A stretch of DNA of 64,000 nucleotides, taken from positions 1,374,085-1,438,084 of the forward strand of contig NZ_FPAS01000001.1 of the NCBI RefSeq assembly GCF_900116425.1, written 5' to 3'. This DNA comes from Lishizhenia tianjinensis. GTDB taxonomy: Bacteria; Bacteroidota; Bacteroidia; Flavobacteriales_D; Crocinitomicaceae. Both the position numbers and the translations under genes were made by a program. Positions 1 through 64,000 of the stretch are shown here, piece by piece; within the stretch, counting starts at the first letter, position 1; the number at the start of each line of letters is the position of its first letter. The notes beneath the pieces are model-generated. The model searched no databases. It was given only the letters and a program-made list of their open reading frames with translations, and was not told the DNA's origin.

Positions 1-785
1 AGGAGGTGCTTATACGTCGTATCTATCTTGTCTACATACATATAATCCATGGCCGGGAAATCGGGGTTATAATTAGAGAAATACATTTTGGTTTGCAGTG
101 TATCCACTATGGGCGAGATGTATTTAAAATAGTATGACTTATCAATGGCTCCCAATTTCAAAGCATCATATTCATCCACATAAACAGTATACATGATTTT
201 TGCACATTGTATATGCACATTACCACGGAAATCTCTGATGAGTTTTTCCGCTTTATTGGGCACCCTAAGCGTACTTAAAATTTCTCCGTTTTCATAAAGC
301 ATAATCTGACTCCCTTTTTTCAATTTCTTTTCATAGGCCAAAAGAATAATTCTGTTCTTCCCTATTAATTCAAAATCAGCAACGCTCAATTCTTTTGAAC
401 CAAAAACGGTATCGGGGAGTTTATTCGAAAAAATGGTTACCCCCTCCTGAGAAAGTCCGTCGAACTCACAATCTATGCGCAATAAAAGGGTATCATCGTG
501 GACCATTTTGAGTGATTTATCAAAACTGGTAAACAATGTATCTTTAAAAATGTAATGCTCTATGCTTAAAGAAATCAAATCCTCTTTTGACTGTATATTA
601 AAGTAAGCAAATCCCTCGGCGTTAGAACTCGTTTGGATTTTTTCATTTTTCAAACTCAATAGCAGGTTTGCATTTTTCACTTTGCTGTCTGTATCCGTAT
701 CGTACAACTCAACTTTTAAGGTGATGTTTTGTGCGTAACTCGCGAAAGTCAACAAAAACAAAAAGAAGGGAATAGCGTTTCTCAT
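1..785 (-). CDS. Exported protein of unknown function, C-terminus cut off by window edge
   Basis: The frame is open from an ATG at 785 to the left edge (261 codons), so the 3' part lies outside the window. The product begins with a clear signal peptide (hydrophobic stretch FFLFLLTFASYA, likely cleaved after Ala18). The next 70 or so residues (DTDSKVKNANLLLSL, then a Gly/Phe/Tyr-containing strand pattern) resemble the beta-sandwich regulatory fold (CarboxypepD_reg-like) common at the N-terminus of Bacteroidota envelope proteins. No catalytic motif or lipobox is visible. It is transcribed divergently from recQ. A small palindrome (CTAGATT at 830-836 with AATCTAG at 843-849) lies in the shared intergenic region. 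Function cannot be assigned. Confidence 0.75.
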   Translation of the reverse strand, partial: MRNAIPFFLFLLTFASYAQNITLKVELYDTDTDSKVKNANLLLSLKNEKIQTSSNAEGFAYFNIQSKEDLISLSIEHYIFKDTLFTSFDKSLKMVHDDTLLLRIDCEFDGLSQEGVTIFSNKLPDTVFGSKELSVADFELIGKNRIILLAYEKKLKKGSQIMLYENGEILSTLRVPNKAEKLIRDFRGNVHIQCAKIMYTVYVDEYDALKLGAIDKSYYFKYISPIVDTLQTKMYFSNYNPDFPAMDYMYVDKIDTTYKHL

Positions 786-890
786 GGTTAATTTGTTTGA
801 AGTTTCTATTTTAAGAATGCCTAGAAATGCTAGATTCCATAAAATCTAGACAAAGATTCTAAAAATTAATTAGTCAATCGCATATATTCA

Positions 891-898
891 TAAATTTG
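891..898 (+). promoter_or_regulatory. -7 promoter element of recQ (TAnnTTTG type)
   Basis: TAAATTTG is an exact match to the Bacteroidota -7 consensus. It ends 12 bases before the ATG at 911, and the in-frame TTG at 896 lies inside it, which argues for translation from the ATG. I see no good -33 TTTG at the expected 19-base spacing. Confidence 0.45.
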
Positions 899-910
899 AG
901 CGATACAAGG

Positions 911-2806
911 ATGAGTAAAAGTTTAGAGATACTAAGTAAATATTGGGGATACGATGGTTTTCGTGGAAAGCAGGAGGATATCATCAATAGCGCCATTTAT
1001 GGTCATGACACTTTAGCACTTTTACCAACGGGTGGTGGTAAATCCATTTGCTATCAAATAGCAGGACTAGCTCGTGAAGGCATATGTATTGTGGTTTCTC
1101 CTTTGATTGCCTTAATGCAGGATCAAGTAGATAATCTAAAAGCCAGAGGAATAAAAGCCAAGGCTATCATTTCGGGGATGTCGAAGCGAGAAATTGACAT
1201 TACTTTGGACAATGCAAAATTTGGAGGATTAAATTTTTTGTATGTTTCTCCAGAACGTTTAAAGTCCAAACTCTTTCTCACGCGCTTTCAGCAAATGAAT
1301 GTTTCATTAATTGCCATAGATGAAGCGCACTGTATTTCTCAATGGGGACATGATTTTAGACCCTCCTACAGAGAAATAGCTAAAATACGTGAATACCATC
1401 CCAACGTACCCATGATGGCCTTAACTGCAACGGCTACACCAGAGGTAAAAGAAGATATCATTACTCAACTCGGCTTAAGAAATTTAAAATACTTTGAAGG
1501 GAGTTTTACCCGAGATAACATCAGTTACGAAATATATAAATCAGAAAACAAGTTAAAAGACTTGCTCGCGCTGGTTGACAAATTCAAAGGGCATACAGGC
1601 ATCATTTACTGCCAAACCCGCAAAGATTGTAAGCACATTGCAAAACTTCTACTCTCTTACAAACACTTGGTGGGAATATACCATGGAGGTATGGACGGTG
1701 ATAAAAGAAATGAAAGCTTACAAGCATGGTTGAGTAACCACATTCGAATAATGGTTGCCACCAATGCATTCGGAATGGGAATAGACAAACCCGACGTTCG
1801 CTTTGTTGCCCATTATCAAATTCCAAATTCCATAGAGGCCTACTTTCAAGAAGCAGGACGAGCAGGAAGAGATGGAAAAAAATCGAGAACCTTTGCCTTA
1901 TACGAGGATGAAGACTTACTACTCATGCGCAAACAACTCGAACAACAATTCCCACCTATCGATGATGTAAAATTGATGTATAGAGCGGTATGTAACTTCT
2001 TAAAAATTGCCATAGGCTCTGGAAAGGACGAAACCTATCCTTTTGACTTAAGAGAGTTCGCGAGTAAATTTAAATTGAACGTTGTGGAAGCCTACAACGC
2101 TTTGAAAATACTCGAGCTCAATGATGATATTGTTTTGAATGAAGCCATTCATCACCCTACTCGATTGAAGTTTGTAATTTCCAATGCTGGCGCCTACAGT
2201 TTTCAAATTAAACATGATAACTACTCCGGACTTATAACTTGGTTAAGCAGAAGTTATGCGGGTATTTTTAGTGAATTTGCCACTATACGCGAAAAAGACT
2301 TGAGTAAAAGATTGAGAATTACTGAAAAAGAACTGGACAGACAATTAAAGTTTTTAGAGAATAATGGTGTGGTAGAAATTCAATGGCGTAGTGATTTGCC
2401 TCAAATTTCATTTACCCATGAACGCTTGCCAGATGACTACCTTCGCATTAAAAAGGAAGCTTATCAAAACAGAAAAGACATCGCCTTCAACAAATTAAAA
2501 GCGATGACAGAATTATTAAAAACTACGCGCTGCAGAACTCAGTTTATACTCGCTTACTTTGGTCAAAGCTCTGAAGCCTGTGGAACCTGTGATGTTTGTA
2601 GATCTGAAGCCAATTCGGAATACACACATGAACAACTAAAGGCAGCCATTCTGGATCTTTTAAATAATGGCCATCTTAGCCTAGATCAGCTCAAATCAGA
2701 ACTCAATATTCGCGATAAAAAACAATTAACGCGCGTGGTAGATCATTTACTTGATGAAGAAATCATTCACTACAACGTAGCCAACAACCTTCTTTTACTT
2801 AATTAA
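911..2806 (+). CDS. recQ: ATP-dependent DNA helicase RecQ (short form without HRDC)
   Basis: Superfamily 2 3'-5' DNA helicase acting in recombination and replication-fork repair in the cytoplasm. Visible motifs: Walker A TGGGKS (about residues 40-45), motif II DEAH (137-140) followed by CISQWGHDFR, motif VI QEAGRAGRDG, and the RQC zinc-binding cysteines (CRTQ...CGTCDVC, near residues 540-565). About 60 residues with a helix-turn-helix look follow the zinc site. No HRDC domain is present, so this is the roughly 630-residue form rather than the longer one. I chose ATG 911 over TTG 896 because the -7 box overlaps the TTG. The stop overlaps the end of the convergent TerB-like gene by 8 bases. Confidence 0.95.
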   Translation: MSKSLEILSKYWGYDGFRGKQEDIINSAIYGHDTLALLPTGGGKSICYQIAGLAREGICIVVSPLIALMQDQVDNLKARGIKAKAIISGMSKREIDITLDNAKFGGLNFLYVSPERLKSKLFLTRFQQMNVSLIAIDEAHCISQWGHDFRPSYREIAKIREYHPNVPMMALTATATPEVKEDIITQLGLRNLKYFEGSFTRDNISYEIYKSENKLKDLLALVDKFKGHTGIIYCQTRKDCKHIAKLLLSYKHLVGIYHGGMDGDKRNESLQAWLSNHIRIMVATNAFGMGIDKPDVRFVAHYQIPNSIEAYFQEAGRAGRDGKKSRTFALYEDEDLLLMRKQLEQQFPPIDDVKLMYRAVCNFLKIAIGSGKDETYPFDLREFASKFKLNVVEAYNALKILELNDDIVLNEAIHHPTRLKFVISNAGAYSFQIKHDNYSGLITWLSRSYAGIFSEFATIREKDLSKRLRITEKELDRQLKFLENNGVVEIQWRSDLPQISFTHERLPDDYLRIKKEAYQNRKDIAFNKLKAMTELLKTTRCRTQFILAYFGQSSEACGTCDVCRSEANSEYTHEQLKAAILDLLNNGHLSLDQLKSELNIRDKKQLTRVVDHLLDEEIIHYNVANNLLLLN

Positions 2807-3200
2807 AATTCTCTTTAAAAATTGAAAGGAGTATTTCTGGCGGAACTACTTTATTTGGGTAATTAGACATTACAGCCAAAACTTTTTGAACAGACATAGG
2901 ATTGAGTCCCATACGCAATGCAACTTCCTTTAAAAAACCAACTTCCTCTTCTCCGGTTTCTGCATCTATATTCATCAACAAAACCAAACGATGAAATTGA
3001 AGGATACGCTCCACCTCTCCCTTCGGGTAATTGCCAGGACGCTTAGCATTTGCAGCGGCAATATAATCTTCCGGACTTAGGTTTAATCGTTGCGCGATTA
3101 TCGTTAAAAAATCCTCTTCAACTTCTTTCATTTCCTTATCTACTCTAGCTAGGTCGATAAGGTCTGATAACAACTGTAATTTCTCTGCTTTCTTATCCAT
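2799..3200 (-). CDS. TerB-like protein (tellurite-resistance TerB fold)
   Basis: A 133-residue helical cytoplasmic protein without signal peptide. The start LSDLIDLARVDKEMKEVEED and the second half (EEEVGFLKEVALRMGLNP) show the two-fold repeat of TerB/DUF533-like domains: an acidic 'xxADGxxxxxE'-type loop followed by a long amphipathic helix ending in a small-residue-rich segment. The role of stand-alone TerB-like proteins is mostly unknown; they have been linked to metal binding and membrane-stress complexes. It lies 16 bases downstream of the alpha/beta hydrolase gene on the same strand, so co-transcription is likely. A second TerB-like gene of different sequence is found at 6228-6647. Confidence 0.6.
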   Translation of the reverse strand: MDKKAEKLQLLSDLIDLARVDKEMKEVEEDFLTIIAQRLNLSPEDYIAAANAKRPGNYPKGEVERILQFHRLVLLMNIDAETGEEEVGFLKEVALRMGLNPMSVQKVLAVMSNYPNKVVPPEILLSIFKENFN

Positions 3201-3216
3201 CCCGATAAAAATAGCA

Positions 3217-4074
3217 TTATTCCACTATTTCTGCTTCTACCGGTTCTAAAACAAAATCCATCGTTGCACGAAGTACTTCTGGGTTCGTTAACATGCGATA
3301 ATGTCCTATATTCTCAAAGGCTATAAGTTTACTATCGTGCGCTGACGCATGAACACGCTCTGAGTTATCAAAAGGAATTACCTTATCGAATTTATCGTGA
3401 ATAAAAAGTGCTTTGTTGTAATCCACTTTTTCCAACTTGCGTTGAACCGTAATCTCTTTCACATCTTCTTTCACCAATTTCGTAGCCTCTGCGTAAACCT
3501 GATCAAGGGTTTTATCATTCAAACCAAACAAGCCGGCTAGTTCAGAAAACATCATTTCTATAGACTCAGGTACGGTTAAAAACACTAGGTGCTTTGCATT
3601 GACTTGCATTTCGCTCAATCCGTAAGCCGTAACTGCCGAACCGAAAGAATGCGCAACAAAAGACAAATTACTTTTATCATCTATACACTCCACTACGCGC
3701 TTAAAACGTTCTTTAGAAGCATACAAATTCGTTTTACTCAATTTAGATTTACCGTGGGCCGGAAGGTTAAAAGCATAAAAACGAATACCGGCATTATTCA
3801 ATGCATTGGCAACCTCTTGTAAAGCCGCCAAATTAGAATTCCATCCATGAACCAACACCACCTTTTGATCGGAGTCAAGATTATTTGTAATCACAGGAAA
3901 ACTTTCCTTTTCATCTTCTAAAATGATAGTTTGAAAAGCATCATAAAAGTTTTTTTCTCGTTCCCTAATCGTTTTTCTATTGGTGATTTGAAAAATATCA
4001 AAGGCTTTTTTCCCCGCAAGTCGAGACGAAAATATTTGGAGAAATTGTAAGTAAAACTTTATTAATTTGATCAT
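3217..4074 (-). CDS. Alpha/beta hydrolase, probable serine esterase/lipase
   Basis: About 285 residues. An alpha/beta-hydrolase core follows an N-terminal helical extension: oxyanion-type loop VLVHGWNSN, nucleophile elbow AHSFGSA (Ser in GxSxG-like SHSFGS context), an acidic residue in IHDKFDKVIP, and the catalytic His in ENIGHYRM. No signal peptide; the N-terminus (MIKLIKFYLQFLQIF) is hydrophobic and could associate with the membrane. Substrate unknown. The frame is open 30 codons further upstream, but a TATATTTG promoter element at 4100-4107 sits inside that extension, so the ATG at 4074 is preferred. It is followed closely by the TerB-like gene. Confidence 0.75.
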   Translation of the reverse strand: MIKLIKFYLQFLQIFSSRLAGKKAFDIFQITNRKTIREREKNFYDAFQTIILEDEKESFPVITNNLDSDQKVVLVHGWNSNLAALQEVANALNNAGIRFYAFNLPAHGKSKLSKTNLYASKERFKRVVECIDDKSNLSFVAHSFGSAVTAYGLSEMQVNAKHLVFLTVPESIEMMFSELAGLFGLNDKTLDQVYAEATKLVKEDVKEITVQRKLEKVDYNKALFIHDKFDKVIPFDNSERVHASAHDSKLIAFENIGHYRMLTNPEVLRATMDFVLEPVEAEIVE

Positions 4075-4099
4075 ATTATTTATTATGCATACACAGTTG

Positions 4100-4107
4100 C
4101 AAATATA
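4100..4107 (-). promoter_or_regulatory. -7 promoter element of the hydrolase/TerB operon
   Basis: On the minus strand the bases read TATATTTG, an exact TAnnTTTG match, 26 bases upstream of the ATG at 4074. No convincing -33 partner is visible. Confidence 0.4.
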
Positions 4108-4260
4108 CAATGCTTTTTTGCGTTTAATAAGAAGTGCAAAGAAATAATGAAGTTTTACCAACAAGATAACAATTATTACGTTTAGTTTGCTAGGTAAAAT
4201 TGTAACTTATTAAGACTGGAGTCTTTATATTTTATGATGGCTTTAAAGCCTAATAATACT

Positions 4261-4268
4261 TACATTTG
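4261..4268 (+). promoter_or_regulatory. -7 promoter element of the universal stress protein gene
   Basis: TACATTTG matches TAnnTTTG exactly and ends 20 bases before the ATG at 4289. A small perfect hairpin (AAGACT-GG-AGTCTT, near 4212-4225) lies just upstream. Confidence 0.4.
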
Positions 4269-4288
4269 AATAAAATTTGAACCCCCTT

Positions 4289-5098
4289 ATGAGCGCAAAT
4301 TTATACATAGTTCCGCACGACTTAACAGAACTAGGTGACAAGACACTAGAAAACACTATACTACTTGGGCGAAGAAGACACACGGCCATTCTACTCTTAC
4401 ACCTTGTGGACAAGGAATCAAAAATTGCAAAAGCGAAAGCACATTTAGAAAAGGTTGTTGCCAATTCCATTTGGGAAGAAGGTGACCCTGAAATTGAAAT
4501 AGAAGTAACCGTTGGAAACATCTTCGACGACATCGGCAGAATTTCGGAAGAAAAAGATGCGCGATTGGTTGTTATGGGAACACATGGTGCGAAAGGAATG
4601 CAAAAAATATTAGGTAGTTACGCTATTAAAGTAATTACTTCAACATCTACTCCTTTCTTGGTAGTACAAGACAGGGTGATTTACGAGCCGATTACCAAAA
4701 TCGTAGTTCCTATAGATTTAACCAAAGAAAGCTTACAAATCATTAATTACGCGGCTGACTTGGCTTTTATGTTTGATGCAGAGGTTCATATTGTTGGGGA
4801 AAAACAAACGGATGCTCGTTTAGCAAATCAGATAAAAATTAGAATTGCTTTGGTAAAGAAAGAGTACGAGGAGAAAAACGTTAAAAACGTAATTACTTTG
4901 CTCGGCGGATCTGGTTCTTTCCAAAAGAAGGTTGTGAATTATGCCAAAGAAGTAAATGCTGAAATGTTTGCATTAGCTTATCACTCAGAAAGTTTACTTC
5001 CTCAATTTGATGGCTTTGCGCAAACTTTAATTACGAACGCAGACAAAAAACCTTGTTTGATTATCAATTCAGAAGAAGTTTCTAATAGCTATTTCTAA
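4289..5098 (+). CDS. Universal stress protein, two tandem UspA domains
   Basis: A cytoplasmic protein of about 269 residues made of two Usp (Rossmann-like) domains, a common layout in Bacteroidota. Domain 1 (about 1-130) begins NLYIVPHDLTE and ends with the nucleotide-binding-type loop VVMGTHGAKGMQKILGS followed by TPFLVVQ. Domain 2 (about 135-268) begins KIVVPIDLTKES; its C-terminal loop has lost the Gly-rich ATP motif, so nucleotide binding there is doubtful. The family responds to stress and starvation. I chose ATG 4289 over an in-frame TTG at 4277 because the -7 box would leave almost no leader for the latter. A clear terminator follows at 5117. Confidence 0.85.
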   Translation: MSANLYIVPHDLTELGDKTLENTILLGRRRHTAILLLHLVDKESKIAKAKAHLEKVVANSIWEEGDPEIEIEVTVGNIFDDIGRISEEKDARLVVMGTHGAKGMQKILGSYAIKVITSTSTPFLVVQDRVIYEPITKIVVPIDLTKESLQIINYAADLAFMFDAEVHIVGEKQTDARLANQIKIRIALVKKEYEEKNVKNVITLLGGSGSFQKKVVNYAKEVNAEMFALAYHSESLLPQFDGFAQTLITNADKKPCLIINSEEVSNSYF

Positions 5099-5116
5099 AG
5101 CTCACAAATACGTATA

Positions 5117-5146
5117 AATCCTCCGGTTCGCTGGGGGATTTTTTTT
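5117..5146 (+). terminator. Rho-independent terminator after the usp gene
   Basis: AATCCTCC (5117-5124) pairs with GGGGGATT (5133-5140) around an 8-base loop, followed by a T run. Confidence 0.75.
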
Positions 5147-5206
5147 GCTCCAAACTTTAGGACTTTAAGCACCGAAAAATTACCTTCCAAATTATGACTT
5201 TTCGTA

Positions 5207-5214
5207 TATATTTG
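5207..5214 (+). promoter_or_regulatory. -7 promoter element of the IF-2 N-domain-like gene
   Basis: TATATTTG matches TAnnTTTG exactly, 17 bases before the ATG at 5232. Confidence 0.4.
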
Positions 5215-5231
5215 TAAAAAACACAAGTAAA

Positions 5232-6098
5232 ATGCGCTTAGGACAGTTAGCCCGTAGATTAAGTATCAAAACAGATAAAATTGTAAAATTCCTAGAGGAA
5301 ACGAAGGATACTAAAATCGGCGAACATCCTAATACAAAAATTCCTGACGAATTCGTAGACGACGTTATTAATCACTTCAAACCTGAACCGATTAAGGAAA
5401 TGGTAGCAGCTCTGAACGAAATTCCCGAAGAGTCCCTTCAGGAAAATCTTGTTGAAGAAAATCTTGAACCAAAAGAAGAGCAAGAAATTGAAGTAGAAAA
5501 CAAAGCGCCTCTTGAAATTATAGCAGAACAAGAAGAACCTCTTAACGATACAAGCGATGAGTCTGCGGAAAATCCCCATTCTGAAAATACAACTCCAACA
5601 GAAAATAACCCAGAAGAGGAAAGTCCATTAGAAGAAGAAGAATTAAACATCGTGGATGGAGTAATTAAAGCTCCGAAGCAAGAACTTGGTGGAGTAAAAG
5701 TGATCGGTAAGATAGATTTACCTGAACCTAAGGTAGAAACCCCAGAAGAGGCTATTTCTTCAGAAGAAACTCCTACAACTGAGCGCAGTGAGGAAGTTGA
5801 GGTGACCAAGGTAAAAAAACAGGTAAAACGCAAAACTCCAGAGCAAAAGCGCAAGCAACAGCAAGAAAGAAGACGCAAACAAGAACTAGCTGAGCAGAAA
5901 GCAAAAGAAGAGCGCAAAAAGGAAATTGAGCAACAAAAGCGAAAAGAGCACTATTTAAAGCAGTTGGAAGAACAAAAGGCTAAAGCTCCTGCAAAAAAGA
6001 AAAAGAAGGCTAAATCCCAACCAAAGAAAAAAGTAAAACAAGAAGCTCCAAAAGGAATTTGGAAGAAATTCTTGTATTGGTTGAATGATAAAAATTAG
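5232..6098 (+). CDS. Charged protein with an IF-2 N-terminal-like domain
   Basis: 288 residues, no signal peptide, no membrane segment. The first 55 residues (MRLGQLARRLSIKTDKIVKF ... NTKIPDEFVDDVINHF) resemble the small helical IF2_N domain seen in front of bacterial initiation factor 2, but no GTPase follows. Residues 60-190 are strongly acidic (Glu-rich, low complexity); residues 195-280 are strongly basic (Lys/Arg/Gln-rich, probably coiled coil or nucleic-acid binding), ending in a short aromatic tail WKKFLYWLNDKN. The acidic-then-basic layout suggests a nucleic-acid- or ribosome-associated protein. That is inference; I do not know a function for the family. It is monocistronic with its own promoter and a terminator at 6181. 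Confidence 0.7.
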   Translation: MRLGQLARRLSIKTDKIVKFLEETKDTKIGEHPNTKIPDEFVDDVINHFKPEPIKEMVAALNEIPEESLQENLVEENLEPKEEQEIEVENKAPLEIIAEQEEPLNDTSDESAENPHSENTTPTENNPEEESPLEEEELNIVDGVIKAPKQELGGVKVIGKIDLPEPKVETPEEAISSEETPTTERSEEVEVTKVKKQVKRKTPEQKRKQQQERRRKQELAEQKAKEERKKEIEQQKRKEHYLKQLEEQKAKAPAKKKKKAKSQPKKKVKQEAPKGIWKKFLYWLNDKN

Positions 6099-6180
6099 AT
6101 TTTAGATCGTTAGACCTTGAGACTTTTAGACAACCTAGCAATTTAAGTTCTCGAAAGATAACACGACATTATACAAACAA

Positions 6181-6208
6181 AAAAGGCTGCCTAACGGCAG
6201 CCTTTTTT
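6181..6208. terminator. Bidirectional terminator between convergent genes
   Basis: AAAAGGCTGCC, a 4-base loop TAAC, then GGCAGCCTTTTTT: a perfect 11-bp stem with an A run on one side and a T run on the other. It serves the plus gene ending at 6098 and the minus gene ending at 6228. Confidence 0.85.
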
Positions 6209-6227
6209 AATTCTATCTTGAATCAGT

Positions 6228-6647
6228 TTATAAAACCTTATCCAATACTTCACTTCTTGATTTTCCGTCTAACAAGTGCTTTAAGATAAGCTCAAATTTC
6301 TCGTCCATGCTCTCTTCTGTAAATCCTAGAGCAATTCCGTATTTTCTCACCAATTTCAATTCGTTTGCATCAGCATGACCGTTGATAGCAACCATCTGCA
6401 TCAATTGAATAAAACGCTCGTATCTCTCTTCTCTTGTTGTAGGTGCAACGGTAGGGAAGTTAGCCGGATTTGCTTTAATCTCTGCAACTTGATCTGTTGT
6501 TAATCCAATTCTTGAAGCAATTCTATCTAAAAGTGCTTGCTCTTGGTCATCAATACCACCATCGGCACAAGCTATCAATAAAAGGTTTCTGTAATGTCCT
6601 CTGTATTTTGCTTTCTCTCCTGATTCAAATAATGCAGAAAATCCCAT
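6228..6647 (-). CDS. TerB-like protein
   Basis: 139 residues, all-helical, no signal peptide. The centre shows the TerB family signature: LLLIACADGGIDDQEQALLD with the acidic ADG..D..E loop, then a long helix RIASRIGLTTDQ, and a second acidic loop AINGHADANELKLVRKYG. A phosphate- or metal-responsive role is known only for Ter-operon TerB; this isolated copy has no other ter genes nearby, so tellurite resistance should not be assumed. It is the second TerB-like gene within 4 kb. It stands 70 bases downstream of the large AsmA-like gene's far end only by position; each gene faces the same way but the AsmA-like gene is downstream. Confidence 0.7.
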   Translation of the reverse strand: MGFSALFESGEKAKYRGHYRNLLLIACADGGIDDQEQALLDRIASRIGLTTDQVAEIKANPANFPTVAPTTREERYERFIQLMQMVAINGHADANELKLVRKYGIALGFTEESMDEKFELILKHLLDGKSRSEVLDKVL

Positions 6648-6717
6648 AATATTAGTTTTAAGTTTTCGCCGTGAAAATAATTCATTTTTTTAATACTTCA
6701 CCCTTAGTTGTCACTTT

Positions 6718-9591
6718 CTAAAGGGCATCCACTCTTTTTTGTGCATCTGCGATTACTTTATCGGCCTTAGCATTCGCTTCATTCTCAACTTTAATTGCAC
6801 GTTCTTCAGCCTCCTTTTTTAATTTATTTCCAGCTACTTCCGCAGCTTTCTTTTTCAAGGGATTAGAACCTGCTTCATCCATTAATTTCTGAGCTCCCTT
6901 TTCAGCTTCTGCTCTTATGGCATCTGCTGCTTTTTTACCTTCGGCTCTAAATTTATTCGCATTGCGTTCTGCCTCAGCCATTATCTCTTTTTTCTTGGCT
7001 TCTTTTGCGGCACCTAAATCTTCTTTGGCCTTATCTATCGTTGCATTTACGGTGTCTTTCACATTTTGTACACCTTCATCTACTAGGTTTTTAACGCCAT
7101 CCTTAATACCACCTCCTTGTTCAAGCAAAGCTTCTTTTAAATTAGAAGTTACTTTAGGATCTGTAATCTTATTGCCTATTAATGCAGTAACAGGTAATTG
7201 ATCTGGTAATCCATCCATCTTAAACCCTGGAATTTTGTTGGCTTGAGCTATGGCCTTTTCTGCAGCATCTACGGCAGACTTAGGAATCAAGGCCTTCGGG
7301 ATCAGCATCTTTAAGGTATAATCTATATCTTGTTCCAAAGATGTGGTTCCTTCTACATCGGCAGTAATACCCTGACCTAAATTCAGTTTAAATGGTTTCA
7401 CACTCAATTTACCATCCTCCACAGCAAAGTAAGCTTTGATATCTTTAAACTCTCTGTTGTCAAGGTTTGATATACTCAACACATTTTCCATTTTCTGCAA
7501 TGCCTTGAATCCAGAAACTTTCACAGCTTGTGTAAATAAATCACCATTGGCTGTTAAAGAGGTAAAGTCTGGTGTAAAGTCAGCATTTAAATTTGTCGAC
7601 ATAGAAAAATTAGAACTGATCAATCCTTGTGCATATTTCGCAATAGGAGCCATTTGTTCTATGGTCATAAAGTTTTTCGTCAACTCCTGAATATTTAAAT
7701 TCTTTAGATCATAAGCAAAATCTAATTTAGGAGTTGTATGATCTTGCGTGTTATACGTACCATTCAATAATACTCCACCCCCAAGGGCATCCATCTTTAA
7801 ATTAGAAATACTTGCCTTTTCATCGCGTAATACTACATCACCCGTAACATTATTTATTTCCATTCCATCATAGATCAACTTGTTGATTTTAGCATTCAAT
7901 ACAAAATCTATATTTCCTGGAACCAAGATAACTTCATCGCTAGAGCTTTCTGTGGTGGTCTCTTCTTCTGTACTTGCAACTTCTTCTGATGCTGGCATTA
8001 AATCATCCATATCCAAAAGATTAGAAGAGTAGTTAAAAGTACCTTTCAAAGGTTCGTCTTTTAATGCATACGCCAAGTAATTGTCTACCGTACCCGAAGC
8101 ATTGAAGTCACTTTTACCCATTTTCGCTTTTAAATCCGTAAGTTTCATATCCTGTGGCGTAAAAGCAAAGGCCAAGTTTTCAACTTCAACAGCTTGTGGT
8201 AAATCAGGAGATTTGTATAACACATCTTTCAAACTTAAATTTCCAGACGCCTTAAATTCATCATACGCCTCTTTTTCTATACTCGAATATCTACCCTCTA
8301 AGGCAAGATCAGACTTCAATTGTCCGTTGTAACTTTCGCCTTCTGCTAGAGGCATTACTTGACCTAAGGTAGCTAAATCCACATCTGCAAATACCCCTGC
8401 TTTGATGTAAGGATCTGTCATAGTATTGCGCAATTTCATGTTTGCATCCAATGAATTTCCCGCAAACTTTGCTGTAAACTTATTGATGTCCAAGGTCATT
8501 TTATCCAAATCCGCTCCTCCAGCAAACTTGGTATTTAAGTCTATATTAATGTTATCAATACCTTGAGGTAAATCTGGATAATTAATAGAGGCATTGTCCA
8601 CCTTCATATCTATATCCCAACCGGGCATGTTTACCTCATCCATAGTTCCTTTTACCCAGGCATTCAACGCTAACTTTCCACCTGTTGCCATGCTTTCATA
8701 ACCTGTTGTATAAAAGGCCGGTATTAAAGAAAGAAGATCTTTGAATTTTGTTTCGGCAGTAATTAATTTAATGTCCATTTCATCTCTACCTTCCAACATT
8801 GCGTAGTAACCATCTAAGCTTGCTTTTAAAGCATTCAACTCAAACTGATTCTCAGTAAAAGTAAACTTCATGGTTTCATCTGTCATCTCCATAAGCATGC
8901 CTACATCCATTTTAGTGGCAACTTTTGAAAGATAATCTATACCGTCGTAGTTAAAAGTTAAGGATTTCATATCTGCCTTGGTATTTACCTCATAGGCCTC
9001 GTTTACAATACCAACGTCTCCAGATAAATTCAACGCTAACAATTCCATCATCATATCACCTGCTTTATCAGCATAGATAATATCCCCCTCATTAATGGTA
9101 AACTCCTTCAATTTAAAAACAAAATTTGAAGCAGTATCTGCAGGATTTTCAGCCGCCACCACAGAATCAGGTTTCATGATATCATAATTCGCCAAGCCAT
9201 TTTCCAAAACTTGCACGTTTACTTTGGGCTGATCTATGGCTATACCTTCCACTTCAATTTTATCTCCAGAAATTACACTCCAGAAATTTACTTTGGCCTC
9301 TAGGTTATTTACATTTACCAGTTCAACACCCTCAAAGGCATCTTTTCCTGTAAGCTTCAAGCCTTCAAGTTGTATACTCATTTTTGGAAAACTCGAAATA
9401 AAGGTTAAATCAAAATCCTTTAAATCCACTTTCGCCAGCAAATATTTATCGGCTTCCTTCAAGGCCATATCCTTCAATTCATCTTTGAAGAAATAAGGAA
9501 TAGCTATCAAAGCAATTGTGAGTAAAAACAGAAGCGCAGCAATTCCTCTAAAAATGCGCGCAATTACACTTCTTTTCTTCTTTTTTGTCAT
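6718..9591 (-). CDS. AsmA-like inner-membrane-anchored periplasmic protein
   Basis: 957 residues. One N-terminal membrane anchor (about residues 12-32, IFRGIAALLFLLTIALIAIP) precedes a very long periplasmic part. The N-terminal segment (LKDFDLTFISSFPKMSIQLE, then GVELVNVNNLEAKVNF) and the later LNLGQGITADVEGTTSLEQD block are typical of the AsmA/AsmA_2 family, relatives of the bridge-like lipid-transfer proteins that move phospholipids to the outer membrane. A Ser/Glu/Thr-rich linker sits near residues 535-555. The last 110 residues are an Ala/Lys/Glu-rich predicted coiled coil. The start is an ATG whose codon lies 7 bases inside an open frame on the other strand, but the divergent barrel gene most likely starts later, at 9675. 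Confidence 0.85.
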   Translation of the reverse strand: MTKKKKRSVIARIFRGIAALLFLLTIALIAIPYFFKDELKDMALKEADKYLLAKVDLKDFDLTFISSFPKMSIQLEGLKLTGKDAFEGVELVNVNNLEAKVNFWSVISGDKIEVEGIAIDQPKVNVQVLENGLANYDIMKPDSVVAAENPADTASNFVFKLKEFTINEGDIIYADKAGDMMMELLALNLSGDVGIVNEAYEVNTKADMKSLTFNYDGIDYLSKVATKMDVGMLMEMTDETMKFTFTENQFELNALKASLDGYYAMLEGRDEMDIKLITAETKFKDLLSLIPAFYTTGYESMATGGKLALNAWVKGTMDEVNMPGWDIDMKVDNASINYPDLPQGIDNINIDLNTKFAGGADLDKMTLDINKFTAKFAGNSLDANMKLRNTMTDPYIKAGVFADVDLATLGQVMPLAEGESYNGQLKSDLALEGRYSSIEKEAYDEFKASGNLSLKDVLYKSPDLPQAVEVENLAFAFTPQDMKLTDLKAKMGKSDFNASGTVDNYLAYALKDEPLKGTFNYSSNLLDMDDLMPASEEVASTEEETTTESSSDEVILVPGNIDFVLNAKINKLIYDGMEINNVTGDVVLRDEKASISNLKMDALGGGVLLNGTYNTQDHTTPKLDFAYDLKNLNIQELTKNFMTIEQMAPIAKYAQGLISSNFSMSTNLNADFTPDFTSLTANGDLFTQAVKVSGFKALQKMENVLSISNLDNREFKDIKAYFAVEDGKLSVKPFKLNLGQGITADVEGTTSLEQDIDYTLKMLIPKALIPKSAVDAAEKAIAQANKIPGFKMDGLPDQLPVTALIGNKITDPKVTSNLKEALLEQGGGIKDGVKNLVDEGVQNVKDTVNATIDKAKEDLGAAKEAKKKEIMAEAERNANKFRAEGKKAADAIRAEAEKGAQKLMDEAGSNPLKKKAAEVAGNKLKKEAEERAIKVENEANAKADKVIADAQKRVDAL

Positions 9592-9674
9592 GTTTTGTCT
9601 GTAATAATGTGGTTATTTTTATTTTACTTTCCTCGCGTATTGTGAGTATACGGCTTAATTTTTATCTTTCCAAT

Positions 9675-10430
9675 ATGAATTCGAAATTAATGACTTTAAA
9701 ACATTTTAACGTAATCGCTTTGTTATTATTTGCAAATTTCTCTTGGGGGCAAATTAGCACAGGAGGAAATGTTATCAAAGACCCGAGAAAGCAAGCGCTA
9801 CCTGAACGTAGAGTAGATACAACCAATACAGAATTTTACTTTCAATTTTCTCCCCAATACACCTTTAGAACCCTTGAATCATCTCCCGCTCCTTTTGGTA
9901 AAGACCTCGGAGTAAGGGCCAATGAATACGCATTGTGGGCCAACTCTGTATCGGTTGGACTTCGCAATAAAATTCACAACAAATTCTACTTTGATTTTGG
10001 AATCGGATTTTCCTCCAATAAAGAAGGAAATAAATACGACAGTAACGACACCTCTTTTGTAACCTCAAGAAGTTATAGACACTTTGCAGTGCCGATTAAA
10101 TTTAGCTACATAACAGGAGGAGATATTTCATTTCACGCGAGCATAGGTGCCACACCTAAGGCCTTTTTTAACGTGATGTATTTAGAAGAATATACCTTTC
10201 AAAATGCACCAAGGAACAGAGAGCTTGTAGAAGACCAAGGGTATACATCATTTTTGTTAGACCTAACGGCCGCCGCAGGATTTCGTTTACGCATGAGCGA
10301 CAGCTTTGGTATTTATGCAGGTGTAGAAGGAAGAAGACAATTGAACAGCAATTATTCTGTACAATCTCCCTACATAAGAAAAGCCTATGCCTTAGGTTTT
10401 AATTTAGGACTCTACATTCCAATACAATAG
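9675..10430 (+). CDS. Outer-membrane beta-barrel protein (porin/PorT-like family)
   Basis: About 251 residues. Starting at ATG 9675 (or 9690) gives a normal signal peptide (LKHFNVIALLLFANFSWGQ); the frame is open about 30 codons further upstream but that extension would bury the signal peptide. The mature part alternates polar and hydrophobic residues with many aromatics (EFYFQFSPQYTF, FYFDFGIGFSS, FAVPIKFSYI, GFNLGLYIP), as expected for an eight-stranded outer-membrane barrel of the OMP_b-brl type. PorT of the T9SS belongs to the same broad superfamily, but I see nothing diagnostic. Divergent from the AsmA-like gene. Confidence 0.7.
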   Translation: MNSKLMTLKHFNVIALLLFANFSWGQISTGGNVIKDPRKQALPERRVDTTNTEFYFQFSPQYTFRTLESSPAPFGKDLGVRANEYALWANSVSVGLRNKIHNKFYFDFGIGFSSNKEGNKYDSNDTSFVTSRSYRHFAVPIKFSYITGGDISFHASIGATPKAFFNVMYLEEYTFQNAPRNRELVEDQGYTSFLLDLTAAAGFRLRMSDSFGIYAGVEGRRQLNSNYSVQSPYIRKAYALGFNLGLYIPIQ

Positions 10431-10502
10431 TAGAACAGCTGACAACTACGGACATTTTACGGACTTGTGGGCAAAAGCACTTCACAGAGAACATTAATCT
10501 TT

Positions 10503-10510
10503 TATTTTTG
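10503..10510 (+). promoter_or_regulatory. -7 promoter element of the DUF6702/M1 peptidase operon
   Basis: TATTTTTG matches TAnnTTTG exactly and ends 16 bases before the ATG at 10527. Confidence 0.4.
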
Positions 10511-10526
10511 TTAAAAAATTAGACGG

Positions 10527-11036
10527 ATGTACAAATTTACTTTAGGCTTCTTAGGACTGCTAAGCATATGCGCATTAAGCAGTTTTGCATTACACGAATA
10601 CTTTTTCGGTTTTGCCGAAATGGAATACAATTCCGAGGACAAGAAATTTGAAATTTCTATACAAACAACGGCTCATGATTTTGAACACCACATGGAACAC
10701 ATGGGCGTTGAACTAGGTCACATTGAAAAGTTAAGCGTAGAAGACAGCTTATTTCAATTGGCTTTAGAAGAAATAAACAATGGGTTTCGTATTTCAAAAG
10801 AAGGAAAAGCTTTGGACTTGAAATGTATAGGATTCGAAGTCAACCTTAAAGATGAGTTATTCTTCTATTTACAATCAGAGACTACAGATAAAAGTGGAAA
10901 ATGGGACATTGAGTTTGACTTAATGATGAACAGTTTTCCGAAACAACAAAATAAATTAAACTATGTTGAGAAAGGTGCGAAAACCGCACTTACTTTTCTA
11001 TTCAGCAACAAAGAACGTACGCTAGAAATCAAATAA
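10527..11036 (+). CDS. DUF6702-like exported protein
   Basis: 169 residues with a signal peptide (FLGLLSICALSSFA) followed directly by LHEYFFGFAEMEYNSEDKKF. The 'small domain, H-x-x-x-F/S-x-x-E-x-x-Y/I-N' opening and the total length match DUF6702, a Bacteroidota family usually encoded immediately before an M1 metallopeptidase, as here (1-base gap to the next ATG). The His-rich segment HDFEHHMEHMGVELGH (about residues 50-66) could bind metal. Function unknown; a partner role for the peptidase is inferred from conserved adjacency. Family name given from memory of the pattern, not from a search. Confidence 0.6.
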   Translation: MYKFTLGFLGLLSICALSSFALHEYFFGFAEMEYNSEDKKFEISIQTTAHDFEHHMEHMGVELGHIEKLSVEDSLFQLALEEINNGFRISKEGKALDLKCIGFEVNLKDELFFYLQSETTDKSGKWDIEFDLMMNSFPKQQNKLNYVEKGAKTALTFLFSNKERTLEIK

Positions 11037-11037
11037 C

Positions 11038-13335
11038 ATGAAGAAACTATTGGTATTATCGGGGTTGATTTTAGGTTCACTCCACGCTTTGGCTCAACCA
11101 GGGTATAACAACAACAAGTTTAAGCAATTACACGAAGAACTTCCCACACCCAACGTGTACAGAACGGCTTCAGGTGCCCCGGGACATGAGTATTACCAGC
11201 AACAAGCCAACTACGACATCAAAGTTGAATTAAACGATGCAGATCAAACTATACATGGTGAGGAAACCGTAACCTATATCAACAACTCTCCAGATAAATT
11301 AGATTATTTATGGATGCAATTGGACCAGAATGTTCGTTCTATGAACTCTGTGTCTAAGTTGATTACTGTGGAGCGTATGGAAGACTTTTACAGTATTCAA
11401 GCCATACATAACAAGCTTTTTGAATTTGATGGTGGATTTAAAATTGACTACATCAAAACTACAAGTGGTAAGAAAATGACCTATGCTGTAAACAAAACTA
11501 TGTTGCGCATAGATCTAGAAGAACCCTTGGCACCAGGAGAAAAGATCTCCTTTGATTTGAAGTGGATGTACAACATCAACGACAGAATGAAAATTGGTGG
11601 TAGATCTGGATACGAATACTTTAAGGACGAAGACAATTACATCTATACGATAGCGCAATGGTTCCCACGTATGTGTGTTTATAATGATGTAGAAGGATGG
11701 CAGAACAAACAATTCTTAGGAAGAGGAGAATTTAGTCTTCCTTTTGGAGATTACAATGTTGAAATTACGGTACCAGAAGACCACGTAGTTGGCGCTACTG
11801 GAGAGTTACAAAACGCAAGTACTGTTCTTAGCTCTGAACAAAGAAAAAGATTAAAAGAGGCAGCAACATCTGATTCTCCCGTATTTATCATTACACAAGA
11901 AGAAGCTGAAAAAGCTGAAAGTAAAAAAGAGAAAGGACAAAAAACATGGATATTTAAAGCGAAAAATGTTCGTGACTTTGCCTTTGCATCTTCTCGTAAA
12001 TTCATTTGGGATGCACAACGCGTGCAATTACCAAGTAAAAATGTAATGGCCATGAGTTTCTACCCGAAAGAAGGAAATCCTCTATGGGAAAGATACTCAA
12101 CAAAGGTTGTTGCACACACCATTAAAACCTACTCTAAATACACTATAGATTATCCTTACCCAGTTGCTATTTCTGTACATGCTAAAAGCATAGGTATGGA
12201 GTACCCCATGATTTGTTTTAACGGAGGTAGACCAGAAGCTGATGGAACCTATTCTGAGCGCACAAAATATGGAATGTTAGGTGTAATTATTCACGAGGTT
12301 GGTCACAACTTCTTCCCCATGATTATAAACTCAGATGAGCGTCAATGGACATGGATGGATGAAGGTTTAAACACTTTTGTACAGTACCTAACAGAGCAAG
12401 AATGGGAAAGAGGTTATCCTTCAAGAAGAGGTCCGGCATACATGATAGCAGACTATATGGGAGGTGATAAAAAATACATCTCTCCTATTATGACCAACTC
12501 TGAGTCTATCTGGCAATTTGGAAACAACGCTTACGGTAAACCAGCCACAGCTTTGAACATATTAAGAGAAACAGTAATGGGTCGCGAGTTATTTGACTAC
12601 GCCTTTAAACAATACTGTGAACGTTGGGCTTTCAAACACCCTACGCCTGCAGATTTATTTAGAACCATGGAGGATGCCTCTGGTGTTGATTTGGATTGGT
12701 TCTGGAGAGGTTGGTTTTTTACCAATGACCACGTTGACATTGCATTAACGAATGTAAAATGGTACCAACTGAACACCAATGATCCGGCTGTAGAAAAAGC
12801 TTTCCAAAAAGCTCAAGACGCTAAAAAAGACCAGTTCATAGGTGATACGAGAAACAAAACAAGTATTGCTCAAACTGAAAACGAAAAGGATACAAGTTTG
12901 AACGACTTCTACAACAAACACAACATTTACGAAGTAGATAAGTTGGATAAAGAAGAATACGAAGAGTTCAAATCACGCCTTTCGCAAAAAGATTTGGACT
13001 TATTAGCGGCAAACAACAACTTCTATGAATTACACTTTGAAAACATAGGAGGATTGGTAATGCCTTTAATTATTCGTGCAACTTTTGTTGATGGAACAGA
13101 AGAAATTATTCGCATCCCAGCAGAAGTTTGGATGAGAGACAACTACAACATTAGCAAGGTCTTCATATTTGAGAAAGAAGTGGTTTCCTTTAGACTAGAT
13201 CCATTCTTAGAAACGGGTGACACAAACTTGAACAACAACGCTTGGCCGAAAGAAGTAGAACCAAGTAGGTACCAATTGTTCCAAGAAAAGAAAATGAACG
13301 AGAATCCTATGCAGCGTCAAAGACGTATGGATTAG
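11038..13335 (+). CDS. M1 family zinc metallopeptidase
   Basis: 765 residues, signal peptide to about residue 19 (LLVLSGLILGSLHALAQ). The gluzincin site is complete: HEVGH (in VIIHEVGHNFF) followed exactly 18 residues later by the third zinc ligand Glu in WMDEGLN. The M1 substrate-specificity motif, normally GxMEN, reads GMEYP here, which suggests altered N-terminus recognition. The N-terminal half is the beta-saddle domain (YDIKVELNDADQTIHGEETV). No T9SS tail or lipobox is present, so a periplasmic location is likely. Translationally close to the DUF6702 gene (ATG 1 base after its stop) and followed by a terminator at 13357. Confidence 0.9.
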   Translation: MKKLLVLSGLILGSLHALAQPGYNNNKFKQLHEELPTPNVYRTASGAPGHEYYQQQANYDIKVELNDADQTIHGEETVTYINNSPDKLDYLWMQLDQNVRSMNSVSKLITVERMEDFYSIQAIHNKLFEFDGGFKIDYIKTTSGKKMTYAVNKTMLRIDLEEPLAPGEKISFDLKWMYNINDRMKIGGRSGYEYFKDEDNYIYTIAQWFPRMCVYNDVEGWQNKQFLGRGEFSLPFGDYNVEITVPEDHVVGATGELQNASTVLSSEQRKRLKEAATSDSPVFIITQEEAEKAESKKEKGQKTWIFKAKNVRDFAFASSRKFIWDAQRVQLPSKNVMAMSFYPKEGNPLWERYSTKVVAHTIKTYSKYTIDYPYPVAISVHAKSIGMEYPMICFNGGRPEADGTYSERTKYGMLGVIIHEVGHNFFPMIINSDERQWTWMDEGLNTFVQYLTEQEWERGYPSRRGPAYMIADYMGGDKKYISPIMTNSESIWQFGNNAYGKPATALNILRETVMGRELFDYAFKQYCERWAFKHPTPADLFRTMEDASGVDLDWFWRGWFFTNDHVDIALTNVKWYQLNTNDPAVEKAFQKAQDAKKDQFIGDTRNKTSIAQTENEKDTSLNDFYNKHNIYEVDKLDKEEYEEFKSRLSQKDLDLLAANNNFYELHFENIGGLVMPLIIRATFVDGTEEIIRIPAEVWMRDNYNISKVFIFEKEVVSFRLDPFLETGDTNLNNNAWPKEVEPSRYQLFQEKKMNENPMQRQRRMD

Positions 13336-13356
13336 TTTACTCAATAAAAACTACAT

Positions 13357-13388
13357 AAGGCTCATCTATTGCGGATGAGCCTTTTTTG
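13357..13388 (+). terminator. Terminator after the M1 peptidase gene
   Basis: AAGGCTCATC (13357-13366) pairs perfectly with GATGAGCCTT (13374-13383), then a T run. Confidence 0.8.
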
Positions 13389-13463
13389 TGGAGAATGATT
13401 TTAGTATTTTCCATATAATTAATTAACCCTAAGACTCCAAAGGTCTTTTAAACACTTAAATTC

Positions 13464-15443
13464 ATGCAAAAACTTTTACCCCTATTTACAGGAGTACTCA
13501 CCTCTTGTTTAACATTCAGCCAAACTTTCTCAGATGATTTTGAATCCTATGCTGTAGGAACACCTATTGGAACTACAAGTAATTGGGATACATGGTCAGG
13601 TGGAAATTCAGATGACGTCCTAGTTTCCAATACACAATCAAACAGCGGAAATAATGCTCTTTATTTTCACAACTTTTCGAATCCAAATCCTGGTGATATA
13701 GTAAAAGACTTGGGAGGTGTTTACAATACAGGTACACTTGACATACAATTCTACATGCATGTAAGTGGGGAGGGATATTTTAACCTTCAACAAGAAGCTA
13801 CATTAGGAACTGCAGCCTTGGAAGTTTCTTTCGAATACGGTTCTTTGTATATCTCCAACTCAGATCAAAACTTTGTAACACTTTCCTACCAAGAAAGTAC
13901 ATGGATCCCTGTGCAGCTATCGCTTAATTTAAATACAAATTTTTGGCAAATTTCTGCAGGAAATAGCAGTGCTAGCTTTTCAAACACAAGAAATCAAGTA
14001 TCCGCAATTGATTTCTATGCTGTCCCTTATTCAAATTTTTACGTTGATGATTTCATGTATACTTACACTCCTTACACTTTACCCACAACCAATCTGGCCT
14101 TAACTAACATTGTTGGTATTAGTAGTTTGGTCGGACACAATGTTCAGCCTAAAGTCAAACTTAGAAACTTAGGTCAATCAACAATAAACACTGCAACCTT
14201 TACAATTAATTACGATGGTAACCAATACAACGAGCAAGTCACAGGATTAAACCTAAACTCTTTAAAAGACACAACCTTAGAACTCAACTCAAATCTAGTA
14301 CTAATTAATGGGTGGAATGATGTTCAAATTGAGATTACATCTGTGAATGGAAACGGACTAGACGAAGATTCTAGTGATGACACGTTTACCAAGCAGATAA
14401 AAGGCATCGCTGTACATCCAGCACGCGTTGTACTGGGAGAACTTTCTACAAGTGCATCTGCAGGATCGAGCATTTTAGGAAATCAAACCCTAAATTATCT
14501 TGAGGAGGAATACCCTGAGCAATGGGCAGGTGTAGCTCTTCACTACGATGACCCTATGCTCAATACGGAATATTACAATGCCTTCATTGCAAATTCAGCA
14601 TTCAATTACCCGAGACTGAACTTTGAACGTGCTGTACAACCACCACTACAAAATTCAGAACAGGTTTTCCTAAACCGTGCCAGCGAATCCCCTTCCGCTG
14701 CCCTCACTATGGGAGCAGAATACAACCCTACAACAAGAGAACTAAAAATGTCTGTGACATCCGAATTTTTAGAAAGCGTTTCGCATGGATACAAACTTGC
14801 AATTATTCTCACGGAAGATAGTGTTACAGGTATAGGCTCAGGATATGATCAAATAAATAACTACGCAATTAATGACATCGATTATGTTGATCACAACGGT
14901 ATAAATTGGGCAAATTTACAAGACACAATACCTGCCAGTGAAATGATTTACAATCAAGTAGCGAGAGGAATTTACCCTAATTTTAATGGTCAAAACAATT
15001 CCATTCCAACCATCGTTAACCAAGGTGATACCTACACCTACAACAGCATTATTACACTGCCTGCCGAATGGAATCCAGACAAGCTTAAACTAATAGGAAT
15101 ATTAAGAGAACCCAATGGTGAAATCAACAATGCGGGTAAGGCAACTTTACAACAAGCCATGGATAATGGTTACGCGCTCGAAACAGAAAACTTAAGTTTA
15201 ATTTACAGATCAGACCTTTTTGAGATTTACCCCAACCCTGCAGAAGATCTTGTAAGCTTACAATTGAATCAAATAGAGCAGGCTTCTCTTCGCATATTTG
15301 ATCTGTCTGGTAAGCTTGTCTTTCAAAAAGAGATAAACTCCTATGACACCCAACTAGACATCTCCTCTCTACAGCGCGGTATGTATATGATTGAGGTGAA
15401 AAGCAAAGATCAAACGCAACAAAAAAAACTAATTCTAGAATAA
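13464..15443 (+). CDS. T9SS-secreted Omp28-like protein, paralog lacking the CxxC motif
   Basis: 659 residues: signal peptide (to about residue 20), a concanavalin/LamG-like N-terminal domain (SDDFESYAVGTPIGTTSNWD; about 20-200), a CARDB-like region (about 210-310, KLRNLGQSTINTATF), a thioredoxin-like Omp28-type domain (about 320-560), and a C-terminal T9SS sorting domain (IYPNPAEDLVSLQL to KKLILE). It aligns along its whole length with the next gene, but where that one has CGWC at residues 339-342 this has AGSS at 333-336 (codons about 14460-14471), so thiol redox chemistry is impossible. The fold-level residues around it (WAGVALHYDDPM; ILTEDSVTG) are kept. Own terminator follows, so it is probably a separate transcript. 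Confidence 0.85.
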   Translation: MQKLLPLFTGVLTSCLTFSQTFSDDFESYAVGTPIGTTSNWDTWSGGNSDDVLVSNTQSNSGNNALYFHNFSNPNPGDIVKDLGGVYNTGTLDIQFYMHVSGEGYFNLQQEATLGTAALEVSFEYGSLYISNSDQNFVTLSYQESTWIPVQLSLNLNTNFWQISAGNSSASFSNTRNQVSAIDFYAVPYSNFYVDDFMYTYTPYTLPTTNLALTNIVGISSLVGHNVQPKVKLRNLGQSTINTATFTINYDGNQYNEQVTGLNLNSLKDTTLELNSNLVLINGWNDVQIEITSVNGNGLDEDSSDDTFTKQIKGIAVHPARVVLGELSTSASAGSSILGNQTLNYLEEEYPEQWAGVALHYDDPMLNTEYYNAFIANSAFNYPRLNFERAVQPPLQNSEQVFLNRASESPSAALTMGAEYNPTTRELKMSVTSEFLESVSHGYKLAIILTEDSVTGIGSGYDQINNYAINDIDYVDHNGINWANLQDTIPASEMIYNQVARGIYPNFNGQNNSIPTIVNQGDTYTYNSIITLPAEWNPDKLKLIGILREPNGEINNAGKATLQQAMDNGYALETENLSLIYRSDLFEIYPNPAEDLVSLQLNQIEQASLRIFDLSGKLVFQKEINSYDTQLDISSLQRGMYMIEVKSKDQTQQKKLILE

Positions 15444-15463
15444 GAAATACAACAATTTATAAG

Positions 15464-15491
15464 TCCCATACCAAACGGTGTGGGATTTTTT
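15464..15491 (+). terminator. Terminator between the two Omp28-like genes
   Basis: TCCCATACC (15464-15472), loop AAAC, GGTGTGGGA (15477-15485) with one wobble pair, then a T run. Confidence 0.75.
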
Positions 15492-15519
15492 ATGATTACA
15501 AGAATGGCCATTTACTCAT

Positions 15520-15550
15520 TTTGAGTTGCTTGAAGTTTTGTGTAGGTTTA
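15520..15550 (+). promoter_or_regulatory. Promoter of the second Omp28-like gene (-33 and -7)
   Basis: TTTG at 15520-15523 and TAGGTTTA at 15543-15550 are separated by exactly 19 bases, the spacing of Bacteroidota primary-sigma promoters; the -7 differs from TAnnTTTG only in its last base. The ATG is at 15568. Confidence 0.5.
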
Positions 15551-15567
15551 GCTAAAACTATATAACT

Positions 15568-17562
15568 ATGAAAAAACTATTACCCCTAATGTCGGGAGTT
15601 CTTGTGAGCTCTCTAGCTTTTGGCCAAACCTTTTCAGACGATTTCGAATCTTACAGCGCAGGAACTCAAATTGGAACTACATCAGATTGGACTACTTGGT
15701 CTGGAACCGGTGGTGGAGCAGATGATGTTCCTGTAAGTTCTACCAAGGCGCACAGCGGTAACAATTCACTTTACTTTCTTGCCACAGGTGCTGGCGGACC
15801 AGGTGATATTGTAAAAGATTTTGGTGGTGAATACTCTACTGGAAACTTCGATTTTGAGGTATGGATGTACGTTCCTGCCAACAAAAAAGCTTATTTCAAT
15901 TTTCAAAAAGAAAGTACCATAGGTAATGTTTGGGCAATGAATGCCAGCTTTAACAATGGATTACTTCAGGTTTATAATGACGATGCCACCCTTATAAATA
16001 CAATGTATCCAGAGAATGTTTGGTTTAAATTAAGTATGCAATTGAACCTCAATACCAATAACTGGGAAGTCTTAATAGACAACGTAAGTGCAGGTAGCTT
16101 TAGCAATTCAACCAATCAAATAGCATCTTTAAACTTTTACAGTATTCAAGGTTCTGAGTTTTATGTGGATGATATTGCTTACACCATTACACCTTATACC
16201 TTACCAACGCTTAATGCAGGGTTGACTTATTTAAATACAAAATCTGTGTTGGTTGGACAATCTAATGCACCTGAAGTACGCATTAGAAATTTAGGCGTAA
16301 ACACTATTAACTCCGTAGAGGTTACCTTAGACTACAATGGAAATCAAACTACAGAAACTTTTACCAACCTTAATTTATCCTCTTTAGATGAAGTTGATTT
16401 AACCTTGAGTAACACGGTTACTTTGGCTAGTGGTACTGCTAATTTCACAGCAACAATTACGAATGTAAACGGCAATGGATTAGATGAAGATAACAGCGAT
16501 GACGCACAATCTCAAACTTTAACGCCTATTGAAGTGTACCCAGGTAGAATGGTTTTTGGTGAAGAAGCTACAGGAACATGGTGTGGATGGTGTCCAAGAG
16601 GTGCAGTAGCCATGGATGAAATGGAAATTGAATTCCACGACTTTTGGGCTGGAGTTGCCGTACACAACAATGACCCTATGGCCAATGCTGCCTATGATGG
16701 AGCATTAGGGACTTACATTAATGGATATCCTAGTGGATTGGTGGATAGAGGTTCAGACATAGATCCTTCGGCTATGCGTCAAGATTTTATTCAAAGAATT
16801 ACCACTCAACCTTCAGCTTTAATAGAAATGGGAGCTGAGTTTAACCCAACAACTAGAGAATTAAAAATGTCATTATCGGCAGAAGTTATAGAGGCAATAA
16901 ACAATAACTACAAATTGGCCATCATACTAACGGAGGATAGCGTAACAGGTACTACCAGTGGATACAACCAATCTAATTACTATGGATCTCAAGGAATATC
17001 TTTAGAAGATCCTGCAGGTTTTAACTGGGGAGATTTACCAAGTTCTGTACCTGCATCTCAAATGGTATATAACCACGTAGGAAGAGGTATATTCCCAAGC
17101 TTTGGAGGTCAACAAAATTCTATACCAGCTACCGTTGCTGTTGGAGAAACTCACACCTTAAATGCTACCCTAATTTTAGACCCTGAATGGGACGAAACAA
17201 AAATCCATTTGATAGGAATACTAATAGATCCTAGTGGTGATGTAAACAATGCAGGTAAAGCAAGTTTATCGGAAGCCATAGACAATGGATATGTTTTAAC
17301 GACAGATAATTTCAGTTTTAATTACGTAGATAATTTATTTGAGATTTATCCAAACCCAAGTGTAAACACAACTGAAATAACACTGAATGCTGAAAACAAA
17401 GCTGAGGTAAAAATATTTGATGTGGCAGGGAACTTAGTTTTTCAAAAAGAGATTTCTGAAGGAACGAGTACTTTAAACTTGTCTCAAATGAGTGCAGGAA
17501 TGTACACCGTAGAAGTGACGAGTGAAAATCAAATTCAACAAAGAAAATTGGTGTTGCAATAG
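15568..17562 (+). CDS. T9SS-secreted Omp28-related protein with thioredoxin CxxC
   Basis: 664 residues, same architecture as the upstream paralog: signal peptide (LVSSLAFGQ), LamG/concanavalin-like domain starting TFSDDFESYSAGTQIGT, CARDB-like domain, then an Omp28-type thioredoxin-like domain with WCGWCPRG (Cys339, Cys342) and a Pro-containing loop NGYPSGLVDR, and a C-terminal sorting domain (LFEIYPNPSVNTTEI to RKLVLQ). Omp28 was described as a surface adhesin in Porphyromonas; the CxxC suggests thiol-disulfide activity, which is inference. Surface or extracellular location follows from the T9SS tail. Strong terminator at 17578. Confidence 0.9.
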   Translation: MKKLLPLMSGVLVSSLAFGQTFSDDFESYSAGTQIGTTSDWTTWSGTGGGADDVPVSSTKAHSGNNSLYFLATGAGGPGDIVKDFGGEYSTGNFDFEVWMYVPANKKAYFNFQKESTIGNVWAMNASFNNGLLQVYNDDATLINTMYPENVWFKLSMQLNLNTNNWEVLIDNVSAGSFSNSTNQIASLNFYSIQGSEFYVDDIAYTITPYTLPTLNAGLTYLNTKSVLVGQSNAPEVRIRNLGVNTINSVEVTLDYNGNQTTETFTNLNLSSLDEVDLTLSNTVTLASGTANFTATITNVNGNGLDEDNSDDAQSQTLTPIEVYPGRMVFGEEATGTWCGWCPRGAVAMDEMEIEFHDFWAGVAVHNNDPMANAAYDGALGTYINGYPSGLVDRGSDIDPSAMRQDFIQRITTQPSALIEMGAEFNPTTRELKMSLSAEVIEAINNNYKLAIILTEDSVTGTTSGYNQSNYYGSQGISLEDPAGFNWGDLPSSVPASQMVYNHVGRGIFPSFGGQQNSIPATVAVGETHTLNATLILDPEWDETKIHLIGILIDPSGDVNNAGKASLSEAIDNGYVLTTDNFSFNYVDNLFEIYPNPSVNTTEITLNAENKAEVKIFDVAGNLVFQKEISEGTSTLNLSQMSAGMYTVEVTSENQIQQRKLVLQ

Positions 17563-17577
17563 ACGCTTTATAAAACA

Positions 17578-17611
17578 AAAAATCCCGCACCTAAAAGTGC
17601 GGGATTTTTTT
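17578..17611. terminator. Bidirectional terminator between convergent genes
   Basis: AAAAATCCCGCAC, loop CTAAAA, GTGCGGGATTTTT: a perfect 13-bp stem with A and T runs on either side, ending the plus gene at 17562 and the minus gene at 17628. Confidence 0.85.
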
Positions 17612-17627
17612 GTGCTTTATATGCTTA

Positions 17628-19700
17628 TTAGATACTGTTAATCACAAAATCTGTTCTTCTGTTTTGTGCTTTATTGGTCTCAGAAGTATTTTCAACCTTA
17701 GGTTGTGTTTCTCCAAAACCAACAGCGTCCAAACGATTCGCTTTTATACCCAGAGAGACCAAATAATCTTTCACTCCTTCGGCTCTTCGCTCTGATAATT
17801 CTAAGTTTTCTTGGGCGTCACCTTCGTTATCGGTATGACCTTGAATGGTAATTTTCGCCGTAGGATTTTCTTTCAAGAACAGGGCAAACTGACGTAAAAT
17901 AAACTTACTGCTTTCAGATAATTCTGCAGATGCTGTATTGTACAAGATGTCGTTAATTGTGTAGGGCTGCCCCACTTCAATTTTGCGAACCTGCAAATCT
18001 TTAGCCTTCACTATCTCTCCTTTTTCAACTACTTCTTCTGTGATTAATTGAGAATCAAAGGCATGATTTTCCTTTTTCACGGTTATCATTACATCTGAAG
18101 GCTCTTCGTTTTTAATAACTACGGCATAAGAACCGTCTTCACCTTTCACATCTACCTCTTGTACCTTATCACTGTTGGCATAACTGACTTGAATTTTAGC
18201 ATCCTTAACAGGAGCTCCATTATCATCTGTAAGGTTACCTTTTGCTATGATTACTTTTTGAGGTCGTGCTTTTTCATACAACTCAAAGGCGTAGATATTC
18301 CATCTCCCTCCTTTTCTCGATGAAAAATATGCCAACTCTCCGTCGGTTGAAACAAAAATTCCTATTTCATCATCTTCCGTATTGATAGGATATCCGATGT
18401 TCTCGGGCTCTCCCCAAGATCCATCCTCATTCATTCTAACATAGAAAATATCTGTCCCTCCAACTCCTTGACGTTCTCCAGAAACAGAAGAAACAAAATA
18501 CAAGGTCTCGGAATCTTGGTGTAAAAACGGACTCTTATCCTTTCCTGAAGTATTGATTTCTATAAAGGGTCGAGCAGGTCCCCATGTACCGTCTGGTTGA
18601 CGTTCAGAGATGAAAATATCATCCATTTGCGTGGAAGGTCTTAAGGCTGTGTAGAACAAAGTGTTCCCATCAGATGACAAAGAAGGCTGCGCTTCCCAAC
18701 CATCTTTCGTATTAATCCCTTCTCCTAAATTTGTCAATGAATCACAGATAAATGGTTTTCCTTTTTGAGGAGCCTCTTTAAAACGCGTAGAATACAAATC
18801 ACAATTTTTATAATCCATGCCTTGTACCTTCTCATATTTACACGCACAAATTATCATCTCTTTGTTATCTACAGAAACGGTTGCTGCACCATAGCTCACA
18901 AAGGTTCCGTCGTTAAAAGGTTTATTTACAGGTGTTCCATTACTGAACTCTAAATTCGGGTTATCTCTAAAGGACCAGGTAAATTCTTCAACCATGTTCG
19001 ATTGTAGATCTCCAAGATTTCTTCTATCCAATTTACGGGTGTAGAAAATCAACTCATTATCTGGAGAAATCATAGGGAAATATTCATCCTTATCAGATGA
19101 AACATTGCGCACCAAAACTGGTTCAAAAGGAACTTCTTGTGTCAATAACTCTTGCTCTTTTACAAGCTTCCCTAATGCACCATTTACAGTTTGCAACTTT
19201 GTAGAGTAATCTTTCGGATACTTCGATCTACTGCTGTGCTTAAATTCTTTGAACTTTTTAAAATAGTCTATGGCGAAATCCAACTCCTCCTGTTGAAAGT
19301 TGATTACCCCCAAGTAATAGAAACAGTCGGCATGAAAATCTTCGCAAATTTCAAGGGCATGCATGAACATTTGTTCCGCCTTGGCAAAGTTTCTATCCCC
19401 TACCATAGGGTTTGGATTTTCACTGTATGCCTTCAAACCTTCATCATAGGCAAACATGGCATAATCAAAATAGGCTGTGGCATTGTTGTCTTCGGACAAA
19501 GTTATGGCTTCTATAAAGTATTCAGAGGCACTTCTTAAATCTGTCGCCGCATTCGCTTTGTCTAATAATTTCTGAATTTTCTTATCAGGAGCTCCGCACT
19601 CTTCACTTAATTCTTCTTCCTGTCCGAAAGCCGCAGCACTCAACATTAAAGGAAAAATCAAGGCGGATATTTTTACAATTGAAGGGTAAAATATTCTCAT
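17628..19700 (-). CDS. TPR / PD40 beta-propeller / OmpA-domain protein, PorE-like architecture
   Basis: About 690 residues. Order of parts: signal peptide (IFPLMLSAAAFGQ), a TPR-like helical region (about 25-180, AEQMFMHALEICEDFHADCF), a PD40/WD40-like beta-propeller (about 200-470, with ISPDNELIFYTRKLDRR and SSDGNTLFYTALRPS blades), a carboxypeptidase-regulatory-like domain (about 490-560, GNLTDDNGAPVKDAKIQVSY), and a C-terminal OmpA peptidoglycan-binding domain (ITIQGHTDNEGDAQENLELS ... NRRTDFVINS). This is the domain order described for PorE, a peptidoglycan-linked T9SS component of Porphyromonas gingivalis, but paralogs of this layout are numerous in Bacteroidota, so the identity is open. 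Start: ATG 19700; the frame opens at a TTG 12 codons earlier that would precede the signal peptide. Confidence 0.8.
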   Translation of the reverse strand: MRIFYPSIVKISALIFPLMLSAAAFGQEEELSEECGAPDKKIQKLLDKANAATDLRSASEYFIEAITLSEDNNATAYFDYAMFAYDEGLKAYSENPNPMVGDRNFAKAEQMFMHALEICEDFHADCFYYLGVINFQQEELDFAIDYFKKFKEFKHSSRSKYPKDYSTKLQTVNGALGKLVKEQELLTQEVPFEPVLVRNVSSDKDEYFPMISPDNELIFYTRKLDRRNLGDLQSNMVEEFTWSFRDNPNLEFSNGTPVNKPFNDGTFVSYGAATVSVDNKEMIICACKYEKVQGMDYKNCDLYSTRFKEAPQKGKPFICDSLTNLGEGINTKDGWEAQPSLSSDGNTLFYTALRPSTQMDDIFISERQPDGTWGPARPFIEINTSGKDKSPFLHQDSETLYFVSSVSGERQGVGGTDIFYVRMNEDGSWGEPENIGYPINTEDDEIGIFVSTDGELAYFSSRKGGRWNIYAFELYEKARPQKVIIAKGNLTDDNGAPVKDAKIQVSYANSDKVQEVDVKGEDGSYAVVIKNEEPSDVMITVKKENHAFDSQLITEEVVEKGEIVKAKDLQVRKIEVGQPYTINDILYNTASAELSESSKFILRQFALFLKENPTAKITIQGHTDNEGDAQENLELSERRAEGVKDYLVSLGIKANRLDAVGFGETQPKVENTSETNKAQNRRTDFVINSI

Positions 19701-19822
19701 GTTTGTCTTAGCCGTTTTAGAATTATCATAACGCAAACACTACAGAATTGTTACAGCTCCTTAGCATTAATTCGTGGGTTTTCTACATTTTGTTCAGCGC
19801 TTAGCGCACAGAGTAACGAACA

Positions 19823-19855
19823 CAAAAAAAGCAGAGACAATTTATCTCCGCTTTT
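19823..19855 (-). terminator. Terminator of the cobalamin-uptake operon (minus strand)
   Basis: On the minus strand AAAAGCGGAGA and TCTCTGCTTTT form an 11-bp stem with one G-U pair, followed by a run of T. The wobble only works on the minus strand, consistent with terminating the gene ending at 19878. Confidence 0.7.
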
Positions 19856-19877
19856 CGATTTAGGTGGCAAGTTGTAA

Positions 19878-20858
19878 TTAGTTAAGAATGCTAATACGTT
19901 GTTGAACGTTTTGGCCATCAATATTGGCTATCAGCAAATAAATACCTTGGTTTAATTCTAAATTTAATGTAGCTTCTCTTCCTTGAATGATTTGACTAGA
20001 AATCAAACTTCCTTGTAAATCATACAGGCTTATTTCACTTATCTCATGTTCAGAACGAAGGTGTATTTTTCCCTTTGATGGGTTTGGATACACCGTAAAA
20101 CTGATTTCTACCACTTCGTCAAGTCCAACAAAACCGTGCAATTGTGCCACACCGTCTAAATCAAATCCTCCACTAGGGTAAGGAGTTGGATAAGGGTCAT
20201 TGATTTTATTGCCATGACTATCATACCTTGCACTGTCTCCAATCGTTCCTACAACGTCAATAATTTTCACCCATTGTATATTGTTCAAGTCAAGATTAGT
20301 GCTGTCTACTAATTCTTCCAAATCGAAAGGCGTTCCATAACCTCCCTTGTATTTACCGGCAAGGTTATTCAATTTAATAGCCTCTAAACTTCCAAAACCA
20401 CTTATTTGCAATTGCGTTTGCGTTAAAGAATGAGAGGGAAAACGAACAAAATTCTGTCCGTCAGAACTTACCTCTACATAAGCCAACTCTAAATAATCAG
20501 AGGCAAATGAATTTTCAAAAACGGCAAAGTCCGGTCCGGGACCATTTAAAATAGGTCCATTAAAGTACAACACTGCTTCTCCTCCATCACCTAAAGAAAC
20601 AACGTCCATAGCATTCCCTTGTGCCGGACCAACTGCATTTTCAGGTATCCCAAAACTTGCTTTGTTGGTTCCATCAACACTAAATGTAGTGTCTTGTATA
20701 TCTAAATAGCCCCTTTGCACAACTACCTCATTGGCCCATGCGATTATTGCACTACTATCTTTGTGTATTGCAGTAGTTCCTGGAAAACCTGCTACGGGAG
20801 CATATTGTCCGAAAACCAAGGCAGGGAGCAAGCTTAAGCAAGCAAAAAACTTTTTCAT
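19878..20858 (-). CDS. T9SS-secreted protein of the cobalamin-uptake operon
   Basis: 326 residues: signal peptide (FFACLSLLPALVFGQ), a single beta-rich domain (about 20-245) with the segments GNAMDVVSLGDGGEAVLYF, GPGPDFAVFENSF, YVEVSSDGQNFVRFPSHSL and GGFDLDGVAQL, and a C-terminal sorting domain (YPNPSKGKIHLRSE to QRISILN). I do not recognise the domain by a functional name. Because it overlaps the BtuG-like gene by one base (TAATG) and is the last gene of a riboswitch-headed operon, a surface role in capturing cobalamin or a related corrinoid is plausible; this is inference from context. T9SS export places it at the cell surface. Confidence 0.75.
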   Translation of the reverse strand: MKKFFACLSLLPALVFGQYAPVAGFPGTTAIHKDSSAIIAWANEVVVQRGYLDIQDTTFSVDGTNKASFGIPENAVGPAQGNAMDVVSLGDGGEAVLYFNGPILNGPGPDFAVFENSFASDYLELAYVEVSSDGQNFVRFPSHSLTQTQLQISGFGSLEAIKLNNLAGKYKGGYGTPFDLEELVDSTNLDLNNIQWVKIIDVVGTIGDSARYDSHGNKINDPYPTPYPSGGFDLDGVAQLHGFVGLDEVVEISFTVYPNPSKGKIHLRSEHEISEISLYDLQGSLISSQIIQGREATLNLELNQGIYLLIANIDGQNVQQRISILN

Positions 20859-21913
20859 TAATTCTTTATTTTAACCAGTGTATTGGGGTTCAATCCTGTA
20901 TCGAACTCTTCCACAAAAACACCTGTATTTTTATTGTATTTTTTCAAATTCCCCGTAAGGGTAAAACCTCTAGCATCCATACAATAGAGGTATTCTTCAT
21001 CCACAAAAATCCCGTATAAACTTTGGATGTCACTGGCATTTATGAAGTTGGAAGAAAGAACCGTTTCTGAAGCGGCATCAATCACTGCCACATTACTTGT
21101 ATTGTTTCCATAGTTAAGATGAGCTATCCATAGCTTATCATCTTCATCCATAAATAAAGAAGTTGCTGCTATCCCTAAATTGCTTTTCTGGTAATTGTTC
21201 TGCGCATCTAACACAAATAATTCACTGGGATCATTGCTGTAGTTCCCGCGTTTTACCACATAAACATCACCCTCGCTATCTACCGTGAGTTCTCCTATAT
21301 TAGCTCCTATGAAAATTTCATCCGTTACTTGAAGAGTAGCCAAATCAATTACGCTTACTGTAGAATCATAATTCGGACTATTCAATCCTCCTGAATTAGC
21401 AACGAAGATTTTATCATTGCTAATTGCTAAACCTTCTGGGTTGTTCCCTACCGCAACGCGATTGCTTACTGTGAAAGAACTCGTATCTATTTTGTTGACA
21501 AAACCATCATAAGTACTCACATAGATGAAAGCGCCGTGACCTACAACAAAACGCGGCAATTGATTTACACCTTGGTGTTGTAAGTTTATTTGTTTTACAG
21601 ATTTTAAAGAACTTTTATCGAGTACTTCTATGGTAGAACTGGCATGTACCACGATGTATACTTTACCACCGTAAACAATCATATCGTTTCCCGTATCTCC
21701 CAATAACCTTTCATTTTGTTGTAAGAAATAGTCATTGGTGATTGCATCTTCACTGTCTATAAAACTCAAGGAAGCATTGTTCTGTTGAAACAAACCTTCG
21801 TTGAGCAATAACAAGCCTTCTTTCCCCCCTGTATTATCAGGTTCAGGAAGCGGATCTTCCTTACAAGCGAGTAAGAGCAAGCCTAAGAATACTATGTATA
21901 TACTAAATTTCAT
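20858..21913 (-). CDS. BtuG-like surface lipoprotein (DUF5074/YncE beta-propeller)
   Basis: 351 residues with a lipobox (GLLLLACKE, lipidated Cys17), then a seven-bladed propeller of the YVTN/NHL type (blades such as KVYIVVHASSTIEVLDKSSL, GLAISNDKIFVANSGG, DSEGDVYVVKRG). In Bacteroides thetaiotaomicron BtuG is a propeller lipoprotein that caps BtuB and binds vitamin B12 very tightly; this protein has the same fold, size and position. Its start overlaps the end of btuB by 11 bases, and its stop shares a base with the next ATG, so it is translationally coupled on both sides. Assignment as BtuG rests on fold plus context. Confidence 0.8.
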   Translation of the reverse strand: MKFSIYIVFLGLLLLACKEDPLPEPDNTGGKEGLLLLNEGLFQQNNASLSFIDSEDAITNDYFLQQNERLLGDTGNDMIVYGGKVYIVVHASSTIEVLDKSSLKSVKQINLQHQGVNQLPRFVVGHGAFIYVSTYDGFVNKIDTSSFTVSNRVAVGNNPEGLAISNDKIFVANSGGLNSPNYDSTVSVIDLATLQVTDEIFIGANIGELTVDSEGDVYVVKRGNYSNDPSELFVLDAQNNYQKSNLGIAATSLFMDEDDKLWIAHLNYGNNTSNVAVIDAASETVLSSNFINASDIQSLYGIFVDEEYLYCMDARGFTLTGNLKKYNKNTGVFVEEFDTGLNPNTLVKIKN

Positions 21914-23894
21914 AAATGAGTTTTAAGTAGAAAGATCTCCCCTGCAAAACAAAAGATTTTACGTACTGATAATTTTTTCCACCTACATTTTTAATTCCTC
22001 CATTAACACGAAGCGGTAGTTTCGAATTACCTCTTAAATCGAGGCTTAGGTTGATATCATAAGTCATGTAAGCCGCAACCTTATTTTGAGGAATGTTTTG
22101 GTTCAAGGCATAACGCGCGCCGATGTAATTCAAACTGTGCGTCATTCCAAAATTTCTGTATTCAAAGGTCCCTGAAAAATTAGCACTGTGTTCCGGAATG
22201 TAAGCGATTTGATGTCTGTAAGTAGCACTTCCCTTCTCACTCAAATCCACTACACGTTGGTAGGTATAATTTGCATTCAACTGCATGAATTTGTTGTTGC
22301 GAAACTTCTTGCGATAAACATAACTTACATCTCCTCCTATGCTTCCTACCTGCCCCACATTTTGCATGGACCAGATAAACAAGTTCTTGGTGGGAATGGC
22401 CAAAATTTTATCCTCTATCAAGTTTCCAAATGCGTTGGCGTTGAACTCTTGTCCGTAAGCATTACCCACCGAGTTCTTACTGTGCCATTTCACACCTAAA
22501 TTCAGTTGATTTACTTTTTCAGGATCTAAGGCAATGTTCCCGATTTGAGAATAGTACAACTCATTAAAGTTGGGTAAACGAAATGAGCGTTGATACCATA
22601 AAAAGGCACCTACATTTCCTATTAAAAAAGGTCTATCCACCAAAACCTCTGGGGTAAAAGCAAAAATGGGATTGCGCCAGGTATTATTCCCTCTATTTTG
22701 CTCGAGTATGTAACGACCTCCTAAACTTCCTTTAACGATGTACTTGGTGTATTTCACCTCACCTGCCATCAATCCTTTCGCCATTAAACGATTAGGTGTG
22801 GCAAAGTCTTCTCGGTTGGAATTCAATAAATTGTTTTCAAATTCACCACCCCAATTCAAGGTGAAACGATCCCCTTTTAGCGCCTTTGCATAGTGCCCGT
22901 AATAGTGCGAGAAATTTTGATAATTATGCTCTAGAAATCCAGCAGCGTTGAAATAAGTGGGATCTAAATATTGGTTCTTATCCAATTGAAAAGAGGCATA
23001 ACTTCTACTCCTTATGTTCCAAGCTTTCACGCGTTTGTTATACGATTTATAAGATAGGTTTACATAGCCTTTTTCTGAATTAAGCTCTTCGTCATTAGCT
23101 ATAGCATACAACAATACGGCTCCGGGTAATTCATTGGCGATGTTTGTATATCCACCAAATACCTCAAAAACTTTGTAGACGTAATTCTTTTCCCAGTTAC
23201 GGATATAATTGAAATTTACAAATGAAGATTGGTAAGCATTGTTCTCTCTAACTCCCTCCACATCAATGCCAGACGTTTGAAAGTTATACGTGTAATTACC
23301 GCGGTAAAAGCGCTGATTTACATCTATGCCAAATGCTCCTTTTTTTAATTTTCGCTTGTAAAGAGCAAAAATGTCGTGCTGACCAAAAGATGAAATACCA
23401 TAAGAAGCCAATACACTTTGTTTTGTATAGTTTAACTGTCTTCCTTTGGTTAAAATAGAAACCACATTCCCCTGTAATGCAGCGCCAACGGTGGGTAATA
23501 TGTTCGACCTTCCAAAAACGTCGTGCTCTATATAGCTTACGTTTTCTACAGGTACTTGACTATAATCAGCCATTCCCGTTTGTGCATTCGCTACGGCAAA
23601 TCCATTTACCATCAACACATTGTGCTGAGCGCCCATTCCTCTATAGGACAGGGTTTTTAAACCGCCTACATCTCCATAGTTCTTAATGGAAACACTCGGG
23701 ATACTTTGCAACATACTCCCCAAATCTAAGGGTTGTAGTCTTTCTATATCTTCTGTTGTGAAGCGCTGCGGCTCCTCAGGGATAACCGGACGAATAATTT
23801 GAACCTCATTAAAGGTTTTGACCCCAGTACTATCGTCTTGCGACCACAGTACCGAGGAACAAAAAATTAACAGTATGGTTGAAATGATTTTCAT
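21903..23894 (-). CDS. btuB: TonB-dependent cobalamin receptor BtuB
   Basis: 663 residues: signal peptide (LLIFCSSVLWSQ), a short TonB-box-containing N-terminus (FNEVQIIRPVIPEEP), a plug domain (about 35-150: LGSMLQSIPSVSIKNYGDVG, YRGMGAQHNVLMVNGF) and a 22-strand barrel ending in an aromatic/hydrophobic strand (FYLKLIYEI). It lacks the N-terminal CarboxypepD_reg domain of SusC-type receptors, and is close in length to E. coli BtuB. Identification as the cobalamin receptor comes from the riboswitch upstream, the BtuG-like gene downstream and divergent btuFCD. It is 38 bases downstream of the DUF4465 gene. Confidence 0.85.
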   Translation of the reverse strand: MKIISTILLIFCSSVLWSQDDSTGVKTFNEVQIIRPVIPEEPQRFTTEDIERLQPLDLGSMLQSIPSVSIKNYGDVGGLKTLSYRGMGAQHNVLMVNGFAVANAQTGMADYSQVPVENVSYIEHDVFGRSNILPTVGAALQGNVVSILTKGRQLNYTKQSVLASYGISSFGQHDIFALYKRKLKKGAFGIDVNQRFYRGNYTYNFQTSGIDVEGVRENNAYQSSFVNFNYIRNWEKNYVYKVFEVFGGYTNIANELPGAVLLYAIANDEELNSEKGYVNLSYKSYNKRVKAWNIRSRSYASFQLDKNQYLDPTYFNAAGFLEHNYQNFSHYYGHYAKALKGDRFTLNWGGEFENNLLNSNREDFATPNRLMAKGLMAGEVKYTKYIVKGSLGGRYILEQNRGNNTWRNPIFAFTPEVLVDRPFLIGNVGAFLWYQRSFRLPNFNELYYSQIGNIALDPEKVNQLNLGVKWHSKNSVGNAYGQEFNANAFGNLIEDKILAIPTKNLFIWSMQNVGQVGSIGGDVSYVYRKKFRNNKFMQLNANYTYQRVVDLSEKGSATYRHQIAYIPEHSANFSGTFEYRNFGMTHSLNYIGARYALNQNIPQNKVAAYMTYDINLSLDLRGNSKLPLRVNGGIKNVGGKNYQYVKSFVLQGRSFYLKLIYEI

Positions 23895-23932
23895 CCTTGA
23901 TAAAGATGATTTCCCGAAGGAAATTCCATAAA

Positions 23933-24895
23933 TTACTGAATAACTAAACGTTGTGTTGCAAGTGCACCTTCATGACTAACTTTCACAAAGTATACACCCG
24001 CCTCTAAATCAGCAACGTCTATAATTGTATTCACTTGAGCGGTTTTAACCAATGCTCCTTGCGTATTGTAAATCGCAACATCACCCGCCTCCGCTTTAAT
24101 GTTCAATTGCGTTGTAGCCGGGTTAGGGTACATATCAAATGCAACAGTAGCTACATCATTTACACCCAAGTTAGATTCAATGTATTCCAAGTTGTCTATT
24201 GCAAAATATGCTGGTGTGTTCATTCCCCATTGTCCAACATCAGAAGATTGGAAACCGAAGGTTAAGGCCATAGAGCCCGACAAAGCACTTAAATCAAAAG
24301 TTGTCCATTCGTCCAAAATGTAATCTTGTGCATCTGTTCCTCTAAAATCTGCCAAGTAAACATCTACAGAATCCACGATATCAAAATTCGCGTCCCATCC
24401 GTAAATACGAACAAAGAAAAAGTCTTCACCATTTGTACCATCATCTACTCCATCTGCATTTGTCGTAGAACCAAATTGTTTGGCAAACTGATCCCCATCA
24501 CGCATAGAAATTCCAGCGTAAGTATTGTTTACAAAATCAGCCCCTACTAAAATGCGTTCTTCTTCGAACCAAAGTGTGTCTGTGTTGTTAAACACCGCGT
24601 ACTGCTCAGAACCATTTGCACCTTCACCTGCAAACGCAGAATAAGGGTTTGTATAACCTGCCGTTGTTACATCCGTCATGTTAGAATACACAAAACCATG
24701 CGCGGTTCCCCAGCTTCCAAGGTTAGCTCCAAAAGTCACCCCATTCTCAGTAAACGGAGCATAGCTATCTGTGAAAACGTAAAATGTGTCTGCTGTAGGA
24801 AGCGTTAAACTTTCAAAATCTACAGTTACTTGATTTTGTGCTTGTGTAAATCCTGCTCCAAGCACAAGAGCAGCCATTAAGTAGAATTTTTTCAT
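23933..24895 (-). CDS. DUF4465 protein with T9SS tail, BtuH-like cobalamin binder candidate
   Basis: 320 residues: signal peptide (LMAALVLGAGFTQAQ), a DUF4465-type beta-sandwich (about 20-235, with SYAPFTENGVTFGANLGSWG, GWGTAHGFVYSN-like and GWDANFDIVDSVDVYLADF segments) and a T9SS sorting domain (FDMYPNPATTQLNIKAE to QRLVIQ). To my knowledge the Bacteroides surface B12-binding lipoprotein BtuH belongs to DUF4465; here the protein has no lipobox and is instead a T9SS substrate. It is the first gene after the cobalamin riboswitch and precedes btuB, so its expression should fall when B12 is plentiful. Confidence 0.8.
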   Translation of the reverse strand: MKKFYLMAALVLGAGFTQAQNQVTVDFESLTLPTADTFYVFTDSYAPFTENGVTFGANLGSWGTAHGFVYSNMTDVTTAGYTNPYSAFAGEGANGSEQYAVFNNTDTLWFEEERILVGADFVNNTYAGISMRDGDQFAKQFGSTTNADGVDDGTNGEDFFFVRIYGWDANFDIVDSVDVYLADFRGTDAQDYILDEWTTFDLSALSGSMALTFGFQSSDVGQWGMNTPAYFAIDNLEYIESNLGVNDVATVAFDMYPNPATTQLNIKAEAGDVAIYNTQGALVKTAQVNTIIDVADLEAGVYFVKVSHEGALATQRLVIQ

Positions 24896-25029
24896 TCTTG
24901 AAAAATTAAATATTACTAAAATGACTTTGGATTAAAGGGTGTGCACGCCCAAAGAAAATAAAAACGTATCGCCGAAAAGCGGTAAGAATTTAAATCCAAC
25001 TTTAATCTGAAGTCTTCATTACTAAACAT

Positions 25030-25205
25030 TTGGGCGAGTATTCTGACTTACTTCCTAATGTTTCCCCTTCCCATTGGCGTTGAGTTTGCCCAACAGTGGT
25101 TTTGGAAACATCTACTAAAGCTTACAGCTGCAGATACAGTTCCTGATTTGCACAGGATTCCAATTTAAAACCTTCACTCCGAAGAGATTCAGTTACCAAA
25201 ATGCG
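25030..25205 (-). ncRNA. Cobalamin (B12) riboswitch upstream of the DUF4465-btuB operon
   Basis: Read on the minus strand, the conserved elements of the cobalamin aptamer appear in order: GGTAACTG near 25190, GTGCAAATCAGGAACTGT (about 25155-25138), CTGCAGCTGTAAGC, CCACTGTTGGG (about 25099-25089), ATGGGAAGGGG (about 25074-25064), and the B12-box counterpart AAGTCAGAATACTCGCCC (25049-25032; classical form AGCCAGGAGACCTGCC). Downstream, TTGGATT (minus, 24999-24993) can pair with AATCCAA (minus, 24933-24927), and a GGGCGTGCACACCC hairpin lies before the start codon; these may form the expression platform that blocks initiation when B12 is bound. Confidence 0.92.
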
Positions 25206-25208
25206 TGG

Positions 25209-25216
25209 CAAATGTA
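25209..25216 (-). promoter_or_regulatory. -7 promoter element of the riboswitch transcript
   Basis: On the minus strand TACATTTG (exact TAnnTTTG) ends at 25209, so the transcript should begin near 25203, just at the 5' edge of the aptamer. A TATG replaces the -33 TTTG near the 19-base spacing. Confidence 0.5.
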
Positions 25217-25249
25217 GTTTAAAATTTAAAGAGCGCATAAGATAAGTGT

Positions 25250-25460
25250 ATAAATTTCAACGATGGTCTTTCAGGGGCTGTTTCCCCTCCTACAACTCGG
25301 GGTCGCGTTTTCCCTTATAGTCCTCACACTTTCAAGGGTTTAAAAGCAGTGTAGTTAAAGCTTCACAAAGGTCGCTTTCCCTACCCTGTTTTGCACACCC
25401 CAAAAGTCCTCCGGGCTGTCAGTTCAACCGCTAACAGAAGGCAGTCTTGAGTGTGAGAAT
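25250..25460 (-). ncRNA. Candidate structured RNA of unknown class between the two btu operons
   Basis: No coding frame explains this block. It is about 50% G+C over 25261-25440 by my count, against 25% in 25211-25250. On the minus strand it can form CACACTC (25455-25449)/GGGTGTG (25400-25394) and CTGTTAG (25437-25431)/CTGACAG (25422-25416); both stems contain a wobble pair valid only on the minus strand. It can also form AAAGC/GCTTT, an AGGGG/CCCCT hairpin (25288-25273), and an H-type pseudoknot (ACACT, CCCTT, AGTGT, AAGGG in order, 25352-25310). It lacks the conserved boxes of RNase P, tmRNA and the cobalamin aptamer. The riboswitch transcript seems to start downstream of it. Strand, ends and function are inference. 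Confidence 0.4.
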
Positions 25461-25552
25461 AACAGTAGAGAGTGCGAATAGTGAGTATGGAAAAGGAGTA
25501 TTACTTTCGTAAGTTTTGAATCAACTAAAGAGAGTCTAACACAATATTTTTC

Positions 25553-25560
25553 CATATTTG
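25553..25560 (+). promoter_or_regulatory. Probable -7 element of btuFCD
   Basis: CATATTTG differs from TAnnTTTG in the first base and ends 16 bases before the btuF ATG. No cobalamin aptamer core is visible on the plus strand before btuF, so btuFCD may not share the riboswitch control of btuB. Confidence 0.3.
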
Positions 25561-25576
25561 CATAAAATAATTCGCG

Positions 25577-26701
25577 ATGAAAAGGCTCATTTTTCTTCTT
25601 CCTTTATTTCTTTTAACAGGTCTATTTTCTTGTTCAACAGAAAGTAAAAAAGCAACAGAAGACACTGAAATAAAAGCAGATACCCTTCAGATTTCTTTTG
25701 CAAAAGGTTTCAAAATTCTACAAGCGAAAGATGCCTACATCGTTCAAATTTTGAATCCTGAAAATCGCCGAGAAATAGAACAAGAATTCTATTTGTATAC
25801 CAAAAATGCGCGCATACAATCAAAAAAAGATGCCATCAATATTCAAATTCCTATACAAAAAAACATAGCACTTTCGAGTACGCATATAGGTATGATCAAT
25901 GCTTTGGGTAGAAGTCAAACCATAGTCGGCGTTTCTGGCGGACCATACCTATGTGATGAAAACTTAAAAACACGACTAGAACAAGGTAAATTAAAAAGTG
26001 TTCAAGACATCGCTCAAGCCAATTTTGAAGAGTATTTAGGACTTCATCCCGATGTTATTTTTTCAAGTTCTTTCACCAAAGACGCTCCTATTTTAGAAAA
26101 ACTCAAACAAGCTAACATACCCGTTTTCAACAATTACGATTGGCGCGAAACCACTCCTCTAGGAAGGGCAGAATGGATAAAAGTATTAGGTATTTTCTTC
26201 GATGAATATGAAAAAGCAAATGCCTTTTTTCTGCAAGAAGTAAAAGATTACACTGCATTAAAAGAGGCTGCCACTAAGGTTTATTTCCACCCTACTGTTT
26301 TGTCGGGTTACTACTACGGAGGCGTATTTAATGCTCCTGCTGGAGAGAGCTACCAAGCCCAATTGTACAAAGATGCAGGAGCTCACTATGTTTTTGCCCA
26401 ACAAGCTGGAACGGGAAGTTTAGATTTGAGCATGGAAGAAGTAGTTACGCAATTTAGAGATGTAGATTACTTACTCAATGTGTCGGGAAACACCAAAGCT
26501 GAAATCGAAAAAGCCTTTGAAAAATACAGTCTATTCGAAGCCTTCCAAGGTGATGGTTTATACAATTACACCGCCAACAACAATTGTTTCTGGGAGAATG
26601 CAGCGCATCAACCTCATTTGTTATTGGCCGATTACATTGCTATTTTTCACCCAGAAATTTTGAGTAGAGACAGTTTGAACTTTTACAAAAACATACAGTA
26701 A
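25577..26701 (+). CDS. btuF: Cobalamin ABC transporter substrate-binding lipoprotein BtuF
   Basis: 374 residues with a lipobox (LLTGLFSCS, lipidated Cys19). The rest is a class III periplasmic binding fold (Peripla_BP_2): first lobe with IALSSTHIGMINALGRSQTI and LGLHPDVIFSSSF, a long linking helix, second lobe with VYFHPTVLSGYYYGGVFNAP and AGAHYVFAQQAG. Same-fold proteins bind haem, siderophores or cobalamin; cobalamin is favoured because the divergent operon carries a B12 riboswitch and btuB. The lipid anchor puts it on the periplasmic side of the inner or outer membrane. Its TAA stop shares a base with the apparent start of btuC. Confidence 0.85.
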   Translation: MKRLIFLLPLFLLTGLFSCSTESKKATEDTEIKADTLQISFAKGFKILQAKDAYIVQILNPENRREIEQEFYLYTKNARIQSKKDAINIQIPIQKNIALSSTHIGMINALGRSQTIVGVSGGPYLCDENLKTRLEQGKLKSVQDIAQANFEEYLGLHPDVIFSSSFTKDAPILEKLKQANIPVFNNYDWRETTPLGRAEWIKVLGIFFDEYEKANAFFLQEVKDYTALKEAATKVYFHPTVLSGYYYGGVFNAPAGESYQAQLYKDAGAHYVFAQQAGTGSLDLSMEEVVTQFRDVDYLLNVSGNTKAEIEKAFEKYSLFEAFQGDGLYNYTANNNCFWENAAHQPHLLLADYIAIFHPEILSRDSLNFYKNIQ

Positions 26702-27696
26702 TCAAATCAAGAAAAGCACATATCGCCCTAAGTATTGGTCTATTCCTCTTCGGAATTGTACTTTTCTTTGTCGACATTTTTGTAGGCAGTACTCAACTCT
26801 CTTGGGCGGATCTATGGAACAGCATTTTTAACTACGATTCGAGTCAAACCGAACAATTGTTGGCCCATGTGTTCCGAATTCCCAAAGCAATTACCGGAGT
26901 ATTGGCAGGGGCAGCTTTAGCCATTTCTGGATTACTCATGCAAACTTTGTTTCAAAACCCTTTGGCCGGACCTTATGTACTGGGGATCAATTCAGGTTCG
27001 AGTTTATTTGTGGCCTTAAGTACCATGACAGGTATAGGTGTTTTCGCCTCCGATTTTGGTATCATCACCAGTGCTTTACTTGGAGCTTTCGCTTTTGGCT
27101 TGCTGATACTAATCAGTTCTATTTACGTACGATCTAAAATCTCATTATTGCTCATAGGTATTATGTTGGGGAGCTTCTCTGGAGCTTTAATTAACGTTGT
27201 GCAATCCTACTCCAACCCTGATGCCTTGAAAGCATTTACCCTTTGGAGCTTTGGTTCTTTAAACAATGTTGCTTTTGAACAATTGTGGTGGTTTATCTTG
27301 GTGGGTCTTACTGGTATTATTTTAAGTCTATTCCTTACCAAACCCTTGAATCTACTAGTTATTGGAGAAGAAAATGCAAGCTTACTCGGTGTTAACATCA
27401 AACGAACACGTTTACTCATCATCTTTATAGCAGCTCTTTTAACAGGTACGGTTACCGCTTTATGTGGACCTATCGCCTTTGTAGGTTTGGCCATTCCTAA
27501 CATTGTGAAATACATTTTTAAAACGAGCAACCACTTGTTTTTAATCTTAGGTTCAGCCTTGATGGGAGCGGTTTTATTACTCTTATGTGATCTGTTAATT
27601 TTTGCCTTTAGCGATATTGTTCAACTTCCACTAAATGCCATAACCGCCCTCTTTGGAGCGCCTATCGTGGTTTGGATCATACTAAAAAAATACTGA
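26701..27696 (+). CDS. btuC: Cobalamin ABC transporter permease BtuC (unusual start)
   Basis: FecCD-family permease, polytopic inner-membrane protein: RIPKAITGVLAGAALAISGL, GPYVLGINSGSSLFVAL, and GPIAFVGLAIPNI are typical. The first TTG/ATG-type start (TTG 26857) would remove the first membrane helix. Reading back in frame gives the expected extra N-terminus (SRKAHIALSIGLFLFGIVLF, a perfect first helix) to an in-frame TAG at 26665, with no ATG, GTG or TTG in between. The most likely start is ATC at 26701, overlapping the btuF stop as TAATC; about 331 residues, the normal BtuC length. A sequencing error is possible. The stop overlaps the btuD ATG (TGATG). Confidence 0.8.
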   Translation: MKSRKAHIALSIGLFLFGIVLFFVDIFVGSTQLSWADLWNSIFNYDSSQTEQLLAHVFRIPKAITGVLAGAALAISGLLMQTLFQNPLAGPYVLGINSGSSLFVALSTMTGIGVFASDFGIITSALLGAFAFGLLILISSIYVRSKISLLLIGIMLGSFSGALINVVQSYSNPDALKAFTLWSFGSLNNVAFEQLWWFILVGLTGIILSLFLTKPLNLLVIGEENASLLGVNIKRTRLLIIFIAALLTGTVTALCGPIAFVGLAIPNIVKYIFKTSNHLFLILGSALMGAVLLLLCDLLIFAFSDIVQLPLNAITALFGAPIVVWIILKKY

Positions 27697-28397
27697 TGTT
27701 TAAATTAAAAAATGTTGACATAGGGTATAAAAAGAAGTTGGTTCACATCACGGATTTACATGTGGAAAAAGGTAAACTTTACGCATTGCTCGGTAAAAAC
27801 GGAAGCGGAAAAACCACTTTTCTACAAACTCTGATGGGAAATTTAGCGCCCCTGAAAGGCGAATATTTAGTGGACGGAAAAGAAATTCAAGCCTTGAGTA
27901 AACGCGAAAAAATGCGTTATTTGAGTTATGTCCCCTCTAAGTTTTACGGTGTGGAACACTTGTCGGTACGAGAACTCATAGGTATGGGGCGTGCACCCTT
28001 CACCAATGTTTTGGGTAGAATTTCTCAACGCGACAATGATAAGATAGACGAGATTCTAGCCCTTCTAAAAATTGAACATTTGCAGTGTTTATCTACCCAG
28101 AAAATATCGGATGGAGAGCGACAAATAGCCATGATAGGAAAAGCTTTGGCCCAGGAAGCTCGAGCAATAATTTTAGATGAACCTACTGCCTTTTTAGACT
28201 ATTCTAACCGACTCAAAACCATACAAATTCTAAAAGAAGTGGTAGCAAAAAAGGGCGTTACCGTCTTATTCTCTACCCACAACTTGGATTTATCACTCAA
28301 CTATGCCGACAATATTATCAGCATCAATAAGGAAAAGGAATTTGAAGTTTTCGAGGCTGGTATTGCCAAGGAATTGATAATAGAGAAGGTATATTAA
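27696..28397 (+). CDS. btuD: Cobalamin ABC transporter ATP-binding protein BtuD
   Basis: About 233 residues from the ATG at 27696, which overlaps the btuC stop. Walker A GKNGSGKTT, ABC signature region KISDGERQIAMIGKAL (SDGER in place of LSGGE), Walker B AIILDEPTAFLD, and the switch His in LFSTHNLDLS. Cytoplasmic ATPase subunit that energises BtuC. An in-frame ATG 24 bases upstream also exists but lies within btuC. Convergent with the RES toxin gene, with which it overlaps by 4 bases. Confidence 0.9.
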   Translation: MFKLKNVDIGYKKKLVHITDLHVEKGKLYALLGKNGSGKTTFLQTLMGNLAPLKGEYLVDGKEIQALSKREKMRYLSYVPSKFYGVEHLSVRELIGMGRAPFTNVLGRISQRDNDKIDEILALLKIEHLQCLSTQKISDGERQIAMIGKALAQEARAIILDEPTAFLDYSNRLKTIQILKEVVAKKGVTVLFSTHNLDLSLNYADNIISINKEKEFEVFEAGIAKELIIEKVY

Positions 28398-28852
28398 AAC
28401 ATCAATCTATCATCTACAGGAAAAGTCTTGAAGGATGTTACTTCTACCCTTTTAAAATCAGGATGAAAGGGATTCAATAAATAATTAAACTCATTTTCTA
28501 CTACGGCAGAAGGCACCTTGCAAACCGCATACTTTTGAGCACGAACAAAATCATCACCTAAAAATTGCGTGCTGGTTACATGCGGAAAAACATTCCACTT
28601 TCCATCTAAAGCATCCACATGTATACTTGTTGTTTTAAGATCATCTGGAATTTCTATTTCCACCATCACATAATCGGAGGGTAAATTTTCTAACCTGATG
28701 TGCACCAAAACTTCTAACAACGCCAAAGCTCTACTTTCTGCAGCATACACCATAAAAACACCTTTAGAATTCCATCTATTTCCATACAAACTTGCTCCCA
28801 ATCCTGAGAGGTCTCTGGCGTATTTTCTTCGGGTTAAGCGGTAGACTTTCAT
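28394..28852 (-). CDS. RES-domain toxin of a type II toxin-antitoxin pair
   Basis: 152 residues. RES-family toxins (for example those that degrade NAD+) are named for conserved Arg, Glu and Ser residues, and these can be placed: Arg in VYRLTRRKYA and the GLGASLYGNRWNSKG loop, Glu in YAAESRALALLEVLVH, Ser in KVPSAVVENEFNYLLNP. The start codon overlaps the antitoxin stop (TAATG), the usual toxin-second arrangement for RES-Xre systems. NAD+ depletion is the known activity of characterised members; activity here is inferred. It sits tail-to-tail with btuD. Confidence 0.88.
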   Translation of the reverse strand: MKVYRLTRRKYARDLSGLGASLYGNRWNSKGVFMVYAAESRALALLEVLVHIRLENLPSDYVMVEIEIPDDLKTTSIHVDALDGKWNVFPHVTSTQFLGDDFVRAQKYAVCKVPSAVVENEFNYLLNPFHPDFKRVEVTSFKTFPVDDRLMF

Positions 28853-29331
28853 TAGGCAAATAAACCGTGATCAATTTTGGTGAGCTCAGCTAATAGTAAA
28901 TCTTTGCCATAAGAGGTTTTGAGCAATTCTTTGGGAGTTAAATTACCCAAACTAAAGGCCTTGCTCGCCAACCAAGCATTTACTTTCTCTTTGGATTCTA
29001 AGACCTCGTAGGCTCTATAGATAACCTCTGCGAGTTCAATGAGTTTTTCAGAATGTATGGGCTTGAATTTAAAATTCTCCTCCTTGCGGTGACGTTGCAA
29101 AGATTTGGTGGATAAACCTAAATACTGCGCCCATTCTTCTTCTGTGAAGGGGGCCAAAGCCTTAATTTCTTGATAAAACTCAAAACTTACACCACTGGCT
29201 ATAGTATTTACAACCGTAAGTTTATCGTTTAAAAAGGAAGTAAAACTTGGTGTAGACCTTTGATAGGTTACCTGAAAATCTTTGAGGACTTGCCCTATAC
29301 TTGTATTGATTTGTTTATACTCCTTCACCAT
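28852..29331 (-). CDS. Antitoxin of the RES pair (Xre/MbcA/ParS-like toxin-binding domain)
   Basis: 159 residues. The middle (PFTEEEWAQYLGLSTKSLQR) is a helix-turn-helix of the Xre-like antitoxin type, and the C-terminal half (ELAEVIYRAYEVLESKEKVNAWL, then LGNLTPKELLKTSYG) is the MbcA/ParS/Xre toxin-binding (DUF2384-type) domain. It binds and neutralises the RES toxin and normally represses its own promoter; inverted repeats that flank a -7 element just upstream (29332-29375) fit this. Translationally coupled to the toxin gene. Confidence 0.88.
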   Translation of the reverse strand: MVKEYKQINTSIGQVLKDFQVTYQRSTPSFTSFLNDKLTVVNTIASGVSFEFYQEIKALAPFTEEEWAQYLGLSTKSLQRHRKEENFKFKPIHSEKLIELAEVIYRAYEVLESKEKVNAWLASKAFSLGNLTPKELLKTSYGKDLLLAELTKIDHGLFA

Positions 29332-29375
29332 GTTAAAGACTTTTGTCTTTTAAAGATACGAATAAAGTCTTAAAC
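29332..29375 (-). promoter_or_regulatory. Promoter/operator of the RES-Xre toxin-antitoxin operon
   Basis: GTTAAAGAC (29332-29340) and GTCTTAAAC (29367-29375) form an imperfect inverted repeat, with a further internal half site GTCTTT (29345-29350) making a 6-bp hairpin with the first. Between them, on the minus strand, lies TATCTTTA (29358-29351), a near match to the -7 consensus. Operator halves around a -7 box suggest autorepression. Confidence 0.5.
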
Positions 29376-29386
29376 AAAAAAACTAT

Positions 29387-30208
29387 CTAATACCTCGCTT
29401 CAAAGCGTTGAACAAAGGCATGGTAAATACTGTTGTGCAAAATCGTTGCATGATCTTCTTTACGCATGAGCTTAAAACCTATACTATGCTTGGTATTTCG
29501 CTTTAAGAGTCGCTTTAATTTGCGCGCATCTTTACGCATGATGTAAGGTTCTTTCTTTCCAACATAGAGTTGAACCTTTGCAGAGATTTGATTTTCTTTT
29601 TGCTTTAAATGCATTTTACCTTCTTCCAGTAAACGCTCTTTATCCCACCAAAAACTTGGACTTACAATAAAATAATACTGGAACAATTCTGTGTGATACA
29701 ATAAGATTTCTGTGGCCAACAATCCACCGAGAGATTGCCCAATGAGATAGCGTTCTTTACTACACCTATATTTTTGTTCGATAAAGGGAATGAGTTCTTT
29801 TTCGAGAAAGGAAATGAAGTTTTCTGAATGACCGCCATTGGGAATAGCTTTTGAAAACTCTTCCAATTGGGGGGCGAAGGTGAAATCTCTTTGTCTGTCA
29901 ACGTTACCTATCCCCACCACTATGGTTGCAGGCATTTTGTACATCATCTGCACAAATTGAGTGAGTCCGGCGATGTGCATGAAATCTTCATTCATGCTTC
30001 CATCCAGCAAGTAAACGATATCATAGACAGTGGTATCATTATAATCATCGGGCAAGTATATATTCAGTACCCTGTCTTCTCCCAATATTTCTGAGCGCAA
30101 AAGATGTTTATCGCCTATAACCAAATCTATTTTTGATGAGACTTGAGCACTTAATAAAAACACTTGAAAAGTGAACACCACTATACTGAATACACGAACT
30201 AATTTCAT
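29387..30208 (-). CDS. Exported esterase-like alpha/beta hydrolase (IroE/Fes-like, COG2819)
   Basis: 273 residues with a signal peptide (FSIVVFTFQVFLLSAQ). The fold is the esterase D/IroE type: NIYLPDDYNDTTVYDIVYLL (strand and oxyanion region), nucleophile elbow LIGQSLGGLLA (Ser in GxSxG), and a likely catalytic His near the end in KEDHATILHNS. Relatives hydrolyse acyl esters, including siderophore trilactones, or act on unknown metabolites; the substrate is not evident. Periplasmic location expected. Not part of an obvious operon. Confidence 0.8.
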   Translation of the reverse strand: MKLVRVFSIVVFTFQVFLLSAQVSSKIDLVIGDKHLLRSEILGEDRVLNIYLPDDYNDTTVYDIVYLLDGSMNEDFMHIAGLTQFVQMMYKMPATIVVGIGNVDRQRDFTFAPQLEEFSKAIPNGGHSENFISFLEKELIPFIEQKYRCSKERYLIGQSLGGLLATEILLYHTELFQYYFIVSPSFWWDKERLLEEGKMHLKQKENQISAKVQLYVGKKEPYIMRKDARKLKRLLKRNTKHSIGFKLMRKEDHATILHNSIYHAFVQRFEARY

Positions 30209-30326
30209 CCCTATTGAATTTTAAATGTTTAACGAAGATAATAAGCCTTGTGAATTAGCGTTTTGAGAAAGAGATGAAAACCCAAAAGCATATGTAAGTA
30301 CACTACTTAACCCAAAAACAAAAACG

Positions 30327-30890
30327 ATGAAAACAGCAATCAGCCTTTTGGCAATGTGTTTCCTATTTACTACGTATGCGCAAGAAGAAGAAGAAAAAAA
30401 ATGGCACTATGGTTTTGAAGTTGGTGCAAACTATAGCAATGTAATTGGTCGAGATAAATCTAATGGGCCTGGTTACGAACTAGGAATTACCACCCAACGA
30501 AAAATTGGTGAACAACTTTTTTTCAACCCAGCCATCTCCTTCGGATATTCCAGTGCTCGTTTTCAGGATAACCCCATACTCGATTATTACCTTAACTTCC
30601 AGCCTAAGTTGAATTACTTTTTAAAAGAAGATGCCAACAGTGTGTTTTTTAGTTTTGGTCCTGCACTCCAACATAGATTAAGCGAAGTAAAAATAGCTTC
30701 GGATTATACCAATCGAAACAATCTATCGCTGAACTTTGGGGTAGGCTTTTTGAACAAACTACAGTACTTCGATTTACAAACAGAGCTCAGGTATAGCTTT
30801 GGTTTAACAGAAAAATTAAACCCTCCTATGCTCAATCCTGACTATCAGATTTACTACCACAGTTTAGGATTATACATACAATTTTTATAG
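30327..30890 (+). CDS. Outer-membrane beta-barrel protein
   Basis: 187 residues: signal peptide (LLAMCFLFTTYAQ), a short Glu-rich mature start, then alternating strands rich in Gly and aromatics (WHYGFEVGANYSNVIG, LFFNPAISFGYSS, YLNFQPKLNYFL, VFFSFGPAL, LNFGVGFLNKL, YHSLGLYIQFL). This matches the OMP_b-brl type of small 8-strand outer-membrane barrels. No specific function can be read from sequence. The 159-base gap to menD holds two hairpins (30949-30981 and 31025-31043) without T runs. Confidence 0.75.
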   Translation: MKTAISLLAMCFLFTTYAQEEEEKKWHYGFEVGANYSNVIGRDKSNGPGYELGITTQRKIGEQLFFNPAISFGYSSARFQDNPILDYYLNFQPKLNYFLKEDANSVFFSFGPALQHRLSEVKIASDYTNRNNLSLNFGVGFLNKLQYFDLQTELRYSFGLTEKLNPPMLNPDYQIYYHSLGLYIQFL

Positions 30891-31049
30891 GCTTAGCGAT
30901 AGGAAGGGCAGCGCCCCGAAATAGAGTTTTAGTAAGCCACGAGTTACAATTACGACCTCTGGAAGTGATTGTAACTTGAAATGCGACTTAAACTATCTTT
31001 TGGGGACTATACTGGATAGCGCGGTTCCGAGTCCAACTCGGAAAGGCCC

Positions 31050-32735
31050 CTACTTCACTTTTACAAAATCAAAGTAAGCTTTCAATACCTTATCATTTTC
31101 TTCGTAAGGTGTAAAGATTTCCATGATTGCAGGACGTTCTAACTTGGCATAGAAATCTTCCATTTGTCCGTCTATGGCCTGTAAATTATCCGCTTTGAAA
31201 TAATTCACCTCATAGGCTTTACACAAATGCTCTGCTTTGGTTTGATGACGCGTGGTAAAGAATTCATCCAAAGCCTGGGTTGTACCGGGTCCAGGTATGA
31301 TTTTGAAGATACCACCCCCTTCATTGTTGATCAAGAAAATTCTCAGATTACTCGGCAAAACTTTGTTCCACAAGGCATTAGAATCGTAGAAGAAAGAAAT
31401 ATCACCCGTTATGAGCGTATGCAACTTATCTGGTCGCGCCAAAGCAGCACCAACGGCCGTACTTGTAGATCCATCTATCCCCGAAGTTCCGCGGTTACAG
31501 TAGCGCTCTATGCTTGGAATAGCATCGAACAACTGGGCGTAACGAATAACAGATGAATTCGAAAAATGTAATACTGAATTTTCGGGAATATAATCTAAAA
31601 GCATCTCGAATACAGACATATCTGCATAAGGTGCATCGTAAAAATAGGCATCGTGTTGGGCTTGAATTTGCAAATCCAACTGCTTCCATTTCCCTCCGTA
31701 ATTATTACTATTTCTCGACCATTTTGTCAAAGGCATTTCCTCAAAAAACTGTTCCGCTTTCATGGGGAAAGATGCCGTTAACTTTTGGTAGGTATCCATG
31801 AAGTTGAAATCCTCACTCACCTTCCAATGGTGTTGTATTTTATTGCGACGGATAAAAGCCTTGATGCGTTTAGACACCACCGCTCCACCTATAGTAATCA
31901 ATAAATCGGGTGCAAAATCTTCTTCTTGTTCAGCGCTTATACTGTTCAAAGTTCTATCTATGCACTGAATAAAACTGCGGTGGGTACAATTGCTGGTATT
32001 TTCTACCAAAACTACCGTAGAGGTATCTGTTGCCAAATCTACCAACTGGGCTTGTACCTTTGGGTTTACGGGCATTTGTCCTACGATAATCATACGCTTC
32101 TGCGTCTTATCCCAAATGTTTTGAAAGTGCTCTAATTGATGCGCGTCAAAAGTCATTTTAGGAGCCACAAGGTTTAGGTGTTTTTGCGGCGTGTAAGCTA
32201 CTTCGGAGCTATCGTATAAAGGTTCTGTGAAAGGGAAATTGATATGCACAGGTCCTTTCGCTGCTTGTGTTGCCACTTGGAAAGCATGATCTGTTTTTCT
32301 ACATAATTCCCACACCTCATTATCATCTCGTAAATGTTCTTTCAATTCCGTTTCAAAACGCACATGATTGGCCAAAGCATTGGTTTGACGTATGGTTTGA
32401 CCATCTCCTTGATCTACCCACATGTTGGGTCTATCGGCAGAAATCACCACCAAAGGAATACTTCTGTAAAAAGCCTCAGAAACCGCTGGCGCATAATTTA
32501 ACAAGGCAGAACCTGAAGTACAAAGTACGGCTACAGGTTCTTGTAATTGTTCAGCCATTCCTAGCGCAACAAAGGCTGCACTTCTTTCATCAGGAATGGA
32601 GATACACTTGAAAAAATCATCGCTTGAAAAGGCAATGGTAAGGGGAGCATTTCTAGAACCTGGAGAAATGACTACATTTCTCAAATTGTTCAACTTACAT
32701 TGTTCTACGAAATACTTTACACCTGTTTTACTCAT
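31050..32735 (-). CDS. menD: 2-succinyl-5-enolpyruvyl-6-hydroxy-3-cyclohexene-1-carboxylate synthase MenD
   Basis: 561 residues, thiamine-diphosphate enzyme of menaquinone synthesis (isochorismate plus 2-oxoglutarate to SEPHCHC). Signatures: N-terminal VISPGSRNAPLTIAF, LCTSGSALLNYAPAVSEA with the SxSA-type substrate loop, ISADRPNMWVDQGDGQTIRQ, and the ThDP/Mg motif GDISFFYDSNALWN. Length and order are normal. It is the last gene of a likely operon with the upstream substrate-binding protein (26-base gap) and ABC exporter (5-base gap). No other men genes are in the window. Confidence 0.95.
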   Translation of the reverse strand: MSKTGVKYFVEQCKLNNLRNVVISPGSRNAPLTIAFSSDDFFKCISIPDERSAAFVALGMAEQLQEPVAVLCTSGSALLNYAPAVSEAFYRSIPLVVISADRPNMWVDQGDGQTIRQTNALANHVRFETELKEHLRDDNEVWELCRKTDHAFQVATQAAKGPVHINFPFTEPLYDSSEVAYTPQKHLNLVAPKMTFDAHQLEHFQNIWDKTQKRMIIVGQMPVNPKVQAQLVDLATDTSTVVLVENTSNCTHRSFIQCIDRTLNSISAEQEEDFAPDLLITIGGAVVSKRIKAFIRRNKIQHHWKVSEDFNFMDTYQKLTASFPMKAEQFFEEMPLTKWSRNSNNYGGKWKQLDLQIQAQHDAYFYDAPYADMSVFEMLLDYIPENSVLHFSNSSVIRYAQLFDAIPSIERYCNRGTSGIDGSTSTAVGAALARPDKLHTLITGDISFFYDSNALWNKVLPSNLRIFLINNEGGGIFKIIPGPGTTQALDEFFTTRHQTKAEHLCKAYEVNYFKADNLQAIDGQMEDFYAKLERPAIMEIFTPYEENDKVLKAYFDFVKVK

Positions 32736-32761
32736 GTTAATACGCTAGCGTTTGTGGGCTA

Positions 32762-33625
32762 CTAAAATAGTTTTTCTCTGAAATCTGTAGATTCTTCTTC
32801 TGTGATCAAACCTAATTTCTTAAGGTAACGCACGGTTTTTTCGAAAGCCAACGGATATTCAATTCCTTTGTAATTCCAATCGGTTTCTTCTAACCAGCTT
32901 TGTACGTGAGAGCTTCTTAAATTATATCTCCAAGAAATTACATCTATGATGTTTTCCATGGTTTTCATCTCCTCGGCCTTTTGGTTTACTACCTCACACA
33001 TTTCTTTGAGCTTATCGAAATGCTTTTCGTAAATATCTGTTCTTACCGCTATACAGAAACATGGCCAAGGCGTAACGACCTCATCTATGTATCTACATTT
33101 CTTTTGCTCTGTGTATGGGTGCGTTGTATATTTCTCCCACAAAAAGGCTTGTGCTTCGTTATTTTCTAGCGCCCAAAGACCTCCGTAAACATCACCAATT
33201 ACATTGAATTTAAGATTGTCTGTTGGCCATCCTTGCTGATCGGCTAATACGTAAGCCATCAATTGAGATCCTGAACCGGAACGCGAAATAGCGTAGGTTC
33301 CGTCTTTTAAATCTGCAACCTTTTTGATATCTGATTTGTAAGGAACATGTATCCCCCAACGCAAAGGTGAAGTAACATATACCTGAATGATTTTGGCGTC
33401 CAATCCTTGGAGTATAGCTTTGGTAATACCTTCTGTTAATAATACCGCTACATCTAAAGATTTTTGTTCAAGTCCTCGGATCATTTGGCCCGTTCCTCCT
33501 CCCATGTCTTCCCAGTGCAGTCGTAATCCAACTTCTCTGAATTTCCCATCTTCTATGGCTAACTTCCATGGCAGGTTAAAGTGTTCTGGAACACCGCCTA
33601 CTTTCAATCCTACTAAATCATTCAT
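32762..33625 (-). CDS. Substrate-binding-domain protein without signal peptide (NMT1/THI5-like)
   Basis: 287 residues with a type II periplasmic-binding fold (GLKVGGVPEHFNLPWKLAI, then GGTGQMIRGLEQKSLDVAVL, KVADLKDGTYAISRSGSGSQ). The fold is that of the NMT1/THI5/SsuA group, probably the Ca3427-like subgroup. Unlike transport receptors it has no signal peptide or lipobox, so it should stay in the cytoplasm and act as an enzyme or ligand sensor rather than an importer partner. The adjacent ABC gene encodes an exporter-type half transporter, not a matching permease. Ligand unknown. Co-transcribed with menD, which hints at a metabolic role. Confidence 0.7.
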   Translation of the reverse strand: MNDLVGLKVGGVPEHFNLPWKLAIEDGKFREVGLRLHWEDMGGGTGQMIRGLEQKSLDVAVLLTEGITKAILQGLDAKIIQVYVTSPLRWGIHVPYKSDIKKVADLKDGTYAISRSGSGSQLMAYVLADQQGWPTDNLKFNVIGDVYGGLWALENNEAQAFLWEKYTTHPYTEQKKCRYIDEVVTPWPCFCIAVRTDIYEKHFDKLKEMCEVVNQKAEEMKTMENIIDVISWRYNLRSSHVQSWLEETDWNYKGIEYPLAFEKTVRYLKKLGLITEEESTDFREKLF

Positions 33626-33630
33626 CTTGT

Positions 33631-35412
33631 TTATTTTTCATTCTCGAGAAACTGCTTTTCGTACAAGTTCTTGTAATAACCATCTTGTTCTAACAAACTC
33701 TGGTGATTGCCCTGTTCTACAATTTCTCCTTTCTCCAACACTACTATTTTGTCGGCATTTTGTATGGTTGATAGTCTGTGCGCTATGACTATACTTGTTC
33801 TTCCTTGGGTTAACTTCTCTGTAGCTTTTTGGATGAGTTCTTCACTTTCCCCGTCCACGCTAGAAGTTGCTTCATCTAAAACTAATATATGTGGGTTGTA
33901 AACGTAAGCTCTAATGAAAGAAAGTAGCTGTCTTTGTCCTACCGACAACACTCCACCGCGCTCTCCCACTTGATAATTGTAATCTCCTGGCAAACGCATA
34001 ATGAAATCGTGGGCACCTACTTCTTTAGCAGCTTCTATTACTTGCTCTCTGCTAATGCTTTCATCTCCCAAGGTAATATTATTGTGTATGCTATCCGAAA
34101 ATAAGAAAACATCTTGTAAGACAATAGAGATATTTCTGCGCAAGTAGGACAAATCCATTTCACGTATGTCTGTATCTCCTACTTTAATACTTCCCTTCTG
34201 GAATTCGTAAAAACGCGCCAGTAGATTTACAATAGACGACTTCCCTGCTCCAGTTGCTCCAACAAAGGCTACCGTTGAGTTGGGCTGAATATCTAAATTG
34301 ATGTTTTTCAAGACCCAGTCTTCCTTTACATAAGCAAAATTGACATCTTTTAAATGTATGGTTTGTTGAAAATCAACTTCCTTCACCGCTCCAGAATCAT
34401 CTATATGCTCGGTTAAATCCAAAGTTTCGAATACACGTTCTGCCCTCACAATACCACGTTGCAATACGTTGAACTTATCGGCTAACTGTCGAATAGGTCT
34501 GTACAACAAACTCACATACATCGTAAAGGATAGTACCGTTCCAACTAGGTTAGTTTTACTCTCAATATCATCTCCAGAAACCAAAACTGCCATATAAACC
34601 AACAAGGCAGAAATGGACAAAGAACTCAATATCTCCACCAAAGGGAAGAAAATAGAAAAGGCCCAAATGGCATCTATGTGCGATTTTAAATGGGCTTTAT
34701 TGATGGTGTCAAATTTATTCGACTCAATTTTTTCTCTAGAGAACATTTGGAGTATGGCCATTCCCGTTAAACGTTCTTGTACGAAGGTATTTAATCTATT
34801 CACCGCTACACGTTCTTTCTGGAAGGCTGATTTCATTGCTTTTGCGAAAACTTTTGTAGCGAAAAGTAACAATGGAATTGGGATCAACACCAACAAGGTA
34901 AGCGTGGCATCCATGTAAATCATGAAACCTAAAATGGCTGCAAGGGATAATAAATCACCTATGATGTTAATCAAACCTTGAGAGAAAACTTCAGAAACGG
35001 CTTCTATATCTGATACGGAACGCGTAACAATGGTACCAATAGGAGTTTTGTCGAAATACTTCATCTTAAACCCTACCATGTGTTTGTACAACTTCTTGCG
35101 CAAATCTCTAATAATGGATTGCGCCAACAAGTTTGAGAAATAGGTAGAAAAGTACATGAACACAGCCTGAAGCATAAGCACACCACCGGCCAACATGATC
35201 CAGTACATCAATTTTTCGGCGCTCTGTGTTTCCTCGGCCACCGCATAAGTATTGATGGCATATCCTAAGATTGAAGGATTTAAGGGAGCAAGTCCTGCAA
35301 GAATTATGGTAAAAAGTAAAGAAAGAATAAGGTACAAACGGTAAGGTTTGGCGTGGGCCAACAACCTTTTGAAAATACCAAAATCTACTTTTCTAGCGCT
35401 TTTATCAGACAT
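33631..35412 (-). CDS. MsbA-like ABC exporter (fused permease and ATPase)
   Basis: 593 residues: six predicted membrane helices in the first 320 residues (YLILSLLFTIILAGLAP, GDLLSLAAILGFMIYMDATL), then a nucleotide-binding domain with Walker A VGATGAGKSS, Q loop, signature LSVGQRQLLSF, Walker B ILVLDEATSSVD and switch His AHRLST. Homodimeric exporters of this group move lipids, lipopolysaccharide precursors or drugs; the substrate cannot be told. First gene of the operon with the binding protein and menD. A TATTTTTG -7 box at 35417-35424 lies so close to the ATG that the mRNA may be nearly leaderless. Confidence 0.88.
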   Translation of the reverse strand: MSDKSARKVDFGIFKRLLAHAKPYRLYLILSLLFTIILAGLAPLNPSILGYAINTYAVAEETQSAEKLMYWIMLAGGVLMLQAVFMYFSTYFSNLLAQSIIRDLRKKLYKHMVGFKMKYFDKTPIGTIVTRSVSDIEAVSEVFSQGLINIIGDLLSLAAILGFMIYMDATLTLLVLIPIPLLLFATKVFAKAMKSAFQKERVAVNRLNTFVQERLTGMAILQMFSREKIESNKFDTINKAHLKSHIDAIWAFSIFFPLVEILSSLSISALLVYMAVLVSGDDIESKTNLVGTVLSFTMYVSLLYRPIRQLADKFNVLQRGIVRAERVFETLDLTEHIDDSGAVKEVDFQQTIHLKDVNFAYVKEDWVLKNINLDIQPNSTVAFVGATGAGKSSIVNLLARFYEFQKGSIKVGDTDIREMDLSYLRRNISIVLQDVFLFSDSIHNNITLGDESISREQVIEAAKEVGAHDFIMRLPGDYNYQVGERGGVLSVGQRQLLSFIRAYVYNPHILVLDEATSSVDGESEELIQKATEKLTQGRTSIVIAHRLSTIQNADKIVVLEKGEIVEQGNHQSLLEQDGYYKNLYEKQFLENEK

Positions 35413-35416
35413 GGCG

Positions 35417-35424
35417 CAAAAATA
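35417..35424 (-). promoter_or_regulatory. -7 promoter element of the ABC/PBP/menD operon
   Basis: On the minus strand TATTTTTG (exact TAnnTTTG) ends 5 bases before the ATG at 35412, implying a leaderless or very short-leader transcript. Confidence 0.35.
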
Positions 35425-35465
35425 ACTTGGATTGCAAAGAATAAAAATGTTTTTCCCCGAAAAAG

Positions 35466-35526
35466 TTACCTCTAAATGACAATTATCAAAAAGTTATTTC
35501 CCCCGGACTGTAAAACGGAGAGGTAA
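35466..35526. other. Inverted repeat in the menD-operon/upp intergenic region
   Basis: TTACCTCT (35466-35473) pairs perfectly with AGAGGTAA (35519-35526), enclosing a smaller CCG/CGG hairpin. The remaining part of the 279-base gap contains several short hairpins but no recognisable riboswitch. It could be a upp leader or an operator; function unknown. Confidence 0.3.
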
Positions 35527-35691
35527 ACCTTTTTAAACGCGGGTCATTCAAGCTTCCCAAAGGCTAAAAACAACATCTTTTGGGTCCTTTTCAGACCTTA
35601 ACAACAAGAGCTTCAAGGAGCTAAAGATTAAAGCCAATTTTCTCGGGAGAATAGCCTAAGATTTAATATCTTTAAAACAAAGAAAAGCCCT

Positions 35692-36339
35692 ATGATTCAC
35701 GATCTCAGTAAAACACATTCTATCTTCAATAATTTCATGGCGGAAATCAGAGATGTAGAAATCCAAAAAGACTCTATGCGCTTTCGCCGCAACTTGGAAA
35801 GGACAGCTGAAATACTCGGTTATGAACTTTCTAAGAAGTTGAATTACTCGAAAAAATCGGTAACTACACCTTTGGGTATTGCACAAGTTGACACCTTAGA
35901 TACAGAATTGGTTTTAGCCACAATTTTAAGAGCTGGACTTCCCATGCATCAAGGATTATTGAATATTTTTGACAAAGCAGATTCGGCTTTTGTGAGTGCG
36001 TATAGAAAGCACAAGAGTGGTGAGGAGTTTGAAATCAGGGTAGAATATTTGGCTGCACCGAGTATAGATAAAAAGGACCTGATTATTTCTGACCCTATGC
36101 TCGCAACTGGGAGTTCTATGGTGACCGTATATAAAGAGCTTTTAAAAAACGGTAATCCAAGAAAAACTCATATCATTGCAGGCATTGCCGCTCCAGAAGC
36201 AATAGAATATGTGCAAAAACATTTGCCCCCAACAACAGAAATTTGGGTAGGTGCCATAGACGATGAGCTTACGGCGCATTCTTACATCGTTCCCGGTTGT
36301 GGAGATGCAGGAGACATTGCCTTTGGAGATAAATTATAA
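35692..36339 (+). CDS. upp: Uracil phosphoribosyltransferase Upp
   Basis: 215 residues. Salvages uracil to UMP using PRPP. Diagnostic segments: RRNLERTAEILGYELSKKL, ILRAGLPMHQGLL, the PRPP-binding loop IISDPMLATGSSMV (DPMLATG), and the C-terminal uracil-binding stretch SYIVPGCGDAGDIAFGDK. Length is normal. It is followed after 6 bases by a small membrane-protein gene and then a nucleotidase gene, so the three may form an operon. Confidence 0.95.
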   Translation: MIHDLSKTHSIFNNFMAEIRDVEIQKDSMRFRRNLERTAEILGYELSKKLNYSKKSVTTPLGIAQVDTLDTELVLATILRAGLPMHQGLLNIFDKADSAFVSAYRKHKSGEEFEIRVEYLAAPSIDKKDLIISDPMLATGSSMVTVYKELLKNGNPRKTHIIAGIAAPEAIEYVQKHLPPTTEIWVGAIDDELTAHSYIVPGCGDAGDIAFGDKL

Positions 36340-36345
36340 AGTTAT

Positions 36346-36828
36346 ATGTGGAAATACCTCACCATTGTAGGTTTGGCTTCGTTCAAATTTATGTTCTCGC
36401 CCCTAGCCGGTGAAAAGTTGGGTTTAACTTTCTTAGAGTCTTTTTTTAGTACCCTGGTAGGAGCACTTATCTCCTGGGGTGTTTTTTATTTCATGAGTGA
36501 ATATTTCATGCGACGAAATCACGCTAAAAAAGTAGAGAAATACAAAAAAGCATTAGCTACGAATGATCCCAATTATAAACGACCAAAGAACTTTACGCGA
36601 CTGAATAAAACCATCGTTAAGGTGAAAACAACCTTAGGTATTTACATTACTTGTTGGTTGGTTCCCTTGTTTTTAAGTATACCTATAGGCTCAATTATTT
36701 GCGCCAAATTTTACGGACATCACAAGAAAACACCTTACCTCATCTTGGCAGGTATAGTATTGAACACTTTCTTGTTGTGCTGTATTTGGTATTTTGTTGG
36801 TGGAATGGTAGATGTGAAAGCGAATTAA
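36346..36828 (+). CDS. Small membrane protein of unknown function
   Basis: 160 residues with about four predicted membrane helices: FLESFFSTLVGALISWGVFY, a basic cytoplasmic loop (RRNHAKKVEKYKKALATND), then TLGIYITCWLVPLFLSIPIG and YLILAGIVLNTFLLCCIWYF. No signal peptide cleavage site, no motif I recognise. Short gaps on both sides (6 bases after upp, about 12 before the nucleotidase ATG) suggest co-transcription. Confidence 0.65.
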   Translation: MWKYLTIVGLASFKFMFSPLAGEKLGLTFLESFFSTLVGALISWGVFYFMSEYFMRRNHAKKVEKYKKALATNDPNYKRPKNFTRLNKTIVKVKTTLGIYITCWLVPLFLSIPIGSIICAKFYGHHKKTPYLILAGIVLNTFLLCCIWYFVGGMVDVKAN

Positions 36829-36840
36829 TTGTGGAGAGCG

Positions 36841-37548
36841 ATGAAAATTAAACACGTATTTTTTGATTTAGACAGAACACTTTGGGATTTTGAAAAAAAC
36901 TCAGAAGTCGCACTATTTGAATTGCACGACAATTTTGAATTGGCCAAACATGCGATTTCACCCGAAGATTTTGTAAAAAAATACAGAGCCATCAATAATA
37001 ATTATTGGAAGCGCTACCGCAAAGGCTATTGCACCAAAGAAGAATTAAGAGTGGGTCGTTTTAAGGATAGTTTCACAGCATTGGGGATAAACCTTTTGAA
37101 AGAAAAACATTTGAACGAGGCAGGCGACTTCTACATTTCGCGTGCACCTTATCAAAAAGAACTTTTCCCTAACACTCTGGAAATGCTTAAAACCCTTAAA
37201 GAATGGGGCATAAAAAAACACATCATCACCAATGGATTTAGTGAGGTGCAATATATTAAACTCAGCAACTGTGGTTTGATAGAATACTTTGATGTGATTG
37301 TGTGCTCGGATGAATTTGGTCAAAATAAACCCCACCCTAGTATTTTCGAACACGCCTTAAAACAAGCTGGAGCACAAGCCCATGAATCCATCATGATAGG
37401 TGATGATTTACACGTAGATGTATTGGGTGCACAAGCGGTTGGTATCGAAGGGGTATTGTTTGATCCAGAAGAAAAATTCACCCAACGCAATGGTATATTG
37501 AAAATTTCTGATTTACAAGAGCTGCCAGATTTGGTGATGAATTACTAA
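36841..37548 (+). CDS. YjjG-family noncanonical pyrimidine nucleotidase (HAD superfamily)
   Basis: About 235 residues. HAD motif I FFDLDRTLWDF with the nucleophilic Asp, motif II in IITNGFSEVQ, motif III Lys in SDEFGQNKPHP, motif IV MIGDDLHVDVLGAQ. These and the cap region fit YjjG/YfnB-type 5'-nucleotidases that remove damaged pyrimidine nucleotides, a sensible partner for upp. I start at ATG 36841; an in-frame TTG lies 12 bases upstream next to the previous stop. Cytoplasmic. Confidence 0.85.
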   Translation: MKIKHVFFDLDRTLWDFEKNSEVALFELHDNFELAKHAISPEDFVKKYRAINNNYWKRYRKGYCTKEELRVGRFKDSFTALGINLLKEKHLNEAGDFYISRAPYQKELFPNTLEMLKTLKEWGIKKHIITNGFSEVQYIKLSNCGLIEYFDVIVCSDEFGQNKPHPSIFEHALKQAGAQAHESIMIGDDLHVDVLGAQAVGIEGVLFDPEEKFTQRNGILKISDLQELPDLVMNY

Positions 37549-37564
37549 AACAACTCCTTCAACT

Positions 37565-38083
37565 TTATTTCAACCCCAAAGCAAAAACTTCTACGGGCAT
37601 ATTTAGGTAGGTGGTTTGTTCTGTGCTTTCCATTCCATTTTTCTGGGCGACTTTTTTAGAAGGATGATTGTCTACATGTATGATGGAAATGATTCTGTCT
37701 ATATCTAATTTTTCCTGGGCATAAGCTTTTACACAAGCCGTCATTTCTGAAGCATATCCTTTTTGCCAATACTTGGGTTTAACAGAATAAGCCAATTCGT
37801 ACTCCTTTTTACCATTGATTTCTCGGGGAATAATTCCGCATACGCCTACGATGTCACCCGTTGCTTTATCTATACTTGCCAACAAGCCCAAATTTTCATT
37901 TTCGTAACGTGGGAATTGTTTTTCTATCCACTCCTCTGCCATTTCTTTGTGCGTCTTGCAAGCTTCTATCCCTAAAAAGTGCAAAGAATTGTTGTTCTCA
38001 AAAAATTCGGCCCAAGAATTTACATCCTCTTTTTCCATGGGACGAAGGTTCAAACGTGCTGTAGATAAATTGAAGTAATCCAT
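37565..38083 (-). CDS. GNAT N-acetyltransferase (RimJ/RimL-like)
   Basis: 172 residues. Typical order for the ribosomal-protein-type GNAT group: TARLNLRPMEKEDVNSWAEF at the N-terminus, central strand GVCGIIPREINGKKEYELAY, the acetyl-CoA loop PKYWQKGYASEM (Q/R-x-x-G-x-G/A-like), and DNHPSKKVAQKNGM near the end. Acceptor unknown. Convergent with the nucleotidase gene (16-base gap). Downstream, on the other side, begins a repeat-containing spacer. Confidence 0.85.
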   Translation of the reverse strand: MDYFNLSTARLNLRPMEKEDVNSWAEFFENNNSLHFLGIEACKTHKEMAEEWIEKQFPRYENENLGLLASIDKATGDIVGVCGIIPREINGKKEYELAYSVKPKYWQKGYASEMTACVKAYAQEKLDIDRIISIIHVDNHPSKKVAQKNGMESTEQTTYLNMPVEVFALGLK

Positions 38084-38125
38084 ACCTACAAGTTAAGCAG
38101 AAAGGAGTTTAGAATGAATATTTTT

Positions 38126-38306
38126 TAGATGGCTAGATACCTAGATTTCTAGATCGCTAGACAAAAATTTAGAAATTTAGATTTTTAGACGGTTAGACTT
38201 TTAGAAGGATGGAGCCCGAGAATATTAGAAAGCAGGGCGTGGTGTTAACCACAAAGGGCTGAAAGATATTACACGGAGAACACAAAGTAAAATGATGTTT
38301 TTATTG
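38126..38306 (-). repeat. Intergenic repeat copy 1
   Basis: An A+T-rich part made of short TTTAGA/CTAGA-like units is followed by a conserved core (GCAGGGCGTGGTGTTAACC, then CACAAAGGG and ACACGGAGAACACAAAG). The core matches copies 2 (43850-44000) and 3 (44641-44782); about ten differences in about 107 bases against copy 2 by my count. A terminator hairpin follows at 38352. It fills most of the 38084-38384 spacer; no gene seen there. Confidence 0.85.
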
Positions 38307-38351
38307 AATTTTAGATTAAAAGGTTCTCGAGCGGAGCCGAGAGATGAATCA

Positions 38352-38379
38352 CAAAAAACCGCTGCGCTAACACCGGTTT
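38352..38379 (-). terminator. Terminator of the three-gene T9SS operon
   Basis: On the minus strand AAAACCG, a 12-base loop, CGGTTTT, then more T. The same ACCG/CGGT hairpin recurs at the matching place after repeat copies 2 and 3. Confidence 0.6.
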
Positions 38380-38384
38380 TCTGC

Positions 38385-40142
38385 CTATTGCTTTACTATT
38401 TTATAGCTTTCTGTGGTATTGTCTCCTTCAACTTCTAATAAATAAACTCCTGTAGCAATGTGCGACAAATCTAAGACATGGTTCCCATTAGTTCCAGGAA
38501 GTGTTGATCTGTGTACCAATTTCCCTTTGAGATCAAAGACAACAAATTTAGCATTGGGTTGGAAAAATTTATATTCAAGTGTATATATACCAGAGGAAGG
38601 ATTGGGATATATGAGTAATCCATTGGGCGAAATATCTATTTGAATTTTCTGTAAATAACTCGTATCCAAACCAGCATCACAGGTAATGGGTTTTATTCTT
38701 AACTCATATTCTCCTCCAACCTCATAAATATGCTTAATAGTATCTGTAGAATTATGAACAATTTGAGTAATACCATCACCATAATCTATAAACAGTGAAT
38801 CAAAATAACTTGAATTATTTTGGATGATTAGCTGGTTCTCGGTAATGCTTGTTTGGATATCTAGCTCAGGAGCATCTAAATAGCCTAAACAATTCGTTTT
38901 AAATACATAGGCGAATTCATAAGGTTTTCCCTCTAAATAAAAATTATGATTCAATAATTTTCCGCATCCATAGATCTCATTGTTGTATACAACAATTCTA
39001 TAGGTGCAATATGTGACAGAATTGTCTCCATAATGTTTATAATTTCTGGCCCAATTTAAATCACCATAAACTGTCCTATTTTGTAATTCGAAAGTTCTAT
39101 GGGTTAGAGAGTCGCCGGGTTCATACCTCGAGAGTGATAGAACTATTTCATTGTTCTTGTTTAGAACTAAATCATTAACCAAAGTTTCACTACCCAAACT
39201 AGTTAAATGAAAAGGAATTAAGTTTTTTTTCCAAACGATACTGTCTGCATTAAAACTGTAACAAAAAAGATTAAAATCGTAAAAGGTATTTTGTACTCCT
39301 ATTGAGGAATTAGAGAAAGTAAAAACAACAGCAGTATCTAAGTCTAATAGACCGTAGCCTCCTAAATTTTTTAGAGTAGGGTTAATTTTTTTTGAGAATA
39401 CAAGATTTAAATTAGAATCAAATTCTTTAATGAACATATAAGAAGCCCCATTTTGAACTTCGAATTCAATAAAATTATAGGTTATTAATATATTTCCATT
39501 ATTTCGGTTTAAAATTTTACCTAAGCGAAAGCCCTCTTTTTCATCTGTTAATTGAACGTTTTTGATCTGTTCAATTTCAAAATCATCGGTAATTTTTATA
39601 AAATCAATACTTGATTTTATATAGGAAGTATCAGTTGTTGGTCTGGCAGAATTGACTAATAAGGTAAATGTGGAATCCAAATTTTGTAAGGTTCTAAGTG
39701 TGTAAGGTTGATAATGATTTACAACTAATGGATATTGTGTGAAGATGGTATCGTGAACTAAATTACCATTTTCATCGGCTTCCATACACTTCAAATAACT
39801 TTGATTAGCATGAAGGTCTACAAAGAATACCATATAATTTCCTCGGTAGTTTTTAAATAATTTTGTTCCATTTGCAGTTGTAATTTGAATAGTTGTATCA
39901 CTATTATTTCCAGTGAAAATATTGTTAATATATCCATTATCTTCAATCTCTTCAATTAATAACGGACTTCTCATGGGTAAATAACCTGAACCTCCAACGA
40001 CCTGAATAGAATTTGAGTCTACAACTATATCACTAAATCCAGAAAAGGAATCTAATACTTGATGATTATAGATTTGAAAGAATTGTGCCTGTCCTGATAG
40101 ATGAACCAGAAAAACAGAAAGGATGAAGAGGATGGTTTTCAT
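38385..40142 (-). CDS. T9SS-secreted beta-propeller/PKD-like surface protein (operon gene 3)
   Basis: 585 residues: signal peptide (FILSVFLVHLSGQAQ), a repeat region of beta-propeller type (about 20-430), the segment FKTNCLGYLDAPE, a short PKD-like domain with IDYGDGITQIVH (about 440-500), and the T9SS sorting domain (LLIYPNPSSGIYTLEY to SYKIVKQ). It has the same layout as the products at 40207-42065 and 42062-43771. No enzyme motif; likely adhesin- or matrix-like. Last gene of the operon, 64 bases after its neighbour. Confidence 0.8.
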   Translation of the reverse strand: MKTILFILSVFLVHLSGQAQFFQIYNHQVLDSFSGFSDIVVDSNSIQVVGGSGYLPMRSPLLIEEIEDNGYINNIFTGNNSDTTIQITTANGTKLFKNYRGNYMVFFVDLHANQSYLKCMEADENGNLVHDTIFTQYPLVVNHYQPYTLRTLQNLDSTFTLLVNSARPTTDTSYIKSSIDFIKITDDFEIEQIKNVQLTDEKEGFRLGKILNRNNGNILITYNFIEFEVQNGASYMFIKEFDSNLNLVFSKKINPTLKNLGGYGLLDLDTAVVFTFSNSSIGVQNTFYDFNLFCYSFNADSIVWKKNLIPFHLTSLGSETLVNDLVLNKNNEIVLSLSRYEPGDSLTHRTFELQNRTVYGDLNWARNYKHYGDNSVTYCTYRIVVYNNEIYGCGKLLNHNFYLEGKPYEFAYVFKTNCLGYLDAPELDIQTSITENQLIIQNNSSYFDSLFIDYGDGITQIVHNSTDTIKHIYEVGGEYELRIKPITCDAGLDTSYLQKIQIDISPNGLLIYPNPSSGIYTLEYKFFQPNAKFVVFDLKGKLVHRSTLPGTNGNHVLDLSHIATGVYLLEVEGDNTTESYKIVKQ

Positions 40143-40206
40143 AACTCTAAAGTTAGTATTTTGTTTTTTAAGATGTAAGACAGTTTTTCTTTTAAAATAA
40201 TTTTAT

Positions 40207-41196
40207 TTACAACACCACCAATTTCTTACAAATCAACTTCTCTTCATGGCTTAAAACGGCAGTATAAGATCCCGCTGATAAATTATTGAGTATGTGATAA
40301 GTTCCTTGTTTTTTTGAAATTGCGACTTCTTGAACAAGTTGGCCTTGAAGATTATAAATTTTAATGACAGGATTTTCAATTGAAATATCTTGGTGAAGGT
40401 AAATGTTAATAAAACTTCCACTATTTGAAGGGTTTGGAAAGATAGTGAAAACACCGTTGTCTCCCTCTATGATATTATCACCGTTTTTGTTTTGTTGCGC
40501 TATAACTTGGTAATGAATTGTATCTGCAATATCCCCACATCCGTGAGCAATTAATGTAACGGTATAATTTCCATAATCAGGATAAGTATGTGATACATGA
40601 GTGGTGTATTCATCTGTATGCAAACTATCTCCATCCCCAAAGTACCAAGTATAGCTTCCAGCCATTGCACTGGTATTTGTAAAGTTGACCAGGTAATTAT
40701 TTTCAGATGAAAATTGTGCACTTGCAATTGGATCTTCTAAAAAGCCCAAACAATTTAACTTAATGGCATACGCATGAAAACAATATTGACCCACACCTAA
40801 AAAGCCGTTATCCGCTGTGGGGATAATATCCCATAAAAAGTTTGAACAGTAATATGGTTCATCAAATACTTTATTGAACAATGTATGTTCCCTTTGCCAT
40901 ATAATATTACCACCCTCATCAAACTTCGTAAAAACGCTTGCAGGAATTCTACCGATATATTGGTTTGTAGTACTGTCGTATGTTTCCACAGATAAGTTTA
41001 CTAGTGAACCCGAAATTGCTATATAATTAGAATCATTGGTTCTTTTCACCTCTCTTATAGCTGCAGATTCACCATTAATACTATCATTGGCATTGATGAA
41101 AAAACTCCATTCTAAGTTGAAGTCCTTATCAAATTTTGATACTTTGTTTAAGTAATCCCACGTACCAACATTGGGAAAATTAGGATCATTTGGCAC
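40207..41196 (-). CDS. C-terminal part of a frameshifted T9SS propeller protein (operon gene 2b)
   Basis: 329 residues in a different frame from 41235-42065. It has no signal peptide; its apparent start (GTG 41196) is arbitrary because the frame is open upstream to about 41300. Contents: the end of a propeller, the shared segment IKLNCLGFLEDP, a PKD-like domain with WYFGDGDSLHTDEYTTHVSH, and a T9SS sorting domain (FTIFPNPSNSGSFINI to CKKLVVL). Adding one base at the A9 tract at 41290-41298 joins it in frame to the N-terminal part, giving about 619 residues, close to its paralogs (585, 569). See the matching entry. Confidence 0.75.
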   Translation of the reverse strand: MPNDPNFPNVGTWDYLNKVSKFDKDFNLEWSFFINANDSINGESAAIREVKRTNDSNYIAISGSLVNLSVETYDSTTNQYIGRIPASVFTKFDEGGNIIWQREHTLFNKVFDEPYYCSNFLWDIIPTADNGFLGVGQYCFHAYAIKLNCLGFLEDPIASAQFSSENNYLVNFTNTSAMAGSYTWYFGDGDSLHTDEYTTHVSHTYPDYGNYTVTLIAHGCGDIADTIHYQVIAQQNKNGDNIIEGDNGVFTIFPNPSNSGSFINIYLHQDISIENPVIKIYNLQGQLVQEVAISKKQGTYHILNNLSAGSYTAVLSHEEKLICKKLVVL

Positions 41197-41234
41197 CCAA
41201 TAGCCTTCCCAATGTGGTAAAATAAGCCCTGTAT

Positions 41235-42065
41235 CTAGTGTTGGGTAGACTCCTGACCAAGCAAATTGATGTGTATTACTTTTAGCGTATTTTTTTTTCT
41301 TAAAAAATTTAAGTTTTGATCTAATTCAATGAATAAAATGTCAACTTTTTGATTATTACCGTTCAAACCATTATTTGAGGTTGTTGTTAGTATTACATTT
41401 CCATTATTTGTAGTATCAATGTCTACTACCATATATAAATCAATGTTATTTTCGAAATCCCTAACATTTAAAACAAATTCCGTTTCATGATTTTGATTGG
41501 TTCTAAAAATTGCAATGCTTTGATTGAACTGAGAAGAATCCGGATGGAATGATGGTGAATTCGTTGCAAATACATAAGAGTCATCGTTTAATTTGATAGA
41601 ACTAGTTCTGTCAAAAATAGAGTATTGTAAACTATCATATATCCAATTGATGTATTGGTCTTGATAAATTTGACCATCAAAACCAAATTCTTGAAATCTT
41701 ACTTGGCTTATATCTTGATTATAGTCATAACAGGTATAAAAAGTAAAGCAAGTTGAATCTGTATTTTTGTATAAGTTAGAGCCTGAAAAACCGGGTCTTT
41801 TTCTGGTGTTATCTTCATGGTCTGTATAAATTGGAGTACAATTACCCTGCTCGTCTAAATAGACATAAAAAGCATCATTCTCATTTTGTAAAGTACCTGG
41901 TAATTGCCCCATACCAAGAACTACAAAGCCAGAATCAATCTCTATCGCAGATCGGAACATTAAGGATACGTTAGTATCTTTATATATACGTTGAAAAGTG
42001 GGTTGAGCAAAGCAGCCTTCACCGAGTATGAACAGAAGAATCAAAAGTAATATTCTAAACCTCAT
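41235..42065 (-). CDS. N-terminal part of a frameshifted T9SS propeller protein (operon gene 2a)
   Basis: 276 residues with a signal peptide (LLLILLFILGEGCFAQ) and propeller-like repeats, but no PKD domain and no sorting tail. The final residues after LDQNLNFLRKKN are out of frame: in the -1 frame the sequence continues YAKSNTHQFAWSGVYPTL into the downstream open frame. The ATG overlaps the stop of the preceding paralog (ATGA), so translation is coupled. If the shift is real, this short product would be exported to the periplasm but not recognised by the T9SS. Confidence 0.75.
   Translation of the reverse strand: MRFRILLLILLFILGEGCFAQPTFQRIYKDTNVSLMFRSAIEIDSGFVVLGMGQLPGTLQNENDAFYVYLDEQGNCTPIYTDHEDNTRKRPGFSGSNLYKNTDSTCFTFYTCYDYNQDISQVRFQEFGFDGQIYQDQYINWIYDSLQYSIFDRTSSIKLNDDSYVFATNSPSFHPDSSQFNQSIAIFRTNQNHETEFVLNVRDFENNIDLYMVVDIDTTNNGNVILTTTSNNGLNGNNQKVDILFIELDQNLNFLRKKNTLKVIHINLLGQESTQH
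41290..41298 (-). other. A9 homopolymer at the frameshift point
   Basis: On the minus strand a run of nine A (codons AGA AAA AAA AAT) marks where two open frames meet. It could reflect slipped-strand phase variation, transcript slippage, -1 ribosomal frameshifting at AAAAAAA, or a sequencing error. Confidence 0.7.
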
Positions 42066-43771
42066 TGCTTCATTAATTTATACGTCTTTTGTCCCTTTTC
42101 ATTACTTAGTTGAAGTATGTAAACTCCATTTTGCTCCGCTTGCAGATCTAATTTGAATTTCCCTTTTTTTCCTTCTAGGGTATGTGTTTGAATTACTCTC
42201 CCCATGATATCGTGTATTGTAATTTGTGCATTGGAATCTGTTAGCTCATATTCTAAGGTGTATTTTCCATCGGATGGATTAGGATAAATTTTAAACTTAA
42301 TATCTGGACTATAATCCTCTACTCCTATGGTATTTGTTGCATGAAAATCATAATACAGCGTATCACTTTCTCCATTACATGCTTCTGCAATTATTTGAAT
42401 GGTGTATACACTGTCTTGTGCATAGGTATGATTAATAAATAGTGGTGATACTTGCTCTGGAAAAGTGTCTTGAACACCATCTCCAAAATCTACATATAAA
42501 GTTCCGTAACGTTTACTTAAATCTTCTATCATTAAATTATACCCTTGTAAAGATTGAAAAGTAGCATTGGCTTCTGGTGGACCATCAAAGCCCAAACAAT
42601 TGGTGCGCATTATCCAAGCGTCACTGGTGACATTTATAGAATCACCATAAACAAATCCAGCAACAATAAAACCACCGTCAGGCATTACTTGTAAATCTCT
42701 TAAATAATTATCGTTCGCCCTAGGTTTATACTTCCTTCCCCACTGTAAATTACCATCAAAATCAGTTTTCATAATTAATCCATTAGGGTCACCATAATTG
42801 TCCATAGAATAACCACAAAAAACAAATCCATCATCAACTAATTCTACATCATCAACACTGTTATCATAAGGCCCAAAAGTATATGTATTTTGCCAAATTA
42901 TTGATCCTAAATAATTCAGTTTTGATACAAAAATTTCATTTTGACCGTTGTTATTTTCCTGCATTCCATAGAGCAAGTAACTAGTATCTGAAAGAGTTCG
43001 AAGATACCCCCCTTCATTGTTTGGCCCACCTAATGTCCTTGAAATTATAGTATTTCCCATACTATCAACAAAAACAACTAAGAAGTTAGTATTTTGATAA
43101 CTTGCGCTATACTCAATACTTGAAGTTCTACCACATAACACATACCCTCCATCCCCAGTAGTATCCATAGACAAAAGCCTATCTTGACCGCTTCCTCCGT
43201 ACCAATTTTGCCAAATTACTTGGCCGTTGGTATCACATTTTGTTAGCCAAAAATCTTCTCCATCATTGTTATTACTTGTACTTTGAACACCCGCTAAAAT
43301 TAAATTGTTATATACATGTTTCATTGCCAATATAACACTAACTGTATCAATAGCTCCTCCCATTAAATAAGTTGTTACTGTATCCAAATCAGAAACTTTT
43401 ATCAGCTCGGCTTGAAGACTTGAATTGGCTCCTGAACTATATGGTGTTGTAGTAATAAAATTGGTAATACCATTATAAAGTACTGCGCTACCATCAGCAT
43501 AAGCCAAAGGAGAAATTAATGATCCTTTATTAAAGTGATTGACAAATAATTCGTTTCCAAATTGATCGAAAGACATCAAACTAATATTAACATTTAGGGG
43601 CGACAGTAAGAAAGAGTTAAAATTTAATTGAAACGAACCATCATTTAGCTGATGAAAATTAAAAACTTGTTGATTTTGATTGTTATAATCATACAAATTA
43701 TTAAAATAAGTTTGCCCTCTACCAAGTACGTGTATACAGACAATGAGCAGTAGTGATAAGATGGTTTTCAT
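42062..43771 (-). CDS. T9SS-secreted beta-propeller/PKD-like surface protein (operon gene 1)
   Basis: 569 residues: signal peptide (LLLIVCIHVLGRGQ), about seven repeats of a propeller type with the signature GDGGYVLCGRTSS, DDGFVFCGYSMDN, PDGGFIVAGFVYGD, then MRTNCLGFDGPPE, a PKD-like domain (LYVDFGDGVQDTFPEQ), and the T9SS sorting domain (FKIYPNPSDGKYTLEYE to KTYKLMKQ). The 'GGY/F-x-x-x-G' repeats resemble delta-60-type Bacteroidota repeats. First gene of the operon; its TGA overlaps the next ATG. Confidence 0.82.
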   Translation of the reverse strand: MKTILSLLLIVCIHVLGRGQTYFNNLYDYNNQNQQVFNFHQLNDGSFQLNFNSFLLSPLNVNISLMSFDQFGNELFVNHFNKGSLISPLAYADGSAVLYNGITNFITTTPYSSGANSSLQAELIKVSDLDTVTTYLMGGAIDTVSVILAMKHVYNNLILAGVQSTSNNNDGEDFWLTKCDTNGQVIWQNWYGGSGQDRLLSMDTTGDGGYVLCGRTSSIEYSASYQNTNFLVVFVDSMGNTIISRTLGGPNNEGGYLRTLSDTSYLLYGMQENNNGQNEIFVSKLNYLGSIIWQNTYTFGPYDNSVDDVELVDDGFVFCGYSMDNYGDPNGLIMKTDFDGNLQWGRKYKPRANDNYLRDLQVMPDGGFIVAGFVYGDSINVTSDAWIMRTNCLGFDGPPEANATFQSLQGYNLMIEDLSKRYGTLYVDFGDGVQDTFPEQVSPLFINHTYAQDSVYTIQIIAEACNGESDTLYYDFHATNTIGVEDYSPDIKFKIYPNPSDGKYTLEYELTDSNAQITIHDIMGRVIQTHTLEGKKGKFKLDLQAEQNGVYILQLSNEKGQKTYKLMKQ

Positions 43772-43849
43772 AGTCTTAAAATTAAAGAATATTACCTGTT
43801 CAAACGCAAACTAACTCCTTGTATTTCAAAGAAAGGAAGAAATCTTTCT

Positions 43850-44000
43850 TAGATAGCTAGACAGAAATTTAGATTTTTAGATTTTTAGACGGTTAGACTT
43901 TTAGAAGAATAGAGCCCGAGAATTTTAGAAAGCAGGGCGTGGTGTTAACCACAAAGGGCACGGAGATTTTACACAGAGAACACATAGATCAAAGATGTTT
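43850..44000 (-). repeat. Intergenic repeat copy 2
   Basis: Same order as copy 1: TTTAGA-type A+T-rich units, then the core GCAGGGCGTGGTGTTAACC, CACAAAGGG, ACACAGAGAACACA. It is followed by a TTGAATC-type short-unit tract (44010-44045) and a weak ACCGG/GGTT hairpin. It fills the spacer between the T9SS operon and the ParE-like toxin gene; no gene seen. Confidence 0.85.
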
Positions 44001-44068
44001 CATTCAATTTTTGAATTGTTGAATCTTTGAATCCTTGAATCAAAAAAACCAATGCATTCAAACCGGTC

Positions 44069-44356
44069 TTAAATTATTTCATTCAAATCTTGCCTCCCCA
44101 CAATAGCCATAATCTCAACTGTATTTGCATTAATCCTATAATAAATACTATCTACGCCACAAATACAACGTCTGTAACCTGTTTTTATAAAATCTACAGC
44201 TTCGAAGGAATAAGGACTTTCTGCAATAAGATCGAAATATTCAAAAAAGGTGTGAAAGTACTTGTCAGCTTGTTTCATTCCAAACCGCTCTACTTCATAA
44301 TGATGAATGCGAATTAGGTCTTTTTTAGCTTGGTTAGATAGTTTGTAATTAGCCAT
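44069..44356 (-). CDS. ParE/RelE-family toxin
   Basis: 95 residues. The ParE/RelE fold is recognisable: YKLSNQAKKDLIRIHHYEVE at the N-terminus (the usual 'S..A..DL..I..Y'), the middle GYRRCICGVDSIYYRI (the 'R...Y.I.Y.I' strand), and a C-terminal VEIMAIVGRQDL with the conserved catalytic-type region. Characterised ParE toxins inhibit DNA gyrase, RelE toxins cleave mRNA; which applies is not clear. Overlaps the antitoxin gene by 8 bases. The module stands between repeat copies 2 and 3. Confidence 0.88.
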   Translation of the reverse strand: MANYKLSNQAKKDLIRIHHYEVERFGMKQADKYFHTFFEYFDLIAESPYSFEAVDFIKTGYRRCICGVDSIYYRINANTVEIMAIVGRQDLNEII

Positions 44357-44588
44357 TCAACATGGACTTTGATTGCGCTAAAATACTTTCCTTCGTTTCT
44401 TCCGTAAAACCACTTTTTTCGGCTTTTTCCAATTTTGCTTTTAACCAATCTACCTGAACTTGTTGCTTTCTGGCTTGTCTTATCAAATCATTCACCAACT
44501 CACTCTTGCTGGAGTATTCCTGACTCTCCACTTGTGCTTTTAACCATTCATCATTTGGTTTTGTAAACGAAATACTTTGTCTTGACAT
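44349..44588 (-). CDS. ParD-like antitoxin
   Basis: 79 residues from the ATG at 44588 (the frame is open to an ATG 10 codons earlier, but that would overlap the -7 box). N-terminal ribbon-helix-helix DNA-binding part (SRQSISFTKPNDEWLKAQVE, SSKSELVNDLIRQARKQQ), then a C-terminal toxin-binding helix (WLKAKLEKAEKSGF). ParD-type proteins bind ParE and repress the operon. Confidence 0.88.
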   Translation of the reverse strand: MSRQSISFTKPNDEWLKAQVESQEYSSKSELVNDLIRQARKQQVQVDWLKAKLEKAEKSGFTEETKESILAQSKSMLNG

Positions 44589-44604
44589 AATTAATTGTTT
44601 GATG

Positions 44605-44636
44605 TAAAGATACACCATATTCGAACCAAAATCAAA
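44605..44636 (-). promoter_or_regulatory. Promoter of the ParDE-like operon
   Basis: On the minus strand TTTG (44636-44633), 20 bases, TATCTTTA (44612-44605). The -7 differs from TAnnTTTG only in its last base, the same sequence as in the RES-Xre promoter. Confidence 0.45.
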
Positions 44637-44640
44637 TTGG

Positions 44641-44782
44641 AGACAGTTAGACGTTTAGATTTTTAGATGGTTAGACTTTTAGAAAGATAGAACGCGAGAA
44701 CTTTAGTAAGTAGGCCGTGGTGTTAACCACAAAGGGAACGGAGATTTTACACGGAGAACACAAAGTTCAATGATGTTTTATT
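44641..44782 (-). repeat. Intergenic repeat copy 3
   Basis: TTTAGA-type units, then the core (GGCCGTGGTGTTAACC, CACAAAGGGAACGG, ACACGGAGAACACAAAG). More divergent than copies 1 and 2. Followed by a TTGAATC-type tract (44789-44835), a terminator hairpin at 44838 and a TTGAATTTTGAA-type tract. Together these fill the 322-base spacer; no gene seen. Confidence 0.8.
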
Positions 44783-44837
44783 CCATGTTTGAATTGTTGA
44801 ATCCTTGAATCTTTGAATTATTGAATTGTTGAATAAC

Positions 44838-44867
44838 AAAAAAACCGATGCACAAACACCGGTTTTT
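44838..44867 (-). terminator. Terminator of the M61 peptidase gene
   Basis: On the minus strand AAAAACCG, a 12-base loop, CGGTTTTT plus further T. Confidence 0.65.
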
Positions 44868-44910
44868 CTCACTATCCTATTTTTTTGAATTTTGAACCTT
44901 AAATTTTGAA

Positions 44911-46617
44911 TTATTTGGACCACGCATCCAAAGCAAACCTCTGGTTTTTATCGGGGTTCTCTGTTAATTTTAAATCGTAAGTTGAGTAGAAATAGCGCTG
45001 CACCTCTGGCATGGTTAGTTCTACGAGTTGACCTTTTCTTTCTACCGTCAATACTTTAATATCATCGTCGAAGTAGTTTAGCCATTTGTCCAAATCGCCA
45101 TTAACTTTGCAGTTGTTTACGGCAACCACATTGTCTTCTAACATTGCTCCAGCCATGTCTGCTGGACCGCCTGGGTAAATGGCTTTTAGTACGCAAGAAG
45201 TGGCGCTTTCCAAAACTTTAAACCCTAAACGGCCTTCGCTGTATTTTTTAGAAGGCTCATGCAACATCTCTATTCCCAAGTACTCGAAGCAATCGTATAA
45301 AATGGCTTCATAACCTTTGGTTCCGTGCAAATATTCTTCAAACAACCAATCAAAGCTTACACCTGCCACATTTTCTATCATGGCTTTGTAATCTGCTTCG
45401 CTCACACCTATTCCTTTGGCACCGTAATTAAAGTACAATTGGCGCATCACTTCGTCTAGTCCACGTTTGTTATCGGTGTGTCGACGTATCATTACATCCG
45501 TCACAAAAGCCATTAAACATCCTTCTACATAGATAGACACTTTTCTACCTGGCGCACCCGGTACATATCCATCCAACCACGTATCAAAACTAGATTCAGC
45601 TACAGAATGGTTAAAACGACCCGGATTATCAAAATGACGTTGCAACTGCGTTCTCATTTCTTTGAAGTACTGTTCCATGTCAAACACCCCACTCTTCATC
45701 AAGAACAAATCTCCCATGTAAGTCGTTACTCCTTCACAGAGGTAGCCCATAGGTGAATAATTCTCTTTGGTATAATCGTAAGGCATCATCTCTATCGGAC
45801 GAATGGCTTTTACATTCCACGTGTGATACAACTCATGCGAGCTCACCCCTAAGAACTCTGTGTACAATTCTTCAAATACCGCGTAAGACGGACCTAAAGC
45901 AATTACCGTAGATTTTTGATGCTCCACCCCATGGTATAATTTATAAGGAGTAATTTGAAAAATAAAGTGGTATTCCTTCACCGGAAACTCTGTAAACTTC
46001 TCGATTTGCTTCTCCGTAAAGGCTTTAAAATCTTTGATGATTTTATCCCATTGTGGCTTCACCTCTCCATTGAACCAAACGTAAAACAAGGTTCCCCCCA
46101 TTTCATAGGTCTGCATCTGTAAATTAGGCGACCAGATAAAAGGTGTATCCATCAATTCGTGTACATCCTTGGCACTGTAAACATCGCCCTCTTTGTCAAA
46201 AGAGCTCGCCAATTGCCACGTTTCAGGAACCTCAAAAGTTACTGTGCACTTCTCCTCCATCAAGCTTGGATTGTACACACAGCAGTTCACTGGGTTTACA
46301 TACAATTGCGTCTTGTCTAAGAAAGTAGAACCTGCATTCAATTCAGCTGCGTAGTATTGGTATTTTACGGTAATCTTGTCTGTATTTGCCGTATCTACTG
46401 TCCAAACGCTATGACTCGTTTTCTTTGCAACAATTTCTTTTCCTTCCGCATCCGTTACTTTAAAGTAGCGCACGTTTTTGGCAAAATTCCCCAATTCATA
46501 ACGTCCAGGACGCCAAGTAGGAAATTGCAAAGTAGTTTGCGCTTCGGCTGTCGTCATTTCAACAGCTATATTTATGTATTGCGTTTGTGCTTCTGGAATA
46601 GAAAAATGATAATGCAT
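44911..46617 (-). CDS. M61-family glycyl aminopeptidase-like metallopeptidase
   Basis: 568 residues. Begins with the M61 N-terminal beta domain (MHYHFSIPEAQTQYINIAVE, FPTWRPGRYELGNFAKNVR), then the thermolysin-like catalytic domain with HELYHTWNVKAIRP (HExxH zinc site) and downstream YSPMGYLCEGVTTYMGDL, where the Glu of LCEGVT is the third ligand. A PDZ-like domain lies near residues 470-540 (SCVLKAIYPGGPADMAGAML). Family members remove N-terminal Gly or Ala. No signal peptide: a cytoplasmic location is likely, unlike many relatives. Confidence 0.9.
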   Translation of the reverse strand: MHYHFSIPEAQTQYINIAVEMTTAEAQTTLQFPTWRPGRYELGNFAKNVRYFKVTDAEGKEIVAKKTSHSVWTVDTANTDKITVKYQYYAAELNAGSTFLDKTQLYVNPVNCCVYNPSLMEEKCTVTFEVPETWQLASSFDKEGDVYSAKDVHELMDTPFIWSPNLQMQTYEMGGTLFYVWFNGEVKPQWDKIIKDFKAFTEKQIEKFTEFPVKEYHFIFQITPYKLYHGVEHQKSTVIALGPSYAVFEELYTEFLGVSSHELYHTWNVKAIRPIEMMPYDYTKENYSPMGYLCEGVTTYMGDLFLMKSGVFDMEQYFKEMRTQLQRHFDNPGRFNHSVAESSFDTWLDGYVPGAPGRKVSIYVEGCLMAFVTDVMIRRHTDNKRGLDEVMRQLYFNYGAKGIGVSEADYKAMIENVAGVSFDWLFEEYLHGTKGYEAILYDCFEYLGIEMLHEPSKKYSEGRLGFKVLESATSCVLKAIYPGGPADMAGAMLEDNVVAVNNCKVNGDLDKWLNYFDDDIKVLTVERKGQLVELTMPEVQRYFYSTYDLKLTENPDKNQRFALDAWSK

Positions 46618-46640
46618 TGTCTTCGCTTTTGTTTGAAGCT

Positions 46641-46669
46641 CAAAAATAGAAATTTTATAGGCTCAGCAA
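46641..46669 (-). promoter_or_regulatory. Promoter of the M61 peptidase gene
   Basis: On the minus strand CTTG, 18 bases, then TATTTTTG (46648-46641), an exact TAnnTTTG, 24 bases before the ATG. Confidence 0.45.
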
Positions 46670-46792
46670 GTTGTCAGCACCCTTTTTCAACGCAAGAGCT
46701 CCTCCTTCTTTTCAGCTTAAAAATTCAGTTTTCTTAACACTTCAACAACAATACTTTGAAGAATTATGTAGTTTAACCTGCAATTCCACGAC

Positions 46793-47650
46793 ATGAAAAG
46801 ACTACATCAACACATCCTCTCTGCACTTTATTTGCAAGAAGGTCATTCTAAAACAAAGGCCTTCTTAAGCGAACTCACCGTTTTCACTTATAAAAACATG
46901 TTGAGTTGCATATTCCCAGCCTATATATTTCTGGTCTTGGCACTCTCCAATATGCTCGGGTTAAACTTCATGCACAGGTACGATTTTCTTTTTGTCGCCT
47001 GCGTTTTAGCGCAAGTCGCACTATTACTCACGGGCATAGAAAGCAAACGAGAAGTATTGGTCATCATGGGCTTTCACTTCTTGGGTATCATCATGGAAGT
47101 ACACAAAGTAAATGTGGGCTCTTGGAGCTATCCCGAAGATGCCCTATTCAAATTTTGGGGCGTCCCTTTGTACAGCGGTTTTATGTATTCTAGCGTGGGA
47201 AGTTACGTGTGTAGAGCCTGGGATAATTTCTCGCTAAAAATTACAGATTGGCCTAAAAACAGATACGCTATTCCGGTTGGTTTTGCCATCTACCTTAATT
47301 TTTTCACCAATGCTTTTATACAAGATTTAAGGTGGTACATCGTGCTTTTGCTCTTGATCGTTTTCAGAAAAACTAAAGTTCATTTCACTACCAATGGTCG
47401 GCAGCGCTACATGCCCTTACTGCTTTCTTTTGTGCTCATCGGTTTCTTTTTGTGGTTGGCAGAAAACATCGCTACCTACCTCGGGGCATGGCAATATACC
47501 TATCAACACAAGGGCTGGCAAATGGTAGATTTGGGCAAACTAAGCTCGTGGAGTTTGTTGGTGATTGTAAGCATTATCATTGTGGTGCAATTGAAACGTT
47601 TCTTTAGTAAGGATGTACATAAAGAAGGTGAGTTTTTGGAGCATCATTAG
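46793..47650 (+). CDS. DUF817-family integral membrane protein
   Basis: 285 residues with about seven to eight membrane helices. Family-typical segments are FLSELTVFTYKNMLSCIFPA, HFLGIIMEVHKVNVGSWSYP, YSSVGSYVCRAWDNFSLKI and WLAENIATYLGAWQY. DUF817 proteins are conserved but not functionally characterised; the conserved Glu/His residues inside membrane segments (GIIMEVHK, WLAENIAT) suggest a membrane enzyme. Monocistronic and divergent from the M61 gene. Confidence 0.85.
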   Translation: MKRLHQHILSALYLQEGHSKTKAFLSELTVFTYKNMLSCIFPAYIFLVLALSNMLGLNFMHRYDFLFVACVLAQVALLLTGIESKREVLVIMGFHFLGIIMEVHKVNVGSWSYPEDALFKFWGVPLYSGFMYSSVGSYVCRAWDNFSLKITDWPKNRYAIPVGFAIYLNFFTNAFIQDLRWYIVLLLLIVFRKTKVHFTTNGRQRYMPLLLSFVLIGFFLWLAENIATYLGAWQYTYQHKGWQMVDLGKLSSWSLLVIVSIIIVVQLKRFFSKDVHKEGEFLEHH

Positions 47651-47710
47651 GCATCATTTTCTCCGCGAAGCTCCAAAAACCAGGTCGCCCCTACAAGTTG
47701 TTTGGCACAA

Positions 47711-47770
47711 AAAAAGGAAGCTATTTACTTACAAGTAGCTTCTAAAGTCGCTCTGGTAAGTATAGCTTCC
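47711..47770 (-). terminator. Terminator of the lipoprotein gene at 47825
   Basis: Long hairpin: GGAAGCTATTTACTTAC (47716-47732) against GTAAGTATAGCTTCC (47756-47770). On the minus strand it is followed by seven T. Confidence 0.65.
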
Positions 47771-47824
47771 TAATTTTCTGCGGCAACAAGCTTTTCAGTT
47801 TGCCCCTTACTGATGTGTCAAATC

Positions 47825-48325
47825 CTAGCGCGCATGTTCTATATAAGCCTTCGTAATTTCAAAAGAATAATCACGTGTTCTAAGCTCATCCATTTTCGTT
47901 TCTAAGCTCCAGTTTTCCTCGAATAAAATATTTTTCAAATCTCCAGTGGAAATGCCTTGTACTCCACTGTTATAGTAGTCATCATTACCTTGCGCTGGCA
48001 AAGGCTCACCAATACTATCAACAGCTGCTAAAGATGTTTTATAAAAGGTCAAAGTTTTGTTTCCGTCAAAAATCATCTTTAAAGAGTCCACGTTATTCAT
48101 TCTAAACACCGCACATCCTCTGGTTACCTCTCCAGAAGTTTCTAAATGGTTATAATCAGCTTCCAAGTCATACGACCTTGCACCTATACTATCTCTGTAT
48201 TCCACAATTTCTATAGAAGAAGATGTTGTGTTCTTGTAGTGGTAATTCACCACCTCGTTTTTCTGACACGCTGTAAAAAGCACCAACATTCCGCCCAAAA
48301 AAGCGCTCACCTTATTCAATTTCAT
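47825..48325 (-). CDS. Lipoprotein of unknown function
   Basis: 166 residues with a lipobox (MLVLFTACQ, lipidated Cys21). The mature part is polar, with beta-type segments (SSIEIVEYRDSIGARSYDLE, RGCAVFRMNNVDSLKMIF) and a pattern repeated in small Bacteroidota lipoproteins, but no domain I recognise. Only two Cys beyond the lipobox region are absent or isolated, so no disulfide pattern is evident. Own terminator; no operon partner. Confidence 0.65.
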   Translation of the reverse strand: MKLNKVSAFLGGMLVLFTACQKNEVVNYHYKNTTSSSIEIVEYRDSIGARSYDLEADYNHLETSGEVTRGCAVFRMNNVDSLKMIFDGNKTLTFYKTSLAAVDSIGEPLPAQGNDDYYNSGVQGISTGDLKNILFEENWSLETKMDELRTRDYSFEITKAYIEHAR

Positions 48326-48637
48326 AATCTGTTAATTTGATACAGCTCGCAAAAAAATCATCGTGCTAAGCAAGCTGTGCCACAAAAGTAGAGGTACTAC
48401 TTTCCCTTACCTTTAAGTTGAGATTATCAATTTATTGTTGACAGATTATGAAATTTAAATTCTTGTTAAATCAATATTAACTGCAGCAAACCTAAAAGTG
48501 GTACTCAGGCATAAACACTTATCAACTCTTTGAGCTTAAGCTGTGGAAAACTGCCTGCCTTTTCCCTGCTATTCATTTCACTTTTCCCAATTAATGCTTA
48601 AATTCGCACACGTTAAATAATTTAAGAATATTCGGTT
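48326..48637 (+). promoter_or_regulatory. Intergenic region before lpdA with probable -7 element
   Basis: No gene seen in these 312 bases. TAAATTCG at 48599-48606 differs from TAnnTTTG in one base and lies 31 bases before the lpdA ATG. The rest is A+T-rich and unremarkable. Confidence 0.35.
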
Positions 48638-50029
48638 ATGAATTATGATATTATAGTTGTAGGAAGTGGACCTGGTGGATATGTTACTGCCATCCGTGCT
48701 TCTCAGTTAGGATTAAAAACAGCAGTTGTAGAACGTGAATCTCTTGGAGGTATCTGTTTAAACTGGGGATGTATTCCTACCAAAGCTTTATTAAAAAGTG
48801 CCAACGTATTCGAATACATTAGTCATGCTAGTGATTACGGTATCAACGTACAAGACAGCAGCGTAAACTTCGACGGAATGATTGAAAGATCTAGAGGTGT
48901 TGCGAACGGTATGAGTAATGGTATACAGTTTTTGATGAAGAAGAACAAAATCGATGTTCTTAAAGGAAACGGTAAAATCTTAGCTGGTAAAAAAGTTGAA
49001 GTTACAGCAGAAGATGGTTCTAAAGAAGTTTACTCTGCAGATAAAGGAGTAATCATCGCTACTGGAGCACGTTCTAGACAATTGCCTAACTTGCAACAAG
49101 ACGGTGAAAAAATCATCGGTTACCGTGAGGCAATGACCTTGAAAAACCAACCTAAGAAATTAGTAGTTGTAGGTTCAGGAGCTATCGGAGTTGAGTTCGC
49201 TTACTTCTACAATGCTATCGGAACTGAAGTAACAGTTGTTGAGTACTTAGATAACATCGTACCAGTTGAAGACAAAGAAGTTTCTAAGCAATTAGAGAAA
49301 TCTTTAAAGAAACAAGGTATCAAAGTTAAAACTGGATCTTCTGTAGAGTCTGTTGATACTTCTGGAGATGGATGTAAAGTATTGGTTAAAACGAAAAAAG
49401 GAGAAGAAACGATCGAATGTGATGTAGTTCTTTCTGCAGTTGGTATCGAAGCAAACATCCAAAACATAGGATTAGAAGATTTAGGTATCGTTACAGATAA
49501 AGGAAGAATCCTTGTAAACGATTTCTACCAAACAAACATGCCTGGTTACTACGCAATCGGAGACGTAATTCCTGGTCCAGCATTGGCACACGTTGCATCT
49601 GCTGAAGGAATTATCTGTGTGGAGAAAATTGCGGGTCACCACCCAGAAGCATTGGATTACGGAAACATCCCAGGATGTACGTACTGTTCTCCAGAGGTTG
49701 CATCTGTAGGTATGACAGAACAACAAGCAAAAGATGCAGGTTACGAATTAAAGATTGGTAAATTCCCATTCTCTGCTTCAGGTAAAGCAAGTGCTGCTGG
49801 TGCAAAAGATGGATTTGTTAAATTGATCTTTGATGCGAAATACGGTGAGTTATTAGGTGGTCACATGATAGGTGCTAACGTTACTGAAATGATCGCTGAA
49901 ATCGTTGCTATCCGTAAATTAGAAGTTACAGGTGAAGAATTGATCAAAACAGTTCACCCTCACCCAACAATGAGTGAAGCCGTAATGGAAGCTGCTGCAG
50001 CTGCATACGACGAGGTGATTCACCTATAG
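48638..50029 (+). CDS. lpdA: Dihydrolipoyl dehydrogenase (E3)
   Basis: 463 residues, normal length. FAD-binding VVGSGPGGYVTAIRA at the N-terminus, redox-active disulfide in GGICLNWGCIPTKALL (C-x4-C), NAD-binding VVVGSGAIGVEFAYF, second FAD motif YAIGDVIPGPALAHVA, and the C-terminal active-site His-Glu in HPHPTMSEAVMEAA. It reoxidises dihydrolipoamide in the pyruvate/2-oxoglutarate dehydrogenase complexes or the glycine cleavage system; the partners are not in the window. Codon use is more uniform than in neighbours, as expected for a highly expressed gene. Trp replaces the usual Val in the redox motif. Confidence 0.95.
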   Translation: MNYDIIVVGSGPGGYVTAIRASQLGLKTAVVERESLGGICLNWGCIPTKALLKSANVFEYISHASDYGINVQDSSVNFDGMIERSRGVANGMSNGIQFLMKKNKIDVLKGNGKILAGKKVEVTAEDGSKEVYSADKGVIIATGARSRQLPNLQQDGEKIIGYREAMTLKNQPKKLVVVGSGAIGVEFAYFYNAIGTEVTVVEYLDNIVPVEDKEVSKQLEKSLKKQGIKVKTGSSVESVDTSGDGCKVLVKTKKGEETIECDVVLSAVGIEANIQNIGLEDLGIVTDKGRILVNDFYQTNMPGYYAIGDVIPGPALAHVASAEGIICVEKIAGHHPEALDYGNIPGCTYCSPEVASVGMTEQQAKDAGYELKIGKFPFSASGKASAAGAKDGFVKLIFDAKYGELLGGHMIGANVTEMIAEIVAIRKLEVTGEELIKTVHPHPTMSEAVMEAAAAAYDEVIHL

Positions 50030-50111
50030 GAAATTCAAAAATTAAAATTCAAAGTTCAAAATTGATCTACTTTTTTTGAATTTTGATTTCGGAATATTGA
50101 ATTAAAGAATG

Positions 50112-50138
50112 GTCCTGGTAATTTTACCGGGACTTTTT
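50112..50138 (+). terminator. Terminator of lpdA
   Basis: GTCCTGGTA (50112-50120), loop ATTT, TACCGGGAC (50125-50133) with one G-U pair that favours the plus strand, then TTTTT. The stretch 50035-50100 before it is made of TTCAAAATT-type short units. Confidence 0.7.
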
Positions 50139-50167
50139 CGTTAAAAGAAGAAGCTAAAGATTAAGGC

Positions 50168-50725
50168 ATGAAAAAAGCGCGTTTGTTTTTCGGGATATTC
50201 CTATTGGGAGTTGGTTGTACAGGTGAAAAAGAAGAGGTGTACGACTTTGTAGAGGTGTGTCAAAACAAATACTACGAAAGTTATGGCATTAATGCTACAG
50301 ACACTTTGCTGAGCTTTGAGCAAGACCTTATTCAAGCAGGACTCCTGGCCAACAGCAGTTATGCGGCTTACCAAGATTTATTGGATGAACTCTCTAAAGA
50401 AATCTATTTTGACAAATACCCTATACGCATTTCTGCACAAGCGCCCTTATTAACCTTAAATCCTCAAAACCTTCAGGCTTGTGTTTTCAATTCCTTTGAT
50501 GTAGACTCTCTGACTCTGGCACAAACGGCCTATTATCAATTACAAGTAGATTTACAGAACTATTACAGTTCTTCAGAAAACATACACATCTCAGGCGTGT
50601 TTGATCGATATCTAAAGCATTTGGATGCCCAAGAATTTGAACATCCATTTATACGTTTAGAGCTATTAAAATTAATTTATCGCTGGTACTTCGAAAGTGA
50701 GTTACAACAAAAAACACCTTATTAA
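50168..50725 (+). CDS. Small lipoprotein of unknown function
   Basis: 185 residues. Lipobox LLGVGCTG (Cys17) after a short signal peptide. The mature part is mainly helical and acidic, with Cys31 (VEVCQNKY) and Cys near 106 (QACVFNSF) that could pair. I do not recognise a family; DUF4296-like helical lipoproteins are a loose comparison. It lies between lpdA and the convergent GT-C/MORN gene, overlapping the end of the latter by 4 bases. Confidence 0.6.
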   Translation: MKKARLFFGIFLLGVGCTGEKEEVYDFVEVCQNKYYESYGINATDTLLSFEQDLIQAGLLANSSYAAYQDLLDELSKEIYFDKYPIRISAQAPLLTLNPQNLQACVFNSFDVDSLTLAQTAYYQLQVDLQNYYSSSENIHISGVFDRYLKHLDAQEFEHPFIRLELLKLIYRWYFESELQQKTPY

Positions 50726-52635
50726 ATTTTGGTCTTAGAGATTAAAGTATCTTGTTGAAAGACCATGTTATATACAGCTTGGGTAGTATCGGTGTATTTG
50801 AATAAACCTTGCCTTTTGCCCTTGTCAAAATTCCCTTCGTATTTCTCCCCTTGAGGTGTTACAAAAGCAGCTTGTCCATGTAAAGTCCCATCTTTCCATT
50901 GTCCTTCAAACACGGTTCCATCTGTGCGGATAAACTTACCTTGACCAGATCGTTTATTGTTTTCATCAAACTCTCCAAAGTATCCTACATTAGGATTAAA
51001 TTCAAAAATAAAAGCACCCGTAGAATTCTTCCCTTTAAAGGCTGCTGGATTTTTTTGACGTAGTATTTCTTCAGGATCCACTCTGTGTATCATTCTAAAC
51101 TTATCTCTATACTTCTGAACGGTTGGATACAAATACTTAAATGTTGCAGTAAATCCTATAGATTCAACAACCACATGGGTAACACCATTATCAATTAAAT
51201 CTGCTAAAACAGTATCTAGCTCTGCAGTGTATCTAAAAGAGGAAACTTTTTTATCCGATTCTATGGCAAATAAGTGAGGCTTTCTACACGCCACTACGCT
51301 GCCTTCAGGAATTCCTTCTTTTGCCCATTTTGATAAATCCATGTAGTTTCTCCAGTTTAAAGGGTAAGGACTATTTGCCTTTCTTTTGTATTGATCATAA
51401 GGTTTTAAGTGCAATGTACAGAACACTAAAAACAGAAGGGCCAGCGCAGGTGCCAATTCCCTTTTATTTTTGGAAACCATTTTAAGCACAATGTTCACCA
51501 ATTCAAACAATCCAAAGAAAATTAAAAAGGTAACTAATGGAATAACGGGGAACATAAATCTGACCCCAAACCAAACGTCTGGCCAACATAAGAATACGGC
51601 TAAATTTCCTCCCAAATAAAAGAGCATAAACCAACGCCATTTTTTGAGTCGCCAAGCACCAAATACAAGGAGAACTATATATAGTGATCCTAACAAATAA
51701 CCACCAACCGTTGGTCCTGGAACTACCCCAGAGGCATCTTTTTTATAGTTAACATAAAATCTTGGTGTTATAGCATTCGGAATTTCTTTACCTAAATAAC
51801 GGGTTGCATTATTGCCCATTCGGGTTAAAAAACCATCAAAATCTACCTCACCCAAACTTTTGTTGTAAGGGTTTACCATTTTTAATTGTTTTTGGTAACC
51901 GGAACCTCCCAAATTAGACGTTCTAATTTGCCAAGGAACAAGAGCTAGAACTACTATAGAAACACCTACTATCATAGGCAACCAATTTTTTCTAACGATG
52001 CCCCACAATATCCACACCCCAAGAAATACCACACCTTGCGTTCGAATATAGATGGCAAAAATCATTGCAATAATTCCTACAAAGAACCATGGCGACTTAT
52101 AAAAGGGAATATCCTCCCTACGTTGAATAAATGCAAAAATGGTAAGCAAGGAGAAAAATGCGAATATCATTTCAGACATCACGATACTTGAATACATAAG
52201 GTAGTGCATGTTAAACAACAGGAACATGGAAGTCACAAATGCCAAATGATCATTCTTACTTAGTTTTCTAGCAATGAAAAAGATCAACAACAATACACAC
52301 AAAAAGAAGAAGCCATTCAAATGCTTAATGGTTTGTATGTCTCCATCTGTTACTTTTAGTACTTGTCCAATAACAAAGCTATACCCAGGTGGAAAATGAT
52401 TGGCTGCCGGACTATTCAATAAGTGCGAATTCACATAGCCCTCTCCATCTGCAATCGCTTTACCCAACAAATAATATGCGGCATTATCTCCCCCTAAAAA
52501 CACTTTTTCATCATAGGTTTCTGGGTAGGTGGAAAAGTAACTTACACTAATTACTAAAAGGTATAAATAAAGGGTTGCTTTTTTGAGAATAGCAGTGATA
52601 GGACTTGGTTTTTTCTCGGTTATTTTTTTTGACAT
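50722..52635 (-). CDS. GT-C-type polytopic glycosyltransferase-like protein with C-terminal MORN repeats
   Basis: 637 residues. Residues 1-420 hold about ten to eleven membrane helices in the style of PMT/ArnT-type (GT39/GT83) glycosyltransferases: FLGGDNAAYYLLGKAIADGE in the first periplasmic loop, with the acidic Asp pair typical of catalysis, HFPPGYSFVIGQVL, and IYIRTQGVVFLGVWILWG. Residues 420-560 form a soluble periplasmic domain. The last 75 residues are three MORN repeats (YFGEFDENNKRSGQGKFI, FEGQWKDGTLHGQAAF, YEGNFDKGKRQGLFKY). The enzyme would use a polyprenyl-phosphate sugar; acceptor unknown. The MORN fusion is unusual for this family. Confidence 0.8.
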   Translation of the reverse strand: MSKKITEKKPSPITAILKKATLYLYLLVISVSYFSTYPETYDEKVFLGGDNAAYYLLGKAIADGEGYVNSHLLNSPAANHFPPGYSFVIGQVLKVTDGDIQTIKHLNGFFFLCVLLLIFFIARKLSKNDHLAFVTSMFLLFNMHYLMYSSIVMSEMIFAFFSLLTIFAFIQRREDIPFYKSPWFFVGIIAMIFAIYIRTQGVVFLGVWILWGIVRKNWLPMIVGVSIVVLALVPWQIRTSNLGGSGYQKQLKMVNPYNKSLGEVDFDGFLTRMGNNATRYLGKEIPNAITPRFYVNYKKDASGVVPGPTVGGYLLGSLYIVLLVFGAWRLKKWRWFMLFYLGGNLAVFLCWPDVWFGVRFMFPVIPLVTFLIFFGLFELVNIVLKMVSKNKRELAPALALLFLVFCTLHLKPYDQYKRKANSPYPLNWRNYMDLSKWAKEGIPEGSVVACRKPHLFAIESDKKVSSFRYTAELDTVLADLIDNGVTHVVVESIGFTATFKYLYPTVQKYRDKFRMIHRVDPEEILRQKNPAAFKGKNSTGAFIFEFNPNVGYFGEFDENNKRSGQGKFIRTDGTVFEGQWKDGTLHGQAAFVTPQGEKYEGNFDKGKRQGLFKYTDTTQAVYNMVFQQDTLISKTKI

Positions 52636-52672
52636 ATGCTTCTATTAGTAGTACAGTTGTTACGAATGTAAC

Positions 52673-52706
52673 AAAAAAAAGAGTTGCCTACAATTAGACA
52701 ACTCTT
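52673..52706 (-). terminator. Terminator of the VWD-domain gene
   Basis: On the minus strand AAGAGTTG and CAACTCTT form an 8-bp stem followed by a run of T. Confidence 0.7.
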
Positions 52707-52730
52707 CCTTCAAATTATAATCTTCTTTCT

Positions 52731-54743
52731 TTAACCTCTTCTTGGCTTTACAACCGATGGTGTAGAAGGTTTAACCCTTGGAGTTGGCTTGGGTGTAGCC
52801 TTCGGTGTTACGCGAGGCGCTGGGCGTGGTGTTGGACGCGGCGTAGCTTTTGGCTTTGGCGCCGGTCTAGGGGCCAGCCTAGGTTTCGGTGCCGGTCGCG
52901 GTGTTGGTTTCGCTCTAGGAACCGGCTTTGGAGCAGGTCTAGTAGTTGGAACTGGACGCGGAGTTGCCTTCGGCTTATTCGGTGTAATAACACGCGGCGC
53001 TGGTCGAGGTTTTGGTGAATTTTCTCGAGGAGTTATCACCGTTTTTGGCGGTGTACGCTCTGTTGTTTTTGTTGGTTTCACCACAGGTGTTGGCGTGCGA
53101 ACAGGTTCTTTTTCTATGGTTTGAATCGGTTTCCTTTCGCTTTCTTCAACTGGTTTTTCTGTTGTTATCACATTTGCAGGTTTCTTTTCTTGCGTTGTAA
53201 GAATTGGTGACTCATTTCTCGATGGAGAAACAGTTTCTGGATTAGCTATGGTTTGAGGCTTAGCTGCACCAAAAGTTGAATCTATACGTACAGGACCTTT
53301 AATAGCATCTTCACCAGATAAAACTGTACCTCCATTCACTTGACCATCTACATTCCCGTTCGGATTTGTTCCTGGTATACGACCTGTACTTGAACCAGGT
53401 GTATTATTTGTATTTGTTCCTGCTGGTCTTCTACCAGACCCTGGAGTTGGTTTGAAAGTTACTCCCTCCGTAGCTCTTGGAATTCTTCTGTTAGGTTCTG
53501 GATCTAAATCAACAAAGGCAACATCGAATATACAAGCATTCATATTTTCTGGCGCTATCCCCTGATCCAAACATCTTCTTCTCGCTCTATTTCTTCTTCC
53601 GTCTGGAATATCACTTATAGATCTATGCTGACGTGGGAAAAATAAATCTGTAAAGGTAGCTGTGTTTTGACCAAAGCCATAATCGAACAAAGTGGTTACT
53701 GAATTCACTCTATAAACCGCTGCATAATCACTGGCAATGTATCTTAAATATTCTCTTTCCTTCTCTCTTTGAGCTCCGCCAAGTCCTCCAAAAACATCCC
53801 TATCACTTGCTGTGAAACCTATATCGTTTAAACGACCTGAACTCAAATCTAAATCATCATTTCTTCTACCATTCGCATTCCCCAAGAGTCCTGTGTATTC
53901 ACCAGAATTACATGTAGGAACTTCTACGTTGATGTTCATAAAATCAAATGATCCAGTTCTTCTAAAGTCTATCATTACTTGTTCTCCAGTTGGCCAAGTA
54001 ACCACATAACTTTTGTTACTTTTTCTTCGGATAACACCACCATTGGAAAGACGTAAAGAACTCGCATTCACGTAGGCTACTCTTCCATTTACTCTTACAG
54101 GTTCGTAGTGAAAATTGTCTGGAAATTGATTGGTATAAAACGCTACTCTATCGCCATTAACGTTCATAGCAGCTGCAATATTTAATGAAACATCACTTGT
54201 AGATGCTTTTTGTCTTGATTGTACTTCAAAAGAAGTTCGAGTAGATTTAGAAAGTACAAACTCTCCTACTGTTTGAAAAGAATAACTTTTACCGTCGAAA
54301 GTTGAGATGTGTGGGTCTCCATAGGTTCTCCCAGAAGTTGTAGAACATTTCACTTTACCAAAAGTTCTCTCCATAACGCGCCATTGATTTTGGGTAGAAA
54401 CTCTCCCGGTATCTTGGTCTTCGAGGTTTTCTGCGATTATCTTCTGTATACTTTCACGCTTATCCTCTGGCATGAAATCAACAAACTCGGCTACTGTAAA
54501 ATCTTCTGTAAAAGTTCTTTCACTTAAAGGTCGGTTAAAAGCAATATTGGAAAGATTGTTGGCCATCCATTCTCCGCGTATCATATCCCAATCGATTAAT
54601 ACGGTATTGACGGCTTTCAATTCTTCTTTAAATTGAGTTTCGGTAGGTGTGACTTGTTGGGTAGTATCCTGAAAAGCAAAACCTGTGGTAACCACGGTAC
54701 AAGTCAGCAGGATAGAAATGCAATGAGTGTAAAATGTTTTCAT
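52731..54743 (-). CDS. Exported VWD-domain protein with proline/basic repeat tail
   Basis: About 670 residues from ATG 54743, which gives a normal signal peptide (CISILLTCTVVTTGFAFQ); an earlier in-frame start would put 26 extra residues before it. Residues about 130-300 form a von Willebrand type D domain: GRTYGDPHISTFDGKSYSF (GDPHxxTFDG), LLGNANGRRNDDL with the calcium-loop-like Asn/Asp cluster. A Gly/Asn/Thr-rich linker follows, then about 150 residues of Pro/Lys/Arg repeats (PRPAPKP, TPRPTPRPAP) with no acidic residues. VWD domains mediate adhesion or polymer formation; the basic Pro-rich tail could bind cell wall or nucleic acid, which is inference. No T9SS domain. Confidence 0.8.
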   Translation of the reverse strand: MKTFYTHCISILLTCTVVTTGFAFQDTTQQVTPTETQFKEELKAVNTVLIDWDMIRGEWMANNLSNIAFNRPLSERTFTEDFTVAEFVDFMPEDKRESIQKIIAENLEDQDTGRVSTQNQWRVMERTFGKVKCSTTSGRTYGDPHISTFDGKSYSFQTVGEFVLSKSTRTSFEVQSRQKASTSDVSLNIAAAMNVNGDRVAFYTNQFPDNFHYEPVRVNGRVAYVNASSLRLSNGGVIRRKSNKSYVVTWPTGEQVMIDFRRTGSFDFMNINVEVPTCNSGEYTGLLGNANGRRNDDLDLSSGRLNDIGFTASDRDVFGGLGGAQREKEREYLRYIASDYAAVYRVNSVTTLFDYGFGQNTATFTDLFFPRQHRSISDIPDGRRNRARRRCLDQGIAPENMNACIFDVAFVDLDPEPNRRIPRATEGVTFKPTPGSGRRPAGTNTNNTPGSSTGRIPGTNPNGNVDGQVNGGTVLSGEDAIKGPVRIDSTFGAAKPQTIANPETVSPSRNESPILTTQEKKPANVITTEKPVEESERKPIQTIEKEPVRTPTPVVKPTKTTERTPPKTVITPRENSPKPRPAPRVITPNKPKATPRPVPTTRPAPKPVPRAKPTPRPAPKPRLAPRPAPKPKATPRPTPRPAPRVTPKATPKPTPRVKPSTPSVVKPRRG

Positions 54744-54837
54744 AGTGTTAATTTTTGTCAACCTCATATATTTCGCGATCAATTGAATAGAAGTTGAATG
54801 TTCTGTCTTCAATAAAAGCAAAGTCTATGCCAAGTAA

Positions 54838-54871
54838 CAAAAAAAATCCGTAGCCTACAGACTACGGATTT
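54838..54871 (-). terminator. Terminator of the tandem-FKBP gene
   Basis: AAATCCGTAG (54844-54853) and CTACGGATTT (54862-54871), perfect 10-bp stem; on the minus strand followed by eight T. Confidence 0.8.
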
Positions 54872-54894
54872 CAATTTCTACAAAACTGAATGAT

Positions 54895-56286
54895 TTACAT
54901 TCCTCCCATCATAGGACTTCTTGGTTGAACAAACTCTCCAGCTTCTCCAATTTCCAAGATCTCCATTTCGAAAACCAACGTTTCGTAAGGTGGAACTAAG
55001 TCATTCCCTTGTGTTCCGTATCCTAAATCGTAAGGAATGTATAATCTATACTTTCCTCCAATTTGCATATTTTGTAATCCTAAAGTCCAACCTTTAACCA
55101 CACCATTCAAGTTGAATGCTAAAGGCTCTCCTCCAGTACTTAATGACATTTTGTAAGAGTTTTGCAACTCATTCATATCCGCATCATATAAAATGTAATG
55201 CGCTTTTACGTCTGCTCCAGCAGGAACCGTTTTACCTGTACCTTTTTTCAAAGTCTCGATTACATATCCTTCTGGGTATTTTTTCGTATTTGGACGCTTT
55301 AAAGTAGCTGCAATTAAGTCTTCACCTTTTTGTTTGGCTACTGCTCCAATTTCATTCTGTGCAACTACTTTTGTTGTGATCGTTAAGGCTTCGTATGGTT
55401 GGAAAATAAAGCTACCATTTCTCGGGTTTCTTAATCCTTCTTCACCAAATGCTTTGTCTGTTGAACAGTACACTTTGTACTCTCCACCTACTTCCATTTG
55501 CGCCATGGCATCTCTCCATCCTTCTACTAATCTTCTATCCTGGAATTGTAAAACCTGACTGTTAATGTCGTCGTTCATTCCATAATCTTTGATGGTAGCA
55601 AGCATAGTATCACCAAAGGTATTTTGCATTACCAACACCATTTTGTATTCGTAATTAGGTACTAATGTTTCACCATTACCCTTGCTTACCTCTTCTAAAA
55701 TAACATCCTCAGAAATTACAGTCACTCCAGCTTTTGCCTTTGCGTCTTGCATTAATTTCGCTGCTGATTTTTTAGTTAGGTCGTTGTAAAAATTCTCTAC
55801 AATTTGAATTCTTTCTTCTTCGCTAATTAAAGAAGTATCAGTATTTACAAGACTTCTTGCAAATCCTTTTCTTGCGATTTCAATATCAAAAACATTCTCT
55901 GCATCTTTTGTCTCTAACATTAATCTTGTTGCTTCACCAAGGTAGTTTCCGTAACATGCCGATAAATCACCCATAGAAAAAGCAGAAGTATCGATAGACA
56001 AATCTTGCTTTACTACCTGTTGCATAATCTGCTCACATTCGCTCTTTTGTTCATCTGAAAAATTAGCGTATCCGGCAACATAGCTTGCTTCCAACTGTTC
56101 AAAATCTAATTGCTTAAAAATTGTATCGGGGAAATTCTTAAAATTAGAAGCCATATCAGCTCCAATAGAAAAAGAGATCTTTTCTTCGATAGAATTCAAA
56201 GTAAGATCATCATAATTACCAGTTGATGATTTCTCACCACAAGCAACAAGAGCTAAAGTTAATGCTCCAAAGAATATTTTTTTCAT
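54895..56286 (-). CDS. FKBP-type peptidyl-prolyl isomerase lipoprotein with two FKBP-like domains
   Basis: 463 residues with a lipobox (LTLALVACGE, Cys16). Residues about 30-200 are the helical FKBP_N dimerisation region (KISFSIGADMASNFKNFPDT). Two FKBP-like domains follow: about 205-315 (VEGWRDAMAQMEVGGEYKVYCSTDKAFGEEG) and about 340-445 (VVKGWTLGLQNMQIGGKYRL, IPYDLGYGTQGNDLVPPYET). Periplasmic or envelope-facing protein folding factor. The first FKBP domain lacks the usual Tyr/Asp core, so it may be inactive. 61 bases downstream of the FklB-like gene, so likely an operon. Confidence 0.85.
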   Translation of the reverse strand: MKKIFFGALTLALVACGEKSSTGNYDDLTLNSIEEKISFSIGADMASNFKNFPDTIFKQLDFEQLEASYVAGYANFSDEQKSECEQIMQQVVKQDLSIDTSAFSMGDLSACYGNYLGEATRLMLETKDAENVFDIEIARKGFARSLVNTDTSLISEEERIQIVENFYNDLTKKSAAKLMQDAKAKAGVTVISEDVILEEVSKGNGETLVPNYEYKMVLVMQNTFGDTMLATIKDYGMNDDINSQVLQFQDRRLVEGWRDAMAQMEVGGEYKVYCSTDKAFGEEGLRNPRNGSFIFQPYEALTITTKVVAQNEIGAVAKQKGEDLIAATLKRPNTKKYPEGYVIETLKKGTGKTVPAGADVKAHYILYDADMNELQNSYKMSLSTGGEPLAFNLNGVVKGWTLGLQNMQIGGKYRLYIPYDLGYGTQGNDLVPPYETLVFEMEILEIGEAGEFVQPRSPMMGGM

Positions 56287-56347
56287 GAATTTTATATTTG
56301 GGGTTTAAAAAAGTGGGGCACTACACCCCACTTCAGAAAGGTTCTTC

Positions 56348-56947
56348 TTAAAGAATCTCTAATAATTCTACATCAAAGATTAAGGTCATGTACGGTTGGA
56401 TTGGTCCACCTGGGTGTGGGTTTGCACCGTAAGCCAATTCTTGAGGAACGTACAATCTGTGCTTTGCACCAACTTTCATTAATTGTAAAGCTTCTGTCCA
56501 TCCTTTGATTACTTGGTTCAATCCGAACTGAGCTGGTTCACCTCTTTGTACTGAGCTATCGAATACGTTACCATCGATTAATGTTCCGTGGTAGTGTACT
56601 TTAACTGTATCTGTTACAGCTGGCATGTTTCCTTCTCCTTCTGCGATTACTTCGTACTGTAATCCTGAAGCTGTAGTAATAACACCGTCTTTCTTCGCAT
56701 TTTCTGCCAAGAATGCCTCACCTACTTCTTTGTTCTTTGCAAACTTAGCTTCGTTTGCTGCTGTTAAATATTTCTGGATGATTGCGTTTGCTTCCTCTGG
56801 GTTGTATTTAGGAGCTTTTCCACTTAATGCATCTGTAATTCCTTCTAATAAAGCATCTGGTTGTACTCCTTCTAAACTTTGTTGCATTAAACTTCCTGCA
56901 ATACTCATTCCTACACAGTAACTTACTGCTTCTATTTCTTGTGACAT
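56348..56947 (-). CDS. FKBP-type peptidyl-prolyl cis-trans isomerase (FklB/Mip-like)
   Basis: 199 residues, FKBP_N helical domain (EAVSYCVGMSIAGSLMQQSL) and one canonical FKBP domain (VKVHYHGTLIDGNVFDSSVQ, GWTEALQLMKVGAKHRLYVP, YGANPHPGGPIQPYMTLIFD) with active-site residues Tyr, Phe, Asp in place. No signal peptide, so probably cytoplasmic, unlike its downstream partner. A TATCTTTG promoter box lies at 56965-56972. Confidence 0.92.
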   Translation of the reverse strand: MSQEIEAVSYCVGMSIAGSLMQQSLEGVQPDALLEGITDALSGKAPKYNPEEANAIIQKYLTAANEAKFAKNKEVGEAFLAENAKKDGVITTASGLQYEVIAEGEGNMPAVTDTVKVHYHGTLIDGNVFDSSVQRGEPAQFGLNQVIKGWTEALQLMKVGAKHRLYVPQELAYGANPHPGGPIQPYMTLIFDVELLEIL

Positions 56948-56964
56948 GTAATATAATTTTAGCG

Positions 56965-56972
56965 CAAAGATA
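56965..56972 (-). promoter_or_regulatory. -7 promoter element of the FKBP genes
   Basis: On the minus strand TATCTTTG, an exact TAnnTTTG, 18 bases before the ATG at 56947. Confidence 0.45.
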
Positions 56973-57073
56973 GGAGTTTGTTTTAAAGGAAGAAGTTAAA
57001 TGGCAGTTCCTTAAGCCCTAATGTTTCTTCTTCACAAAATTTCACGCTTTTGGATGTTGAAAATATACATAGA

Positions 57074-57104
57074 CAAAAAAAAGGGACACCCTAAGGCATC
57101 CCTT
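57074..57104 (-). terminator. Terminator of the PA-domain T9SS gene
   Basis: On the minus strand AAGGGATGCC pairs with GGTGTCCCTT through two wobble pairs (valid only on this strand), followed by eight T. Confidence 0.7.
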
Positions 57105-57126
57105 CTTTGGAATTTTTTATTGAAGC

Positions 57127-58836
57127 TTAGTGGTTCACCACTACATTGATTACTTTCTTCGCTCCATTTGCTAAACTTACGTTTAACATGTAAACACCGT
57201 TCTCTAAATCTTGAACGTTGATTACTGTATTTTCTGCTTGTGCACTTACTGCGATATCTTTAACTGTTTTACCTGTCATGTCAACCATAGTAATTGTACT
57301 TACTTCATTATCGTTAAATGAAACCGTTAAGTTCGTATTTGCTGGAGAAGGGAAAGCAGTAACATTGATATCCTCTTCAATTAAATCTAAACCTAATTCA
57401 TCAGCAGGGAACGTTTTTAATGCGAAAGCTGGAGTTTCTTCGAAACCAAATCCTGCTAAGAACCACTGGCTACTTAAGTTTGGAGCTTGTGGCTGTAAGT
57501 ATACGTCTTCAATATTCGTTGTGTAATCTACATTAGGATCGTACCCGATGAAAACATCTGAATTACCTGTGTAAACACAGAACAAGTACCTTTGGTTGTC
57601 TAACATAACGAAAGCATCATCAAACTTAGCGAACACACTAGAATCTTGGTAATCTCCTTCAAAAATGTACTCTGTAAATGCAACTTGAGAGTAAGAGTTA
57701 ACTCCTGCGTTTGCATCATTTAAATCTGTGAATTGATCATCCCACTGGAATGCTGATACGATGAAAGGCTCACCTGTTAAAACAGCTCCAGAAGATGCTC
57801 CTGTAATTGCTGTAAAGTACATTCCTTCAACTCCCATTCTAGAAGCGTTATCATTTCTGTAAGCCATACATGCTGTGAAGTCAGCTCCTGTACTAGGACG
57901 GAAACCTCCACTATTGTTTGGTAATCCGTTCGCATCTAAAGAAGCGTAAGAAATAATTCTATCCGTAATTTGGAAATCAGCATTTACTGAATTATCACCA
58001 GCGTAGTTATCTGTAGAATCAGAAGAAATCGTGTAAACCATTTCGTAGTTTCCTTGAGCGTACGTTGGCTCATTGAATACTGGTAAACTAACGAAAACTG
58101 AATCTTGTGCCAATAAACTAAAAGCTGAAGATGTCTCGTCGTACAAAGTAGTACCGTTTAAAGTAACTGTTGCATTTAAGGTAACGTTTGTTTGGTTGTT
58201 AAATCCAAAGTTGTACACGTAAGCACCTGTTTGAATGTCAAACTCTGTATCGTTCTGTGCTAACAACTGTGGCGTAGCATAGTGCTGAGCTCTAACAACG
58301 TTTCCTGCTTTTAATCCTAAATCGTTTGCGTAGAAACCTGACTTGTTCCCAATAAAAACATCTACTGGTCCGTTTGCCATCTCGTTCACAATGATAGCAC
58401 CATCAAGGTCACCTATCATAACTACAGGGATAGTAACTGATGGTCCATCAGCACCAGCTCCCATACCTACAGGTCCACCTGCTTGGTTGTTAATGATAAC
58501 TACTGCGATTGCACCTGCTTGTTCTGCGTTCAATGCTTTCGTTCCGAATTCACAAGAACCTCTGTACAATACAGCTACTTTTCCAGTAACATTCGTTACC
58601 GTTTGCATACAGTTTAAAGAATCACCTGTTGAGGCATCTTTAGCAAAAGCTAATGTTCCTAATACGGCATTTGCTGGGTCTGTTAAATCTGGAGTATTCG
58701 TCCAAGTTGTCGTTGGTGCGTAAGTCATATCCTTACTTCCTCCAATTGAGGCCGGACTTTCAACTGAAAAGATAACTTGCCCGAAAGACAAGGTCGTAAT
58801 CAGCATACTGCACATTAAAAGTAATTTTTTCTTCAT
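57127..58836 (-). CDS. T9SS-secreted protein with PA (protease-associated) domain
   Basis: 569 residues: signal peptide (LLMCSMLITTLSFGQ), a PA domain (about 65-160: VAVLYRGSCEFGTKALNAEQ, then GAIAVVIINNQ and PSVTIPVVMIGDLDG), a CARDB-like/Ig-like region (about 190-290), a beta-rich domain (about 290-480), and a T9SS sorting domain (NVTAFPSPANTNLTVSFN to KVINVVVNH). PA domains usually sit on peptidases, but no peptidase motif is present, so it may bind peptides or glycans at the surface. The sorting domain has FPSPAN instead of the usual YPNP. Confidence 0.85.
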   Translation of the reverse strand: MKKKLLLMCSMLITTLSFGQVIFSVESPASIGGSKDMTYAPTTTWTNTPDLTDPANAVLGTLAFAKDASTGDSLNCMQTVTNVTGKVAVLYRGSCEFGTKALNAEQAGAIAVVIINNQAGGPVGMGAGADGPSVTIPVVMIGDLDGAIIVNEMANGPVDVFIGNKSGFYANDLGLKAGNVVRAQHYATPQLLAQNDTEFDIQTGAYVYNFGFNNQTNVTLNATVTLNGTTLYDETSSAFSLLAQDSVFVSLPVFNEPTYAQGNYEMVYTISSDSTDNYAGDNSVNADFQITDRIISYASLDANGLPNNSGGFRPSTGADFTACMAYRNDNASRMGVEGMYFTAITGASSGAVLTGEPFIVSAFQWDDQFTDLNDANAGVNSYSQVAFTEYIFEGDYQDSSVFAKFDDAFVMLDNQRYLFCVYTGNSDVFIGYDPNVDYTTNIEDVYLQPQAPNLSSQWFLAGFGFEETPAFALKTFPADELGLDLIEEDINVTAFPSPANTNLTVSFNDNEVSTITMVDMTGKTVKDIAVSAQAENTVINVQDLENGVYMLNVSLANGAKKVINVVVNH

Positions 58837-58934
58837 AATCTATAATTTGTTTTAGCAATCTAAATCTAATAAAACAAATTATCGTATCCTTAAAAAAACT
58901 TAAATTTTTCGTTACGAGTTTCTAAACGGCAGTT

Positions 58935-60077
58935 TTAAACTAGCAAACGTTCATACTTTTCGCGAATTAGTGCTGGACTTAAAAAGCTTTTTGCCCTTTC
59001 ATGAATGTCATTAGGAGAATAGGTATCACCTTCGCTAATCATCTGACGCAATGCACTTTGAAGTTGATTAACATCCTTTTTATTTACCTGAATTCCAAGC
59101 ACAGTATCGGCTAAATCGGTTAAACCACCACATTTGCTATAGACACACGGAATACCCGACAACCAAGCCTCTGCCAAAACTATTGAGAAGGTTTCGAAGT
59201 TGCTAAATTGAATCAAGCAATGACTTTCTCCTATTACACGTGCTACTTCCTTAGAAGGTAAATAACTGTATAGGTTTGTCAGCTCATCTAAACCAAACTT
59301 TCTCAACTTCTCGGCAACTTCTTTTTCATCAGCCTCGACGACAAGGTTAAAATTAAAGTCAAACCCTTGCTCTTTCAGTCCACGCAAAGCTGTTAAGATC
59401 CCATTAAAATTCTTCGTCATTTCATCTACAGTAGAAACATGAACAAAAGTAAAAATGGATGCTTTTTGCGCTGATGGCGAGAATAAATTTACATCTATAT
59501 AATTGGGCAATACTTCAAAGTCGTTTATCAACTGATGTTGCTTTAAAGCCTCGCCGAGTGTATTTGAAACTGTAAAAATATGCTGAGCTTCCTTAAAGAT
59601 ACGTTGGTGTATCTTTTTTATAAAAGAAGAACTCTTTTCAAAGATTTTAGTAGCCGATAAATACCCCGACCAGTGTTCTGTAATGATATAAGGTAAATTG
59701 TGCTTACGCTTCAAATGTAAAGCAAAAAGTCCGGCTGGGAATGCCACATTCACATGCGCCAAATCATACGCTACTCCACCTTTCGCATAGGCCATTTTCA
59801 TGGCTTTCACATAGCGTTGCAGGTTGATGAAAGTTTTCAATACGGGTAGAGTAGAACTCTTGTAATATACCTTGGTTACCCGAACTCCTTCAATGATTTC
59901 TTCTTCAAGTTCAAACTTCTCTACATTATCTTTTGATGACCGTGCAAAGCAAAGGTGAACATTGACAAAAGTTTGAATATAGGTGGCGTGTTTTAAAATA
60001 AAATTTCCCTCTAGTGCTTTCTCTCTATTCGGAAACCAACTGCATAGAAATAAGATATGCTTGCGAGGACTTTTCAA
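58935..60077 (-). CDS. Glycosyltransferase family 4
   Basis: 380 residues, GT-B fold. N-terminal ILFLCSWFPNREKALEGNFI with the acceptor-domain pattern of capsule/exopolysaccharide glycosyltransferases, and C-terminal donor-binding region with SNFETFSIVLAEAWLSGIPC (E-x7-E motif) and VYSKCGGLTDL. Peripheral membrane or cytosolic; transfers an activated sugar to a lipid-linked or other acceptor. It follows bshB1 by 3 bases, but it does not look like BshA (see rejected list), so the link to bacillithiol is only positional. Confidence 0.85.
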   Translation of the reverse strand: MKSPRKHILFLCSWFPNREKALEGNFILKHATYIQTFVNVHLCFARSSKDNVEKFELEEEIIEGVRVTKVYYKSSTLPVLKTFINLQRYVKAMKMAYAKGGVAYDLAHVNVAFPAGLFALHLKRKHNLPYIITEHWSGYLSATKIFEKSSSFIKKIHQRIFKEAQHIFTVSNTLGEALKQHQLINDFEVLPNYIDVNLFSPSAQKASIFTFVHVSTVDEMTKNFNGILTALRGLKEQGFDFNFNLVVEADEKEVAEKLRKFGLDELTNLYSYLPSKEVARVIGESHCLIQFSNFETFSIVLAEAWLSGIPCVYSKCGGLTDLADTVLGIQVNKKDVNQLQSALRQMISEGDTYSPNDIHERAKSFLSPALIREKYERLLV

Positions 60078-60080
60078 AAA

Positions 60081-60800
60081 TTAAATTAAATCGAACAAGG
60101 AATTAACGCCTGCGATGCGCTCTACTGTATAACCTTCTGCAAATTCTGCTCCTATAGGTCTACCAAATTCACGCATTCTCCCTTTCAAGAACTCCACAAA
60201 TTCTTTTCCTGATATGGGCGTATTCGGTCCTTCTGAACCTTCTTTGTAAAATTGAGTTTCGTAGGCAAAAATTGACTTGAATTTATCTTCTACATAAGGG
60301 GTAACATCAACTACAAAATCAGGTTTAAGATGTCTATCTTGAATGTAATGGTAAACAGCTTTTGGTCGCCATTTTTCTTGAGACTCACCTTCAAAATCTG
60401 TTTCTATCTTCAACAAACCAGCGAGGAAACAAGCGTCAGAAATGAACTTGGCACCTTTACCATGATCCGGATGTCTGTCGCTTACAGCATTGGCCAAAAC
60501 AATTTCAGGTCTAAACCTTCTGATTTGCTCTACCAGCAACAACAAATTCTCTTTTGTATGTTCAAAAAAGCCATCGGCTAAACGAAGATTATGACGGGCT
60601 TCAATTCCCAATATCTTCCCTGCATTCTCTGCCTCTTGATAGCGCGTTTGCACTGTTCCGCGAGAACCCAATTCACCTTCTGTAAGATCTACAATTGCTA
60701 TTTTCTTTCCTGCAGCTTTCTCTTTCAACAAAGTCCCTGCACACGATAATTCCACATCATCTGGATGTGCTCCAATAGCTAGTATATCTACTTTTCCCAT
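60081..60800 (-). CDS. bshB1: Bacillithiol biosynthesis deacetylase BshB1
   Basis: 239 residues of the LmbE/PIG-L zinc deacetylase family. Zinc-site motif GAHPDDVELSCAG and the distal HPDH in SDRHPDHGKGAKF are intact, and the length and C-terminal YTVERIAGVNSLFDLI match BshB1, which deacetylates GlcNAc-malate during bacillithiol synthesis. Bacillithiol is the main thiol in many Bacteroidota. The gene overlaps no neighbour: 1 base from the ResB/CcsA stop and 3 bases before the GT4 gene, so an operon of all three is likely. Confidence 0.93.
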   Translation of the reverse strand: MGKVDILAIGAHPDDVELSCAGTLLKEKAAGKKIAIVDLTEGELGSRGTVQTRYQEAENAGKILGIEARHNLRLADGFFEHTKENLLLLVEQIRRFRPEIVLANAVSDRHPDHGKGAKFISDACFLAGLLKIETDFEGESQEKWRPKAVYHYIQDRHLKPDFVVDVTPYVEDKFKSIFAYETQFYKEGSEGPNTPISGKEFVEFLKGRMREFGRPIGAEFAEGYTVERIAGVNSLFDLI

Positions 60801-60801
60801 A

Positions 60802-63800
60802 TTATTTTTGTTTCTTAAACATGTAGTATCTTATTCCACTCAATATAGAGAAGGCTAAGAAAATGTACACGGTTGTATACACCCATTGTGGTGTTTCTGC
60901 AACTCCATCTCCTTGGGCATAAGAGTGCAATCCTGTCAATTTAAAGTTCACCCCAAAGAAGGTAAAAATGATGGAACCATAGCCCCATAAACTTACCAAG
61001 TTAAAGATAAACTTATCCTTTAATCCTGGTATGTATCTCAAGTGTAAAATGATGGCATACGTCAATACAGAAACAAGAGCCCAAGTTTCTTTTGGATCCC
61101 ATCCCCAGTAACGTCCCCAAGATTCATTGGCCCAAACACCACCAAGGAAAGTACCTATCGTTAACATGAACAAACCAACGGTCATGGTCATTTCTGAAAC
61201 ATAAGTAATTTCATTAATGTTCATGTTTAAACGCTTACCATTGTTCTTGGTTCTTGCTAAGTATAAGGCCATATTCACCAATCCTAAAATTGCTGATAGT
61301 CCTAAGAAACCATAAGAAGCAGTAATAATAGCAACGTGTATCATTAACCAGTATGATTTCAATACAGGTTGCATGTTTCCAATTTCTGGGTCTAACAAGT
61401 TCAACTCCGTTACAAAAAGTAACAAGGCCGATAAGATGATAGAAGCTCCTAAAATTACTGGGTTCTTTTTAATGAAAATAAATCCTGCCATTACCAAAAT
61501 CCAAGCAATGTAGATGATGGCCTCGTATCCATTCGTCCATGGAACTTCTCCTGTAATGTAAGATCTAAAGAACAATCCTACCAAGTGATAAATAAATACA
61601 ACAGCTCCTAAAATGATAAAGGGCAAACTGATTCTTTTAAAGAGTTTTTCTGAACGTTGTGAAGGAACGGTTAAAGTACGGATGAAGAAAATAATCAACA
61701 ACATTAGTCCTATTACTAAATAGGCATTCTGTGTGTTTTTGAAGATATTCATGTTGTTGTACATGATTTCAATCTTCACTTCAGATTCTGATGGTGTATC
61801 TACGCTTGTACCTTCTGCGCGTTGGTATTTTTTCAATGCCGTTAAGGTTTCTATGGCTTGCGCTTCATTTTCAGCACTGTCATTCGAACGGATTGTTAAA
61901 GACAAGTAATCCATCAATAAACTCATCCCCTGTTCATCCTTCGCTTCCCAATCTAAATGAGGAATCATCCACGTTGCCATAACATCTCCTTTCACAGGAA
62001 CGGCTTTTAAATACTTAAAGGAATAGTTGGTGAAATTGTAGAGGTAGTTAAAACGCTCTCCTAATCTTATGATTTCTTTGTCAAATTCATTTTTACGAGA
62101 ATCTGGTTTATTGTGCGCTGTGTTGTAAGCATCCAACCATCTGAAGTTTCCAATGGCTCCTGGTGTTGACAGTTCTTTTAAAGATGCATACTTTCCTGTA
62201 TGAACAGAATCTCTAATTTTTGAAGAAACGTAAACCACAGGTCTATCCACCCATTTTGGTCCGGCCATTAACCAACTCATCGCAACTTGTACAGCATTGT
62301 AGCCTTCAAAGGTTTGTCCCCTATGAATTTTACGTAACATTTTGTCTGCCAATGTATGGAAAGGAACTGTTCTACCTTGTAAATCTTGCACCAATAAAGA
62401 GGCTAACTCTTCTGCGTGTGCTTTACTAATGTATTCAAAGTTAAAGTCTGAAGGAACTTCTTGTTGTGAAGCAGAAACTGGAGCGTGGTTATGACCTTCA
62501 TGTGATGCATGGTCATGTCCATCATGATCTCCATGGTCGTGCCCCGAATGATCGTGTCCATCGTGCATATCATGATCATGACCTTGATGCGCATCCTCTA
62601 ATTCTACTTTTTCATTATCCCCATTGGTAGAGTGCGTTTCAATTTTTGCATCCTGAGTAAAAGCTGCTGTTGAAAGTAAAACAGCCACAACAACAGATAA
62701 TAATTGACTGCGCTTCTCTCTCGATTTTTGAATCATTTTGTTCAATTCTCTAAATCTACTAATCGGTGCAGTTAATGAAAGTACCATACCTATACTCATT
62801 AATAAATATCCTAAATACGTAATATTGGTTCCCCACCAATCGTGGTTCACACTTAAAATAGTTCCTGTTTCATCTGGGAAATAGTTCGATTGGAAGAAAC
62901 GGAAACCTCCGTAATCCATCACGTTATTCATGAAAATACGTTGATCTTTGTACACTCCATTTACACTATCGATAACACTAACTTCGCTGGCATAAGAACT
63001 TGCCATATCAGAACCCGCATATCTATCCAATTGGAAATCTCTACAAGCCACATAGAAAGGAAGCTCAACAGGTACAGGACCGTATCCCGCTAAGTAATTT
63101 AAACCGTTAAATTGGAAAGGAATTTCTTTGATTGCAGAACCATTTTGGTAAGGTAACCTCATCAATTCTGACTTACCGTCTTGTTCAACTTTGATGGTCA
63201 AATAATTCGTGCCCTCATCTTTTTTATTTGATCTTACTTCTGCATAAGCCGAATTTCTATGCTTAGCTTTAAACATGATTTGATCACCTGTGAATTGGTA
63301 TAAATACCTCGGCGCAAACTCAACTGCAGAATCTGAAGGAACCACAAGTATTGCGCTTGAATCTATGTTTCCAGTTTGCCTGTCTTCCACGCTTAACATG
63401 GCCATATTTACTCTATTAAAAGATTTGATGGCTTGTGCTTTAAGGGTATTTCCTTCAAAAAACAACTTTACATCCGGAACAAAACCTTCTGTATGATCTT
63501 CGAATGCTAAAATCTCAGATCCTATCAACATGCTTTCGCCTTCGTTTAAAAATTTAGATTGACCTCTAACTACAAATTCCAATACCGTTCCTGTTGTCGT
63601 ATCATTACTGATCAACTCACGCACTAAATTTTCTTCGTACGAAACATAAGAAACGTTGATAGGAGCATGGTTTCCAAATTGAATTTCTTGCTCAAAAGGG
63701 TTGTCGTAAGCTTCCGATAAAAAACGAGCCTCTCTGTATTGAACCCCAGAAGTACCATCATCTACTTTTACCTGAACATTAGGTGTTGCCGTAAAAATGA

Positions 63801-64000
63801 TATTGGTAGATTCTCCTTCTGCTATAGGCATCATTCCTTCATAACCGAAGAAACGCGTTACACCAGAACCTATGATAATTACTATGAAAGAAAGGTGGAA
63901 AGTAAACATGGCAATTTTTTCTGCCTTGTACATTTTGTAGCGGAAGATGTTTGCAATAAGTGCAAAACAAAGGTAAGTGAGTAAGATTTCAAACCATGTA
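60802..64000 (-). CDS. Fused cytochrome c biogenesis protein ResB-CcsA with His-rich insert, 5' end outside window
   Basis: The frame is open to the right edge: upstream of the first in-window ATG (63933) the translation continues ...TWFEILLTYLCFALIAN and IFRYKMYKAEK, the normal N-terminal membrane region of this family, so the start is beyond 64000. The in-window part has more than 1,050 residues: a ResB-like half, a periplasmic insert, then a CcsA half with the haem-handling WWD motif (WGRYWGWDPKETWALVS) and several membrane helices. System II proteins carry haem out and attach it to cytochromes c. A stretch near 62482-62600 encodes a run of His-Asp/Gly-His repeats. The bshB1 ATG lies 1 base after the stop. 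Confidence 0.92.
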   Translation of the reverse strand, partial: TWFEILLTYLCFALIANIFRYKMYKAEKIAMFTFHLSFIVIIIGSGVTRFFGYEGMMPIAEGESTNIIFTATPNVQVKVDDGTSGVQYREARFLSEAYDNPFEQEIQFGNHAPINVSYVSYEENLVRELISNDTTTGTVLEFVVRGQSKFLNEGESMLIGSEILAFEDHTEGFVPDVKLFFEGNTLKAQAIKSFNRVNMAMLSVEDRQTGNIDSSAILVVPSDSAVEFAPRYLYQFTGDQIMFKAKHRNSAYAEVRSNKKDEGTNYLTIKVEQDGKSELMRLPYQNGSAIKEIPFQFNGLNYLAGYGPVPVELPFYVACRDFQLDRYAGSDMASSYASEVSVIDSVNGVYKDQRIFMNNVMDYGGFRFFQSNYFPDETGTILSVNHDWWGTNITYLGYLLMSIGMVLSLTAPISRFRELNKMIQKSREKRSQLLSVVVAVLLSTAAFTQDAKIETHSTNGDNEKVELEDAHQGHDHDMHDGHDHSGHDHGDHDGHDHASHEGHNHAPVSASQQEVPSDFNFEYISKAHAEELASLLVQDLQGRTVPFHTLADKMLRKIHRGQTFEGYNAVQVAMSWLMAGPKWVDRPVVYVSSKIRDSVHTGKYASLKELSTPGAIGNFRWLDAYNTAHNKPDSRKNEFDKEIIRLGERFNYLYNFTNYSFKYLKAVPVKGDVMATWMIPHLDWEAKDEQGMSLLMDYLSLTIRSNDSAENEAQAIETLTALKKYQRAEGTSVDTPSESEVKIEIMYNNMNIFKNTQNAYLVIGLMLLIIFFIRTLTVPSQRSEKLFKRISLPFIILGAVVFIYHLVGLFFRSYITGEVPWTNGYEAIIYIAWILVMAGFIFIKKNPVILGASIILSALLLFVTELNLLDPEIGNMQPVLKSYWLMIHVAIITASYGFLGLSAILGLVNMALYLARTKNNGKRLNMNINEITYVSEMTMTVGLFMLTIGTFLGGVWANESWGRYWGWDPKETWALVSVLTYAIILHLRYIPGLKDKFIFNLVSLWGYGSIIFTFFGVNFKLTGLHSYAQGDGVAETPQWVYTTVYIFLAFSILSGIRYYMFKKQK

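Follow-up and report, generated by a model that had tools for sequence, protein, structure and literature searches.

Between a cobalamin riboswitch and a btuF-like gene, the genome of Lishizhenia tianjinensis carries a G+C-rich block, and the question raised by the locus is whether the block constitutes a structured RNA and, if so, of which kind. Within the window, that is, the whole stretch of 64,000 nucleotides analysed, the G+C content is 37.5%, and it is 28-34% in the immediate flanks of the block. Over 25250-25460 it amounts to 47.4%, a value attained by only 0.6% of 211-nt windows, and over the element delimited below (25274-25439) to 50%. The block is free of coding sequence and is framed as follows:

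23933-24895, minus strand: DUF4465/secretion-tail gene, on the riboswitch side of the block
25016-25215, minus strand: cobalamin riboswitch aptamer (RF00174, 77.1 bits), a neighbour separate from the element
start at 25577: Peripla_BP_2 (btuF-like) gene, on the other side of the block

Further along, at 28394-29331 on the minus strand and directly after the btu ABC transporter genes, a RES-domain protein is encoded together with an antitoxin of the Xre/MbcA/ParS type, likely a toxin-antitoxin pair.

An earlier, sequence-only reading had described the block as non-coding, rich in G+C amid A+T-rich DNA, situated outside the cobalamin aptamer, structured like an RNA on the minus strand and unlike the common housekeeping RNAs (RNase P, tmRNA, SRP). 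All of this has been borne out, the structure by covariation across copies and not by the block's own fold energy. A search of 25150-25600 against Rfam matched no family, even at E<=10, and the thermodynamic fold of the block alone proved ordinary, with z of -1.2 on each of the two strands. Judged by these two results alone, the block could have been dismissed.

A dispersed repeat family and its relation to Flavo-1

Access to the family was provided by weak BLAST matches of the block within its own genome that had a motif in common. When up to 3 mismatches were allowed, GATAGCAGYGGCAGCCCGGANG gave 13 matches as compared to 0 for the reversed control, and the copies so found exhibit the common layout CTTAGSGATAGCAGYGGCAGCCCGG - variable - GCGACTTTAGAAGC - variable - GGACTATARCGGATAGCSCG, in which the variable parts pair mutually. 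BLAST searches of 59 relatives with the block returned short matches only, because sequence conservation is lacking in the stems; plasmid and phage collections searched with the block gave zero matches. A covariance model (R1) was built from ten other copies of the same genome, with the window copy left out. It matches the window copy on the minus strand at 25297-25439 with 60.2 bits (E=1.5e-15). At E<1e-3 its matches across the genome number at least 97, the window copy and at least 96 more. Almost all are intergenic, the few ORF overlaps involving only short, weakly scored predicted ORFs. The window contains a second copy and a probable third:

30888-31045, plus strand: second copy, filling a convergent gap (R1 43.2 bits, E=1e-10 over 30888-31036)
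47650-47800, minus strand: probable third copy, highly diverged (R1 14.1 bits, E=0.019 over 47701-47754, a weak match)

The genes around the second copy are found at 30327-30890 (plus) and, menD-like, at 31050-32735 (minus). In the third, the apical arm and an intact P4 hairpin AGAGCGACTTTAGAAGCT (47754-47737) with pairing flanks are recognisable, the core barely so. Near-identical copies were seen at contig ends (L013, L054, L055, L056 and L137), one of them upstream of 16S rRNA, and look like part of a duplicated rRNA operon neighbourhood.

The family to which these copies lead is Flavo-1 RNA (RF01705; Weinberg et al. 2010, PMC2864571). The Rfam model finds a single copy in this genome at E<=0.01, so that Flavo-1 is far commoner here than Rfam detects. 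RF01705 aligns full length to other copies of the genome, with scores (31.2, 28.1, 25.3 and 23.5 bits, and 35.5 bits for L035) below the Rfam gathering cut-off of 42 bits; the window copy fails the cut-off as well and lies below the Rfam reporting range. In the genus designated g47, RF01705 matches 20 of 20 R1-selected loci tested, five of them at >=42 bits, and R1 recovers loci of relatives that are above the RF01705 cut-off (e.g., G005:C16, G014:C11, G048, G022:C44, G010:C9, G045:C56). The likeness extends to the details of the core helix, in register from ccG/Cgg through two pairs, a G-N-A/G-N-A loop, two further pairs and a second 3x3 loop to AauC/GauU with its non-standard pair. The window copy presents GCG/CGC, UU/AA, the GAA/GGA loop, CU/AG and AGCCC/GGACU with a C.A pair, the last being present in 72 of 93 copies. 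Like Flavo-1, the element is intergenic, devoid of coding potential and found in Bacteroidota: named public records having both the exact motif and an R1 match belong to Flavobacterium and to Bacteroidetes/Bacteroidia MAGs, and two non-Bacteroidota records with the exact motif lack an R1 match.

The block is almost certainly a divergent, enlarged copy of Flavo-1, with a structure fuller than that in Rfam. The 76-position model covers the central helix only. Absent from it are the outer helix P0, the side hairpin P5, which is optional, and the apical arm of ~90 nt together with the conserved AGCGAC...GAAGCU hairpin at its end. Among the earlier ideas, that of a divergent housekeeping RNA came nearest, the block being a divergent member of an orphan family. 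A high-scoring known Rfam family, which the same reading had named as grounds for abandoning its view, is reached only indirectly, since Rfam itself does not score the window copy.

Fold, strand and persistence at orthologous sites

The functional unit extends on the minus strand from 25439 to 25274, slightly shorter at both sides than the 25250-25460 first delimited. Its parts, all on the minus strand, are these:

25274-25439: whole element, outer helix to conserved 3' CC (R1 match over 25297-25439; P0' and 3' CC placed by comparing 71 copies)
25433-25437: P0 outer helix, 5' side CTGTT, pairing with 25278-25282
25278-25282: P0 outer helix, 3' side AACAG; the conserved CC comes next (at +1 and +2 in 69/71 and 67/71 copies)
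25413-25431: P1 core helix, 5' side: GCG, UU, (GAA), CU, (GAC), AG, (C.A), CC; Flavo-1 core, from covariation
25305-25323: P1 core helix, 3' side: GG, (A), CU, (AUA), AG, (GGA), AA, A, CGC; from covariation
25328-25407: variable apical arm, with P2 ACUUU/AAAGU, P2b GGGU/ACCC, and P3 AAAACAG../..CUG-C-UUUU and GUAG/CUAC
25357-25378: P4 terminal hairpin AAAGC-GACC..GUGAA-GCUUU, with conserved GAC...GAA loop edges (P4 cells paired 96.6% in 98 copies)
25284-25302: P5 side hairpin CCCC...GGGG, placed between P1 and P0 so as to make a three-way junction; in some copies only, from sequence comparison

The window copy accordingly pairs CTGTT/AACAG, GCG/CGC, UU/AA, CU/AG, ACUUU/AAAGU, GGGU/ACCC, AAAA/UUUU, CAG/CUG, GUAG/CUAC, AAAGC/GCUUU and CCCC/GGGG. 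The AA partner of the P1 UU is at 25310-25309, and the UU/AA and CU/AG pairs are compensatory relative to UA/UA and AU/AU in other copies. The consensus fold of the window copy (-38.2) differs from its minimum-energy fold (-52.2). The H-type pseudoknot proposed earlier is present to the extent that ACACT, CCCTT, AGTGT and AAGGG do occur in the order given; as a conserved fold it was rejected, for across copies these segments belong to other helices, namely P3, P2b, P2 and P1c. Adjoining the element at 25441-25495 (minus) is a dispersed pyrimidine-rich word, CTCAATACTC..ACTCACACTC..ACTG, that recurs at L002, L003, L006, L009 and L010; it immediately precedes some Flavo-1 copies and occurs, too, at sites without a visible copy.

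Covariation supports the fold throughout. For 11 copies, 94.5% of the cells of the named structure are paired and 41 are changed on both sides, as compared to 11.5 in shuffled and at most 13 in slid controls. Among 98 distinct copies, 90.7% of the cells are paired, 497 are changed on both sides in compensatory fashion (138 shuffled, <=103 slid) and the covariation is 0.604 (0.185 shuffled, <=0.100 slid), while the g47 alignment has 261 such cells (76.5 shuffled, <=61 slid); the large alignments were fitted to the R1 structure and are hence biased towards the R1 fold. Alignment A4, by contrast, was made from sequence alone, two P5 hairpins having been cut out. The two sides of P0 are complementary at 5 of 5 positions in 71 of 88 copies, as compared to a mean of 11.9 (maximum 19) with reshuffled partners. 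Not counting the conserved C.A pair, the core helices have 38 G-U cells and 6 A-C cells. The apical arm, which has no common sequence in 90 copies, folds with a mean z of -4.3 on the element strand as compared to -2.9 on the opposite one, the element strand giving the more stable arm in 85 of the 90 (p=5.5e-15). The excess of G-U over A-C, together with the stability of the apical arm, indicates that it is the element strand whose fold is maintained. This strand specificity is read most simply as RNA, and the asymmetry of G-U over A-C could also be produced by a single DNA strand when folded. Selection on the fold is nearly certain for the family, and very likely for the window copy itself.

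The genus g47 allows the element to be followed at single sites. Its 60 loci reduce to 40 independent sites, and in 30 cross-species pairs of loci both flanking genes are orthologous, the orientation of the element being the same in 29. The element can be aligned where the neighbouring non-coding DNA no longer can. Upstream of miaA, in 16 species, the long form is present in 11, a short apical hairpin in two, a relic in one and no element in two; at the M23/alaS site, five of 16 genomes have the element. One orthologous site, compared in ten species, has 13 paired columns with at least two Watson-Crick types, G-U 22 times versus A-C once, and an alignment energy of -38.0 versus -26.5 for the complement. 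The copies in g47 stay at the same site across species and undergo compensatory changes within it, which sets the element apart from a decaying repeat. A short hairpin replaces the long arm in L325 and L328. In two g47 species (L318:1272-1454 and L299:2575-2736) an otherwise conserved copy has an extra insertion in the P4 loop; the apical loop thus tolerates insertions.

Genomic context and rival readings

The genome of the window copy has elements in 40 convergent, 22 tandem sense, 18 tandem antisense and 13 divergent contexts. Convergent gaps are preferred over divergent ones (40 vs 13, p=0.0003), a comparison used in place of a Fisher test for convergent enrichment, which is biased because the gap adjoining a convergent gap cannot itself be convergent; sense and antisense are even. 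The convergent preference is absent from g47 (5 vs 9 divergent), so that a simple 3'-end role is not general, and g47 sites exhibit no sense bias (9 sense vs 14 antisense). An intrinsic terminator accompanies 40 of 76 convergent genes beside an element and 19 of 28 others; being about as frequent beside elements, terminators are not replaced by the element. That the element should itself be an intrinsic terminator was rejected, given U-rich sequence before and A-rich sequence after it (the wrong order) and terminators as common elsewhere. A replication-strand bias was not apparent per contig (~53 vs 43), and a local GC-skew correlation (54 vs 26), rejected likewise, looks gene-driven when taken per contig.

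The rival that survives best regards the element as non-autonomous mobile DNA, the folded single DNA strand being the substrate of a transposase or recombinase and the fold being kept for movement (cf. REP/RAYT, IS200/IS605, integron attC). Consistent with it are the intergenic dispersal of ~100 copies over both strands, the fixed ends of these copies (conserved 3' CC), the variable presence between species at the M23/alaS site, the lack of common sites between distant genera in the sample and the report that many copies are untranscribed in F. psychrophilum (PMC9723704). Against it, Y1_Tnp (PF01797), present in 39 of 59 relatives, has zero matches in the own genome, for which reason the RAYT/IS200 version was rejected. 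The copies, moreover, are highly diverged, with near-identical ones at contig ends only; those at one site have, unlike dead insertions, undergone compensatory change across deep divergence; and P0 at the tips varies freely yet stays paired, unlike terminal inverted repeats. We consider mobile DNA unlikely, if still deserving of serious attention.

Independent small RNA genes acting in trans appear improbable to a higher degree. The Rfam label of Flavo-1 ('Gene; sRNA'), the RNA-strand-specific fold with compensatory evolution at single sites and the absence of sense/antisense bias relative to neighbouring tandem genes would suit them, but a promoter is hard to accommodate. No promoter-like motif lies upstream of the copies, the Flavobacteria-type -7 box TAnnTTTG preceding 1 of 71 as compared to 2.1 expected (not enriched), and many copies leave no promoter room outside coding sequence, starting as they do within a few bases of a stop codon or 6 nt away from a divergent gene's start codon. 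In F. psychrophilum, Flavo-1 hits were reported to coincide with transcribed regions, in sense or antisense, or, in many cases, with none (PMC9723704); the untranscribed hits count against the trans reading and sit badly with any RNA role, cis or trans.

A regulatory RNA specific to B12, envisaged earlier as a new riboswitch or a trans-acting RNA of the btu operons, has in its favour the position beside riboswitch and btuF and nothing else, and is hardly credible. The same element occurs at at least 96 other sites, by unrelated genes and, between tandem genes, in sense about as often as antisense; it lacks a riboswitch family match and a consistent 5' leader position before one gene class; it lies upstream of the riboswitch aptamer; and zero elements were found within ~1.5 kb of the btuF-homologue loci of 29 relatives, including G011, in which the same divergent riboswitch/btuF layout leaves ~71 nt between and the element is absent. 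A functionless chance structure in a G+C-rich spacer, in keeping with the unexceptional fold energy, is practically eliminated by the match to an independent model and by covariation far above the shuffled and slid controls.

Proposed role and comparison with known systems

Based on the collective evidence, the block is best explained as an enlarged Flavo-1 copy acting in cis as a folded RNA, an explanation that is on balance the probable one when identity and mechanism are graded together; the cis-acting mechanism taken alone is put forward tentatively. On one strand, the ~100 dispersed intergenic copies fold into a long hairpin with interruptions, which is closed by the outer helix and may bear a side hairpin at its base, and each copy seems to keep its fold through compensatory changes, wherever located. 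Having no recognisable promoter of its own, the element would act within any transcript crossing it, be this a sense transcript or read-through. A protein or processing enzyme may dock on the regular G-N-A/G-N-A internal loops and on the constant terminal hairpin and, by analogy with the REP/BIME hairpins of E. coli, would set transcript ends or stability locally. Nothing ties the element specifically to vitamin B12. Since the copies of distant genera occupy different sites, the element must once have spread; dispersal would date from long ago, recent spread not being seen in the own genome.

Widespread among Bacteroidota, the structured RNA family Flavo-1 has remained an orphan as to function in those papers of the searched library that name it. 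Our results might mean, speculatively, that it is not a family of sRNA genes but a genome-wide class of orientation-free structured elements, ~100 per genome, each with its fold kept in place by compensatory selection across species. Bacteroidota would then possess, in this dispersed architecture of cis-acting RNA (or single-strand DNA), a new functional class that has a putative partner protein dedicated to it. The element offers a test set in its defined copies and defined strand, orthologous sites with and without it, and constant putative docking features.

Among known systems, the cobalamin riboswitch RF00174 is adjacent and on the same strand, and is a separate, structurally unrelated feature. 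Integron attC sites are strand-asymmetric imperfect hairpins with a variable apical part and conserved basal pairing. The Flavo-1 copies have these three properties too and differ in being dispersed singly, without a cassette array; an attC R-box pattern was not recognised by eye in the element. With the REP/BIME palindromes of enterobacteria and other phyla (PMC3733652, PMC12306157) the element has in common that it is high-copy, intergenic, hairpin-forming, orientation-free and often located between convergent genes. REPs, however, are sequence-conserved units of 20-40 bp tied to Y1 transposases (PMC3733652, PMC12306157), whereas the Flavo-1 element resides in a genome without Y1_Tnp and is a strand-asymmetric unit of 70-170 nt, conserved in its fold more than in its sequence.
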